A stretch of 32,443 nucleotides of DNA, taken from positions 1 to 32,443 of IMG/VR virus record IMGVR_UViG_3300009187_000052; one strand, 5' to 3'. This DNA is from a virus. The notes under the pieces were generated by a model, which had not been told where the DNA came from, did no database searches, and saw only the letters and a list, made by a program, of their open reading frames with translations. Numbering within the stretch: position 1 is the stretch's first letter; every line of letters starts with the position of its first letter. A program made the translations under genes and the position numbers. Positions 1 through 32,443 of this stretch are shown piece after piece.

Positions 1-506
1 ACTATCTCGACCAGATCGCCCGTCTTAAACTCATTTCCCACCAGAGCTGAGCCACCCCGTTGAAGGGTTTTCGGTGAAGCTATGCCGTTGATCTGCACCG
101 TCGTGGCACCCGTTGGAGTACCACCGGCAAGAAATCTAAAAACCTGTCCTGCGGAGTAGCCGGTAAAGGCGGGAGTCGTGCTGAAGGTGATAGCATTGGT
201 TCCGGTAGAGGTGCCTCCCCACAGAAACGCTCCGTCCTGTACCTGCCCCAGCGAGGCATAGTGAGTTCGCGCCGTGGCGTTCCCGACGTTTGTGTGCTTG
301 TTACCGCCCATCGGAAGGTCGCCCGTGGCCGCGTTCTGTCCGTCCTTTGTTAAGCAGTTGTTGATGCCGAGAGCGATGTCTTGATCGTGAGTATCAAAGC
401 GGGCAGCAGTAATCTTGTAACCAGCATTTTGATCATCTTGCCAAACGGTAGCTCCGAAGAAGCTTCCGTTAGTGCGTTGAAAGGTGCCGGATCCGTTCCA
501 TCCCAT
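1..506 (-). CDS. Tail fibre protein, N-terminal part (runs off the left edge)
   Basis: This reading frame starts with ATG at 506 and stays open for 168 codons to the window edge, so it is incomplete at its 3' end. A GGAGG ribosome site lies at 516-520, nine bases before the ATG, and only four bases separate the gene from the stop of the transglycosylase protein upstream. The opening MGWNGSGTFQRTNG and the stretch around residues 53-92 (LTKDGQNAATGDLPMGG, then HYASLGQVQDG) are typical of the virion-attachment end of podovirus tail fibres. Residues 100-168 look like a beta-rich shaft start. I infer a host-recognition fibre attached to the tail. Its 3' end may be the S74-type tail at the right edge of the window, which lies on the same strand. 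Confidence 0.85.
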   Translation of the reverse strand, partial: MGWNGSGTFQRTNGSFFGATVWQDDQNAGYKITAARFDTHDQDIALGINNCLTKDGQNAATGDLPMGGNKHTNVGNATARTHYASLGQVQDGAFLWGGTSTGTNAITFSTTPAFTGYSAGQVFRFLAGGTPTGATTVQINGIASPKTLQRGGSALVGNEFKTGDLVEI

Positions 507-510
507 AAAT

Positions 511-3500
511 TTAAGCCTCCACTACTCCACCGCGTCTTGCTGGGCTGCCGTTATACCGAGCAATGATTTTCTTCACGTAATTTTGAGTTTCAGCAGGCAG
601 GTAGTCTGAGATGACAGAGGGCCCAAACTTTTCAATGAGAGCGGCGGCAGCTGCTCGTTTTGCACCGCCTTGAGTCATCCCTGCGCGGATGTTGTCGATG
701 GTCTCCTGCTCTAAAAACTGCTGAATGCGAAGAGGCCCGCTCTGTCCGAGCTTTGCAATAGCCCTGTCGAGGTTGCCCATGCCCCAGTTGTAGGCGGCAA
801 GCCCGAGAGGAACCGATCCCTGATAGCGGTCGACGAGATCGCTTAAATAGGCGGTGCCGATTTGGGTGTTCTGCTCGCGGTCGAACGGGTCATACTTGCC
901 AGAGAGCCCCAGCTTCTTAAAGACCTCCTTCCCTGTAGAGTCGAGGAGCTGCATTCTCCCCTTGGCCTGTCCATATTTCGTCAGTGGGCCCACGGCATCT
1001 GCACGATTTCCGCTCTCGATGTGCGCAACGGCATCAACAAGCCGAGCATCGACCTGACGGGGGAACTCAAGCGAAATGTTGCCAACTGGGGCAGTGATTT
1101 TTGAGGGTTTCTCGTCGCTCATAGGGGCCTTTTCCTCCTCCATTCTAAGCGGGTTTGAGGCTTCGCCAACGGGGGCGATAGGATTTTGCGTTAAAGCGGA
1201 GGCGAGGTCCTCCAGCTGTGGCTGTGCGCTCGGCTGCGATACCATGTAAGAGCTAGGCTCAAGCAGCGTGGCAAGGCTTTGAGCGGCTTTCGCTGTATCC
1301 GTGCGGGTTAAAAGCGCACCGGTCACGAGGAGCTGCCGAATGGCCGAGAAACCGAAGTTTTTCTTATCGAGTATCTCTTTTGCCATGCTTAAGCGCCTCG
1401 GTGATGCCTTTGTAAGGAGCAACTGCGCAAACTGGGGATCGGCGGCAGCTTTTGCGATTTGAGCCAGCGCTGCATTTTCTGCCCGTTTTGAGATAAGAGC
1501 GACCTTGTTTCCTACCCACAAACCGGCTCCTGCACCAAGCCCCAGCCCTGCACTTCCTCCCAGCGTGCCACCCTTCCCAAAACCAACGGCGCCCGAAACG
1601 AGTGCGCCAATAGCGCCTCCCACTTTGGGAGCGCTCGAGAGCAGTTTGCCTGCTACCCCAAACTCTTGTGAAATTTGCGACTTAAGCTCGTCGAGATTGG
1701 TGAGTTTCTGTTGGGTAGCTGATTGGCCCCGCGATGCCTGCGTTGCCAAGTCGTTGGTTGCCACTTGGCTGGAGAGGTCTTTGTAGATTGAGTCGAATAC
1801 CCTCATCTGATCGGGGGTGAAAAGCTCGTTTAAATAGCTCTCATTGTTCTGCACGAACCGCTTGAAGGTGGCCGGTTTCGCCTCTTGCCCGCCGATGTTG
1901 TAAAGGTCGCGCGTCAAGCGGTCGATCGTGCCGCGTCGCAGTCCCTCAAGCTTCTCTGGGTTTGACTTAAACAGTTGTTTAAGCGACCGGAGGCGTTGAA
2001 GCGATTGAGAGCCGCTCATGAGGACCCCAGCAGCTTGCTCTGGATCGGCTTCCACAAACTTGCCGAAGTTCTTATCGCGCAACTTGGCGCGAGCTTCTGT
2101 CTCGTAAATAGTCGATATTGGGTTTTTAATCTCGGGGAACACGTTCAGCAGGTCGGCGTGGGCGTTCATCCACTTCTTAACTTTTTCAGGGTTGAGTGAC
2201 CCGTCGATGTTTACGCTTGTCTTTCGGAAATCCGATACCGCATCGCGCACCAGCAGCTCGTTTGCCTCAAGGTTGCCTCCGAGCGCCTTGCCATAGTTCT
2301 GAAGCGCTTCTCGATTTGAGTTCCAGAACTGTCGACCGACCGAGGAGGGCTCGAGCTGGTAACCGGTTGAGCCTTGTCCACGTCGCAGGATTCTGCCCGT
2401 TGGCCCAAGGTCGAAGGTATCCATCATCTGTTTGTGGGCTTTGAGAGCGTTCTTATAGGCGGTTGCCTGCTCCTGCGGCATCGTTCCGTCTTTCACAGCC
2501 TGCTCCAGCCCCGTGTCGATGTCGTTTACGACTGCCTGAGCGACAGATCCTGCCCTGTTCTCGCCCTTGTTAAAGTACTGCGTGGCTTCCTCACCGGCCC
2601 AGCGCCGTAGCCGCTGAAGGTAGTCGAGGTCAACGAGCGGCGACTGCGGCGGCTGCTGGTTGTCACTTATCTCAGCAAGCAGCCTGTCGGTGCCTGTAAG
2701 CTTTGGCTGCTGCTTTTGATCTGGAGCTAACGTCTCAACCATCTTTCGGATCTGAGACGGCGCACCCTCGGACCCAGGACCGAAGTAATCGGCAAGGCGC
2801 CCAACGGCGGTTTTGAGATTCGCATCGGGTGTGAAGCGCTTGACCTCCGAGTCAGGGATGGCACTAAACTCCTGCTGTACGCCTTCGCGCGCTTTACCAG
2901 CAAGGCGCTCTGCTATCTCTCGGAGGCCCCCGCCAGCAACAGAAGGATCGATATTTGCAGGCAGTTGTGCATCTGCTGCGGCACTTGCTTCGCGTAAGCT
3001 ATCGATCGAGTCGGAGACTGACCGCTGAACGTCATCGATACGCGCGTTCGGGGATGCCTGCTCATCAAGGAGTTGCCGCCGCGCCGCCTCTCGAGCAGTC
3101 ATCTGCTGCCCTATCGGGTCGTCTACTATCTGAGTCGACTGCACGATCTTTTGCAACTGGCTTGCTGGCTGGGATTGTAATAGCTCGGCGGTCGAGCGGT
3201 AGCCGCCCAACGGGTCACCCTCGAGGGCTTTGGCAGCTTCCTCTATTCTTCCAATCGCATTTGGCCCGTAGACATCCCGCAGGACGTTGGCAGCCGCCTG
3301 AGTTCTGCCTCCTTCGGTTGCTATAGCTTTTACAGGCGCAGCTGCGGCGCGCGCTCCAGCTCCGATACCTCGCAAGGCCAAGTCAGTGCCGATGCCGCCC
3401 GCAGTGTTATAGGCAAGGCTGTTGAGCCGTTCCTGCGTGGTGCGGGGAGCGTCGACTCCCATTTTTTCCGCAAACCAGTCAAGACCAAGCAAGCCCGCAG

Positions 3501-3999
3501 CTCCTCCTATCGCTGGGAGTGCAATCGAGGCGGCTCCTCCTGCTATAGGCCCAGCTGCCCAGAAAGGAGCGGAAGCCTCTAAGCCAAGCATCGCACCAGA
3601 TGTCCCAGCAGCAAGTGATCCGAGGTTTCGTAGCCCCTGCTTTTCGGCGGGCATCGCTTCCTGTCCCGTTGCTAGGGACAAGCCCGCGCCAGCCGATTGT
3701 TTCGCAGTATCAACAAGGGAGGGCACCATGTTGTAGAGATTTGAAGGGATATCCTTAATGCCCTGCAAGGCATTCTCTGCCATTGATCCGTAACGAGCAC
3801 GGAACTCACTTTCTGGCATGTCGATGATAACCGGCTGCACCATGCCCTGCGCGTTAGGTTGCGCAGCGGTGCCCTGATTATCAGGCGCAAGAGGAGGAAG
3901 CTGCTGCCGCTGCTGCTGATTGATAAAGGTCTGCGGGTCCACTCCAAAGCGGGCAGTGAACTCGCTCTCGGTCATATCGACGATAGAAGGATCTGACAC
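511..3999 (-). CDS. Internal virion (DNA ejection) protein with C-terminal lytic transglycosylase domain
   Basis: A 1162-residue protein. Residues 986-1150 form an SLT-type lytic transglycosylase domain: catalytic Glu995 in HIESGN, GRMQL near 1014, AAYNWGMGNLDRAI near 1068-1081, and a closing ETQNYVKKI. Two Gly/Ala-rich hydrophobic stretches (about 121-184 and 792-836) could contact membrane during ejection. The N-terminus carries the motif DMxESEFxARxG twice (about 8-19 and 60-71). Its size and its position just before the fibre fit an ejected virion protein that opens the peptidoglycan locally during DNA entry. The start is GTG at 3999, preceded by AAGGGGAA and overlapping the upstream TAG by one base. 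The transglycosylase assignment is firm. The ejection role is inferred from size and order. Confidence 0.9.
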   Translation of the reverse strand: MSDPSIVDMTESEFTARFGVDPQTFINQQQRQQLPPLAPDNQGTAAQPNAQGMVQPVIIDMPESEFRARYGSMAENALQGIKDIPSNLYNMVPSLVDTAKQSAGAGLSLATGQEAMPAEKQGLRNLGSLAAGTSGAMLGLEASAPFWAAGPIAGGAASIALPAIGGAAGLLGLDWFAEKMGVDAPRTTQERLNSLAYNTAGGIGTDLALRGIGAGARAAAAPVKAIATEGGRTQAAANVLRDVYGPNAIGRIEEAAKALEGDPLGGYRSTAELLQSQPASQLQKIVQSTQIVDDPIGQQMTAREAARRQLLDEQASPNARIDDVQRSVSDSIDSLREASAAADAQLPANIDPSVAGGGLREIAERLAGKAREGVQQEFSAIPDSEVKRFTPDANLKTAVGRLADYFGPGSEGAPSQIRKMVETLAPDQKQQPKLTGTDRLLAEISDNQQPPQSPLVDLDYLQRLRRWAGEEATQYFNKGENRAGSVAQAVVNDIDTGLEQAVKDGTMPQEQATAYKNALKAHKQMMDTFDLGPTGRILRRGQGSTGYQLEPSSVGRQFWNSNREALQNYGKALGGNLEANELLVRDAVSDFRKTSVNIDGSLNPEKVKKWMNAHADLLNVFPEIKNPISTIYETEARAKLRDKNFGKFVEADPEQAAGVLMSGSQSLQRLRSLKQLFKSNPEKLEGLRRGTIDRLTRDLYNIGGQEAKPATFKRFVQNNESYLNELFTPDQMRVFDSIYKDLSSQVATNDLATQASRGQSATQQKLTNLDELKSQISQEFGVAGKLLSSAPKVGGAIGALVSGAVGFGKGGTLGGSAGLGLGAGAGLWVGNKVALISKRAENAALAQIAKAAADPQFAQLLLTKASPRRLSMAKEILDKKNFGFSAIRQLLVTGALLTRTDTAKAAQSLATLLEPSSYMVSQPSAQPQLEDLASALTQNPIAPVGEASNPLRMEEEKAPMSDEKPSKITAPVGNISLEFPRQVDARLVDAVAHIESGNRADAVGPLTKYGQAKGRMQLLDSTGKEVFKKLGLSGKYDPFDREQNTQIGTAYLSDLVDRYQGSVPLGLAAYNWGMGNLDRAIAKLGQSGPLRIQQFLEQETIDNIRAGMTQGGAKRAAAAALIEKFGPSVISDYLPAETQNYVKKIIARYNGSPARRGGVVEA

Positions 4000-5108
4000 T
4001 ATTTCCCCTTCTGAATCCTGATGTATTGGTTTGGTGCAATCTGGATGTACTGCTGATCAGCAGCAGGCGCTGGCAGAGGGGCCACGGGGATGAGCTCCTG
4101 CGGTTGGCTTCCCATTGAACCCACGATCGGCGCTCTCGGCTGAATCTGGCGAAGCTGCGCAGATGCTGTCTGCTGATTAAACGCCTGCTGAATTTGCTCC
4201 GCTGTCGGAATCGTTTTAAGGAAATCGGCGTAGTCGTCCTGCTTGTAGGGCATCATGATGACGTCGCGCTCCTCCAAACCGGACCGTTTTGCAAGGTCGG
4301 CATACTTGGAGGCATAAACCTCATACAGTCCTCGAGAGCTGTCCCAATAATCCTTTGCCGCGCCGAGCATCCTCGACCGGATTTCTGGATTAAGTTTCGC
4401 CTTGCCTTCGACAACGGCTCTCCAGTTTCCAAACTGATTATCCAGCGCGCTGGCTACGTCGGCAGATACCTTGTACTCACCCTCTCTGACCACACTGGTC
4501 GGATCTCGTAGCTTGGCGAGGTTTGAAATCATCGAAATGTCAGAAATCTTGTCGTCCTTAGTCGCCGCGCTGATCATTGCTTTGAAATAGCGATCGGTTT
4601 CGGCAAAGGCTTTGAGAGGCGGCCCATCAACTTCGCTGCGAATCTGTTTCCCGCGATCAAACTGATCCTTTCCGCTCACTCCATCAGTGAGCGATTTCTT
4701 ATAGTCCTCTTTCTGCTTAAAAAGATTGAAGTCCTGCTGCTGCTCTGCTGCTTTGCTTGCCGCGCTCATATCCCTCTCGACAAGCGCAAGAGCAAGCGCC
4801 CGTTTCTGCGGATCGGTATTAGTAAGCCCCGCCTGTATCTCTGGGGTAACCTTGACACCAAGCTGACCGAGCTGCGGCACCATCTTTGCCGCGTTCTCCG
4901 CATTTTGTTCATTGACTACTTGCTGCCCGTACCCTTGGAGCCCGTAGCCCACGAGGCCCTGCGCTGTATTAGCGAGAAGGCTCGTCCACGGATTCTTAAA
5001 AACCGGCATTTGAGATTTAAGGATCGACTGTCCACCGATTGAATACAGTGAGTCTTTGGTCGTGTTTGGATAGAGCACCGAAGCCAGCGCGTCAGCTATT
5101 CCTGCCAT
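3999..5108 (-). CDS. Probable internal virion protein, 369 aa
   Basis: I do not recognise a named family. The protein begins with a short hydrophobic/amphipathic segment (MAGIADALASVLYP), then about residues 40-75 rich in Gly, Gln and Leu, a helical charged middle (about 120-290), and a Pro/Gln-rich C-terminus. No catalytic motif is visible. It sits between two other late structural genes and overlaps the transglycosylase gene by one base (TAGTG), so the two are probably translated together in fixed ratio. P22-like phages place several ejection proteins here, so an ejected internal protein is the best inference. A tail or head accessory protein remains possible. Confidence 0.7.
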   Translation of the reverse strand: MAGIADALASVLYPNTTKDSLYSIGGQSILKSQMPVFKNPWTSLLANTAQGLVGYGLQGYGQQVVNEQNAENAAKMVPQLGQLGVKVTPEIQAGLTNTDPQKRALALALVERDMSAASKAAEQQQDFNLFKQKEDYKKSLTDGVSGKDQFDRGKQIRSEVDGPPLKAFAETDRYFKAMISAATKDDKISDISMISNLAKLRDPTSVVREGEYKVSADVASALDNQFGNWRAVVEGKAKLNPEIRSRMLGAAKDYWDSSRGLYEVYASKYADLAKRSGLEERDVIMMPYKQDDYADFLKTIPTAEQIQQAFNQQTASAQLRQIQPRAPIVGSMGSQPQELIPVAPLPAPAADQQYIQIAPNQYIRIQKGK

Positions 5109-5113
5109 TTCCC

Positions 5114-6052
5114 TTACCTCGCAAGATCCTCTCCAGTCAGTTGCTTGATGAGTTCCATCAGTTTGTCAAAATTAAGACCGCCGCCGCCTTGCGATGCAAT
5201 CTCTTTAAGCTTGATAGCTCTGTCTTTCTGAGCCTCTTTCGCTTTGAATCGCTGATCTGACTCCACCATGTCTCTTGAATTTTGCAGCTGCCCAAGTCCC
5301 ACGGTTGGATTTAACATCGCCGCAAGGTTGTTGATCCGTTGTGCAGAGAGGCTCTCCGCTTCGGAGGTGCCTTGCTTTCGCGCACTGAGAGCTTGGTCAA
5401 ATAACTTCACCTGCTCGTCGCCTGAGTCCCGCATCGCTTGGAAGCGAGCATCGTTATAGGCTTGGTCGCGTCCTCTTAGGAAAAGCTCTTTTTCCTTCTG
5501 ATAGCGAGGGTTTCCAATGTCAATTCCCTGATTCGCCATATCCTGCTCAAACTGATCCGTCTCAGTCTTGTACCGAGTATCCAGATCGTTTCGCGCTCGG
5601 TTGTAGAGTCCGTCTTCGATACGTTGGCGCTCCCCTGCAAAGTCGTTTGCCCCAGGGAGTGCGGGGGCGTTGTTGAAGTTTGGCGCGTTATTTTTTGCGA
5701 AATCAGCGAAAGAGTTGAAAGCATCCATCGCTTTTTCGCCAAACGGGTTGCCCATGAGGAAACCACGAAAGTCTGACAAGGGCTGCTTTGAGACGTTTGG
5801 CTTATCAGTTCGAGGTGCTTGCCCGTTCGGCTGTCTTGAGGATCCGTTGCTGCCGCTGCCGCGCTGGCCGTTTATAGGCTGTCCTTGGCCGTTTACGAGG
5901 CGTCCTTGTGCGTCCCGATACACCCCAGGGGAGAGGTATCGCAAGCCTTGGCGCCCATTTGGCTGCCCTTGACTAGCAGCTGGCGATGACGTGGAAGGCG
6001 AGCTCTGCGCCGAGACAGACCCGCTCGTTGTTGATGGATTGAACATTGGCAT
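5114..6052 (-). CDS. Probable virion structural protein with disordered N-terminus, 312 aa
   Basis: No family recognised. Residues 1-100 are a low-complexity Ser/Pro/Gly/Gln/Asn region with short repeats (NGQGQP and INGQRG). Residues 100-220 are helical and rich in Asp, Arg and Gln, and the C-terminus ends in a lysine-rich helix (about 265-312). Such a disordered arm plus helical body suits a protein packed inside the capsid or a tail accessory. The ATG at 6052 overlaps the TAA of the gp10-like gene (TAATG), which indicates coupled translation. A second ATG two codons later is an alternative start. The five-base gap to the next gene keeps it in the same late operon. Confidence 0.7.
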   Translation of the reverse strand: MPMFNPSTTSGSVSAQSSPSTSSPAASQGQPNGRQGLRYLSPGVYRDAQGRLVNGQGQPINGQRGSGSNGSSRQPNGQAPRTDKPNVSKQPLSDFRGFLMGNPFGEKAMDAFNSFADFAKNNAPNFNNAPALPGANDFAGERQRIEDGLYNRARNDLDTRYKTETDQFEQDMANQGIDIGNPRYQKEKELFLRGRDQAYNDARFQAMRDSGDEQVKLFDQALSARKQGTSEAESLSAQRINNLAAMLNPTVGLGQLQNSRDMVESDQRFKAKEAQKDRAIKLKEIASQGGGGLNFDKLMELIKQLTGEDLAR

Positions 6053-7575
6053 TATATGATCCCCCCCTCCTCAAATATAAAAGACACCGCACTGAGTGTC
6101 GTCCCTGCTGGCGAAATATAATTACTTCCCAACCCCTTCGCCGTTTTGAGCTTGTAGCTGAAAAATGTCCCCGTTCGGCAGTCGACCGAGTAGTAGGCAG
6201 GGTTTACCGAGCTCCCCGTGCTCCATGCCGATGCCCACGGAGATCCCCACGCTGTTTCAATAGCGGCAGCTCCCCGCAAAAGGTTTTCGTAGGTTTTCGG
6301 CTCAAAGTCGGCAGAGCACTCAAGGTAGTACTGAAAGGGCTTTGGGCATACGAAGAAGGGACGGATCCGCTTCACCTGCTTGATGCTGTACGGGTTGCCA
6401 AGAGGGAGGTAGGCACTCTGGATCTCGATATCGGCTGGAGGCGTATCCCCTACGTCAAACTGCACGATTTGGTTACTGGAGGCACTTTTGACAGAGTAAA
6501 AAAGCTTGTTTCGAAGCGGACAAAGGGCAGAGGCCTGAATCCCTTTAAAGCGGCACCACGCCCCCGTGAACGTGTTCATCACGTACTGCTGCACGTCGTT
6601 CGGGTAGCTCTGGGGCACGTTAAGGATGAGCATGTGGCCCGACGGCCAGTATTTAAGCTCCCACCCATCGTAGGAGGTCGCCGCTGTTGCCGACTTATTG
6701 TAAACGTTTTGTATCTTGTCGGTGATGAACTCAGCTTCGTGCCCCGAGTCGATCAAAGCGTTGGTGGATACGATACCCTCAGTCGTTGCTATCAGGAGGT
6801 CGCTTTGCTTCTGACAGAAGGCGCGCTTTCCAAGCGGAACACCGATCTGGGCACGTCCTGAGATGGACCAGTTGCTTGCCCCAGGATTGTCACCGGTAAA
6901 AAATAGCACTTCCCCCTGATCGGTAACGATGACAAAAAACTCGACGAGTCCGCCGTAGGCGTCTTTCGTCACTGAACCCGCGTAGACGATCGAGCCGCCC
7001 CGTCGAACGATACCCGTGATATCGTAAGCGGTGAGCGCCCCAGAGGTGGCTCGGAGCCCGCCGTACCAGATGACAAGGCTTGAGTCTTGCACAAAGTAGA
7101 GGCGGCTCTTGTAAGTGTCGATATTTGATAGCGTTGTGACTACGAGGCTTGTCCCCGTGTAACTTGGGTTACTCCATGAGGTGCCGTTGTACAGGACGGG
7201 GTTAGCGCCCGTGCTCACAAAGATGACCGAGTTGTTCATGTTGGTGTGCTGCCATCGCCTCACACCACCGCTTGAAAATGTGCTACCCGTAAAGGTCCCA
7301 GCGCTTGAAACCAGACGGAAGTTGTCGCTGTCGACCACGATACCGAAGGCTCCTCCGGTCGCCGAATAGTAGTCGGCAAAGGTTTCAAAGTATCCGTTGG
7401 ATGCGATCGAGTCAGTGACAGCTCCCCCGCCTATCACGCGGCACAGGTTAGCCTCAGGGAACACGTTGTCGAGAATAATAGCCTCAGACGGATCCATGAC
7501 GGGCAACGCGTCTTTGGCGTTCCACCCACCGACGGGCGCCGGTATCATGAAAGGCTGTCCGCTGCTCGGTTGCAT
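6052..7575 (-). CDS. P22 gp10-like tail / DNA-stabilisation protein
   Basis: A 507-residue beta-rich protein that opens with PAPVGGWNAKDALPVMDP and DNVFPEANLCRVIGG. This signature is shared by a large group of podovirus tail proteins related in role to P22 gp10, which plug the tail after DNA packaging. The body has repeated short beta-strand blocks (FxTFADYYSA, YKSRLYFVQDSSLVIWY, GEVLFFTGDNPG, and so on), as in a beta-propeller. It lies downstream of the gp4-like adaptor, as in P22-type gene order. No membrane segment is seen. The structural class is fairly sure; the exact equivalence to gp10 is inferred from context and length. Confidence 0.8.
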   Translation of the reverse strand: MQPSSGQPFMIPAPVGGWNAKDALPVMDPSEAIILDNVFPEANLCRVIGGGAVTDSIASNGYFETFADYYSATGGAFGIVVDSDNFRLVSSAGTFTGSTFSSGGVRRWQHTNMNNSVIFVSTGANPVLYNGTSWSNPSYTGTSLVVTTLSNIDTYKSRLYFVQDSSLVIWYGGLRATSGALTAYDITGIVRRGGSIVYAGSVTKDAYGGLVEFFVIVTDQGEVLFFTGDNPGASNWSISGRAQIGVPLGKRAFCQKQSDLLIATTEGIVSTNALIDSGHEAEFITDKIQNVYNKSATAATSYDGWELKYWPSGHMLILNVPQSYPNDVQQYVMNTFTGAWCRFKGIQASALCPLRNKLFYSVKSASSNQIVQFDVGDTPPADIEIQSAYLPLGNPYSIKQVKRIRPFFVCPKPFQYYLECSADFEPKTYENLLRGAAAIETAWGSPWASAWSTGSSVNPAYYSVDCRTGTFFSYKLKTAKGLGSNYISPAGTTLSAVSFIFEEGGII

Positions 7576-7588
7576 ACGCTTTTAACCC

Positions 7589-9067
7589 TTACAGTGGAGT
7601 TACTCGCTGTCCAAGCCGCGCAAGGATATCCTCGAGCGGCTGCCCTGTTATTTGACTGAGAGACCGCAAGCCCAAGAGCCCCCGCATTTGCGGCGACGTT
7701 GCTTGGTTCGGTGCAAAGTTTTGCTCCAAGGTTTGCAGTGGCTGCGGCTGCTGCCCTACCGGAGTCGGGGTCAGAAGCGGCTTTTGCGCTACATTGCTGC
7801 TCGGTGGAGGTGCCCCTACCCCCGATCCCACAACGCCCTGAAGCTGCTTGAGGAGGTCGTCAGTTGATTGCATGGGACCCGTTTTCTTAAGGTTTTCTGG
7901 CCCAACCACTTTCTCCCAGTTGGTTTCGCTCACGGGGCCCAAAAAGCTTGCGTTTTGAGTCTCAAGCGGTTTTGGTCCAAACCCTTGCCCCGCCGTCGCC
8001 GGTTTTGCGGCGGGAGGAGGAGTTGTCGGTGTTGGTGTCGGTGCTGACTGAGCAGCGAGTGGCGTCTTAAACCCGTCGAGCTTCTCGCCAAGGACCGACT
8101 TGATGTTTGCGAGCACCTCCTCCTTCGTTTTAGCGTTAGAGGTAACGGCGTTGACAATCATGCCCGTCAGTTGGCTTGGTAAATACTTCTTGTCGGCGAT
8201 GTCTTTCCCAAACTGAGAGCGGACAAGAGGGTCGATCTGACTCACTGCGTACTGCTGGAGAGGATTAGAGCTGTCGACGTCGTAGTATGCCCGCTGTGTT
8301 TTTCCGTCTGAGTTTGTAAGCCGAGCGCCTCCGTCCAGTCCGATGTTGAACTTGCTACCGTCTGCCAGCCGCACGTTGTAGTCGCTGTCTGCTATGTTGT
8401 TCGCTTTGAGTTGTCCTCTAAAATCATCGCGGATCTGCTGTGCCTCAGACTTGCCCGAGGTCATCATGGCGCCGACGCTGCGCTTGCCGAAGAGCCGTAA
8501 GCCTATGTTGGGAGCACCTCCCAAGAGAGCATTGACCCCAAAGTTTGCCCAGTCGGAGCGATCTCCCCTTCCCCGCAGGAGGTCTTTCCCTCCCGACTCC
8601 CAGATGTTGCTTAAGCCCGCAATGACAGCAGCGACCGGCAGCGCGTAGCCTGCGGCAGATGCAAGGGTTGACGTTCCTGCGCCAGTTCCTGCCCCTCCCA
8701 CTAAGTTTGCGCTGATCAGGTTTGGCGTCGCCACGGCTGGGGCCCCTGAGGCTCCAAGCAGTTGCAGTCCAGCCGCACCGGCTCCTGCACTGGCTCCTGC
8801 ACCGGCTCCTGCGCCTGCTGCGGCTCCGCCCCCAATTAACTTGCTTGCAAGGTAGAGCCCTCCAACTTGGCCTCCAATCTGTCCAAGCTGTCCCAAAATA
8901 GCGCCGCGCTCGGCTCGCTTGGCCTCCTTCTTCTGTTTGTTCTGCTCGAGGATCTGAAACACGGGCTGAAGCGCCGATAGGTATTGACGCCCCTGTGACC
9001 CTTGAGCCATGAGGCCAAGAATCACGGCGAGCTGTCGCTTCTGCTCATCTGAGAACTGATTTGCCAT
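7589..9067 (-). CDS. Gly/Ala-rich virion protein, probably internal (ejection) protein, 492 aa
   Basis: No named family recognised. Residues 1-65 are helical and charged. About residues 66-155 are a very Gly/Ala-rich hydrophobic region with alternating GAGAGA units and possible membrane-interacting segments. About 190-320 are a mixed alpha/beta part, and 330-460 are a Pro/Gln/Thr-rich linker. Glycine-zipper hydrophobic stretches of this type occur in phage proteins that enter the host envelope with the DNA. It sits between the gp4-like adaptor (two-base gap) and the gp10-like gene, inside the head-tail block. I infer an internal virion protein. A tail accessory protein is the alternative. Confidence 0.7.
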   Translation of the reverse strand: MANQFSDEQKRQLAVILGLMAQGSQGRQYLSALQPVFQILEQNKQKKEAKRAERGAILGQLGQIGGQVGGLYLASKLIGGGAAAGAGAGAGASAGAGAAGLQLLGASGAPAVATPNLISANLVGGAGTGAGTSTLASAAGYALPVAAVIAGLSNIWESGGKDLLRGRGDRSDWANFGVNALLGGAPNIGLRLFGKRSVGAMMTSGKSEAQQIRDDFRGQLKANNIADSDYNVRLADGSKFNIGLDGGARLTNSDGKTQRAYYDVDSSNPLQQYAVSQIDPLVRSQFGKDIADKKYLPSQLTGMIVNAVTSNAKTKEEVLANIKSVLGEKLDGFKTPLAAQSAPTPTPTTPPPAAKPATAGQGFGPKPLETQNASFLGPVSETNWEKVVGPENLKKTGPMQSTDDLLKQLQGVVGSGVGAPPPSSNVAQKPLLTPTPVGQQPQPLQTLEQNFAPNQATSPQMRGLLGLRSLSQITGQPLEDILARLGQRVTPL

Positions 9068-9069
9068 GG

Positions 9070-9924
9070 TTACCCGTACCTCCCATCAGGAATAGACCAG
9101 TAGTTGATCAAGGCTGATCCATGGCTTGCAGTGAGCTGCACCTCCTGTGCTGACCGGCCAGATTGGACGGCCCTCTCGGCTGCGTTGACGGCCTCGGCCT
9201 GATAGGTGTCGTACTCAAGCCCGTTCTCCCGCTTCCATCGCCACTTCATGCCAAGCTTAAGGACCTGAGGCGGTAGCACGAGCACGTCCGTATCAGACAC
9301 GACGCGCTCATAGGACGCCAAGGTCCACGTGACGCCGCCATCTGAAGCGGACCCCTGATCGTGAGTGGGAGGGGTTGCTCCCGTCGTACCGCCTAAGGTG
9401 GTCTGGTACACGTTTCCGAGATATTTGCAGTAGCTGCCAGCAGTGAAAGCTGTGGAGGCTACCCAATCAGCCGCCGGTGCTAGCCAGTTCACGCTCTGAT
9501 ATTCGAAAACAAGCTCGTGCGCTTCCGTTGGCGTTGGCTCAAGGTAGAGCGGCAAGCTGCTGCCGCCCATAACACGGAACCCAAAGCGAGGAAGCACCGT
9601 CGTGATACCGCTCTTTCTGCGCTGCCACTCTTGCGGAGACAGTGGGCCTCGAAGGTCCCACCGCGTTGTTCTATCCCAGTGGGTCTGAAAGTATTCGAAG
9701 TCAAAATCCTCTGGGAGCCCGTAGCTTGCGACGTTGACCTGCGTGTTAAACAGGAACTCTTTTCGAAGAACGGGCCAGATGTATTTTGAGCGAAGCTCTG
9801 CGCCCTCCAACTGAAGCAAGCCGATGAGCAGCTGTATCTCACGATCGCTACTACTAGCGACCGACGATGGCACAGGGAGCTTTAGTTCTCGGCATGTATC
9901 TTGGAGGAGGGTCAGAACATTCAT
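9070..9924 (-). CDS. P22 gp4-like head-tail adaptor, with an inserted beta domain
   Basis: A 284-residue protein. The N-terminal 100 residues are helical (VLTLLQDTCRELKLPVP, then REIQLLIGLLQLEGAEL), with the conserved segment around YGLPEDFDF. This matches the tail accessory factor that binds the portal ring in P22-like phages and extends the neck. Residues 155-204 look like an insertion with the pattern AGSYCKYLGNVYQ, then TPPTHDQG, then DGGVTW. This Gly/Thr/Trp-rich module is seen grafted into many phage surface proteins and is often considered carbohydrate-binding. The ATG overlaps the upstream gene's TGA (9921-9924). The adaptor call is good; the binding role of the insert is inference. 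Confidence 0.8.
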   Translation of the reverse strand: MNVLTLLQDTCRELKLPVPSSVASSSDREIQLLIGLLQLEGAELRSKYIWPVLRKEFLFNTQVNVASYGLPEDFDFEYFQTHWDRTTRWDLRGPLSPQEWQRRKSGITTVLPRFGFRVMGGSSLPLYLEPTPTEAHELVFEYQSVNWLAPAADWVASTAFTAGSYCKYLGNVYQTTLGGTTGATPPTHDQGSASDGGVTWTLASYERVVSDTDVLVLPPQVLKLGMKWRWKRENGLEYDTYQAEAVNAAERAVQSGRSAQEVQLTASHGSALINYWSIPDGRYG

Positions 9925-10598
9925 TTAGCCTTGCTTTCCTTTTTAGTCACAACGCTCTCAAACTTCTCGGCAAGCGCCTCAAGCTGCGACTGGAGCTGTG
10001 CGATCTTTGCTTCGCTATCGCGCTTCATCGCTTCCTTTTCGGCTGCTAACCTTTCGGCATACGCACTGTCAGCTCGCACCTTAAGGAACGCATCGGCCTG
10101 CGCCACAAGCTCGCGGCCCCCAGGGCCAAGCTTTTGAATGACCGTGTCGTTGTTCTCCATGCTGGCGAGCTCCTCGATCGTTCGAATGTCAAGCCAGTGA
10201 CAGACGGCGATGCGCTCTTTCGTAATTTGACGCCACTCCTCAAGCGGGGTCCCATCAAGCGGCTTCTCCCCTGCCTCAAGGAATCGCTTCAGCTCAGGGC
10301 CATACTCGCGCACGATCCGATTCATAGGATCAGGCACCTTCTGCCCTCGGCTGTTTGTAATGAAATCGACCTCGACATCGGCTGGCTGAAAGTCGCGCGA
10401 GCCAGGGATGCGACGCTCCGCAAACAGGCGCTGCTCAAAGATAGGGCGCCCCTCTTGTAAACTTTTTTGCTTAAGCTCTACCGGTCGCCACTCAAAACGC
10501 ACAAGCGCTTTCGGCGACTTATCGCGCACGGCTCCGAAGCCCTGCTGGATAACGTTATCAGGAATTTCTATCCCCGTTAAATCAAACTCTGCTTCCAT
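9921..10598 (-). CDS. Conserved head-region protein with C-terminal coiled coil, 225 aa
   Basis: No firm function. Residues 1-150 are a mixed domain (FEWRPVELKQKSLQEGRP, then VDFITNSRGQKVPDPM) of a kind found near capsid genes in podoviruses. Residues 165-225 are a long charged helix rich in Glu, Lys and Ala, with heptad-like spacing that should form a coiled coil. It is the first gene after the intrinsic terminator that follows the decoration-type gene. It has a good ribosome site (AGGAGG at 10602-10605, just upstream of the ATG at 10598). It overlaps the gp4-like gene by four bases (ATGA). A head-completion or minor capsid role is plausible from position only. Confidence 0.7.
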   Translation of the reverse strand: MEAEFDLTGIEIPDNVIQQGFGAVRDKSPKALVRFEWRPVELKQKSLQEGRPIFEQRLFAERRIPGSRDFQPADVEVDFITNSRGQKVPDPMNRIVREYGPELKRFLEAGEKPLDGTPLEEWRQITKERIAVCHWLDIRTIEELASMENNDTVIQKLGPGGRELVAQADAFLKVRADSAYAERLAAEKEAMKRDSEAKIAQLQSQLEALAEKFESVVTKKESKAK

Positions 10599-10611
10599 AA
10601 ACCTCCTGTAT

Positions 10612-10642
10612 AAAAAGCGGGGGCGCCGTACTGGCCGCCCCC
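10612..10642 (-). terminator. Intrinsic terminator after the capsid/decoration genes
   Basis: Read on the minus strand, a GGGGGCG arm (10642-10636) pairs with CGCCCCC (10625-10619) across a 10-base loop and is followed by GC and a run of five T (10616-10612). It sits in the 59-base gap between the decoration-type gene and the 225-residue gene. Partial termination here would give more message for capsid and decoration proteins than for the neck and tail genes downstream. Confidence 0.75.
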
Positions 10643-10657
10643 TAAAAATTGCTCTGC

Positions 10658-11140
10658 TTATCCGTTAGCATTAAGCGATGGACGAGCAAGCTGCACTACT
10701 GCCTGACCAGCTGCCGGAGTTCCGTCAGCGGTCTTGAAGCGTGCGCCGTCGACCTTATCGCCAGCCACTACAGCATCGTCTACCGTTCCGGCTGTAGCCG
10801 TGACGTATACGTTACCGTTAGCGGCAACCGTCGACGCCTTCACCACGGCGGCACCAGATATCTGGTAGAAGCCGAACTGACTGGCAACGTTTGCGCTCAT
10901 CGCTACCGCACAAGGACCACGCGAACCGGCAACGGCTCGAGTGCTTGTCCCTGCATAGGTATCAAAGATCACAAGATCGCCCACGACAGTTGAAGCAACA
11001 CCCTTCAGGTAGATAAACTCGCCCTCGCCGTACGTTGAGTCGACGGCGCGAACGATTGTCCCCAGTGGGTGCTGCTGTGTGGTTGACGTGTCAGCAATAG
11101 CTTGAAGCCCTGCCCTATTTTCAACACTTACAAATGGCAT
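10658..11140 (-). CDS. Probable capsid decoration / head stabilisation protein, 160 aa
   Basis: A small Ala/Gly/Val-rich, beta-rich protein with no charged helices. Segments such as HPLGTIVRAVDSTYGEGEF and IYLKGVASTVVGDLVIFD are typical of short proteins encoded next to the major capsid gene in many podoviruses and siphoviruses. Such proteins cement or decorate the shell. It lies directly downstream of the major capsid gene with a strong GGAGG ribosome site in the 30-base gap, and upstream of an intrinsic terminator. It is therefore likely to be made at a level near that of the coat protein. The assignment rests on composition and position, not on a recognised catalytic or binding motif. Confidence 0.7.
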   Translation of the reverse strand: MPFVSVENRAGLQAIADTSTTQQHPLGTIVRAVDSTYGEGEFIYLKGVASTVVGDLVIFDTYAGTSTRAVAGSRGPCAVAMSANVASQFGFYQISGAAVVKASTVAANGNVYVTATAGTVDDAVVAGDKVDGARFKTADGTPAAGQAVVQLARPSLNANG

Positions 11141-11170
11141 TTTAAGATCCTCCTCTTTTTCTTTGTTAAA

Positions 11171-12148
11171 CTACGCCTTAAGAACGCCCTGCAGGAACGC
11201 ACACCTGAGTGTGAGATTTCCTGCCCAGCCCAAGAGGCGAACCGTTGCATCTTGATTGACAGCCTGACGATCGCCACCGATCACCACCATGTTTCTATCC
11301 TTGTGAGGACGGAAAGAGAGGTAGTCAGTGTTGACGAAGTACATGTGGTTCGCAGGAGCCGCTCCACCGTATCCTCCGTCGAGTACCACGTCGGCATCCA
11401 TGAACTTCAGGCTTGTGAAACCTGCCTGAGCCAAGGAGTCCGAAGCGATACGCTGAATCGACTGAAGCGATGCAAGATACAACTTGTAATAGTTGTTATC
11501 TGCACAGATCAGGTCAGGGCGATCCGTTCCACGTACGAGCTGAACCCATACGTTGTTCATGTACCCCTGAATGTTGAGCGCCGTCGCAGCAGCTCCACCG
11601 TCCGTCACTGAGCTGTAGGAAACGTTTCTCCACCAGCTGTAGGTCGCACGGTTAATACCGCCGACAGTTCCCGAGGTCGGGGTGTCAGCGATGAGAGCTT
11701 GCAAGCCTCCGATCTGCTTTCCGCTGTTGGCAGTTCCGTCTGAGTAGCATCCGACTGATACGTTATTGATCATGGTCTGCTCAGCGTTGGAAACGCGAGC
11801 CTCCAAGAGGTCAATAAGCGCCTCAGGGCCAGAGTTTTGAAGTCTCTCAGTACCCGAGATGCTTACAGCAACAACGCACTGCTTCATCGCAAACTCAGCT
11901 GCTGAAACAACTTCAGACGGCGACACGTTCACGGTCTCATAGCCCGAGTACCATCCGAACGTTCCGTTCTCTGAGAAGCTGAGCTCCTCAAGGATTGACG
12001 ATCCGCCGCCGAATGGTCGAACTCTGTCCTTCGCCTTAAGCTTGAACAGAAGCGCTGTGTTTTTGGTTACATTGTCCGAAAGCTTTTTGCTCCGGTTTTG
12101 GATAGTGGTAGCGATTATCTCGCTTATATTTGCATTTGGTGTTGGCAT
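11171..12148 (-). CDS. Major capsid protein
   Basis: A 325-residue protein immediately downstream of the scaffold gene. Recognisable features are the N-terminal helix (ISEIIATTIQNRSKKLSDNV), the segment around LKAKDRVRPFGGGSSILEEL, the loop FGWYSGYETVNVSPSEVV, and LLEARVSNAEQTMINNVS. Together these are characteristic of an HK97-fold coat family common in podovirus-like phages. The C-terminus (NMVVIGGDRQAVNQDATVRL) also fits. It is short for an HK97-fold coat, with no sign of a cleavable N-terminal delta domain; the separate scaffold protein would take that role. The ribosome site is AAGGGGGT, six bases before the ATG. Many copies form the icosahedral shell. Confidence 0.9.
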   Translation of the reverse strand: MPTPNANISEIIATTIQNRSKKLSDNVTKNTALLFKLKAKDRVRPFGGGSSILEELSFSENGTFGWYSGYETVNVSPSEVVSAAEFAMKQCVVAVSISGTERLQNSGPEALIDLLEARVSNAEQTMINNVSVGCYSDGTANSGKQIGGLQALIADTPTSGTVGGINRATYSWWRNVSYSSVTDGGAAATALNIQGYMNNVWVQLVRGTDRPDLICADNNYYKLYLASLQSIQRIASDSLAQAGFTSLKFMDADVVLDGGYGGAAPANHMYFVNTDYLSFRPHKDRNMVVIGGDRQAVNQDATVRLLGWAGNLTLRCAFLQGVLKA

Positions 12149-12166
12149 TGTTTACCCCCTTACAAG

Positions 12167-13252
12167 TTAAGAATGTGCATCGAACGCCGCCATCAGCGCG
12201 CTCCGGACGGAGTTCCCATTGTCAGCCAAAAGCGCACTTGCCCCAGGGGCACCCCTGACAGAGCTACCTGCCAGTCGAGCCTGCTGCACTCGAGCAGCTT
12301 GAGCCTGCGGCTGCTGCTGCTGTTCAATGAGGCGCGATCGCACTGAGGGATTTTTCCAGCACGCCGTTTCATAGGCCTGTTGGAGTATCTGCCTCGATGC
12401 GAGCTCCGGTGTGCGAGCGCGGATGAGAGGGATCTCCTCCATCATCTGCTCGTGAACATCGGCGAGGAACGGCCTTAGTGCCCTCCCTCCCTTGTCGACC
12501 TCACTGGCAAACGCCTCTACCTCACCCACTGCGGCGCGCTGTTGCTGGGCCACTTTCTCTTGCTCAAGGGCTGCTAGCTTGCCGCGAATGTTGTCGAGTT
12601 CGCCTGTCAAATAGTGCATTTGGGGAAACGCTTGCGGCTGTGAGCCCGTCTGTTCCGAGCCTCCGGCAAGCTGCGATAAATCAAGCCCATAGCTTTGCGC
12701 CATAAGCCTCAGAGCACCCGCAGGGTCTTGGTCCAAGAACTGCTGAGCAAGAACTAAGTTCTCGATGCCTTTCATCGGATCAAGGTTTGCCCGCTTGAAC
12801 ATCTCACCATACTGCTCGATGATCCTGTCCACAGGTGCATACCTGTTTTGTATCGCCGTTACTTCCTGCGACTTACGCCCTAAGAACGTCTCTCGCTCCT
12901 GCTCTCGCCGTGTCAGGTATTCCTGCATTTGGCGTGGGAGCTGCGAGAATTGCTCTTTGTGCTCAGCAGACCACGAGTAAGGGGGCGCGATGGGCTGCTC
13001 GTTGAGCGCTTCGCTATCCTTTGCTTGCGTCGCTTGGTCTGATACTTGTTTCTGAAAGCGCCCCCGCTCATCGCGGCCCGCTTTTGCGGCCTTCGGCGCC
13101 TCCGGCTCGGCAGTCTCGTCTGAGCTCTCGCTCATCGCTGCCTTAATTACCGATCGGAGGTCACTTTCCCCCTCCTCTCGCTCAGGTGTGTCTACCTCGG
13201 GAGCGTCCTGCTCTACGCTCTCCATTTCGAGATCAATGTCTTCTGCTACCAT
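12167..13252 (-). CDS. Scaffolding protein
   Basis: A 361-residue hydrophilic protein. Residues 1-60 are strongly acidic (EDIDLEMESVEQDAPEVD). There is a short basic patch at GRDERGRFQKQ (about 59-69), followed by a Gln/Glu-rich helical body with coiled-coil character (LPRQMQEYLTRREQERE and LRGKLAALEQEK-like stretches) and a C-terminal Gln/Ala-rich helix. This composition, and its place directly before the major capsid gene, are the standard signs of a podovirus scaffold that guides procapsid assembly. Its ATG at 13252 lies inside the end of the 98-residue gene (20-base overlap), so translation of the two is probably linked. Confidence 0.85.
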   Translation of the reverse strand: MVAEDIDLEMESVEQDAPEVDTPEREEGESDLRSVIKAAMSESSDETAEPEAPKAAKAGRDERGRFQKQVSDQATQAKDSEALNEQPIAPPYSWSAEHKEQFSQLPRQMQEYLTRREQERETFLGRKSQEVTAIQNRYAPVDRIIEQYGEMFKRANLDPMKGIENLVLAQQFLDQDPAGALRLMAQSYGLDLSQLAGGSEQTGSQPQAFPQMHYLTGELDNIRGKLAALEQEKVAQQQRAAVGEVEAFASEVDKGGRALRPFLADVHEQMMEEIPLIRARTPELASRQILQQAYETACWKNPSVRSRLIEQQQQPQAQAARVQQARLAGSSVRGAPGASALLADNGNSVRSALMAAFDAHS

Positions 13253-13529
13253 TTTTTGTCTGTTCCATAGCCGCGAGTATGTCGCCCTTTAAGTTCGAGA
13301 CGCCCCACTGTCGCGTGTCTTTTTGCACTTCGTTGCCAACCTCTACACAGCCAGCTGCTTTCGTGTGCTGACGAAACCGGCTTTTCGAGTCGACATACTT
13401 TCCGGTGGCTGGGTGCCAAAGCCCCCCAGGAGGAAGGGAGTCAGTAATGATCTGGGTGCGCACTTCAGGCTGCTGTTTGCCCAGCTCGATAAACTCACCC
13501 TCTCTCCAAACGAAAAAACGTCGTGCCAC
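13233..13529 (-). CDS. Small conserved head-operon protein, 98 aa
   Basis: Function unknown. The central motif GGLWHPATGKYVDSKSRF followed by AAGCVEVGNE is one I associate with small conserved phage proteins encoded just before scaffold or capsid genes. The start is GTG at 13529, with no clear ribosome site. The start codon lies inside a hairpin whose arms are at 13529-13533 and 13540-13544. The gene overlaps the scaffold gene by 20 bases. No membrane segment or catalytic motif is visible. It could be a minor head protein or a regulator of scaffold synthesis. Confidence 0.7.
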   Translation of the reverse strand: MARRFFVWREGEFIELGKQQPEVRTQIITDSLPPGGLWHPATGKYVDSKSRFRQHTKAAGCVEVGNEVQKDTRQWGVSNLKGDILAAMEQTKNGSRRH

Positions 13530-13550
13530 GCCATCATGGTGGCGCTTTTT
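13529..13550 (+). terminator. Rightward hairpin plus T-run at the start of the 98-residue gene
   Basis: On the plus strand, CGCCA (13529-13533) pairs with TGGCG (13540-13544) across six bases and is followed by C and five T (13546-13550). This would stop rightward, antisense transcription entering from the scaffold side. In the leftward late message the same stem covers the GTG start region of the 98-residue gene, so it may instead limit its translation. Confidence 0.5.
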
Positions 13551-13587
13551 AGGTTTTGGAGAAGGCGCTTTTAGAAAAAAGGTCTAC

Positions 13588-14814
13588 CTACTTGCGGGGA
13601 TAGGTACGGGCTGAAAAGTCAAACACCTCAAGAGCCGTCCACAGGTCACTATCGAGGAGGTCCACAATGTCAGCCACCTCTGCCCGCTCGGCCTCAAGGC
13701 GCTTGTGGTGCTGTGCCACGAGCTCCTCAATGCGCGCTAAAGCCACCCTCTCCCGCTCCCGCTGCTCGGCGTCGGCTGCTGCTGCGGCAAGCTGCTGCTG
13801 TAACTGCGCCTGTGCCGCCTCTAGGAGCTCCAGCTCGGCCTGTACCGACAAAAGCTCGAACCGCTCCCGAAGGATGGACAGATCAAGCCCATCAACCGCC
13901 GCCGCCACCACGTTGGCAGCCGTTGGAGGCTCGAGGAGGAGCTCCGAGTTGTCGTCGGTCTGACCCTTCTGCGAACGAGGTTTTTTAGGCTTTGAGGGCT
14001 TCTTCTTGCCCTTCTTCTCCGGCCAGACAAGGTAGGGGCTGTAGGAGCTCCCGTCGTGGGTGTCACCTAGAGACAGTACACTCCGCCGAACCCGCCGCTG
14101 CTCAAGGCCAACTCCCCGACGACTGGCAAGTTCTTTTACTTCAGCGCCAGTGAGTGCTCGATTATACAAACGAACATCGTCAATGTGCCCGTCATAATTA
14201 TCATAACCGTCACGGTAACCAACATTTAAAAAATATGCGGGATCAAGTAGGTAGTCAAAGCCAAACATTCCGTACTGATTCAGATTTCCATCAAGGTAAA
14301 ACCGATATTCTTGGTCAGTTATAACGATACAATAATGATACCACTGGTTTAAGGTTGGCGCTCCTTGGATATAAAGATTGTTTTCGGCAAAAACACCGTC
14401 AGTAAACACATAAGTTATGTTGTTATCGGGATCATAAGTTGATTGCAGAATCAGTCGCTGACCATAATCGTAATAACTTGTAACAATCTCAAAAATTGCA
14501 TTGTTCCAGTAGTAAAGATCTCCATCATATAAACTCCGCAGACTATGCCAGCCGCTGACGGTAATTTGTTGACCTGTACTGTAGTCTGGAACTTTGCTTA
14601 CATCATAAGTGTAGGCGCCACCGAAACTAGGCTGAAAATCAAATGCCATGCCGGTGCCTCTAGCACCATAGCCTTGCCCATTTTCGTAAGTGGTAAGAGT
14701 TAAGTCACGATGATATTTAGTGCGGTCTATTGCAATTCTGCCGGTAGCGCCCAAAGAAGGACACCAAGCCCCAATCAGGCCCTTCATTAGGTTGATATAG
14801 GGCTTCCGCCGCAT
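13588..14814 (-). CDS. LamG/concanavalin-like lectin protein in the head operon
   Basis: A 408-residue two-part protein. Residues 1-235 form a concanavalin A-like/LamG domain, shown by VSGWHSLRSLYDGD, WYHYCIVITDQEYRFYLDG and the hallmark GHIDDVRLYNRALTGAEV. Such domains bind sugars or other surface ligands. After a Lys/Pro-rich linker (about 265-285), residues 300-395 are an Ala/Glu/Gln-rich coiled coil. The lectin part is clearly AT-richer than the rest and its neighbours, which suggests acquisition as a module. The ATG at 14814 overlaps the upstream TAA (TAATG). Its place between portal and scaffold suggests display on the head or neck. It could also be a fibre-like protein bound elsewhere. 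Confidence 0.8.
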   Translation of the reverse strand: MRRKPYINLMKGLIGAWCPSLGATGRIAIDRTKYHRDLTLTTYENGQGYGARGTGMAFDFQPSFGGAYTYDVSKVPDYSTGQQITVSGWHSLRSLYDGDLYYWNNAIFEIVTSYYDYGQRLILQSTYDPDNNITYVFTDGVFAENNLYIQGAPTLNQWYHYCIVITDQEYRFYLDGNLNQYGMFGFDYLLDPAYFLNVGYRDGYDNYDGHIDDVRLYNRALTGAEVKELASRRGVGLEQRRVRRSVLSLGDTHDGSSYSPYLVWPEKKGKKKPSKPKKPRSQKGQTDDNSELLLEPPTAANVVAAAVDGLDLSILRERFELLSVQAELELLEAAQAQLQQQLAAAAADAEQRERERVALARIEELVAQHHKRLEAERAEVADIVDLLDSDLWTALEVFDFSARTYPRK

Positions 14815-15308
14815 TATCCCACCGTTTCATAAACTGGCGTTAATCGAATTTGGTGATTGCTTGCGGTAGCATTTAACGCCACACCAGAGCCGTTTACGAC
14901 AAAGAGAACAAATGCCTTGGGAACAGTTCCGCCAAAGATTGAGGCAAGCGAAACAGGACCAAAAAACTGTGCGTAATTTGAAATGTTGTAGTTTGCAATC
15001 GATGAAACCAATTTACAGACCTCGTTTTTTACGCTCAGAGAGCTGACTGTCTCTGGGCTGTCGGTCCCGTCAAACACGTCGGGCCAAGTAGTGCCATCAA
15101 TCGAGCCAACCGCCCACACCTCAATAGTGCCTAAGCCAGGAGCGGTGCCGGTCGTAATCTTCCCCGATATGAGATAGTCGAGGTTGCCCGCCGAGTTCGA
15201 TATTGCAGCAGACTCCCTCCCCTGAAGCAGATTTCCGTCGTAGAGGAGACTTGCGAGCGTTATCGAGGCGTCAAACGACGTGCCGTATGCTAGTTTGATA
15301 TCTGCCAT
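14814..15308 (-). CDS. Probable virion surface beta-sandwich protein, 164 aa
   Basis: A beta-rich protein without long helices. The pattern EVWAVGSIDGTTWPDVFDGT resembles small phage structural proteins of jelly-roll or Ig-like type found beside lectin and capsid genes, but I cannot name a family with certainty. Its base composition is AT-rich over the second half, like the lectin domain that follows, so the two may have arrived together. It is coupled to the LamG gene by a TAATG overlap. It may provide the base on which the lectin protein is mounted. Confidence 0.7.
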   Translation of the reverse strand: MADIKLAYGTSFDASITLASLLYDGNLLQGRESAAISNSAGNLDYLISGKITTGTAPGLGTIEVWAVGSIDGTTWPDVFDGTDSPETVSSLSVKNEVCKLVSSIANYNISNYAQFFGPVSLASIFGGTVPKAFVLFVVNGSGVALNATASNHQIRLTPVYETVG

Positions 15309-15310
15309 GA

Positions 15311-15757
15311 CTACCCTTTACGCGCCAAGCGCACAAACCCAAGACCAACTATGCCAAGCCCTACGTGGGAAGCCCACGAGACCTGCTGAGCAGCGCTCCC
15401 CCGCACTTCGCTCGCCTCCTCTGTGGTGCAAAAGCCCTGCGCCACGAGAGCATCAAGAAGTGAGCTCACCGGCTCCCTGTCGATGTCTATACTTGAGAGC
15501 CCACTCTTGTCGGTATCGACAAGGGCAAGCACAGTGATGGCAAGCTGCCTTTTGGGAGCCGGTAGGTCTATGTCGGTTGAGGCATCGACAAGCTTTGCAT
15601 ATAGCCCGCGCTCAATCATCTTTTTGCGGAGGCGCTTTGTCGGGAGGGGCTTTCTTACCGTCACCACCTTTGCGGATACCGCCTCAGCGGCCTCGGCATC
15701 GGTGAGAGTGGAGTACTCTGGTTTTTTAAGCTCCTCGGTCAGTAATGTCAGATCCAT
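15311..15757 (-). CDS. Conserved phage protein of unknown function, 148 aa
   Basis: The N-terminus (LTEELKKPEYSTLTDAEAAE, then VSAKVVTVRKPLPTKRLRK) matches a group of short structural-cluster proteins widespread in tailed phages and lacking an assigned function. The protein is helical and mildly charged. A C-terminal segment (about 130-145, SHVGLGIVGLGFVRLARKG) is moderately hydrophobic but short for a membrane helix. It lies two bases from the next gene and nine bases after the portal gene. No catalytic residues stand out. Confidence 0.7.
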   Translation of the reverse strand: MDLTLLTEELKKPEYSTLTDAEAAEAVSAKVVTVRKPLPTKRLRKKMIERGLYAKLVDASTDIDLPAPKRQLAITVLALVDTDKSGLSSIDIDREPVSSLLDALVAQGFCTTEEASEVRGSAAQQVSWASHVGLGIVGLGFVRLARKG

Positions 15758-15766
15758 AGTGCACCT

Positions 15767-18076
15767 TTACAACGTTACGAGCGGCTCCCCTTCTGCCTTG
15801 TCCTCTCTCAGGTCAAGCACGGTGCCCTCGGGCTGTTCATTCTTTTCAGCAGGCTCTGCCACATCCTCAATCACGTAGGCAGTTTGCCCACTAGCGTCGG
15901 TGTGCGGCACCACTTTGCGCTTCACCACCGATCCTGTACCGCCCTCGCCCTCCATCGCATCCTCAATCAGGTAGGCCCTCATGCCTCCCTCATCAACGTG
16001 GGGCACTACCCGCCGACGTTTGAGCTTAAGCGGCGCTACCGCTACCGACGGCACATCGCTTGAGTCTACAAGCTTGCGCTGCTTTTTGATCGCAATGTCA
16101 AGTTCGGCCTTCATCTGGTTAATTGAAATGTCTGCCTGCGCCTGTGCCTGCTGCACCCTGATCTCAGCATCGAGGCGAGCCTGCTCGAGGATTATCGCAT
16201 TGCGGGTTTGCTCCATCTCTTGGAGCGCCTTAATTTGCGCCTTTTCCTGCTCAAGCTGCGCCTTGGTCTGAGCGATCTGCATGTCATGCTCGGCCTTCTG
16301 CTGCTCCAGGGTCATCTGGGTCTGCGCCTTAAATTGCTCAAGCTGCATCTTCCCCTGAACCTCAAGCATCTTCGGATCCGGCGGCGGCGGCTGCTCTCCC
16401 TGTGCTGCAAGCATCTGCTTTGTTTGCTCAATAGCTTGCTCAATACTGCCCTCAAACGCTCTGCCAGCCTTGTACGTGCGCGCCACAAAGTTGATTGCCT
16501 CTCCGAGTACGGGCACAAACGCTGGCATCTGCTCAAAGAGCGGCCCAATCTGCTGGAGCGCTCCCACCAGTGACTGCATGAACTCAGAGCGGGCGTCCTG
16601 ATTCAGCGCCTCGTTTACAGCAAGGGTCGAGTCGGTCTCGATATCAATACGGAACCGCCGCATGGGCTCCGAACGTAGAAGTTCGACCGCCGTGAGGTAG
16701 TTTTGCTGCTGCTCCTCGGGGCTCTCCCCAGGGACAAACTCAAACCCTGTCATGCTCATGAGCTGCGCAGGCTCAAACTGCTCCGCAATCACCTCGCCCA
16801 TCAGAGCAATAAGGTCCCGACAGAAGCGCTGCACGTCGTTCTGTGCGCTCGTGAGCCGAATGGAGGCAAACTGCCCCTTAAGCTGCTGCGCTGCTGCTGT
16901 TTCATTCGGATCGCTTGTGCCGCGCATCACGTCAGCCCAGCCGGTCACTTCGTAAATATCGTTCTTCGTCTGCTCTTTCTGTTGGTAGAGCACGTTGAGC
17001 GCATTCACCACGTAATCAACGGGCCAGAACTCGACAGCCGACTGGATGCCGCCTTGCGCCTTAAGCGCTGCAAAGTTCCTGACAGGGATAAGGCGGTCGC
17101 CGCCCTTCACTAACCGAGGGATCTCCTCAAGCTGCGCGTCGTAGACCCCCGCAACGCGTAGGTCCTCGGTAAGCGCGCCAATCTTTGCCGAGATATCATC
17201 AAGAAGGTTATAGAGTCGGCGGCACTGGCGGGCATCCGGTACAGGAATCAAACTATCGTTTGTCAGAGTCCCGTAGAGGGGACGAGGCATGGGGAAGAAA
17301 TTCTCAAGGTTTAACGGGTCCGGCGCCATGTCCAGCACGTCATCCTTAAGCTCAGGCGAAATCCAGATCACCGTGCGGGTCGACTTATCCCAGACCTCCC
17401 ACACTTCTGCCTTCTTGTAGGCTTCCTGCTCACCCTCTCCAAACGTCCGCTCGTCATCGAGCGCCTCTGGCACGTGAGTGTAACTGAGGAGCTTTGCCTT
17501 ATCTTTCCCAAAGCGCTTAACTGCCTCCTCTTTCCCAAGGTAGGAGCGAAAAGATACCTGCGTTACCTCCTCCCACGTGCGGGCAGTCGAGTGTCTAAAA
17601 TCGACCAGCTGCACATACCCAAACCGCACCCGCTCAAAAGTCTTTGCCTCCACCCCATCAATGACCTCAATCTCAGGCTCGTAGTATACTCGAGCAACGC
17701 CACGCCCGTAGAGCAGCCGGTCAAGCACGGCTGAGGTCACGTTGGTGTCAAAATCAAAATCCCCCACCTCAAAGCGCACTGCACGCTCAAGGATCTCGGC
17801 AGCCACGCGAGCAACGGGATCGGCATCCTTGTACCGCCGATCAACTTGCGGCAGCGGTGTGCGTGCGTAGAGGCTTGGGAGCGCCGTCTGGAGTGAGCTC
17901 CAGTAGAGGTTAAACCATGCGGCTGCATCCTCCTCGAGTTCGAGCCCCCTTCCCTTCTCGGCCCTGTAGCGGCGCGTGACGCGCTTGCACTCAGAGTGCC
18001 AGTTCTCAAACTCTTTGTCGTATAGGCGCCCCTGACCTAGCAGCTTTCTCGCTAGGTCCGCTGGCTTTCCTACCAT
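15767..18076 (-). CDS. Portal protein (P22 gp1-like)
   Basis: A protein of about 769 residues that forms the dodecameric DNA entry ring. P22-type portal features are the early DKEFENWHSECKRVTRRYR and AWFNLYWSSLQTALPSLYA, then VLDRLLYGRGVARVYYEP, and the central QKEQTKNDIYEVTGWADV with MRGTSDPNETAAAQQLKG. From about residue 560 a very long Gln/Lys/Glu helix (barrel-like) follows. The C-terminus then carries a 32-residue-spaced repeat: VVPHVDEGGMRAYLIED and VVPHTDASGQTAYVIED. I prefer ATG at 18076. An upstream TTG at 18106 would add ten residues and lengthen the overlap with the terminase gene to 37 bases. Confidence 0.92.
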   Translation of the reverse strand: MVGKPADLARKLLGQGRLYDKEFENWHSECKRVTRRYRAEKGRGLELEEDAAAWFNLYWSSLQTALPSLYARTPLPQVDRRYKDADPVARVAAEILERAVRFEVGDFDFDTNVTSAVLDRLLYGRGVARVYYEPEIEVIDGVEAKTFERVRFGYVQLVDFRHSTARTWEEVTQVSFRSYLGKEEAVKRFGKDKAKLLSYTHVPEALDDERTFGEGEQEAYKKAEVWEVWDKSTRTVIWISPELKDDVLDMAPDPLNLENFFPMPRPLYGTLTNDSLIPVPDARQCRRLYNLLDDISAKIGALTEDLRVAGVYDAQLEEIPRLVKGGDRLIPVRNFAALKAQGGIQSAVEFWPVDYVVNALNVLYQQKEQTKNDIYEVTGWADVMRGTSDPNETAAAQQLKGQFASIRLTSAQNDVQRFCRDLIALMGEVIAEQFEPAQLMSMTGFEFVPGESPEEQQQNYLTAVELLRSEPMRRFRIDIETDSTLAVNEALNQDARSEFMQSLVGALQQIGPLFEQMPAFVPVLGEAINFVARTYKAGRAFEGSIEQAIEQTKQMLAAQGEQPPPPDPKMLEVQGKMQLEQFKAQTQMTLEQQKAEHDMQIAQTKAQLEQEKAQIKALQEMEQTRNAIILEQARLDAEIRVQQAQAQADISINQMKAELDIAIKKQRKLVDSSDVPSVAVAPLKLKRRRVVPHVDEGGMRAYLIEDAMEGEGGTGSVVKRKVVPHTDASGQTAYVIEDVAEPAEKNEQPEGTVLDLREDKAEGEPLVTL

Positions 18077-19488
18077 GCTCTCTGTTTTTTCGGCTGTTGT
18101 GTCCAAAGTTCGTCCAAACTTGCCCGTTCTACACCTCGGATCGGCTCAAGCACCTTCGGTGCGCTCCTCTGGTACGGTCGGCTCATCACCCCATACCGTA
18201 GGGCATCAGCGGCGTGATCCTCTGCCTTCGTATCAAGATCCTCTGCCTTTGCCGGATCGTGTTGAAGCGCTGGCAGGGTCCTAATAAGGTGTTTACAGGT
18301 ATTAAAGATTTGGAGAAGAGGCCCAGAATCATATTCCTCAAGTCGTTGTCGTACCTGTGCCCAGCCACCAAGGCGGTTGTTATCGGCGCGAGTAAAGACC
18401 ACCTTCTGACGCGCAAACTCCTCAGCCAGTGACGGACCTCCCTCAAACTTAAAGATGGAAGGGTCCGCCACGCTGTACTCGATGCGCTCATCAGGCATTT
18501 CAACACTTCGAATGGCATCGGCAATCTGCTGTATCGTGTGACGCGCCCCCTCATTTGGCCCCACAGCGCCATAGAGCTCTCGGTACACGACAAGGGAGTT
18601 CTTTCCCACGTAGGGCACCGTGCCGTCAGACACCGCAAGCCAGAGGCAGCAGTAGGGAGAGGCAAACCCGTGGTCGTAGCAGCGAAACCGCGGCCAATAG
18701 GCAGGGATCTGAAAGGGCTCCACTACGTGCCACGGCTTTCCTTCTCGGGTAGCCGCAAACGTGTCGAAATAGGCCCCCGCAATCGCCGACCAATCGCCCT
18801 CAAGCCACGCCCGTACCAGCTCACGGGAGCCGATGCCCTTTAAGGTGTTGACGTAGTTTGGATCGTTAGCGAGCAGGATCCTGTTATCTGCCACCCGCGA
18901 CGGGATATACATCCTCCACCACTTGCTTTCATCATCAAAGAGGGGCTCGTAGCCAGCAGGTGCCGAATCAATAAACAAGCTTTTTACCCACTGGTGCCCC
19001 GCACCCCCAGGGTTTCCCGACGAGCGCACACGTTTGGTAGGGATCTCAGCCTCAGCCCAGCGGCGGCAGGCTTTAAGCATATTGTAGACAGCTGGCGTGC
19101 CCCAGTTGGTGAGCTCATCAAACCCAATCCACGGGTACTGATGCCCCTGATACCGGTTTGCGTCGAGGTCTCGCTCGAGGTGCCGAAAACGCAAGATTGC
19201 ACCGTTTGGGAATTGCCATTGGTGCTTTGCCTCTTTCCACTCTGCCCCAGTCTGCGACCACAAAGCGTGCGAGCGCTGTACTAGCCCCGAGAGCTCTGGG
19301 TAGCTCTTACGAAAGAGAACCCCCTGCCAGTGACGCCCGTAGCGGTTAATGTCCTGCGCGTAGTCGTTTAGGAGGTAGTCGGATTTTCCACCGCCTCGAG
19401 CGCCGCCAAAAAACAACTCATCGCACCACGTCGCTGCTATCGCCTCCGCTTGCGGTCCCTCCTGAGGTGCCCACGTGCTCTGATTCAT
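18070..19488 (-). CDS. terL: Terminase large subunit
   Basis: The 472-residue packaging motor. The ATPase half has Walker A GGARGGGKS (28-36), Walker B WIGFDE (120-125, with catalytic Glu125) and the coupling motif SSGNPGG (156-162). The RNase H-like nuclease half has acidic residues Asp272 in YDHGFASPY, Asp342 in VADPSI, and the EDHAADALRYG cluster (423-433). All key residues are present and the length is normal for the family. ATP hydrolysis drives DNA through the portal, and the nuclease cuts concatemers. It overlaps the zinc-ribbon gene upstream by four bases (ATGA) and the portal gene downstream. Confidence 0.95.
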   Translation of the reverse strand: MNQSTWAPQEGPQAEAIAATWCDELFFGGARGGGKSDYLLNDYAQDINRYGRHWQGVLFRKSYPELSGLVQRSHALWSQTGAEWKEAKHQWQFPNGAILRFRHLERDLDANRYQGHQYPWIGFDELTNWGTPAVYNMLKACRRWAEAEIPTKRVRSSGNPGGAGHQWVKSLFIDSAPAGYEPLFDDESKWWRMYIPSRVADNRILLANDPNYVNTLKGIGSRELVRAWLEGDWSAIAGAYFDTFAATREGKPWHVVEPFQIPAYWPRFRCYDHGFASPYCCLWLAVSDGTVPYVGKNSLVVYRELYGAVGPNEGARHTIQQIADAIRSVEMPDERIEYSVADPSIFKFEGGPSLAEEFARQKVVFTRADNNRLGGWAQVRQRLEEYDSGPLLQIFNTCKHLIRTLPALQHDPAKAEDLDTKAEDHAADALRYGVMSRPYQRSAPKVLEPIRGVERASLDELWTQQPKKQRAW

Positions 19489-19799
19489 ACCTTACAGGCA
19501 AACACGCGCGGCTTAGAGCCGACAGCGCACCACGGGCACCCGACCAGCTCCTCTCCCACCTCGTGATCAAGCGGGACCGGTCCACACGTGCGGCACACGC
19601 CACGAAACGTCCACGAGGACGGGACAAACCCATGTGCCACCATACGATTCTCAGCCACAAGCCGCACCAAAGCGCTGCGAGTAGCACTGTCCCCTTCCGT
19701 CCACAGGGGATCCTTTGATTCAGTTAAGTAGGTATGCGCCTCCCGTAGGGATTCTTGCCACTTGGTAGCGAGCTCTGTCGGGTCAAACTGATCATCCAT
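19485..19799 (-). CDS. Zinc-ribbon protein between the terminase subunits, 104 aa
   Basis: Function unknown. The N-terminal half is helical. The C-terminal half has two Cys pairs (CRTC at 69-72 and CPWC at 88-91), spaced as in a zinc ribbon. It overlaps the small terminase gene by eight bases and the large terminase gene by four, so it is likely made together with both. A DNA-binding or packaging-accessory role is a reasonable inference from position and zinc-binding fold. Nothing in the sequence shows catalysis. Confidence 0.75.
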   Translation of the reverse strand: MDDQFDPTELATKWQESLREAHTYLTESKDPLWTEGDSATRSALVRLVAENRMVAHGFVPSSWTFRGVCRTCGPVPLDHEVGEELVGCPWCAVGSKPRVFACKV

Positions 19800-20274
19800 C
19801 TTTGCGCCGTTTCAGCCACTCCCCCATCGATTCTTGCTTCGGACCGTCAACAAACTGCACCTGCATCGGCTGCTGATTGACTTGCTCGACTTCCTGTTTA
19901 TCACGCCACTGTTTTGGTCGCCTGTTCTTGAGCCAGAAGATACACGACACGGGATCGGGCGGCATTTCTTCCACGCACGGCACCACTTCGCCGTCACGCG
20001 TTAAACGCTCAATGGTGCGAGTGTAGCCTGTTGCGCGCTTGTAGAGACTCAGCTCGACCTTATCGTCTGCCTCAGCCTTAGAATCTTTTAAGGTCTGGAA
20101 AAACTCTGGCTTAGAGCGCTTCCACTTATCGACCGTGGAAATATCGACCTTAAAAAACTGCGCTAGCTGATCATCCGTTGCCGCAAATATCCGACAAAGG
20201 AGCTCCGCCTGCTCTATGGTCTCACCGTCTTTAAACTTAGAAGGGCGACCACCGACCCCTTTCCGATTTGTCAC
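19792..20274 (-). CDS. terS: Terminase small subunit
   Basis: A 160-residue protein with an N-terminal helix-turn-helix (about 25-60; FAATDDQLAQFFKVDISTVD, then KWKRSKPEF). It is followed by AEADDKVELSLYKRATGY and the strongly conserved ending PPDPVSCIFWLKNRRPKQWR. These are typical of one family of phage small terminases that recognise viral DNA and bring it to the large subunit. The basic C-terminus (GEWLKRRKDG) is usual. The start is GTG at 20274, with AGAGGG about ten bases upstream. Confidence 0.9.
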   Translation of the reverse strand: MTNRKGVGGRPSKFKDGETIEQAELLCRIFAATDDQLAQFFKVDISTVDKWKRSKPEFFQTLKDSKAEADDKVELSLYKRATGYTRTIERLTRDGEVVPCVEEMPPDPVSCIFWLKNRRPKQWRDKQEVEQVNQQPMQVQFVDGPKQESMGEWLKRRKDG

Positions 20275-20286
20275 GTTCTTTTCCCT

Positions 20287-20517
20287 CTACGGGAGCAGGC
20301 TGATCTTCTTGCTAGCCCTAAACCGCCCCAAAATTGAAAGCACAGCGCCAAGGATCCCCACTGTAGCCGTGAGAGCCGCGCCAGCCTTTGGTGGCAACGC
20401 CTCAGCAGGTACCTGACTAAGCGCACTGTGCAGAATCTCGAGCCCACTTCCAAGCGAGAGAAGAGACCCGACCACGGTCAGGCTTTTAAACGCACTTTTG
20501 CTGTCTGATATCGACAT
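20287..20517 (-). CDS. Small membrane protein, possible holin
   Basis: A 76-residue protein with two hydrophobic segments (about 12-30, LTVVGSLLSLGSGLEIL, and about 46-64, ALTATVGILGAVLSILG). It ends in the basic GRFRASKKI motif often seen in small phage membrane proteins annotated as holins. It is the first gene of the leftward late operon, directly before the small terminase. A holin role is inferred from size and topology only. If correct, the lysis genes are split, since the exported Cys-rich protein lies at the far end of the late unit. Confidence 0.65.
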   Translation of the reverse strand: MSISDSKSAFKSLTVVGSLLSLGSGLEILHSALSQVPAEALPPKAGAALTATVGILGAVLSILGRFRASKKISLLP

Positions 20518-20540
20518 ACCTACCCCATCAGGTGATCCAC

Positions 20541-20546
20541 ATTATA
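20541..20546 (-). promoter_or_regulatory. Candidate late promoter -10 (TATAAT)
   Basis: A perfect TATAAT on the minus strand lies 24 bases upstream of the first late gene, in the 125-base divergent gap shared with the integrase gene. No good -35 is found at 16-18 bases (GTATAG at 17), so it may need an activator or serve only weakly. Confidence 0.45.
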
Positions 20547-20642
20547 GCTTTATTGAACCACTCCTATACGCTTGGCCAATCGCTTGGAGAGAAAAAAGTT
20601 GAAGCACCCGCTACGTGCCGAGCGATATGAGACTATTGACTT

Positions 20643-21635
20643 ATGCAGTTGCAAAAAACCCCAACTGTCTCAAACCTCTGGCTCGCCGTTTCCGCGTGGC
20701 TTGCCCAGCTTGCGCCCACCACGCAAACCACCTACGTTTCAGTGATAAAAGAGTTCTGTAGCTTCCTTGGGGCTCAGGCGGGGACAGGGGTTGCAGCTAC
20801 CCTCCTCCAAGAGGTGCGCGCCCCGCAGGCGCTCGCTTTCGTACAGGCGGCAAAAAACCAACTGGGACACCGGCCCCGATACCAAAAGAAAGGCACCAGC
20901 AAGGCTGCTCCCGCTACCATTTACAAAAAGATCATGGTGCTGCGGCGGCTTTACGGAGTTTTAGTTGCCCACCAGCTCGTGCCGACCAATCCATTCCTTC
21001 GCGAGCTCCTGCCCCTGCCAAACCCCCAGGGCGGGCGAAAGCGCGACACGGAGATGCTCCCCTTCGATAGTGTGCGACCCCTGATGAAAAGCATTGAAGA
21101 GGGACCCCGCAAAACGCGCGACAGCGCCATCCTTGCCTGCTTATTTGGAGGGGGCCTCCGACGCGGCGAGATCGTAAAGTTGCTCGTTGCTGATGTGGCA
21201 CGCACCTCGCAGGGAACCACTTACCTCGCACTGAGCAAAACAAAGGACGGGCAAGATCACCGGCAAGCACTTCCCGCATGGGCTGCCGAGCGCGTGTGGG
21301 CGCTAGTCGCAGAGCGGCGAACTATGGGGGCACTCCCCGAGGATCCCCTCTTTGTCACCTACACCGGACAAGGAGGGCAAACCCCAACCACGCGCGCCAT
21401 GCCTGCGTGCGCCGTCTACCACCTCTTTCGACGCTCGTGTGAGAAGATTGGCCTTGCCCCTCACTATAGCCCCCACTCAGCGCGGGCGACCGCTATCACA
21501 AAGCTCCTCGCTGACGGTGTGCCCCATAGGCAGGTGCAGGAATTTAGCCGCCACAAAAGCATCACTATGGTCGAGGTGTATGATAAGCGTCGGTTTGAAG
21601 TCGACCACTCACCTGCAAAATCGCTGTCATTTTAG
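20643..21635 (+). CDS. int: Tyrosine recombinase (integrase)
   Basis: A 330-residue protein with a SAM-like core-binding domain (about 10-120) and a C-terminal catalytic domain. Visible catalytic residues are Arg173 (GLRRGE), a lysine in LSKTKDG (about 199-201), His278 and Arg281 (HSAR), His304 (SRHKS) and the nucleophile Tyr313 (VYDKR). The enzyme should be active and would integrate or excise the phage genome, so the phage is probably temperate. The gene is divergent from the late operon. No clear ribosome site precedes the ATG, which suggests low or leaderless translation. A hairpin terminator lies 83 bases after the stop. No att core could be identified. Confidence 0.92.
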   Translation: MQLQKTPTVSNLWLAVSAWLAQLAPTTQTTYVSVIKEFCSFLGAQAGTGVAATLLQEVRAPQALAFVQAAKNQLGHRPRYQKKGTSKAAPATIYKKIMVLRRLYGVLVAHQLVPTNPFLRELLPLPNPQGGRKRDTEMLPFDSVRPLMKSIEEGPRKTRDSAILACLFGGGLRRGEIVKLLVADVARTSQGTTYLALSKTKDGQDHRQALPAWAAERVWALVAERRTMGALPEDPLFVTYTGQGGQTPTTRAMPACAVYHLFRRSCEKIGLAPHYSPHSARATAITKLLADGVPHRQVQEFSRHKSITMVEVYDKRRFEVDHSPAKSLSF

Positions 21636-21638
21636 GTA

Positions 21639-21657
21639 TATACAACTCTTGTATAAC
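21639..21657. promoter_or_regulatory. Operator candidate 1 (palindrome)
   Basis: The core TATACAACTCTTGTATA is a perfect 7-base inverted repeat around CTC, immediately after the integrase stop codon. A near copy (16 of 19 positions over the extended unit) lies 61 bases downstream, center to center. That is close to six helical turns, so one dimeric repressor could occupy both on the same face. Confidence 0.5.
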
Positions 21658-21678
21658 AGAAGATACCCCCCTGCCACG

Positions 21679-21707
21679 TTGCCTTAGGAAAAAAGAGGTT
21701 ATATAAC
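21679..21707 (+). promoter_or_regulatory. Candidate rightward promoter
   Basis: A -35-like TTGCCT (21679-21684) is separated by 17 bases from a -10-like TATAAC (21702-21707). The -10 lies inside operator candidate 2, and transcription would begin just before a hairpin terminator. It would drive the 87-residue gene and the ribbon-helix-helix gene, subject to repression and to attenuation. Confidence 0.5.
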
Positions 21708-21718
21708 TATTGCATAAC
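21700..21718. promoter_or_regulatory. Operator candidate 2 (imperfect palindrome)
   Basis: TATATAACTATTGCATA matches candidate 1 at most positions but keeps only five of seven dyad pairs, so it would be the weaker site. It covers the -10 of the rightward promoter, and a bound repressor would block polymerase. Confidence 0.5.
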
Positions 21719-21745
21719 GGGGCCATTAGTGCCCCGCTTTTTGTT
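21718..21745 (+). terminator. Intrinsic terminator after the integrase
   Basis: CGGGGC (21718-21723) pairs with GCCCCG (21731-21736) across a 7-base loop and is followed by CTTTTTGTT. It ends integrase transcription. Because it lies immediately after the predicted start point of the rightward promoter, it could also attenuate that transcript. Confidence 0.8.
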
Positions 21746-21762
21746 GTAAAAGGCAGTGTTGT

Positions 21763-22026
21763 ATGAACCAGTATTTTAAAACGATGGATCTTTTCTTCCG
21801 AGGCAGAGCAAGCAACGGCGTGCACTATCGCGCCACGGGACGCGGAGGCGTTGTCGACATTTGGAGCACCGAGTCGGGGTGTGTGTGGCGCGTCAAGCGA
21901 ACGCTCCTGCGTGTTGATTTTGATACATGGGCGACAAGAGAGCGCCTGCTTCGTTGCGGTCCTCGAGTCGGGGACAAATTAAAAACTCTTGCGGATCGGG
22001 TTACTGCACAGGTAAACAACTATTAA
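21763..22026 (+). CDS. Small protein of unknown function, 87 aa
   Basis: No family recognised. The protein is basic and mixed alpha/beta, with a beta-like first half (VHYRATGRGGVVDIWSTES) and a helical C-terminus (GDKLKTLADRVTAQVNN). It has no membrane segment and no Cys/His cluster. It is the first gene after the candidate repressible promoter and precedes the ribbon-helix-helix gene by 42 bases, so it may belong to the lysogeny control region. AAAAGG lies about nine bases before the ATG. A later in-frame ATG at 21784 is possible. Confidence 0.55.
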   Translation: MNQYFKTMDLFFRGRASNGVHYRATGRGGVVDIWSTESGCVWRVKRTLLRVDFDTWATRERLLRCGPRVGDKLKTLADRVTAQVNNY

Positions 22027-22046
22027 AGCAGCGGGGCTCACACCAT

Positions 22047-22060
22047 CCCGCATCTGCGGG
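22047..22060 (+). promoter_or_regulatory. Hairpin overlapping the ribosome site of the RHH gene
   Basis: CCCGC (22047-22051) pairs with GCGGG (22056-22060) across ATCT. The right arm contains the first bases of the GGGAGG ribosome site (22058-22063) for the TTG start at 22069. When folded, the hairpin would hide the site and lower synthesis of the regulator. Confidence 0.5.
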
Positions 22061-22068
22061 AGGTTTCT

Positions 22069-22230
22069 TTGCCACGCCCCAAAACAAAAGCAAGCGAAAA
22101 GCGAAAGCGCATCATGTTAGCCATGCGCCCCGATATTCACGAACGGCTGCGGCGGATGGCTGCACATGAAAACCTAAGCATGAGCCGCTACATTGAGAAG
22201 CTTGTGCTCGAGAAGGCGGGAAACAAGTGA
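22069..22230 (+). CDS. Ribbon-helix-helix (Arc/CopG-type) regulator, 53 aa
   Basis: A short gene that is easy to miss. It starts with TTG at 22069, five bases after GGGAGG, and encodes a basic N-terminal arm (PRPKTKASEKRKR). A ribbon-helix-helix fold follows: strand at about 14-19 (RIMLAM), helix A from RPDIHERLRRMAAHE (20-34) and helix B from SMSRYIEKLVLEKA (37-50). Arc, Mnt and CopG repressors of this type bind palindromic operators as dimers or tetramers. The last four bases overlap the GTG of the HNH gene (GTGA), so the two are co-translated. The paired palindromes 350-430 bases upstream are possible targets. No membrane or metal motif is present. Confidence 0.75.
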   Translation: MPRPKTKASEKRKRIMLAMRPDIHERLRRMAAHENLSMSRYIEKLVLEKAGNK

Positions 22231-22643
22231 AGCCTTGTTTTGAGTGTGGCAAGCCAGCAAAAAACCGCCACCACGTTGTGCCCCGTATTTTAGGCGGCAA
22301 AAAGACCGTCCCTTTGTGCGATACCTGTCACTCCCTTGCCCACGGGCGAACTGGGAGCTGGAACACAAGCGAACTGACCAAGGCGGCTCTCGAACAGAAG
22401 CGGGAAGAGGGTCGTTTTACCGGCGGGCGGGTCCCCTTCGGTTACATGTGCCAAGATGGGCAGCTCTACCCGTGCGAGCCCGATATTGGGGTGCGCCAGC
22501 TCATCATGCTGTGGCGCTCGACGGGGAGTGCCTTTCAGAAGATAGCCAAAGCCCTTGACGTCATCGGGGTCCCTACCAAAACCCAGCAATCACGCTGGAA
22601 AGAGGCGACAATACGAAAAATCTGCGCTCGGGGGCTTTTTTAA
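22227..22643 (+). CDS. HNH-type zinc domain fused to a serine-recombinase DNA-binding domain, 138 aa
   Basis: Residues 1-40 form a compact HNH nuclease-like module: CFEC (4-7), HHVVPR (15-20), CDTC (31-34) and a final His39. Residues 60-138 resemble the 'Recombinase' (PF07508-type) domain that follows the catalytic domain in large serine recombinases (GRFTGGRVPFGYM, then FQKIAKALDVIGVPT, then WKEATIRKICAR). The serine resolvase catalytic domain itself is absent. The protein may therefore be a small site-directed nuclease or a DNA-binding partner. It starts with GTG at 22227, overlapping the RHH regulator. The domain resemblance is visible in the sequence; activity is unproven. Confidence 0.75.
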   Translation: MKPCFECGKPAKNRHHVVPRILGGKKTVPLCDTCHSLAHGRTGSWNTSELTKAALEQKREEGRFTGGRVPFGYMCQDGQLYPCEPDIGVRQLIMLWRSTGSAFQKIAKALDVIGVPTKTQQSRWKEATIRKICARGLF

Positions 22644-22660
22644 GGTATAACCCTTCCCGC

Positions 22661-23017
22661 ATGACCCGACGCGGTACGGAACTCTTAGACCTGCCCACCC
22701 TTGCTACCTCAAAAGAGGGTCGCACAGCAGTGTGGCTCAAGGTATCAAACGACACGGAGCGCGTCTGGCTCACCGCTCGCCACGAGGTCATCGTGGAGGT
22801 GAAAGTGGGGAATCATTGGTCTGTTGCCGACCGGTACCACCTCTCAGACGCACACGCGGCGGCTGCCCTCGTGTTCCACAAACATTTCAAATTTCAAGGC
22901 TGCCGATCCTGCCAAGAAGGGGGCCTTGCCATTCAACGCGACTGGCGATTTTGTCCGCATTGCTCCGCACCCATTCAGCGTCGAGGTCGAGCACGTCACA
23001 GACCCACAAGTAGCTAA
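22661..23017 (+). CDS. Zinc-ribbon protein of unknown function, 118 aa
   Basis: Function unknown. Residues 20-78 are a mixed beta/alpha part (VWLTARHEVIVEVKVG). Residues 81-101 hold two Cys pairs, CRSC (81-84) and CPHC (98-101), in a zinc-ribbon arrangement. The tail is basic. It follows the HNH gene by 17 bases but has no clear ribosome site, so the start is uncertain. Its last 131 bases lie opposite the end of the leftward 126-residue gene. The paired Cys motifs argue that the frame is real despite this unusual convergent overlap. Confidence 0.5.
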   Translation: MTRRGTELLDLPTLATSKEGRTAVWLKVSNDTERVWLTARHEVIVEVKVGNHWSVADRYHLSDAHAAAALVFHKHFKFQGCRSCQEGGLAIQRDWRFCPHCSAPIQRRGRARHRPTSS

Positions 23018-23267
23018 ACGGCCCGTGCTCCTTTGACCATGCCCACTCAACGGCAGAGAAACGAGCCTCTAGGGAGGTCTCCGCATTTAGGTTGCGAATA
23101 CAGACCCCGCTATAGTCGAGCAGCCAGCGCTTCAGCATGGCCCACAGAAGGCGCCTTTCAGGCTGCTGCTGCCGCTGCTCGCTCATCAACTCATGGAGCG
23201 TCCAGCTGTAAAACACCTTCCCTTTGTCACCCAATCGCAATGGAATCGCACCCAACATTTTTCCCAT
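22887..23267 (-). CDS. Conserved partner protein of the winged-helix gene, 126 aa
   Basis: No function is known. The body SEQRQQQPERRLLWAMLKRW, then ARFSAVEWAWSKEHGPFSY, then WVCDVLDLDAEWVRSNADKI matches a group of small helical proteins encoded by phages and mobile elements. I chose ATG at 23267 because a perfect GGAGG (23272-23276) lies four bases upstream; an earlier ATG at 23303 lacks one. The start lies inside the end of the winged-helix gene (41-base overlap), which suggests a two-gene unit. A replication or copy-control helper is possible from context only. The 3' end is antisense to the zinc-ribbon gene. Confidence 0.7.
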   Translation of the reverse strand: MGKMLGAIPLRLGDKGKVFYSWTLHELMSEQRQQQPERRLLWAMLKRWLLDYSGVCIRNLNAETSLEARFSAVEWAWSKEHGPFSYLWVCDVLDLDAEWVRSNADKIASRVEWQGPLLGRIGSLEI

Positions 23268-24546
23268 AAAACCTCCGTTCCGGTATGTGCGGCGGGAACT
23301 CATCCCTTAGCCGCTGATAATCAACAAAACCACGCAACTCAAAAACCTCAGCCGCTCCCGCAGCCGTGTGAACATTCGACCACGCACTCCGGTAGGCGTC
23401 CCCCTGCTCTCCCCTAAAAAGTTTTAAGGCAGCAGCAGCAGAAGCCAGCCGTTTGCGCTCCCTGCCCACCTCCGATGCCACCACCGGAGGCCCCGCAGGG
23501 GGTTTCCCCATAAGCAGCTGCGGCTCTAGCTGCAAGCTAGGGTCTGTGTTTATAAGATCCCCCCCTTTTTGCATCAGGGTAGCTCTGAGCATGGCCGACA
23601 ACAGGGCCTTTAAGGGGCGCCTCTCAAACCTCCCCACCCGCCTCGGTGGAGCTCTTAAGGGCCTCACCTCCTCGCCAGCCGTAATCGAGAGATCCTCAGG
23701 GAACTCCCAGAGGGACCCGTACCGGTTGACACTCCACCGCTCAGCTTGCCGGTTGCGCATGAGGAGCCTCCGCTCTTGGAGCTTTAGCATCGCAGCCGTC
23801 ACGTGCGCCTCCTTACTATCGGAGAGCTCCGCCACAAGCCGAGCCGATACCCGCGCCCTCTGAAACCGGTTGACCATCCGGCGGGCCATCATCGTCAGCA
23901 TGACCGCTATCTCAAGCCGGCTTCCCCTTTTCGCTAGGTAGCGCACCAGCCGCCGCGGGACCCAGACCTTCCCCTGTAGGTTGTGTCGCCCCAGCTTGGC
24001 AGCCATCGCCTCGAGCGCCCCTTCAGGCACCTCAACCCGAGGGTTTTGCACTACCCGCATCACCTCCGAATCCGTGATCCGAGTCGAGCCAACCAGCACC
24101 CTGAACTCGGTCATTGACCATCGCCCAACGCGCCCCGCACAGGCACGCCGATGCGCTATTTCAGCGAGCGCCAAACGTGTTCTAATTTGAGCAACGTTTC
24201 GAGTTCTGGTGAGGTAAAGAAGTTTTAGTAAATCCGAAAGGTTAAAGACTAGCGATGATCGCCTTCTAGTTCTAGTAAAGTAGCGATGCGCCCGCCCAAG
24301 TTCCTGATATTTTAGGTTCTTTGCGGCTTTATAACAGTGTTCAATCCACGGAATTTGCGCATTTTCAAACACGCTATCTAAGGATCTAATATCGCTAAAT
24401 AATTTTGTATCGACAATTTCCGAAATTGCCGGTAAGGTGGGCTCGTACGGTGTCTTCTGACTGCTGAAAGGCAACGCGGGAGTCATTACCCCAGCGGGTT
24501 TTAAGACGGGTTTCGTGGGTCGAGGCAGGTCGATCTCGGAGTTCAT
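23227..24546 (-). CDS. Winged-helix protein, possible replication initiator, 439 aa
   Basis: A basic protein. Residues 195-280 resemble the winged-helix domain of phage and plasmid replication initiators: WVPRRLVRYLAKRGSRLEI, then MARRMVNRFQRARVSARL, then the recognition-like DSKEAHVTAAMLKLQERRLL. The N-terminal 100 residues include a very basic patch (FTRTRRRSS). No DNA polymerase or helicase gene is seen in the window, so an initiator that recruits host enzymes would fit. The start is taken as ATG at 24546 because it overlaps the stop of a 28-codon leader ORF (ATGA). An in-frame TTG at 24591 is the alternative. The functional call is inference. Confidence 0.6.
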   Translation of the reverse strand: MNSEIDLPRPTKPVLKPAGVMTPALPFSSQKTPYEPTLPAISEIVDTKLFSDIRSLDSVFENAQIPWIEHCYKAAKNLKYQELGRAHRYFTRTRRRSSLVFNLSDLLKLLYLTRTRNVAQIRTRLALAEIAHRRACAGRVGRWSMTEFRVLVGSTRITDSEVMRVVQNPRVEVPEGALEAMAAKLGRHNLQGKVWVPRRLVRYLAKRGSRLEIAVMLTMMARRMVNRFQRARVSARLVAELSDSKEAHVTAAMLKLQERRLLMRNRQAERWSVNRYGSLWEFPEDLSITAGEEVRPLRAPPRRVGRFERRPLKALLSAMLRATLMQKGGDLINTDPSLQLEPQLLMGKPPAGPPVVASEVGRERKRLASAAAALKLFRGEQGDAYRSAWSNVHTAAGAAEVFELRGFVDYQRLRDEFPPHIPERRFYGKNVGCDSIAIG

Positions 24547-24629
24547 ACCGTATAAAAGTGGCCGTCCGTTGTGTCTCCTCCTAACTGCCAACGGGGAGAC
24601 GTGGGGTTGTATCTTGTCCCTGTCTTCAT
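24543..24629 (-). CDS. Leader ORF, 28 aa, coupled to the winged-helix gene
   Basis: ATG at 24629 opens 28 codons (starting MKTGTRYNPTSPRW and ending GHFYTV) that end in a TGA overlapping the ATG of the winged-helix gene. A five-codon ORF (MKAVR) just upstream ends in TGATG, overlapping this start in turn. AAGGTAGGG precedes that first ATG. The chain suggests translation is handed from one ORF to the next. The peptide itself has no recognisable domain and may have no function beyond coupling. Confidence 0.4.
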   Translation of the reverse strand: MKTGTRYNPTSPRWQLGGDTTDGHFYTV

Positions 24630-24640
24630 CAACGGACGGC
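24561..24640 (-). promoter_or_regulatory. Long-range inverted repeat in the leader of the winged-helix gene
   Basis: GCCGTCCGTTG (24561-24571) and CAACGGACGGC (24630-24640) are perfect 11-base inverted repeats 58 bases apart. A second pair is nested inside: GTCTCC (24573-24578) and GGAGAC (24595-24600). The strong ribosome-like TAGGAGGAG lies within the nested stem. The folded leader would control access to downstream translation, so it is a candidate switch for the possible initiator. Confidence 0.5.
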
Positions 24641-24737
24641 TTTCATTTTTTCCCTACCTTCTCCGGCTCATTACGCCGAAAACGGTAGCTGACGGCGCTC
24701 AGTGTACCGCAAGACAGGTATTGCTTCGAGTCTAAAA

Positions 24738-24989
24738 TTATAATTTGGGCAACTTTGTTGCCGCTGCCGCTGCCTGCCGAAGCGCTTTGATGAACTCCTC
24801 AGGGGTCATGCCCGACACCTCGTACAACTTAAGCACCTCGCCCATTCTGACCAGTTGATCAGGGTTGCGCCGCTTGTATGCCCACTGCCGTGGCTCTCCG
24901 AAAGCTTGCGCCAGTTCGTGATTCTCCCAGCCCAGATGCGCTCGAATTATTTCGTGCAAACTGAGCTTCGTATTTTTTTTTGACCCCAT
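24738..24989 (-). CDS. Helix-turn-helix protein, possible Cro/CI-type regulator, 83 aa
   Basis: A small protein with helical segments LSLHEIIRAHLGWENHELAQ and FGEPRQWAYKRRNPDQL that look like an XRE/Cro-type helix-turn-helix. A further helix (MTPEEFIKALRQAAAA) and a basic C-terminus follow. It is the first gene of the leftward control unit and is divergent from the early operon at 25121, the usual place for a phage repressor. I prefer ATG at 24989; a GTG at 25010 would add seven residues. Codons 3-6 contain a run of nine A, which is unusual and could allow slippage. The HTH match is moderate. Confidence 0.6.
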   Translation of the reverse strand: MGSKKNTKLSLHEIIRAHLGWENHELAQAFGEPRQWAYKRRNPDQLVRMGEVLKLYEVSGMTPEEFIKALRQAAAAATKLPKL

Positions 24990-25038
24990 GCATTTTCCAT
25001 CTTTCGTCACTGCCGCCGCTACGCTATGGTCGGGGCGT

Positions 25039-25062
25039 GATAAGAATCATACGGTTTTTATC
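25039..25062. promoter_or_regulatory. Dyad in the divergent control gap
   Basis: GATAA (25039-25043) and TTATC (25058-25062) form a short inverted repeat with a 14-base spacer. The dyad lies in the 131-base gap between the HTH gene and the first early gene. It is a weak operator candidate for the HTH protein. No convincing -35/-10 pair was found beside it. Confidence 0.3.
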
Positions 25063-25120
25063 GCAATGCGTCTGCAAGCCTAATGAACTTTCGGACGTGG
25101 GAATATATTTCGGAGATAAT

Positions 25121-25366
25121 ATGCAAGATACCGTTCTGCTCTTGCGGCAGCTAGCCGCAGACTTGCGCACCCGCGCGCGTCAAGAAAGCACCTCAATCGA
25201 TACAAAAAACCCGACCCAGAGCCCCATGAGCATGGGAGCGTTTCAGGCATACAACTCAAGCGCCGATGTATTTGAGCAACAAGCCGACGCCCTCGTGGCC
25301 GAATATGAGGCAAACCTCGCCGAGCACGTATCTGCTCGCGGGGATGACAACTGGCGTCCGTACTAA
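25121..25366 (+). CDS. Small protein of unknown function, first gene of the early operon, 81 aa
   Basis: A helical, slightly acidic protein: QDTVLLLRQLAADLRTRAR, a polar middle, then ADVFEQQADALVAEYEANLA. No family recognised and no metal, membrane or catalytic motif. ATG at 25121 is chosen because GGAG (25112-25115) lies five bases upstream. A longer in-frame extension to 24980 has no ribosome site and would run across the control gap. As the first early gene next to an HTH regulator, it may be a small regulator or a host-modifying protein. Confidence 0.65.
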   Translation: MQDTVLLLRQLAADLRTRARQESTSIDTKNPTQSPMSMGAFQAYNSSADVFEQQADALVAEYEANLAEHVSARGDDNWRPY

Positions 25367-25422
25367 CCGCTTCAGGTCAGTACGTTTACACATTTTTTGC
25401 TTATTTCGAGAGGAGCTTAAAC

Positions 25423-26385
25423 ATGGCTATTACATTTAAACGCGCACAACGTCACCAAAGAAAGTTTAAGGGCTGCATAGCAGGCACATCAGGGAGCGGT
25501 AAAACGTGGACCGCACTTGAGCTTGCAAAAGGCTTGGCAGGAGCTAACGGTCGGATCGCTTTCGGCGACACCGAGCAGAGCTCAGCGGCACTCTACGCAG
25601 ACAATTTCATCTTCGATCACGTAGACCTACCGAACACAAGCGTGAAAGCCTACGTCGACCTGATCGAGTCAGCCGTGGCGGCCAAGTACGACGTGCTTGT
25701 GATCGACTCCCTCTCCCACGCGTGGGAGTACCTTCTTGAAGAGGTCGACAACGTACAAGCTCGAGGACGTGGGAACAGTTTCACCGCTTGGAAATCAGTC
25801 ACCCCAATTTACAAGCAACTTGTTGAGGCGATCGTCAAAGCTCCGATCCATATCATCGCGACCATGCGCGCCAAGACCGACTACGTGATGGAGGAAGTCA
25901 CGGGCTCAGATGGCAAAACGAGGCAGGTGCCGAAGAAGGTCGGGCTTGCGCCGGTGTTCCGCCAGGGCGGTGAGTACGAGTTTGATGTCATGTGCACAAT
26001 GGACATCGACCACCGGCTTATTTTTGAAAAGACACGTATTCCGATGTTTGCGGATCGCGTCATCATGAAACCAGATCACAAAATCGGCGCCGAAATCGGT
26101 GCTTGGCTTGCTGGAGCGCTAGTAGAGGAACCAAAGGTATTCTCCCCCTTGGATACTCTGAAGGCTGCTGCGGCTGCGGGCGACTTAGCAACGCTCAGCC
26201 AGCACAAGATTGAAACGCGATGCAGTAAGCAGGGCCAACCCATCGGCAGCTTAGATCCCGACTGGATCTATAAAGCGCTCGCGCGCGAGCTTGAGCCGAC
26301 GGATCGCTTTGCAATCGAGCAGCTGCTTAAGCTAGCGCCGAAAACCTCCACCTCGGAGGATCTCAGTAGTTCGCCAAACGTCTAA
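25423..26385 (+). CDS. RecA-like AAA ATPase (recombination/annealing class)
   Basis: A 320-residue P-loop ATPase. Walker A is GTSGSGKT (21-28) and Walker B is VLVIDSLSH (91-99, Asp95), followed by a motif-like IIATMRAKTDY near 144-153. The overall pattern fits the phage AAA_24/Sak4-like group, single-domain RecA-fold proteins that promote single-strand annealing or exchange. The C-terminal 90 residues are helical and variable. The next genes encode an OB-fold-like protein and a nuclease candidate, which supports a recombination or replication module. The ribosome site GAGAGGAG lies eight bases before the ATG. The exact subfamily is inferred. Confidence 0.85.
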   Translation: MAITFKRAQRHQRKFKGCIAGTSGSGKTWTALELAKGLAGANGRIAFGDTEQSSAALYADNFIFDHVDLPNTSVKAYVDLIESAVAAKYDVLVIDSLSHAWEYLLEEVDNVQARGRGNSFTAWKSVTPIYKQLVEAIVKAPIHIIATMRAKTDYVMEEVTGSDGKTRQVPKKVGLAPVFRQGGEYEFDVMCTMDIDHRLIFEKTRIPMFADRVIMKPDHKIGAEIGAWLAGALVEEPKVFSPLDTLKAAAAAGDLATLSQHKIETRCSKQGQPIGSLDPDWIYKALARELEPTDRFAIEQLLKLAPKTSTSEDLSSSPNV

Positions 26386-26402
26386 GGCTTTCTCGACGCC
26401 CT

Positions 26403-26436
26403 GCGGGGCGGGCGTTAGACGTGGCCCCGCATTTTT
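26403..26436 (+). terminator. Intrinsic terminator-like hairpin after the ATPase gene
   Basis: GCGGGGC (26403-26409) pairs with GCCCCGC (26424-26430) over a 14-base loop and is followed by ATTTTT. Transcription evidently must pass it to reach the rest of the early operon, so it is probably a partial or regulated stop. Confidence 0.65.
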
Positions 26437-26447
26437 CTCACGTGAGA
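26436..26447. promoter_or_regulatory. 12-base perfect palindrome before the OB-fold-like gene
   Basis: TCTCACGTGAGA is a perfect palindrome lying between the terminator hairpin and the AGGAG ribosome site of the next gene. It could be an operator, or a hairpin that exposes or hides the ribosome site. Confidence 0.4.
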
Positions 26448-26454
26448 GGAGATC

Positions 26455-27066
26455 ATGAACTACGAGCATAGGGAGTACATCGGCACCATAGCAGCCCCGT
26501 TTAACCTGTCGGCAAAACGACAGACAAAAAATGGGTGGTATCTGGATTTTGCAATAGAGGTTGGCGGCAAGGTGATGCCCTGCCGCGTGTTTGAGGAGGT
26601 TTTTGAGAGCGCGACTGAGGTTTGGGAAGTCGGCAAAAAAGTCGCGCTCTTTGGTTATCTCGCAGGTGAGCAGCTGCGGGTGAAGGTAGCGCGCGAGGTC
26701 ACAAAGCCCGCTACGCAAAAGCACATCGCCTATAACGGCGAAACGCTGGACGAGGCTCGGGACGCCATGCGCGAGCGGGCAGTCATGATGCGCCAAAAAG
26801 GCTTTGAGCCGGTGCGTGACGGTAACGCGCTCCGATGGCTTCCAAAAGAGTACACGGTGCCAGTCAACGGTCGCACGTTGAGCAAGCTTGAGTTTGCGAT
26901 TGAAAAGCTTGGGGCCCCCTACGTGGCGCACAAGCTTCGCCCTCAGCACTTCGTGACCCTCACGAGCGGAGCCGCGTCGTTTGCCTCGCAGTTTCGCAGC
27001 CGATACCTCACCCTCTTGGATACCCTTGTTGCGGAGGCGGTGAAGATCGATGCCGAGCAGTTTTAG
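26455..27066 (+). CDS. Protein with OB-fold-like N-terminus, 203 aa
   Basis: No firm family. Residues 8-82 show a beta-barrel-like pattern (GTIAAPFNLSAKRQTKNGW, then VGKKVALFGYLAGEQLRVKV) similar in layout to OB-fold single-strand-binding domains. The rest is helical and basic (ARDAMRERAVMMRQKGFEP). It follows the RecA-like ATPase, as such annealing proteins are often encoded beside a DNA-binding partner. It overlaps the DUF1064 gene by 17 bases. The OB-fold idea comes from strand pattern and context only. Confidence 0.65.
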   Translation: MNYEHREYIGTIAAPFNLSAKRQTKNGWYLDFAIEVGGKVMPCRVFEEVFESATEVWEVGKKVALFGYLAGEQLRVKVAREVTKPATQKHIAYNGETLDEARDAMRERAVMMRQKGFEPVRDGNALRWLPKEYTVPVNGRTLSKLEFAIEKLGAPYVAHKLRPQHFVTLTSGAASFASQFRSRYLTLLDTLVAEAVKIDAEQF

Positions 27067-27379
27067 AGGGCGCTCAAAGTTTGGGGCAGTCAAAACCGTC
27101 GTCGATGGGCTCCGGTTTGATTCAAAAAAGGAAGCGCGTCGGTGGAGTGAGTTAAAGGCACTAGAGCAAGCGAAGATGATCACAGGTTTAGAGCGACAAG
27201 TATCGATCCCCATATACGTCTCAGGGGTCAAGGTCTGCACGTACCGCGCAGATTTTTGCTACCAGCAGGACGGCGAGCACGTGGTGGAAGATGCGAAGGG
27301 CTTTGAGACTGACGTGTTTAAGTTGAAATGGAAGATGGTGAAGCTGCTCTATCCGCAGTGGAGGTTTGTATTGTCATGA
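27050..27379 (+). CDS. DUF1064 protein, probable PD-(D/E)XK endonuclease
   Basis: A 109-residue protein with the DUF1064 signature: SKFGAVKTVVDGLRFDSKKE at the N-terminus, LERQVSIPIYV in the middle, then YRADFCYQQDG (Asp68) and VVEDAKGFETDVFKLKWK (Glu80, Asp81, Lys83). The Asp...Glu/Asp-x-Lys spacing matches the PD-(D/E)XK nuclease fold, with a conserved Glu28 in the KKEARR helix. Members are common in phage recombination regions, where they are thought to cut branched or modified DNA. The stop overlaps the ATG of the next gene (ATGA). Confidence 0.85.
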   Translation: MPSSFRGRSKFGAVKTVVDGLRFDSKKEARRWSELKALEQAKMITGLERQVSIPIYVSGVKVCTYRADFCYQQDGEHVVEDAKGFETDVFKLKWKMVKLLYPQWRFVLS

Positions 27380-27597
27380 CCAAGAAGGACGCTGTTCAAT
27401 TTTTGATGGGTTACATCATGGGAGCCGCTTCACGCGGAGAGCGGGATCGTCACATAAACGATCGGACGTTTGCCCAAAAAGCCTTTAAGCGCGGTTACCG
27501 CACTTTAAGCTCGCTCGAGCGGGGGTTTTTCAACGCCTTGGAGCGAGTCGTGGACGAGGAGTTGACCGAAATAGGCTATCACGGAGAGCTCAACTAA
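27376..27597 (+). CDS. Small helical protein of unknown function, 73 aa
   Basis: Starts at ATG 27376, which overlaps the TGA of the DUF1064 gene, and has GGAGG further upstream. A longer frame beginning at 27328 would run deep into the DUF1064 gene and is rejected. The protein is mostly helical and polar, with DAVQFLMGYIMGAASRGERD and a C-terminal acidic helix. No known motif. It is probably an accessory of the early operon. Confidence 0.65.
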   Translation: MTKKDAVQFLMGYIMGAASRGERDRHINDRTFAQKAFKRGYRTLSSLERGFFNALERVVDEELTEIGYHGELN

Positions 27598-27606
27598 ACA
27601 GGGACG

Positions 27607-27825
27607 ATGATGACGTGGACGACATTTAAGCAACGGGTCCCCAGTCAGCAAAGCCGCGTGCTCATTTGGATGCCGCAGCAGCGCACATGGGAGCTCGCTT
27701 CACTCACCGGCTCAAGTTTCACGCTCTTGTCGGGTCATAACGTGGGCACGGTCTTGAGCTGGAAAGAGGTCTCACATTTTCTGGAAGTGGAAACACCAAA
27801 CAAAGAGGCAAAACACCATGAGTAA
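27607..27825 (+). CDS. Small early protein, 72 aa
   Basis: No family assigned. The pattern VLIWMPQQRTWELASLTG, then a short spacer, then LSWKEVSHFLEVE is loosely like the DUF551 layout (a beta hairpin with conserved Trp residues) but lacks the THWMPLP ending. The ribosome site AGGGA precedes an ATGATG start. It overlaps the next gene by eight bases. Confidence 0.6.
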   Translation: MMTWTTFKQRVPSQQSRVLIWMPQQRTWELASLTGSSFTLLSGHNVGTVLSWKEVSHFLEVETPNKEAKHHE

Positions 27826-28042
27826 TGAACAGGCAGATTTTAGTGACGACAGGGTGCTTCGGGCACTGCGCGCCGTGCTCGTATCGGTCAAGCACCGGCA
27901 GCTATCAGTTGAGGCGGCCCTGCGCCGTCTAATGAGGATTTTCAATCAACGCGAGGACGCCATCATCGACGTGGTGAAGCTGGCGGTCGTGGAGTTGGAA
28001 CGAGAGGTTACATACTTAAAACAAAGGAACGAAAACCGATGA
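27818..28042 (+). CDS. Small helical early protein, 74 aa
   Basis: A charged, all-helical protein (LRALRAVLVSVKHRQLSVEA, then LAVVELEREVTYLKQ). Its C-terminal heptads could form a coiled coil, so dimer formation is likely. GAGG lies nine bases before the ATG. The TGA overlaps the ATG of a 32-residue membrane peptide gene. Function unknown. Confidence 0.65.
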   Translation: MSNEQADFSDDRVLRALRAVLVSVKHRQLSVEAALRRLMRIFNQREDAIIDVVKLAVVELEREVTYLKQRNENR

Positions 28043-28137
28043 CTTATATCCTTTTCCTTAAATTCGCTTGGTACTGCATCTCGTGCGCCGTGTTTTTTAC
28101 GATGGGGTGCGCTTGGCAGGCGCTTGGTGACGACTAG
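28039..28137 (+). CDS. Tiny membrane protein, 32 aa
   Basis: A very short gene: ATG at 28039 overlaps the stop of the preceding gene (ATGA), and AAAGGAA lies about ten bases upstream. The peptide (MTYILFLKFAWYCISC, then AVFFTMGCAWQALGDD) is almost entirely one hydrophobic segment with an acidic C-terminal end, so it should be a single-pass inner-membrane protein. Its place in the early operon, away from the lysis genes, suggests a host-takeover or exclusion role rather than lysis. That is inference. Confidence 0.6.
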   Translation: MTYILFLKFAWYCISCAVFFTMGCAWQALGDD

Positions 28138-28148
28138 GCGAGGTGTCT

Positions 28149-28400
28149 ATGACCGTGCTTGTTGAAACCATGCACCGAATCACCGTCCCAAACTACGAGA
28201 TCCGCATTTGGCGTGCGGAGCGGCCCGACTACAAGTTTGAGCCAGAGCCGTTTGGGAAGCTTGCGCTACTTGCACAACGCAATCAGGAGCTCCCGCTCGA
28301 TGAACTCGCGCGGCTGCTGCTGGCAGAAGATAACGTGAGCGCCGTGGAGGTCCTTAACTGGGCTCACTGCGGCGTCGTTTTGTATAAGGAATGGCCCTAA
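28149..28400 (+). CDS. Small early protein, 83 aa
   Basis: Starts at ATG 28149, five bases after GCGAGG; a GTG two codons earlier overlaps that site and is less likely. The first half is beta-like (HRITVPNYEIRIWRAERPD) and the second half helical and acidic (LPLDELARLLLAEDNVSAVE). No family recognised. The TAA overlaps the ATG of the next gene (TAATG). Confidence 0.65.
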   Translation: MTVLVETMHRITVPNYEIRIWRAERPDYKFEPEPFGKLALLAQRNQELPLDELARLLLAEDNVSAVEVLNWAHCGVVLYKEWP

Positions 28401-28612
28401 TGAGTGACAACGATTTGATAAAAGCGTCAACCGACATTGAGCTGGAAGTGATACCGGCAGACCAGAAAGAGATTTTTCGGATAGTCCCGACAGCGGACGG
28501 CTTCGATATCGTGCTCGGCGAAGGCGTAACGATGACCGAGGCGGCGCGGGTCTTTGTTGAGCATGTACGAGCACGGTTTATAATCGGAGGTGGTGATGAA
28601 CAAGACACCTGA
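28400..28612 (+). CDS. Small early protein, 70 aa
   Basis: ATG at 28400 overlaps the upstream TAA; the ATG at 28391 sits directly against AAGGA and is too close to use it. The protein is acidic with alternating beta and helix (ELEVIPADQKEIFRIVPTAD, then VTMTEAARVFVEHVRARFII). No catalytic or metal motif. Its end overlaps the ribosome site and start of the first DUF551 gene. Confidence 0.65.
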   Translation: MSDNDLIKASTDIELEVIPADQKEIFRIVPTADGFDIVLGEGVTMTEAARVFVEHVRARFIIGGGDEQDT

Positions 28613-28940
28613 AGAGTTGGCGGAAAAGTGGGCTAGTAACCGATGTCCAGAGCAAGGGCCGGAATTTATAGTTTGGAATATGTGCAAGGATGACTTTCTC
28701 GCTGGCTACCAAGCCGCAGCGCCTCAGTGGATCTCGGTGAAGGATAGGTTGCCGGAGGAGGATCTTCCAGTCTTGGTATATGGGCAGGTTCTTAATGATC
28801 CTGCCGAGACTCTTGGAGTCAGACGAAGATACAATGGCGATCAAGAATGGAAACACACTTGGGAATCTGAAGACGGTTTTATTTATCGAGAAGATGATGT
28901 CACCCACTGGATGCCGCTACCTAAGCCACCGGAGGAATAA
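28596..28940 (+). CDS. DUF551 protein, copy 1, 114 aa
   Basis: ATG at 28596 follows GGAGG by five bases. The N-terminal module (TPEELAEKWASNRCP, then DFLAGYQAAAPQ) leads into DUF551: WISVKDRLPEEDLPVLVYG with the closing DDVTHWMPLPKPPEE. DUF551 proteins are common in phage early regions and have no proven function. A clear paralogue lies two genes downstream, and a third gene shares the AGYxAA module. The stop overlaps the next start (TAATG). Confidence 0.8.
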   Translation: MNKTPEELAEKWASNRCPEQGPEFIVWNMCKDDFLAGYQAAAPQWISVKDRLPEEDLPVLVYGQVLNDPAETLGVRRRYNGDQEWKHTWESEDGFIYREDDVTHWMPLPKPPEE

Positions 28941-29278
28941 TGAACAACCAATCAGTACGAAATAGGTTGTATTCTTACATTGTTTTAAACACTAGTGGCG
29001 ATCAACAGCCTGAAGAGATTTGGATTAACAGCGATGATTTTAAAGAGTTTTACGCAGAGTTAAAGGAAATACAACGTCACAATTCACTTGCTATACAAGC
29101 TCCATACGACAAACGATTGGCTGGTTTTAGAGCAGTATTATTTAGTGGTGCTGCAATTATTTGGAATCCAGAAGCACCATCATTACCAAAAACCTGCGAA
29201 GAAATGCGAGACTGGTTGAATGTTCCTTTTGAAATAAAAAGCGAATCTAAGCCCGAACCGCCGAAGGAGGAGAAATGA
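28940..29278 (+). CDS. AT-rich gene between the DUF551 paralogues, 112 aa
   Basis: No family recognised. The protein is acidic and mixed alpha/beta (SYIVLNTSGDQQPEEIWINS, then FRAVLFSGAAIIWNPEAP). Its DNA is visibly AT-richer than both neighbours, with codons such as TTA, ATA and AAA, although it keeps TAATG and ATGA overlaps on its two sides. It looks like a recent arrival between duplicated genes. GAGGAG ribosome-like bases near its end serve the next gene. Confidence 0.7.
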   Translation: MNNQSVRNRLYSYIVLNTSGDQQPEEIWINSDDFKEFYAELKEIQRHNSLAIQAPYDKRLAGFRAVLFSGAAIIWNPEAPSLPKTCEEMRDWLNVPFEIKSESKPEPPKEEK

Positions 29279-29613
29279 AAAGCCCCGAGACACTGGCAGA
29301 GGCGTGGGCGAAGCAGCGCACTCAGAGAAGAAATGGCACCCAGCTCGTTTACTTGGTCAGTGAGCTTGCACTGGCAGAGGACAGCTTCATGGCAGGCTAC
29401 AAGGCGGCGCAGCCCCGCTGGATCTCAGTGACTGAGGCGCTGCCGGAGCCCAGTCAGGTGGTGATGATCTACGGCCCTGAGATCCTATGGTGGGCGGCGC
29501 ATATCGTTCAAGATCACGATGGGTGGATGTGGGTTGGCCCTCTTGCAAGTGTGCACCCAGATGAGGTGACGCACTGGCTCCCTCTCCCAGATGACCCTTT
29601 GGGGGCGCCATGA
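29275..29613 (+). CDS. DUF551 protein, copy 2, 112 aa
   Basis: A paralogue of the gene at 28596. It shares the N-terminal SPETLAEAWAKQRT, the middle FMAGYKAAQPRWISVTEALP and the ending DEVTHWLPLPDDP. The two copies diverge in the central part, where this one has HDGWMWVGPLASVH. Function unknown. GGAGGAG lies just before the ATG, and the start overlaps the upstream TGA (ATGA). Confidence 0.8.
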   Translation: MKSPETLAEAWAKQRTQRRNGTQLVYLVSELALAEDSFMAGYKAAQPRWISVTEALPEPSQVVMIYGPEILWWAAHIVQDHDGWMWVGPLASVHPDEVTHWLPLPDDPLGAP

Positions 29614-29837
29614 TGCGACAGCATGAGCTTGCCCTCTCCTTCTCTCGCGCGCTTTCCATTACCGGTGAGCGCTTTGCCTCCTACGACGCCTTCGTCGCTG
29701 GCTATGACGCGGCACTTTCCGACCTAAAGATGCCAGCTCGACCTCAAGCGCAGACAAAAGACACGCAGCAGCTTTGCCAAGAGTCTGAAACCGACATAAT
29801 CCAAGCAACGGCGAAAGAAGACACAGGGGCCCCATGA
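29610..29837 (+). CDS. Small protein with the AGYxAA module, 75 aa
   Basis: The central FASYDAFVAGYDAALSDL resembles the linker that precedes DUF551 in the two paralogues, but no DUF551 domain follows. The C-terminus is instead a polar, probably disordered tail (QTKDTQQLCQESETD). It could be a degraded third paralogue or a module used for binding. It overlaps genes on both sides by four bases (ATGA). Confidence 0.65.
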   Translation: MMRQHELALSFSRALSITGERFASYDAFVAGYDAALSDLKMPARPQAQTKDTQQLCQESETDIIQATAKEDTGAP

Positions 29838-30076
29838 GCGGAGACTGGAACGAGGCAAAATACGTGAGCGCTCAAAACCTCTGGTTTTTTATCGATGAGT
29901 TGGCAAACGATATCGACTTGAAAACAGACGACAAGCTAGCAAGTAGCTCAGAAAGTTATCGCCTCCTCCTCCTCGGGCGCCGCGAGATGCTCGATCGCCT
30001 CGTTGAGTGGATGAATGAAGAGGAGATCCCCCTCTCAGAGATATTGCAGGGGATGCAGATAGGCACAAAGGACTAA
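29834..30076 (+). CDS. Small acidic helical protein, 80 aa
   Basis: Function unknown. Helices AQNLWFFIDELANDIDL and YRLLLLGRREMLDRLVEWM, with an acidic C-terminus, make a compact helical protein. No Cys/His, membrane or nuclease motif. The ATG overlaps the stop of the preceding gene. Twelve bases separate it from the next gene. Confidence 0.65.
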   Translation: MSGDWNEAKYVSAQNLWFFIDELANDIDLKTDDKLASSSESYRLLLLGRREMLDRLVEWMNEEEIPLSEILQGMQIGTKD

Positions 30077-30087
30077 CAGAGCCCTGC

Positions 30088-30555
30088 ATGACACCCAGAA
30101 ACGAGACACCGGAGGACCTGAAGAACGAGCGGCAAGTCGCCGACGTTTTGGAGAAGGTGTGGAAGTGTAAGCTTCGAAAGATAACAGAGGATCGCTTGTA
30201 CCTAGCCGATTTTGCGGTGATTGATAACGATGGGCAGGTGATCGCTTTTATTGAGGTCCGCTGCCGCAGCTGCTCAAGCAATACCTACAAAACCCTCTTT
30301 GTCCCCCTCCAAAAAGTCACATGGGCCACAAGTGTGTTCACAGCGTCAGCGGTGCCCTACTTCTACGTTGTGAACTTTTTAAAGGATGGTGTGATCGCCT
30401 ATCGCCCCCTCACCCACCTCGAGGCGCCGCTTCGAGTCACGTGGGTGGAGCGGCATACGGAGGTGGAAACGCACCCGTCAGGACCCGTTGCAGAGCTCTC
30501 CATGCAGGATTTCAAAATTGTAGCGCGTAGGGAGGAGGCAGATGTCGTTTTTTAG
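30088..30555 (+). CDS. PD-(D/E)XK-like nuclease-fold protein, 155 aa
   Basis: Residues 35-76 match the core of a small phage nuclease-fold group: RLYLADFAVIDNDGQ (Asp41), then VIAFIEVRCRS (Glu56 and, at the place of the usual catalytic Lys, Arg58), then YKTLFVPLQKVTWA. A helix with KNERQVADVLEKVW carries the early Glu. The Lys-to-Arg change may weaken or abolish cleavage, although a neighbouring lysine could substitute. The C-terminal 60 residues are unassigned. Its gene is in the DNA-metabolism operon and overlaps the next by 14 bases. Confidence 0.7.
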   Translation: MTPRNETPEDLKNERQVADVLEKVWKCKLRKITEDRLYLADFAVIDNDGQVIAFIEVRCRSCSSNTYKTLFVPLQKVTWATSVFTASAVPYFYVVNFLKDGVIAYRPLTHLEAPLRVTWVERHTEVETHPSGPVAELSMQDFKIVARREEADVVF

Positions 30556-30865
30556 AAAGTTACTGAGTCACCTCCTACCCGAGGACCCCTCAAACGACTG
30601 CGGGTACGGGCCTTTTAAGCTACCACACGATCACCCTTTCACCCGAGGCTGTAACCTGCACGATTTTGAGTTTGAGCAGGCGCATCGGGGAAAGAGTGAC
30701 AAAACGATCGATCAGGTTGACTGGGAGCTCTTTTACCGGTGGACGATGATCGCTCGCGCAGCTCCGACGCACGCAAAAAGGTGTGAGTTAGCTGGCGAGA
30801 TTTGTAGATATTGGCCCTTGGCGCGTAGCGTTGGGGCCCTTTTATGGGATGGCAAAGATGAGTAG
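30542..30865 (+). CDS. Phospholipase A2-like small protein, 107 aa
   Basis: Residues 18-60 resemble the core of secreted phospholipase A2: NDCGYGPF (Cys20, as in the Ca-binding loop), then TRGCNLHDFEFEQAHRG with the His40-Asp41 pair and Cys37, and a later Asp (57 or 60) on the following helix. No signal peptide is visible, so it would act from inside the cell or after lysis. Phages sometimes carry such genes, with uncertain roles. GGAGG lies seven bases before the ATG. The active-site resemblance is visible; enzymatic activity is unproven. Confidence 0.55.
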   Translation: MSFFRKLLSHLLPEDPSNDCGYGPFKLPHDHPFTRGCNLHDFEFEQAHRGKSDKTIDQVDWELFYRWTMIARAAPTHAKRCELAGEICRYWPLARSVGALLWDGKDE

Positions 30866-31163
30866 AGAGCCCTTAGTTAAGTTAGAAAGCAAAATCAGCT
30901 CAGTGAAGCTCACGGGCTGGGAAAACGAGCGCGGGATCTCGTGGAACCTGTCGAAGCGATACAAGGACAAGGAAACCGGCGAGTGGAAGGAGAGTAAGTA
31001 CCTGACCGACTGGGATCTCGACGCCCTCGTCAGTCTGGCCGCTCAGGCAAAGGAGTTTTTGAGTGAGAGGCGAAAGGCTAGCAAACAAGAGGGCGGTGCG
31101 CCCCCACCTACTCCGATCATCGGTAGTGACTACAAGTTTGAAGACGATAAGATCCCGTTTTAA
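30858..31163 (+). CDS. ssDNA-binding-like protein with SSB-type acidic tip, 101 aa
   Basis: I chose ATG at 30858, which overlaps the end of the preceding gene; a longer frame from 30831 is less likely. Residues 5-70 (SVKLTGWENERGISWNLSK, then YKDKETGEWKESKYL) match small phage proteins with a PC4-like, strand-rich ssDNA-binding fold. The last residues, YKFEDDKIPF, copy the acidic tip of bacterial SSB that docks host repair and replication proteins. I infer a phage SSB. It is the last protein gene of the early operon and lies next to tRNA-Asn. Confidence 0.7.
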   Translation: MSREPLVKLESKISSVKLTGWENERGISWNLSKRYKDKETGEWKESKYLTDWDLDALVSLAAQAKEFLSERRKASKQEGGAPPPTPIIGSDYKFEDDKIPF

Positions 31164-31169
31164 TCAAAA

Positions 31170-31245
31170 TCCGTGGTAGCTCAGTTGGTAGAGCAGCGGC
31201 CTGTTAAGCCGCGCGTCGCAAGTTCGAGCCTTGCCCACGGAGCCA
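31170..31245 (+). tRNA. tRNA-Asn (GTT)
   Basis: A full cloverleaf is visible. The 7-base acceptor stem is TCCGTGG/CCACGGA, the D-arm GCTC...GAGC, the anticodon stem GCGGC/GCCGC with loop CTGTTAA (anticodon GTT at 31203-31205), and the T-arm GCAAG-TTCGAGC-CTTGC. Discriminator G is followed by encoded CCA. All stems pair perfectly, so it should be functional. It follows the last early gene by six bases, with no promoter seen, and is probably cut from the operon transcript. It ends two bases before the convergent late gene. Confidence 0.95.
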
Positions 31246-31247
31246 CT

Positions 31248-32069
31248 TCACCGATAGGTGCGGTGCAACCAACGCGAGAGGGCCTCAATATCGGGGCCAG
31301 CTCGCTTGCAGTCGCGCTTTATCGGGTCGCCTGCCCATGACGACCCCGACCCGTTACAGTTGAACCCGTGCGCCCATACAAACCGCAGGTCGCAGCTGCG
31401 GGTCCGAGCTAAAAACTGCGCCGCGTCCACATCACGCGCCGAGATGCCATCGAGGTCTGAGATACAAGGGGCGCGCAGGTTAGGCTTGTCCCCATGCTTT
31501 TCGCACACAAAGCCAGAAAGGCATCGATCTCGGTGCGGACTATCCACAAGCGTACACTGAGGCAGGTAGGCGCCCGCAAGCCGGTGTAGCAGCAGCCGCG
31601 CCTCCTCGTTAAGATCAGACTCGAGCACGGGAGAGAGATAGCAAGTGACTCCCCCCCTGCTCTTTTCCAGCCTCGCCCGTATTCGCTCAAGGATCGCCCC
31701 CATTCGCCCCACGATGCGCGACGTGGCCCGCTTTAAGTCTCGGTGGGCCCCCGATACGGTAAAGCCAGAAAACACCTCGTGGCGGCCACAGCGGCGGTTT
31801 CGCATACAGGGCCCGTTTGCCACATGGATACGCACCTCCTTCGGGCGGCGATCGGCGAGGATAGCATCAGCACACGGGCAGGAGCTCCCAAACGACTGCT
31901 CCAACCAGCCGGTGCGGATAACAGGGTGGCCCTTGTAGGCGCTTAAGGATTTTTGGCAGGGCCAAGTTTTGTTGCAGATCCCAAGATAGGATAAACCGAC
32001 CCCCTGCGCCGTTGCCACGCTCGAGGTGGCTACCAGCACAAACACTGCGGCGGCACCCCAGCGGATCAT
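31248..32069 (-). CDS. Exported cysteine-rich protein, possible lysis enzyme, 273 aa
   Basis: An N-terminal Sec signal is clear: basic start, hydrophobic AAAVFVLVATSSVA and a likely cut after ATA (residue 21). The mature part holds 14 Cys, so several disulfides in the periplasm are expected. Segments CYLSPVLESDLNEE, PQCTLVDSP, ISDLDGISARD and RFVWAHGFNCNG resemble a little-studied group of phage exported proteins, possibly hydrolase-like, that lie in lysis positions. I cannot assign a catalytic site. The ATG overlaps the TGA of the membrane/coiled-coil gene. It would be the last gene of the late operon. Confidence 0.7.
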   Translation of the reverse strand: MIRWGAAAVFVLVATSSVATAQGVGLSYLGICNKTWPCQKSLSAYKGHPVIRTGWLEQSFGSSCPCADAILADRRPKEVRIHVANGPCMRNRRCGRHEVFSGFTVSGAHRDLKRATSRIVGRMGAILERIRARLEKSRGGVTCYLSPVLESDLNEEARLLLHRLAGAYLPQCTLVDSPHRDRCLSGFVCEKHGDKPNLRAPCISDLDGISARDVDAAQFLARTRSCDLRFVWAHGFNCNGSGSSWAGDPIKRDCKRAGPDIEALSRWLHRTYR

Positions 32070-32296
32070 TTTGACAGAATCCGATCGAGCTTGTTGTCAA
32101 TTCGCTCAAGGCGCTCGCGCACCCCGTTAAGCTCCACCCGCAAAACCTGCTCCTCGGTAGCTAGTAAGAAGCGGTGCTCCTCAAGTTCTTTTAGAGAGTT
32201 TTTTACCTGTCGATAGTCAAAGCTGACGAGGGAGATCACGATACCAATCACCGCTTTAATAAGGAGGTCAATCCAGTATTTAAGCTCGTTGGGCAT
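32066..32296 (-). CDS. Membrane-anchored coiled-coil protein, possible lysis accessory, 76 aa
   Basis: One N-terminal hydrophobic segment (about 9-25, DLLIKAVIGIVISLVSF) is followed by a charged coiled coil (about 30-76: LKELEEHRFLLATEEQVL, then RERLERIDNKLDRILS). This topology suits a holin-associated or spanin-like accessory, and the gene overlaps the exported Cys-rich gene by four bases. Its start codon directly follows the fibre stop (TAAATG). The lysis role is inferred from topology and position. Confidence 0.65.
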   Translation of the reverse strand: MPNELKYWIDLLIKAVIGIVISLVSFDYRQVKNSLKELEEHRFLLATEEQVLRVELNGVRERLERIDNKLDRILSK

Positions 32297-32443
32297 TTAC
32301 GCGCCTTCCAGCTCTACTAACCGAGCCTCAAGCTCCTGCAACGCCGCGGTCAGAGTCGCCACAAGATAGGAAAGATCGACCCCCTGATAGCGCGGATTTC
32401 CCTGCTCATCCAGCTCATCCTTGTGACCGGTGACAGCATCGGG
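32297..32443 (-). CDS. Tail fibre C-terminus with S74-type chaperone tail (runs off the right edge)
   Basis: Forty-eight codons and a TAA are visible; the 5' part is missing. The sequence DAVTGHKDELDEQGNPRYQG, then VDLSYLVATLTAALQELEA, is the characteristic end of the intramolecular chaperone (peptidase S74 type) domain. That domain folds and then cleaves itself from many phage tail fibres and spikes. The strand and late-gene setting match the fibre start at the left edge, so both are probably one gene with a missing middle. Confidence 0.85.
   Translation of the reverse strand, partial: PDAVTGHKDELDEQGNPRYQGVDLSYLVATLTAALQELEARLVELEGA

What the first reader, a model, noticed from the sequence alone, without database searches (positions are those of the whole stretch)
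22069..22643. RHH regulator co-translated with an HNH/recombinase-domain fusion that lacks the resolvase domain
A 53-residue ribbon-helix-helix protein overlaps by GTGA a protein joining an HNH-like zinc module to the DNA-binding domain of large serine recombinases, with the catalytic domain absent. The pair, in a lysogeny control region beside a tyrosine integrase, could be a regulated targeted nuclease, an excision helper, or an anti-competitor device. I know of no described system of this exact make-up.
Basis: partly seen in the sequence, partly recalled or inferred. Interest (0 to 1): 0.7.

Follow-up and report, generated by a model that had tools for sequence, protein, structure and literature searches.

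The report
Phage nuclease with borrowed recombinase grip
A small protein of an uncultured temperate phage joins a DNA-cutting (HNH) head to the DNA-gripping tail of a serine recombinase; it belongs to a large family of viral cutters with swapped tails, and the regulator gene overlapping it seems peculiar to this phage.

Summary
The sequence features are real. A 53-aa ribbon-helix-helix (RHH) ORF (22069-22230) overlaps by GTGA a 138-aa ORF (22227-22643). That ORF pairs an HNH/treble-clef head (nearest solved relative by sequence: IscB's HNH) with the post-catalytic DNA-binding tail of a serine recombinase; the resolvase domain is absent. Wider searches changed the picture. (1) The RHH partner looks local: of 58 upstream neighbours scanned only this phage's own is an RHH. 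(2) The fusion is not unique: about half of 90 non-redundant viral proteins carry a serine-recombinase-type tail; full-length fusions were almost absent from sampled cellular genomes. (3) In four unlinked phage lineages such a gene lies within 1 kb of a complete serine recombinase; in two (L037, L092) the two tails are each other's best match. (4) At one such locus the gene is present or absent beside the same recombinase, and another nuclease can fill the slot, as with free-standing homing endonucleases; in phages nearest the window's it is fixed near the terminase. The window phage has a tyrosine integrase and no detected serine recombinase, so its target is unknown. Best reading: a site-directed free-standing HNH endonuclease. 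Cutting foreign recombination sites (compare ICP1 Odn) stays open. No activity was tested.

The parts
22227..22643 (+). 138-aa HNH / recombinase-tail chimera (stop included)
22227..22352 (+). HNH treble-clef head, residues 1-42: C4/C7 and C31/C34 knuckles, H15-H16, H35, H39
   Evidence: conserved columns; metal and catalytic roles recalled from HNH enzymes
22362..22640 (+). serine-recombinase-type DNA-binding tail, residues 46-138 (GG..PFGY and helical domain)
   Evidence: phrog_95 3.6e-12; YokA 159-246; Z about 9 to Bxb1 and SPbeta integrases
22069..22230 (+). 53-aa ribbon-helix-helix protein, TTG start
   Evidence: HicB/Arc-like
22227..22230 (+). GTGA start/stop overlap of the two ORFs
22047..22060 (.). 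perfect palindrome CCCGCATCTGCGGG, 8 bases before the RHH start; candidate RHH operator or weak terminator
   Evidence: function inferred only
20643..21635 (+). tyrosine integrase (neighbour, 591 bp before the HNH ORF)
   Evidence: PF00589 1.4e-21
22661..23017 (+). 118-aa ORF with a C-terminal zinc-ribbon-like end, 17 bp after the HNH ORF; possible operon member
   Evidence: weak zinc-ribbon matches only, all below cut-off

Best explanation
The 138-aa protein is a free-standing, site-directed phage endonuclease: a small HNH head whose DNA recognition comes from the tail of a serine recombinase of the resolvase/integrase kind. Inferred mechanism: the tail docks on a recombinase-type half-site, which puts the HNH head where the recombinase's catalytic domain would sit, and the head nicks or cuts there. 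As with other phage free-standing HNH genes, cutting would favour spread or retention of the gene and its neighbours, or remove competing DNA. In this phage the gene sits in the integrase region and probably shares a transcript with an RHH regulator that keeps it in check. Shown: domain make-up, conservation of the active-site histidines, purifying selection in relatives, presence/absence at one relative locus. Inferred: cleavage, target site, regulation, homing.
For: Both domains supported by sequence, and the tail also by fold. Family of 90 non-redundant viral proteins from one HNH-core pattern, the window's included: 49 of 90 match Pfam Recombinase (E<=0.05), 55 of 90 phrog_95 (E<=0.01), 11 of 90 resolvase HTH_7; others carry other HTHs or tails without such a match. 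H39 and C7, not demanded by the pattern, are invariant in 90 of 90; C4 in 89 of 90. Relatives found without forcing HH still have it: 10 of 10 fusions of the second pattern set that were not already in the first and whose head is in view (two related groups), and L147, found through TerL. dN/dS is below 1 in 35 of 35 pairs with a computable value, at or below 0.23 in 29 of 35 (pairs overlap, many dS values are high). Slot polymorphism: of 13 relatives of one serine recombinase, 5 have the family's HNH gene upstream and 8 do not; in L168 a homologue of the gene found upstream elsewhere stands directly before the recombinase; in L169 a different 399-aa HNH_5 nuclease fills the slot. The design matches T4 mob genes, an HNH domain joined to a distinct C-terminal region (passages of PMC2988022), and Skunavirus HNH genes with diverse C-termini (passages of PMC12724721).
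Against: No cleavage, binding or mobility was measured. The Asn of classical HNH motifs is missing: position 26 is K or R in 71 of 90, and the IscB alignment shows a four-residue shorter hairpin. In the phages nearest the window's, 8 of 8 TerL relatives (7 distinct; L013/L014 are identical where they overlap) carry the gene at the same place, so no empty site is seen there. No relative of the window phage lacking the gene was found, so its own mobility is untested.
Confidence: 0.55

Rival explanations
1. Recombination-site-directed nuclease: the tail was taken from a recombinase so that the protein cuts that recombinase's own sites. Next to a recombinase it would act on the element's own or allelic sites; in the window phage, which has no detected serine recombinase, it would attack sites of competing plasmids, satellites or phages, as ICP1 Gp88/Odn does with a borrowed replication-origin-binding domain.
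For: Resolvase-domain genes occur in 18 of 100 HNH-bearing viral records and in 14 of these 18 lie within 1 kb of the HNH gene, in four lineages not linked by shared DNA: one group of 11 linked records plus L037, L048, L092. Tails of neighbours are mutual best matches in L037 (51 of 84 identical; score 254, next best 184-186) and L092 (47 of 105; score 240, next best 106). For the L039 recombinase the seven best HNH tails all come from loci with an adjacent recombinase (adjacency). With the full window protein the best plasmid hits are resolvases of small plasmids. Odn precedent: passages of PMC8263062.
Against: Within the L039 group own pairs are not the best pairs; L048's pair is weak (65); L041, L073 and L120 sit beside a recombinase but their HNH tails are unrelated to it (at most 32). 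In L059 and L020/L075 the two genes are convergent, not an operon. The tail tree does not resolve. The window's tail is about 37% identical to the best recombinase tail tested (32 of 87), and its last 70 residues alone hit only 3 plasmid records, best E 1e-3. 8 of 13 L039-type recombinases have no such HNH neighbour.
Confidence: 0.25
2. Packaging or replication accessory: a resident HNH protein working with the terminase, like HNH proteins beside TerL in other phages.
For: In the nearest relatives the gene lies 1.0-1.4 kb from TerL in 8 of 8 loci, on the opposite strand (TerL confirmed by PHROGs for L014, 6.6e-40). In Skunavirus all 89 GVE2-like HNH genes lie between TerL and portal and are tied to packaging (passages of PMC12724721).
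Against: In the window it is 2 kb from the small terminase gene and beyond the integrase; elsewhere it lies in many contexts. A recombinase tail is not expected for this role.
Confidence: 0.08
3. Type II toxin-antitoxin pair: RHH antitoxin upstream, overlapping a nuclease toxin.
For: Gene order and 4-nt overlap; RHH matches HicB/antitoxin-type models.
Against: No PADLOC match at E<=0.1; the RHH fold fills nearly all 53 aa, leaving little to neutralise a toxin (inference); no RHH among the other 57 same-strand upstream neighbours scanned.
Confidence: 0.06
4. Catalytically dead DNA-binding protein (regulator or excision helper) using the tail only.
For: Canonical HNH Asn absent; in L037 the gene follows a recombinase and an HTH_17/MerR-type gene, a kind that can act as directionality factor (recalled).
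Against: C4, C7, H15, H16, C31, C34, H35, H39 are kept, and the head changes more slowly than the tail in most pairs.
Confidence: 0.06

Closest known systems
Phage free-standing HNH homing endonucleases (T4 mob type; intron-encoded I-HmuI has the same plan)
   Same: N-terminal HNH head with a distinct C-terminal DNA-binding region; intergenic; presence/absence at a relative locus
   Different: tail is the DNA-binding domain of a serine recombinase rather than the usual homing-endonuclease modules; homing not shown; HNH Asn absent
ICP1 Gp88/Odn, origin-directed chimeric nuclease
   Same: phage nuclease joined to a DNA-binding domain shared with another element's site-binding protein
   Different: Odn's nuclease domain comes from another family of putative homing endonucleases and its binding domain is RepA_N; here HNH plus recombinase tail; target unknown
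Serine recombinases: ~225-aa plasmid resolvases, large serine integrases (YokA, Bxb1)
   Same: post-catalytic DNA-binding tail, same fold
   Different: catalytic Resolvase domain absent, replaced by HNH; none of the further C-terminal domains of large integrases
IscB HNH domain
   Same: closest solved HNH by sequence (4e-8 to 1e-5)
   Different: no RuvC, no guide-RNA parts; shorter hairpin without the Asn
IS607 TnpA/TnpB pair (recalled)
   Same: serine recombinase coupled with a nuclease; an IS607-like pair lies near L097
   Different: TnpB is RNA-guided RuvC; here the nuclease itself carries the recombinase-type tail

Membership tests
HNH-fold (His-Me finger) proteins | treble-clef with CxxC knuckles and HH...HxxxH | tested here: met
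   fold match weak (Z 4.4)
Classical H-N-H motif nucleases | central Asn of H-N-H | tested here: not met
   K26; K/R in 71 of 90; hairpin shortened relative to IscB. Filed under the fold, not under the classical motif; Asn is replaced in some HNH-fold enzymes (recalled)
HNH-fold (His-Me finger) proteins | metal-dependent DNA cleavage | not testable with these tools
   no experiment
Serine recombinase | Resolvase catalytic domain with nucleophilic Ser | tested here: not met
   no PF00239 match in the protein; no serine recombinase among window ORFs of 70 aa or more by phmmer with two queries. Not filed as a recombinase
Serine recombinase | post-catalytic DNA-binding tail | tested here: met
Free-standing homing endonuclease | HNH head plus DNA-binding tail, intergenic ORF | tested here: met
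Free-standing homing endonuclease | occupied versus empty sites between conserved flanks | tested here: inconclusive
   seen at the L039-type locus; not seen in the window's nearest group (8 of 8 occupied); no test for the window itself
Free-standing homing endonuclease | cleaves the empty allele and converts it | not testable with these tools
   no experiment
Odn-like competitor-directed nuclease | DNA-binding domain closely similar to that of the targeted element | tested here: inconclusive
   window tail 32 of 87 identical to best recombinase tested; L037 51 of 84
Type II toxin-antitoxin | conserved antitoxin-toxin pair | tested here: not met
   RHH not found beside other members tested; no PADLOC hit

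The most novel reading that the evidence does not exclude
Phages repeatedly turn a serine recombinase's DNA-binding tail into a nuclease guide: the HNH chimera cuts recombination sites, either beside its cognate recombinase to drive retention or homing of the locus, or, as in the window phage, to destroy plasmids, satellites or rival phages that rely on such sites. This would be a protein-guided, recombination-site counterpart of the origin-directed nuclease Odn.
Probability: 0.25. Interest if true: 0.8.

Novelty: new variant of a known kind. Interest (0 to 1): 0.55.

Why it matters
It names a widespread viral gene family, built by exchanging the catalytic domain of a serine recombinase for an HNH head, that no title or abstract start in my paper searches names. 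The pairing with complete serine recombinases in several lineages, with matching tails in two, gives a direct prediction of where the nuclease should cut, since recombinase sites can be mapped. That makes nuclease-recombinase partnerships and inter-element conflict at recombination sites testable. Compact HNH proteins with recombinase-defined specificity could also be of technical use.

Tried and rejected
RHH-HNH as a conserved two-gene system: rejected for the loci tested. Defence system: no PADLOC match. Truncated recombinase pseudogene: rejected, because the head is a conserved HNH and relatives are under purifying selection. Serine recombinase in the window phage acting as partner: none found (the window record itself was not in the PF00239 and PF00589 record searches). 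An empty site for the window's own gene: not obtainable; scans with the integrase and the 454-aa neighbour found only the near-identical contig. Relatedness of tails by tree: 26 of 46 inner branches open, not used. I first took the L173 slot ORF for an AP2-type nuclease; Pfam gave no family, so no claim is made. I first took the gene on the far side of the HNH gene in L014/L045 for the small terminase; PHROGs gives only HTH/DNA-binding, 'Rnase E' and other weak matches, so that name is dropped; TerL itself is confirmed. L178, a second relative of the L037 recombinase, ends about 130 bp after it and cannot tell. Full-length relatives in named phages: five tblastn queries gave no place covering 80% of the query in 50,697 records; for three of the partial hits I saw feature tables only, with annotated CDSs of 223, 222 and 621 aa under the match, and one record had no annotation. 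Cellular genomes: pattern scan, 1 true fusion of 4 hits; profile search of 1,576 sampled genomes in four phyla gave a full-length match only in the genome that had seeded one draw (at most 10 candidates per genome were scored in 101-104, so misses are possible). Output was cut on screen; counts come from later scripts on the stored data. In one search two of 60 upstream ORFs (L031, L078, the longest) were left out.

Full report
What is there. The window is a 32,443-base IMG/VR virus record with a portal, major head and both terminase subunits on the minus strand and a tyrosine integrase at 20643-21635 on the plus strand. Behind the integrase come an 87-aa orphan ORF, a 53-aa RHH ORF (22069-22230, TTG start) and a 138-aa ORF (22227-22643, GTG start), the last two overlapping as GTGA. 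One other contig carries the same genes: no nucleotide change in the RHH ORF, two silent ones in the HNH ORF.

The domains. Pfam alone is weak for the 138-aa protein (HNH_5 1.9e-4, Recombinase 0.004, both below cut-off). PHROGs gives an integrase profile at 3.6e-12 for residues 46-132 and HNH profiles for the head. A profile of 40 relatives finds IscB's HNH (4.3e-8 and about 1e-5) and the SPbeta serine integrase YokA, residues 159-246 (2e-7), among PDB sequences. The AlphaFold2 model (mean pLDDT 88, pTM 0.63) has serine integrases as its best fold matches. VIA-align places residues 51-138 on Bxb1's tail (Z 9.3, 2.6 A over 88 residues); residues 1-43 lie on IscB's HNH only at Z 4.4 (2.5 A over 43, 35% identity), a value the tool warns is common. 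So the post-catalytic DNA-binding tail is kept and the catalytic domain is replaced by an HNH head. The best plasmid hits are resolvases of about 225 aa from small plasmids (Solidesulfovibrio, Marinitoga, Polaromonas, Cyanobacterium), whose tails end about where this one ends.

The family. With the window's own copies they hold 102 distinct proteins, 90 after clustering at 85%. Of the 90, 80 match Pfam HNH, 49 Recombinase and 11 HTH_7 at E<=0.05; 55 match phrog_95 at E<=0.01. Others have different tails. The pattern itself forces H15, H16, P19, G23, G24, T27, P29, C31, C34 and H35 (and L or F at 30); C7 and H39 were not forced and are invariant in 90 of 90, C4 in 89. The Asn of the HNH motif is missing: position 26 is K or R in 71 of 90. 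A second pattern that does not force HH gave 15 true fusions of 19 hits in viral contigs (4 of them already in the first set) and 1 of 4 in the species-genome collection; all 10 new viral ones with the head in view have HH, though they fall into two related groups. Forty-three protein pairs were compared: 35 have a computable dN/dS, 0.03-0.79, 29 of them at or below 0.23, mostly with a more conserved head than tail; in eight dS was saturated.

The RHH partner looks local. phmmer with the RHH over 8,591 ORFs of 90 loci (E<=0.1) found only its own copy. Pfam on 58 same-strand upstream neighbours found RHH families in one, the near-identical contig's copy. The remaining loci have an opposite-strand or no upstream ORF, or (two) were left out. 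A perfect palindrome lies 8 bases before the RHH start; it is a candidate operator, no more, and was also picked up as a terminator-like site.

Neighbouring recombinases. Resolvase-domain genes occur in 18 of 100 HNH-bearing records and lie within 1 kb of the HNH gene in 14 of these 18. Eleven of the 14 are linked to one another by shared DNA; L037, L048 and L092 are not linked to them or each other. In L037 the order is recombinase, HTH_17/MerR-type gene, HNH chimera, and the two tails share 51 of 84 aligned residues; in L092, 47 of 105. Each is the other's best match by a wide margin among the tails compared. Against this: L048's pair is weak, within the big group own pairs are not the best pairs, L041, L073 and L120 have HNH tails unrelated to the recombinase next door, and in L059 and L020/L075 the two genes converge. 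Tyrosine integrases occur in 13 of 100 records (one below cut-off). Of 11 measured, only L006 has it within 1 kb; L014, L045, L058, L066 and L036, which carry HNH proteins among the nearest to the window's, have it 3.8-5.7 kb away; L016 and L021 1.3 and 3.2 kb; L023 (contig perhaps permuted), L095 and L107 are far. In the window the distance is 591 bp.

Mobility. Of 13 relatives of the L039 recombinase, 5 have the family's HNH gene just upstream and 8 do not, by a motif search of the fetched flanks. In L168 a homologue (43-70% identical over the matched parts) of the gene found upstream in the five occupied loci stands directly before the recombinase. In L169 the slot holds a different HNH_5 nuclease, in L167 a second Resolvase-domain ORF, in L173 a 299-aa ORF without a Pfam match. 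This is what free-standing homing endonuclease genes look like. In the window's nearest relatives the gene is fixed: 8 of 8 TerL relatives (7 distinct) carry it 1.0-1.4 kb from TerL on the other strand (TerL by profile).

How it probably works. The tail should dock on a recombinase-type half-site and bring the HNH head to the place of the recombinase's catalytic domain; the head would nick or cut there. Each of these steps is inference from the fold. T4 mob genes have the same plan and two of them nick one strand (passages of PMC2988022). Phages are known to build nucleases with borrowed site-binding domains: ICP1 Gp88 uses a RepA-type domain to cut satellite origins (passages, part of the abstract included, of PMC8263062; found through passages of PMC10448857). 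Since the window phage has no detected serine recombinase, its target would lie elsewhere, which keeps the anti-competitor reading alive.

Novelty. Ten full-text searches listed no paper whose title or abstract start names an HNH/serine-recombinase-tail fusion. Of the papers I saw listings and, for five, passages; no paper was read whole, and subscription journals are mostly not held. I file it as a new variant of a known kind: a phage HNH endonuclease with an unusual, recombinase-derived tail.

Noticed in passing
window 31170-31245 +: tRNA-Asn (GTT) gene inside the phage record; a possible attachment site for the tyrosine integrase.
   Followed up: no
window 51-250: 200 bases at the left end are 84% identical to the end of contig L049, the only DNA-level match between the two contigs.
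   Followed up: no
window 24738-25010 -: 90-aa ORF without Pfam match resembles a small HTH-like ORF of L045 (37% over 49 aa), so the window phage and the L014/L045 group may share a control gene besides integrase and HNH gene.
   Followed up: partly
window 28590-28940 and 29275-29613: two neighbouring small ORFs look like paralogues (WISV...P..THW.PLP motif), as read and cross-hits.
   Followed up: no
window 31248-32069 -: 273-aa ORF with a signal-peptide-like start at the right end, no Pfam or PHROG match.
   Followed up: partly
L105 4120-4578 and 4771-5184: two tandem HNH/recombinase-tail genes in one phage.
   Followed up: no
L152 976-1401 and 1878-3732: the HNH chimera L097 lies about 0.5 kb from an IS607-like pair (MerR-headed serine recombinase and a TnpB-like 415-aa protein; naming recalled from the sequence).
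   Followed up: partly
L128 4655-5278: Bacillus sp. MM2020_1 contig encodes an HNH chimera with the classical Asn and a longer Recombinase tail, the only full-length one seen in a cellular genome.
   Followed up: partly
L167 1802-2422: a second, divergent Resolvase-domain ORF occupies the slot before an L039-type recombinase (PF00239 4.5e-11).
   Followed up: partly
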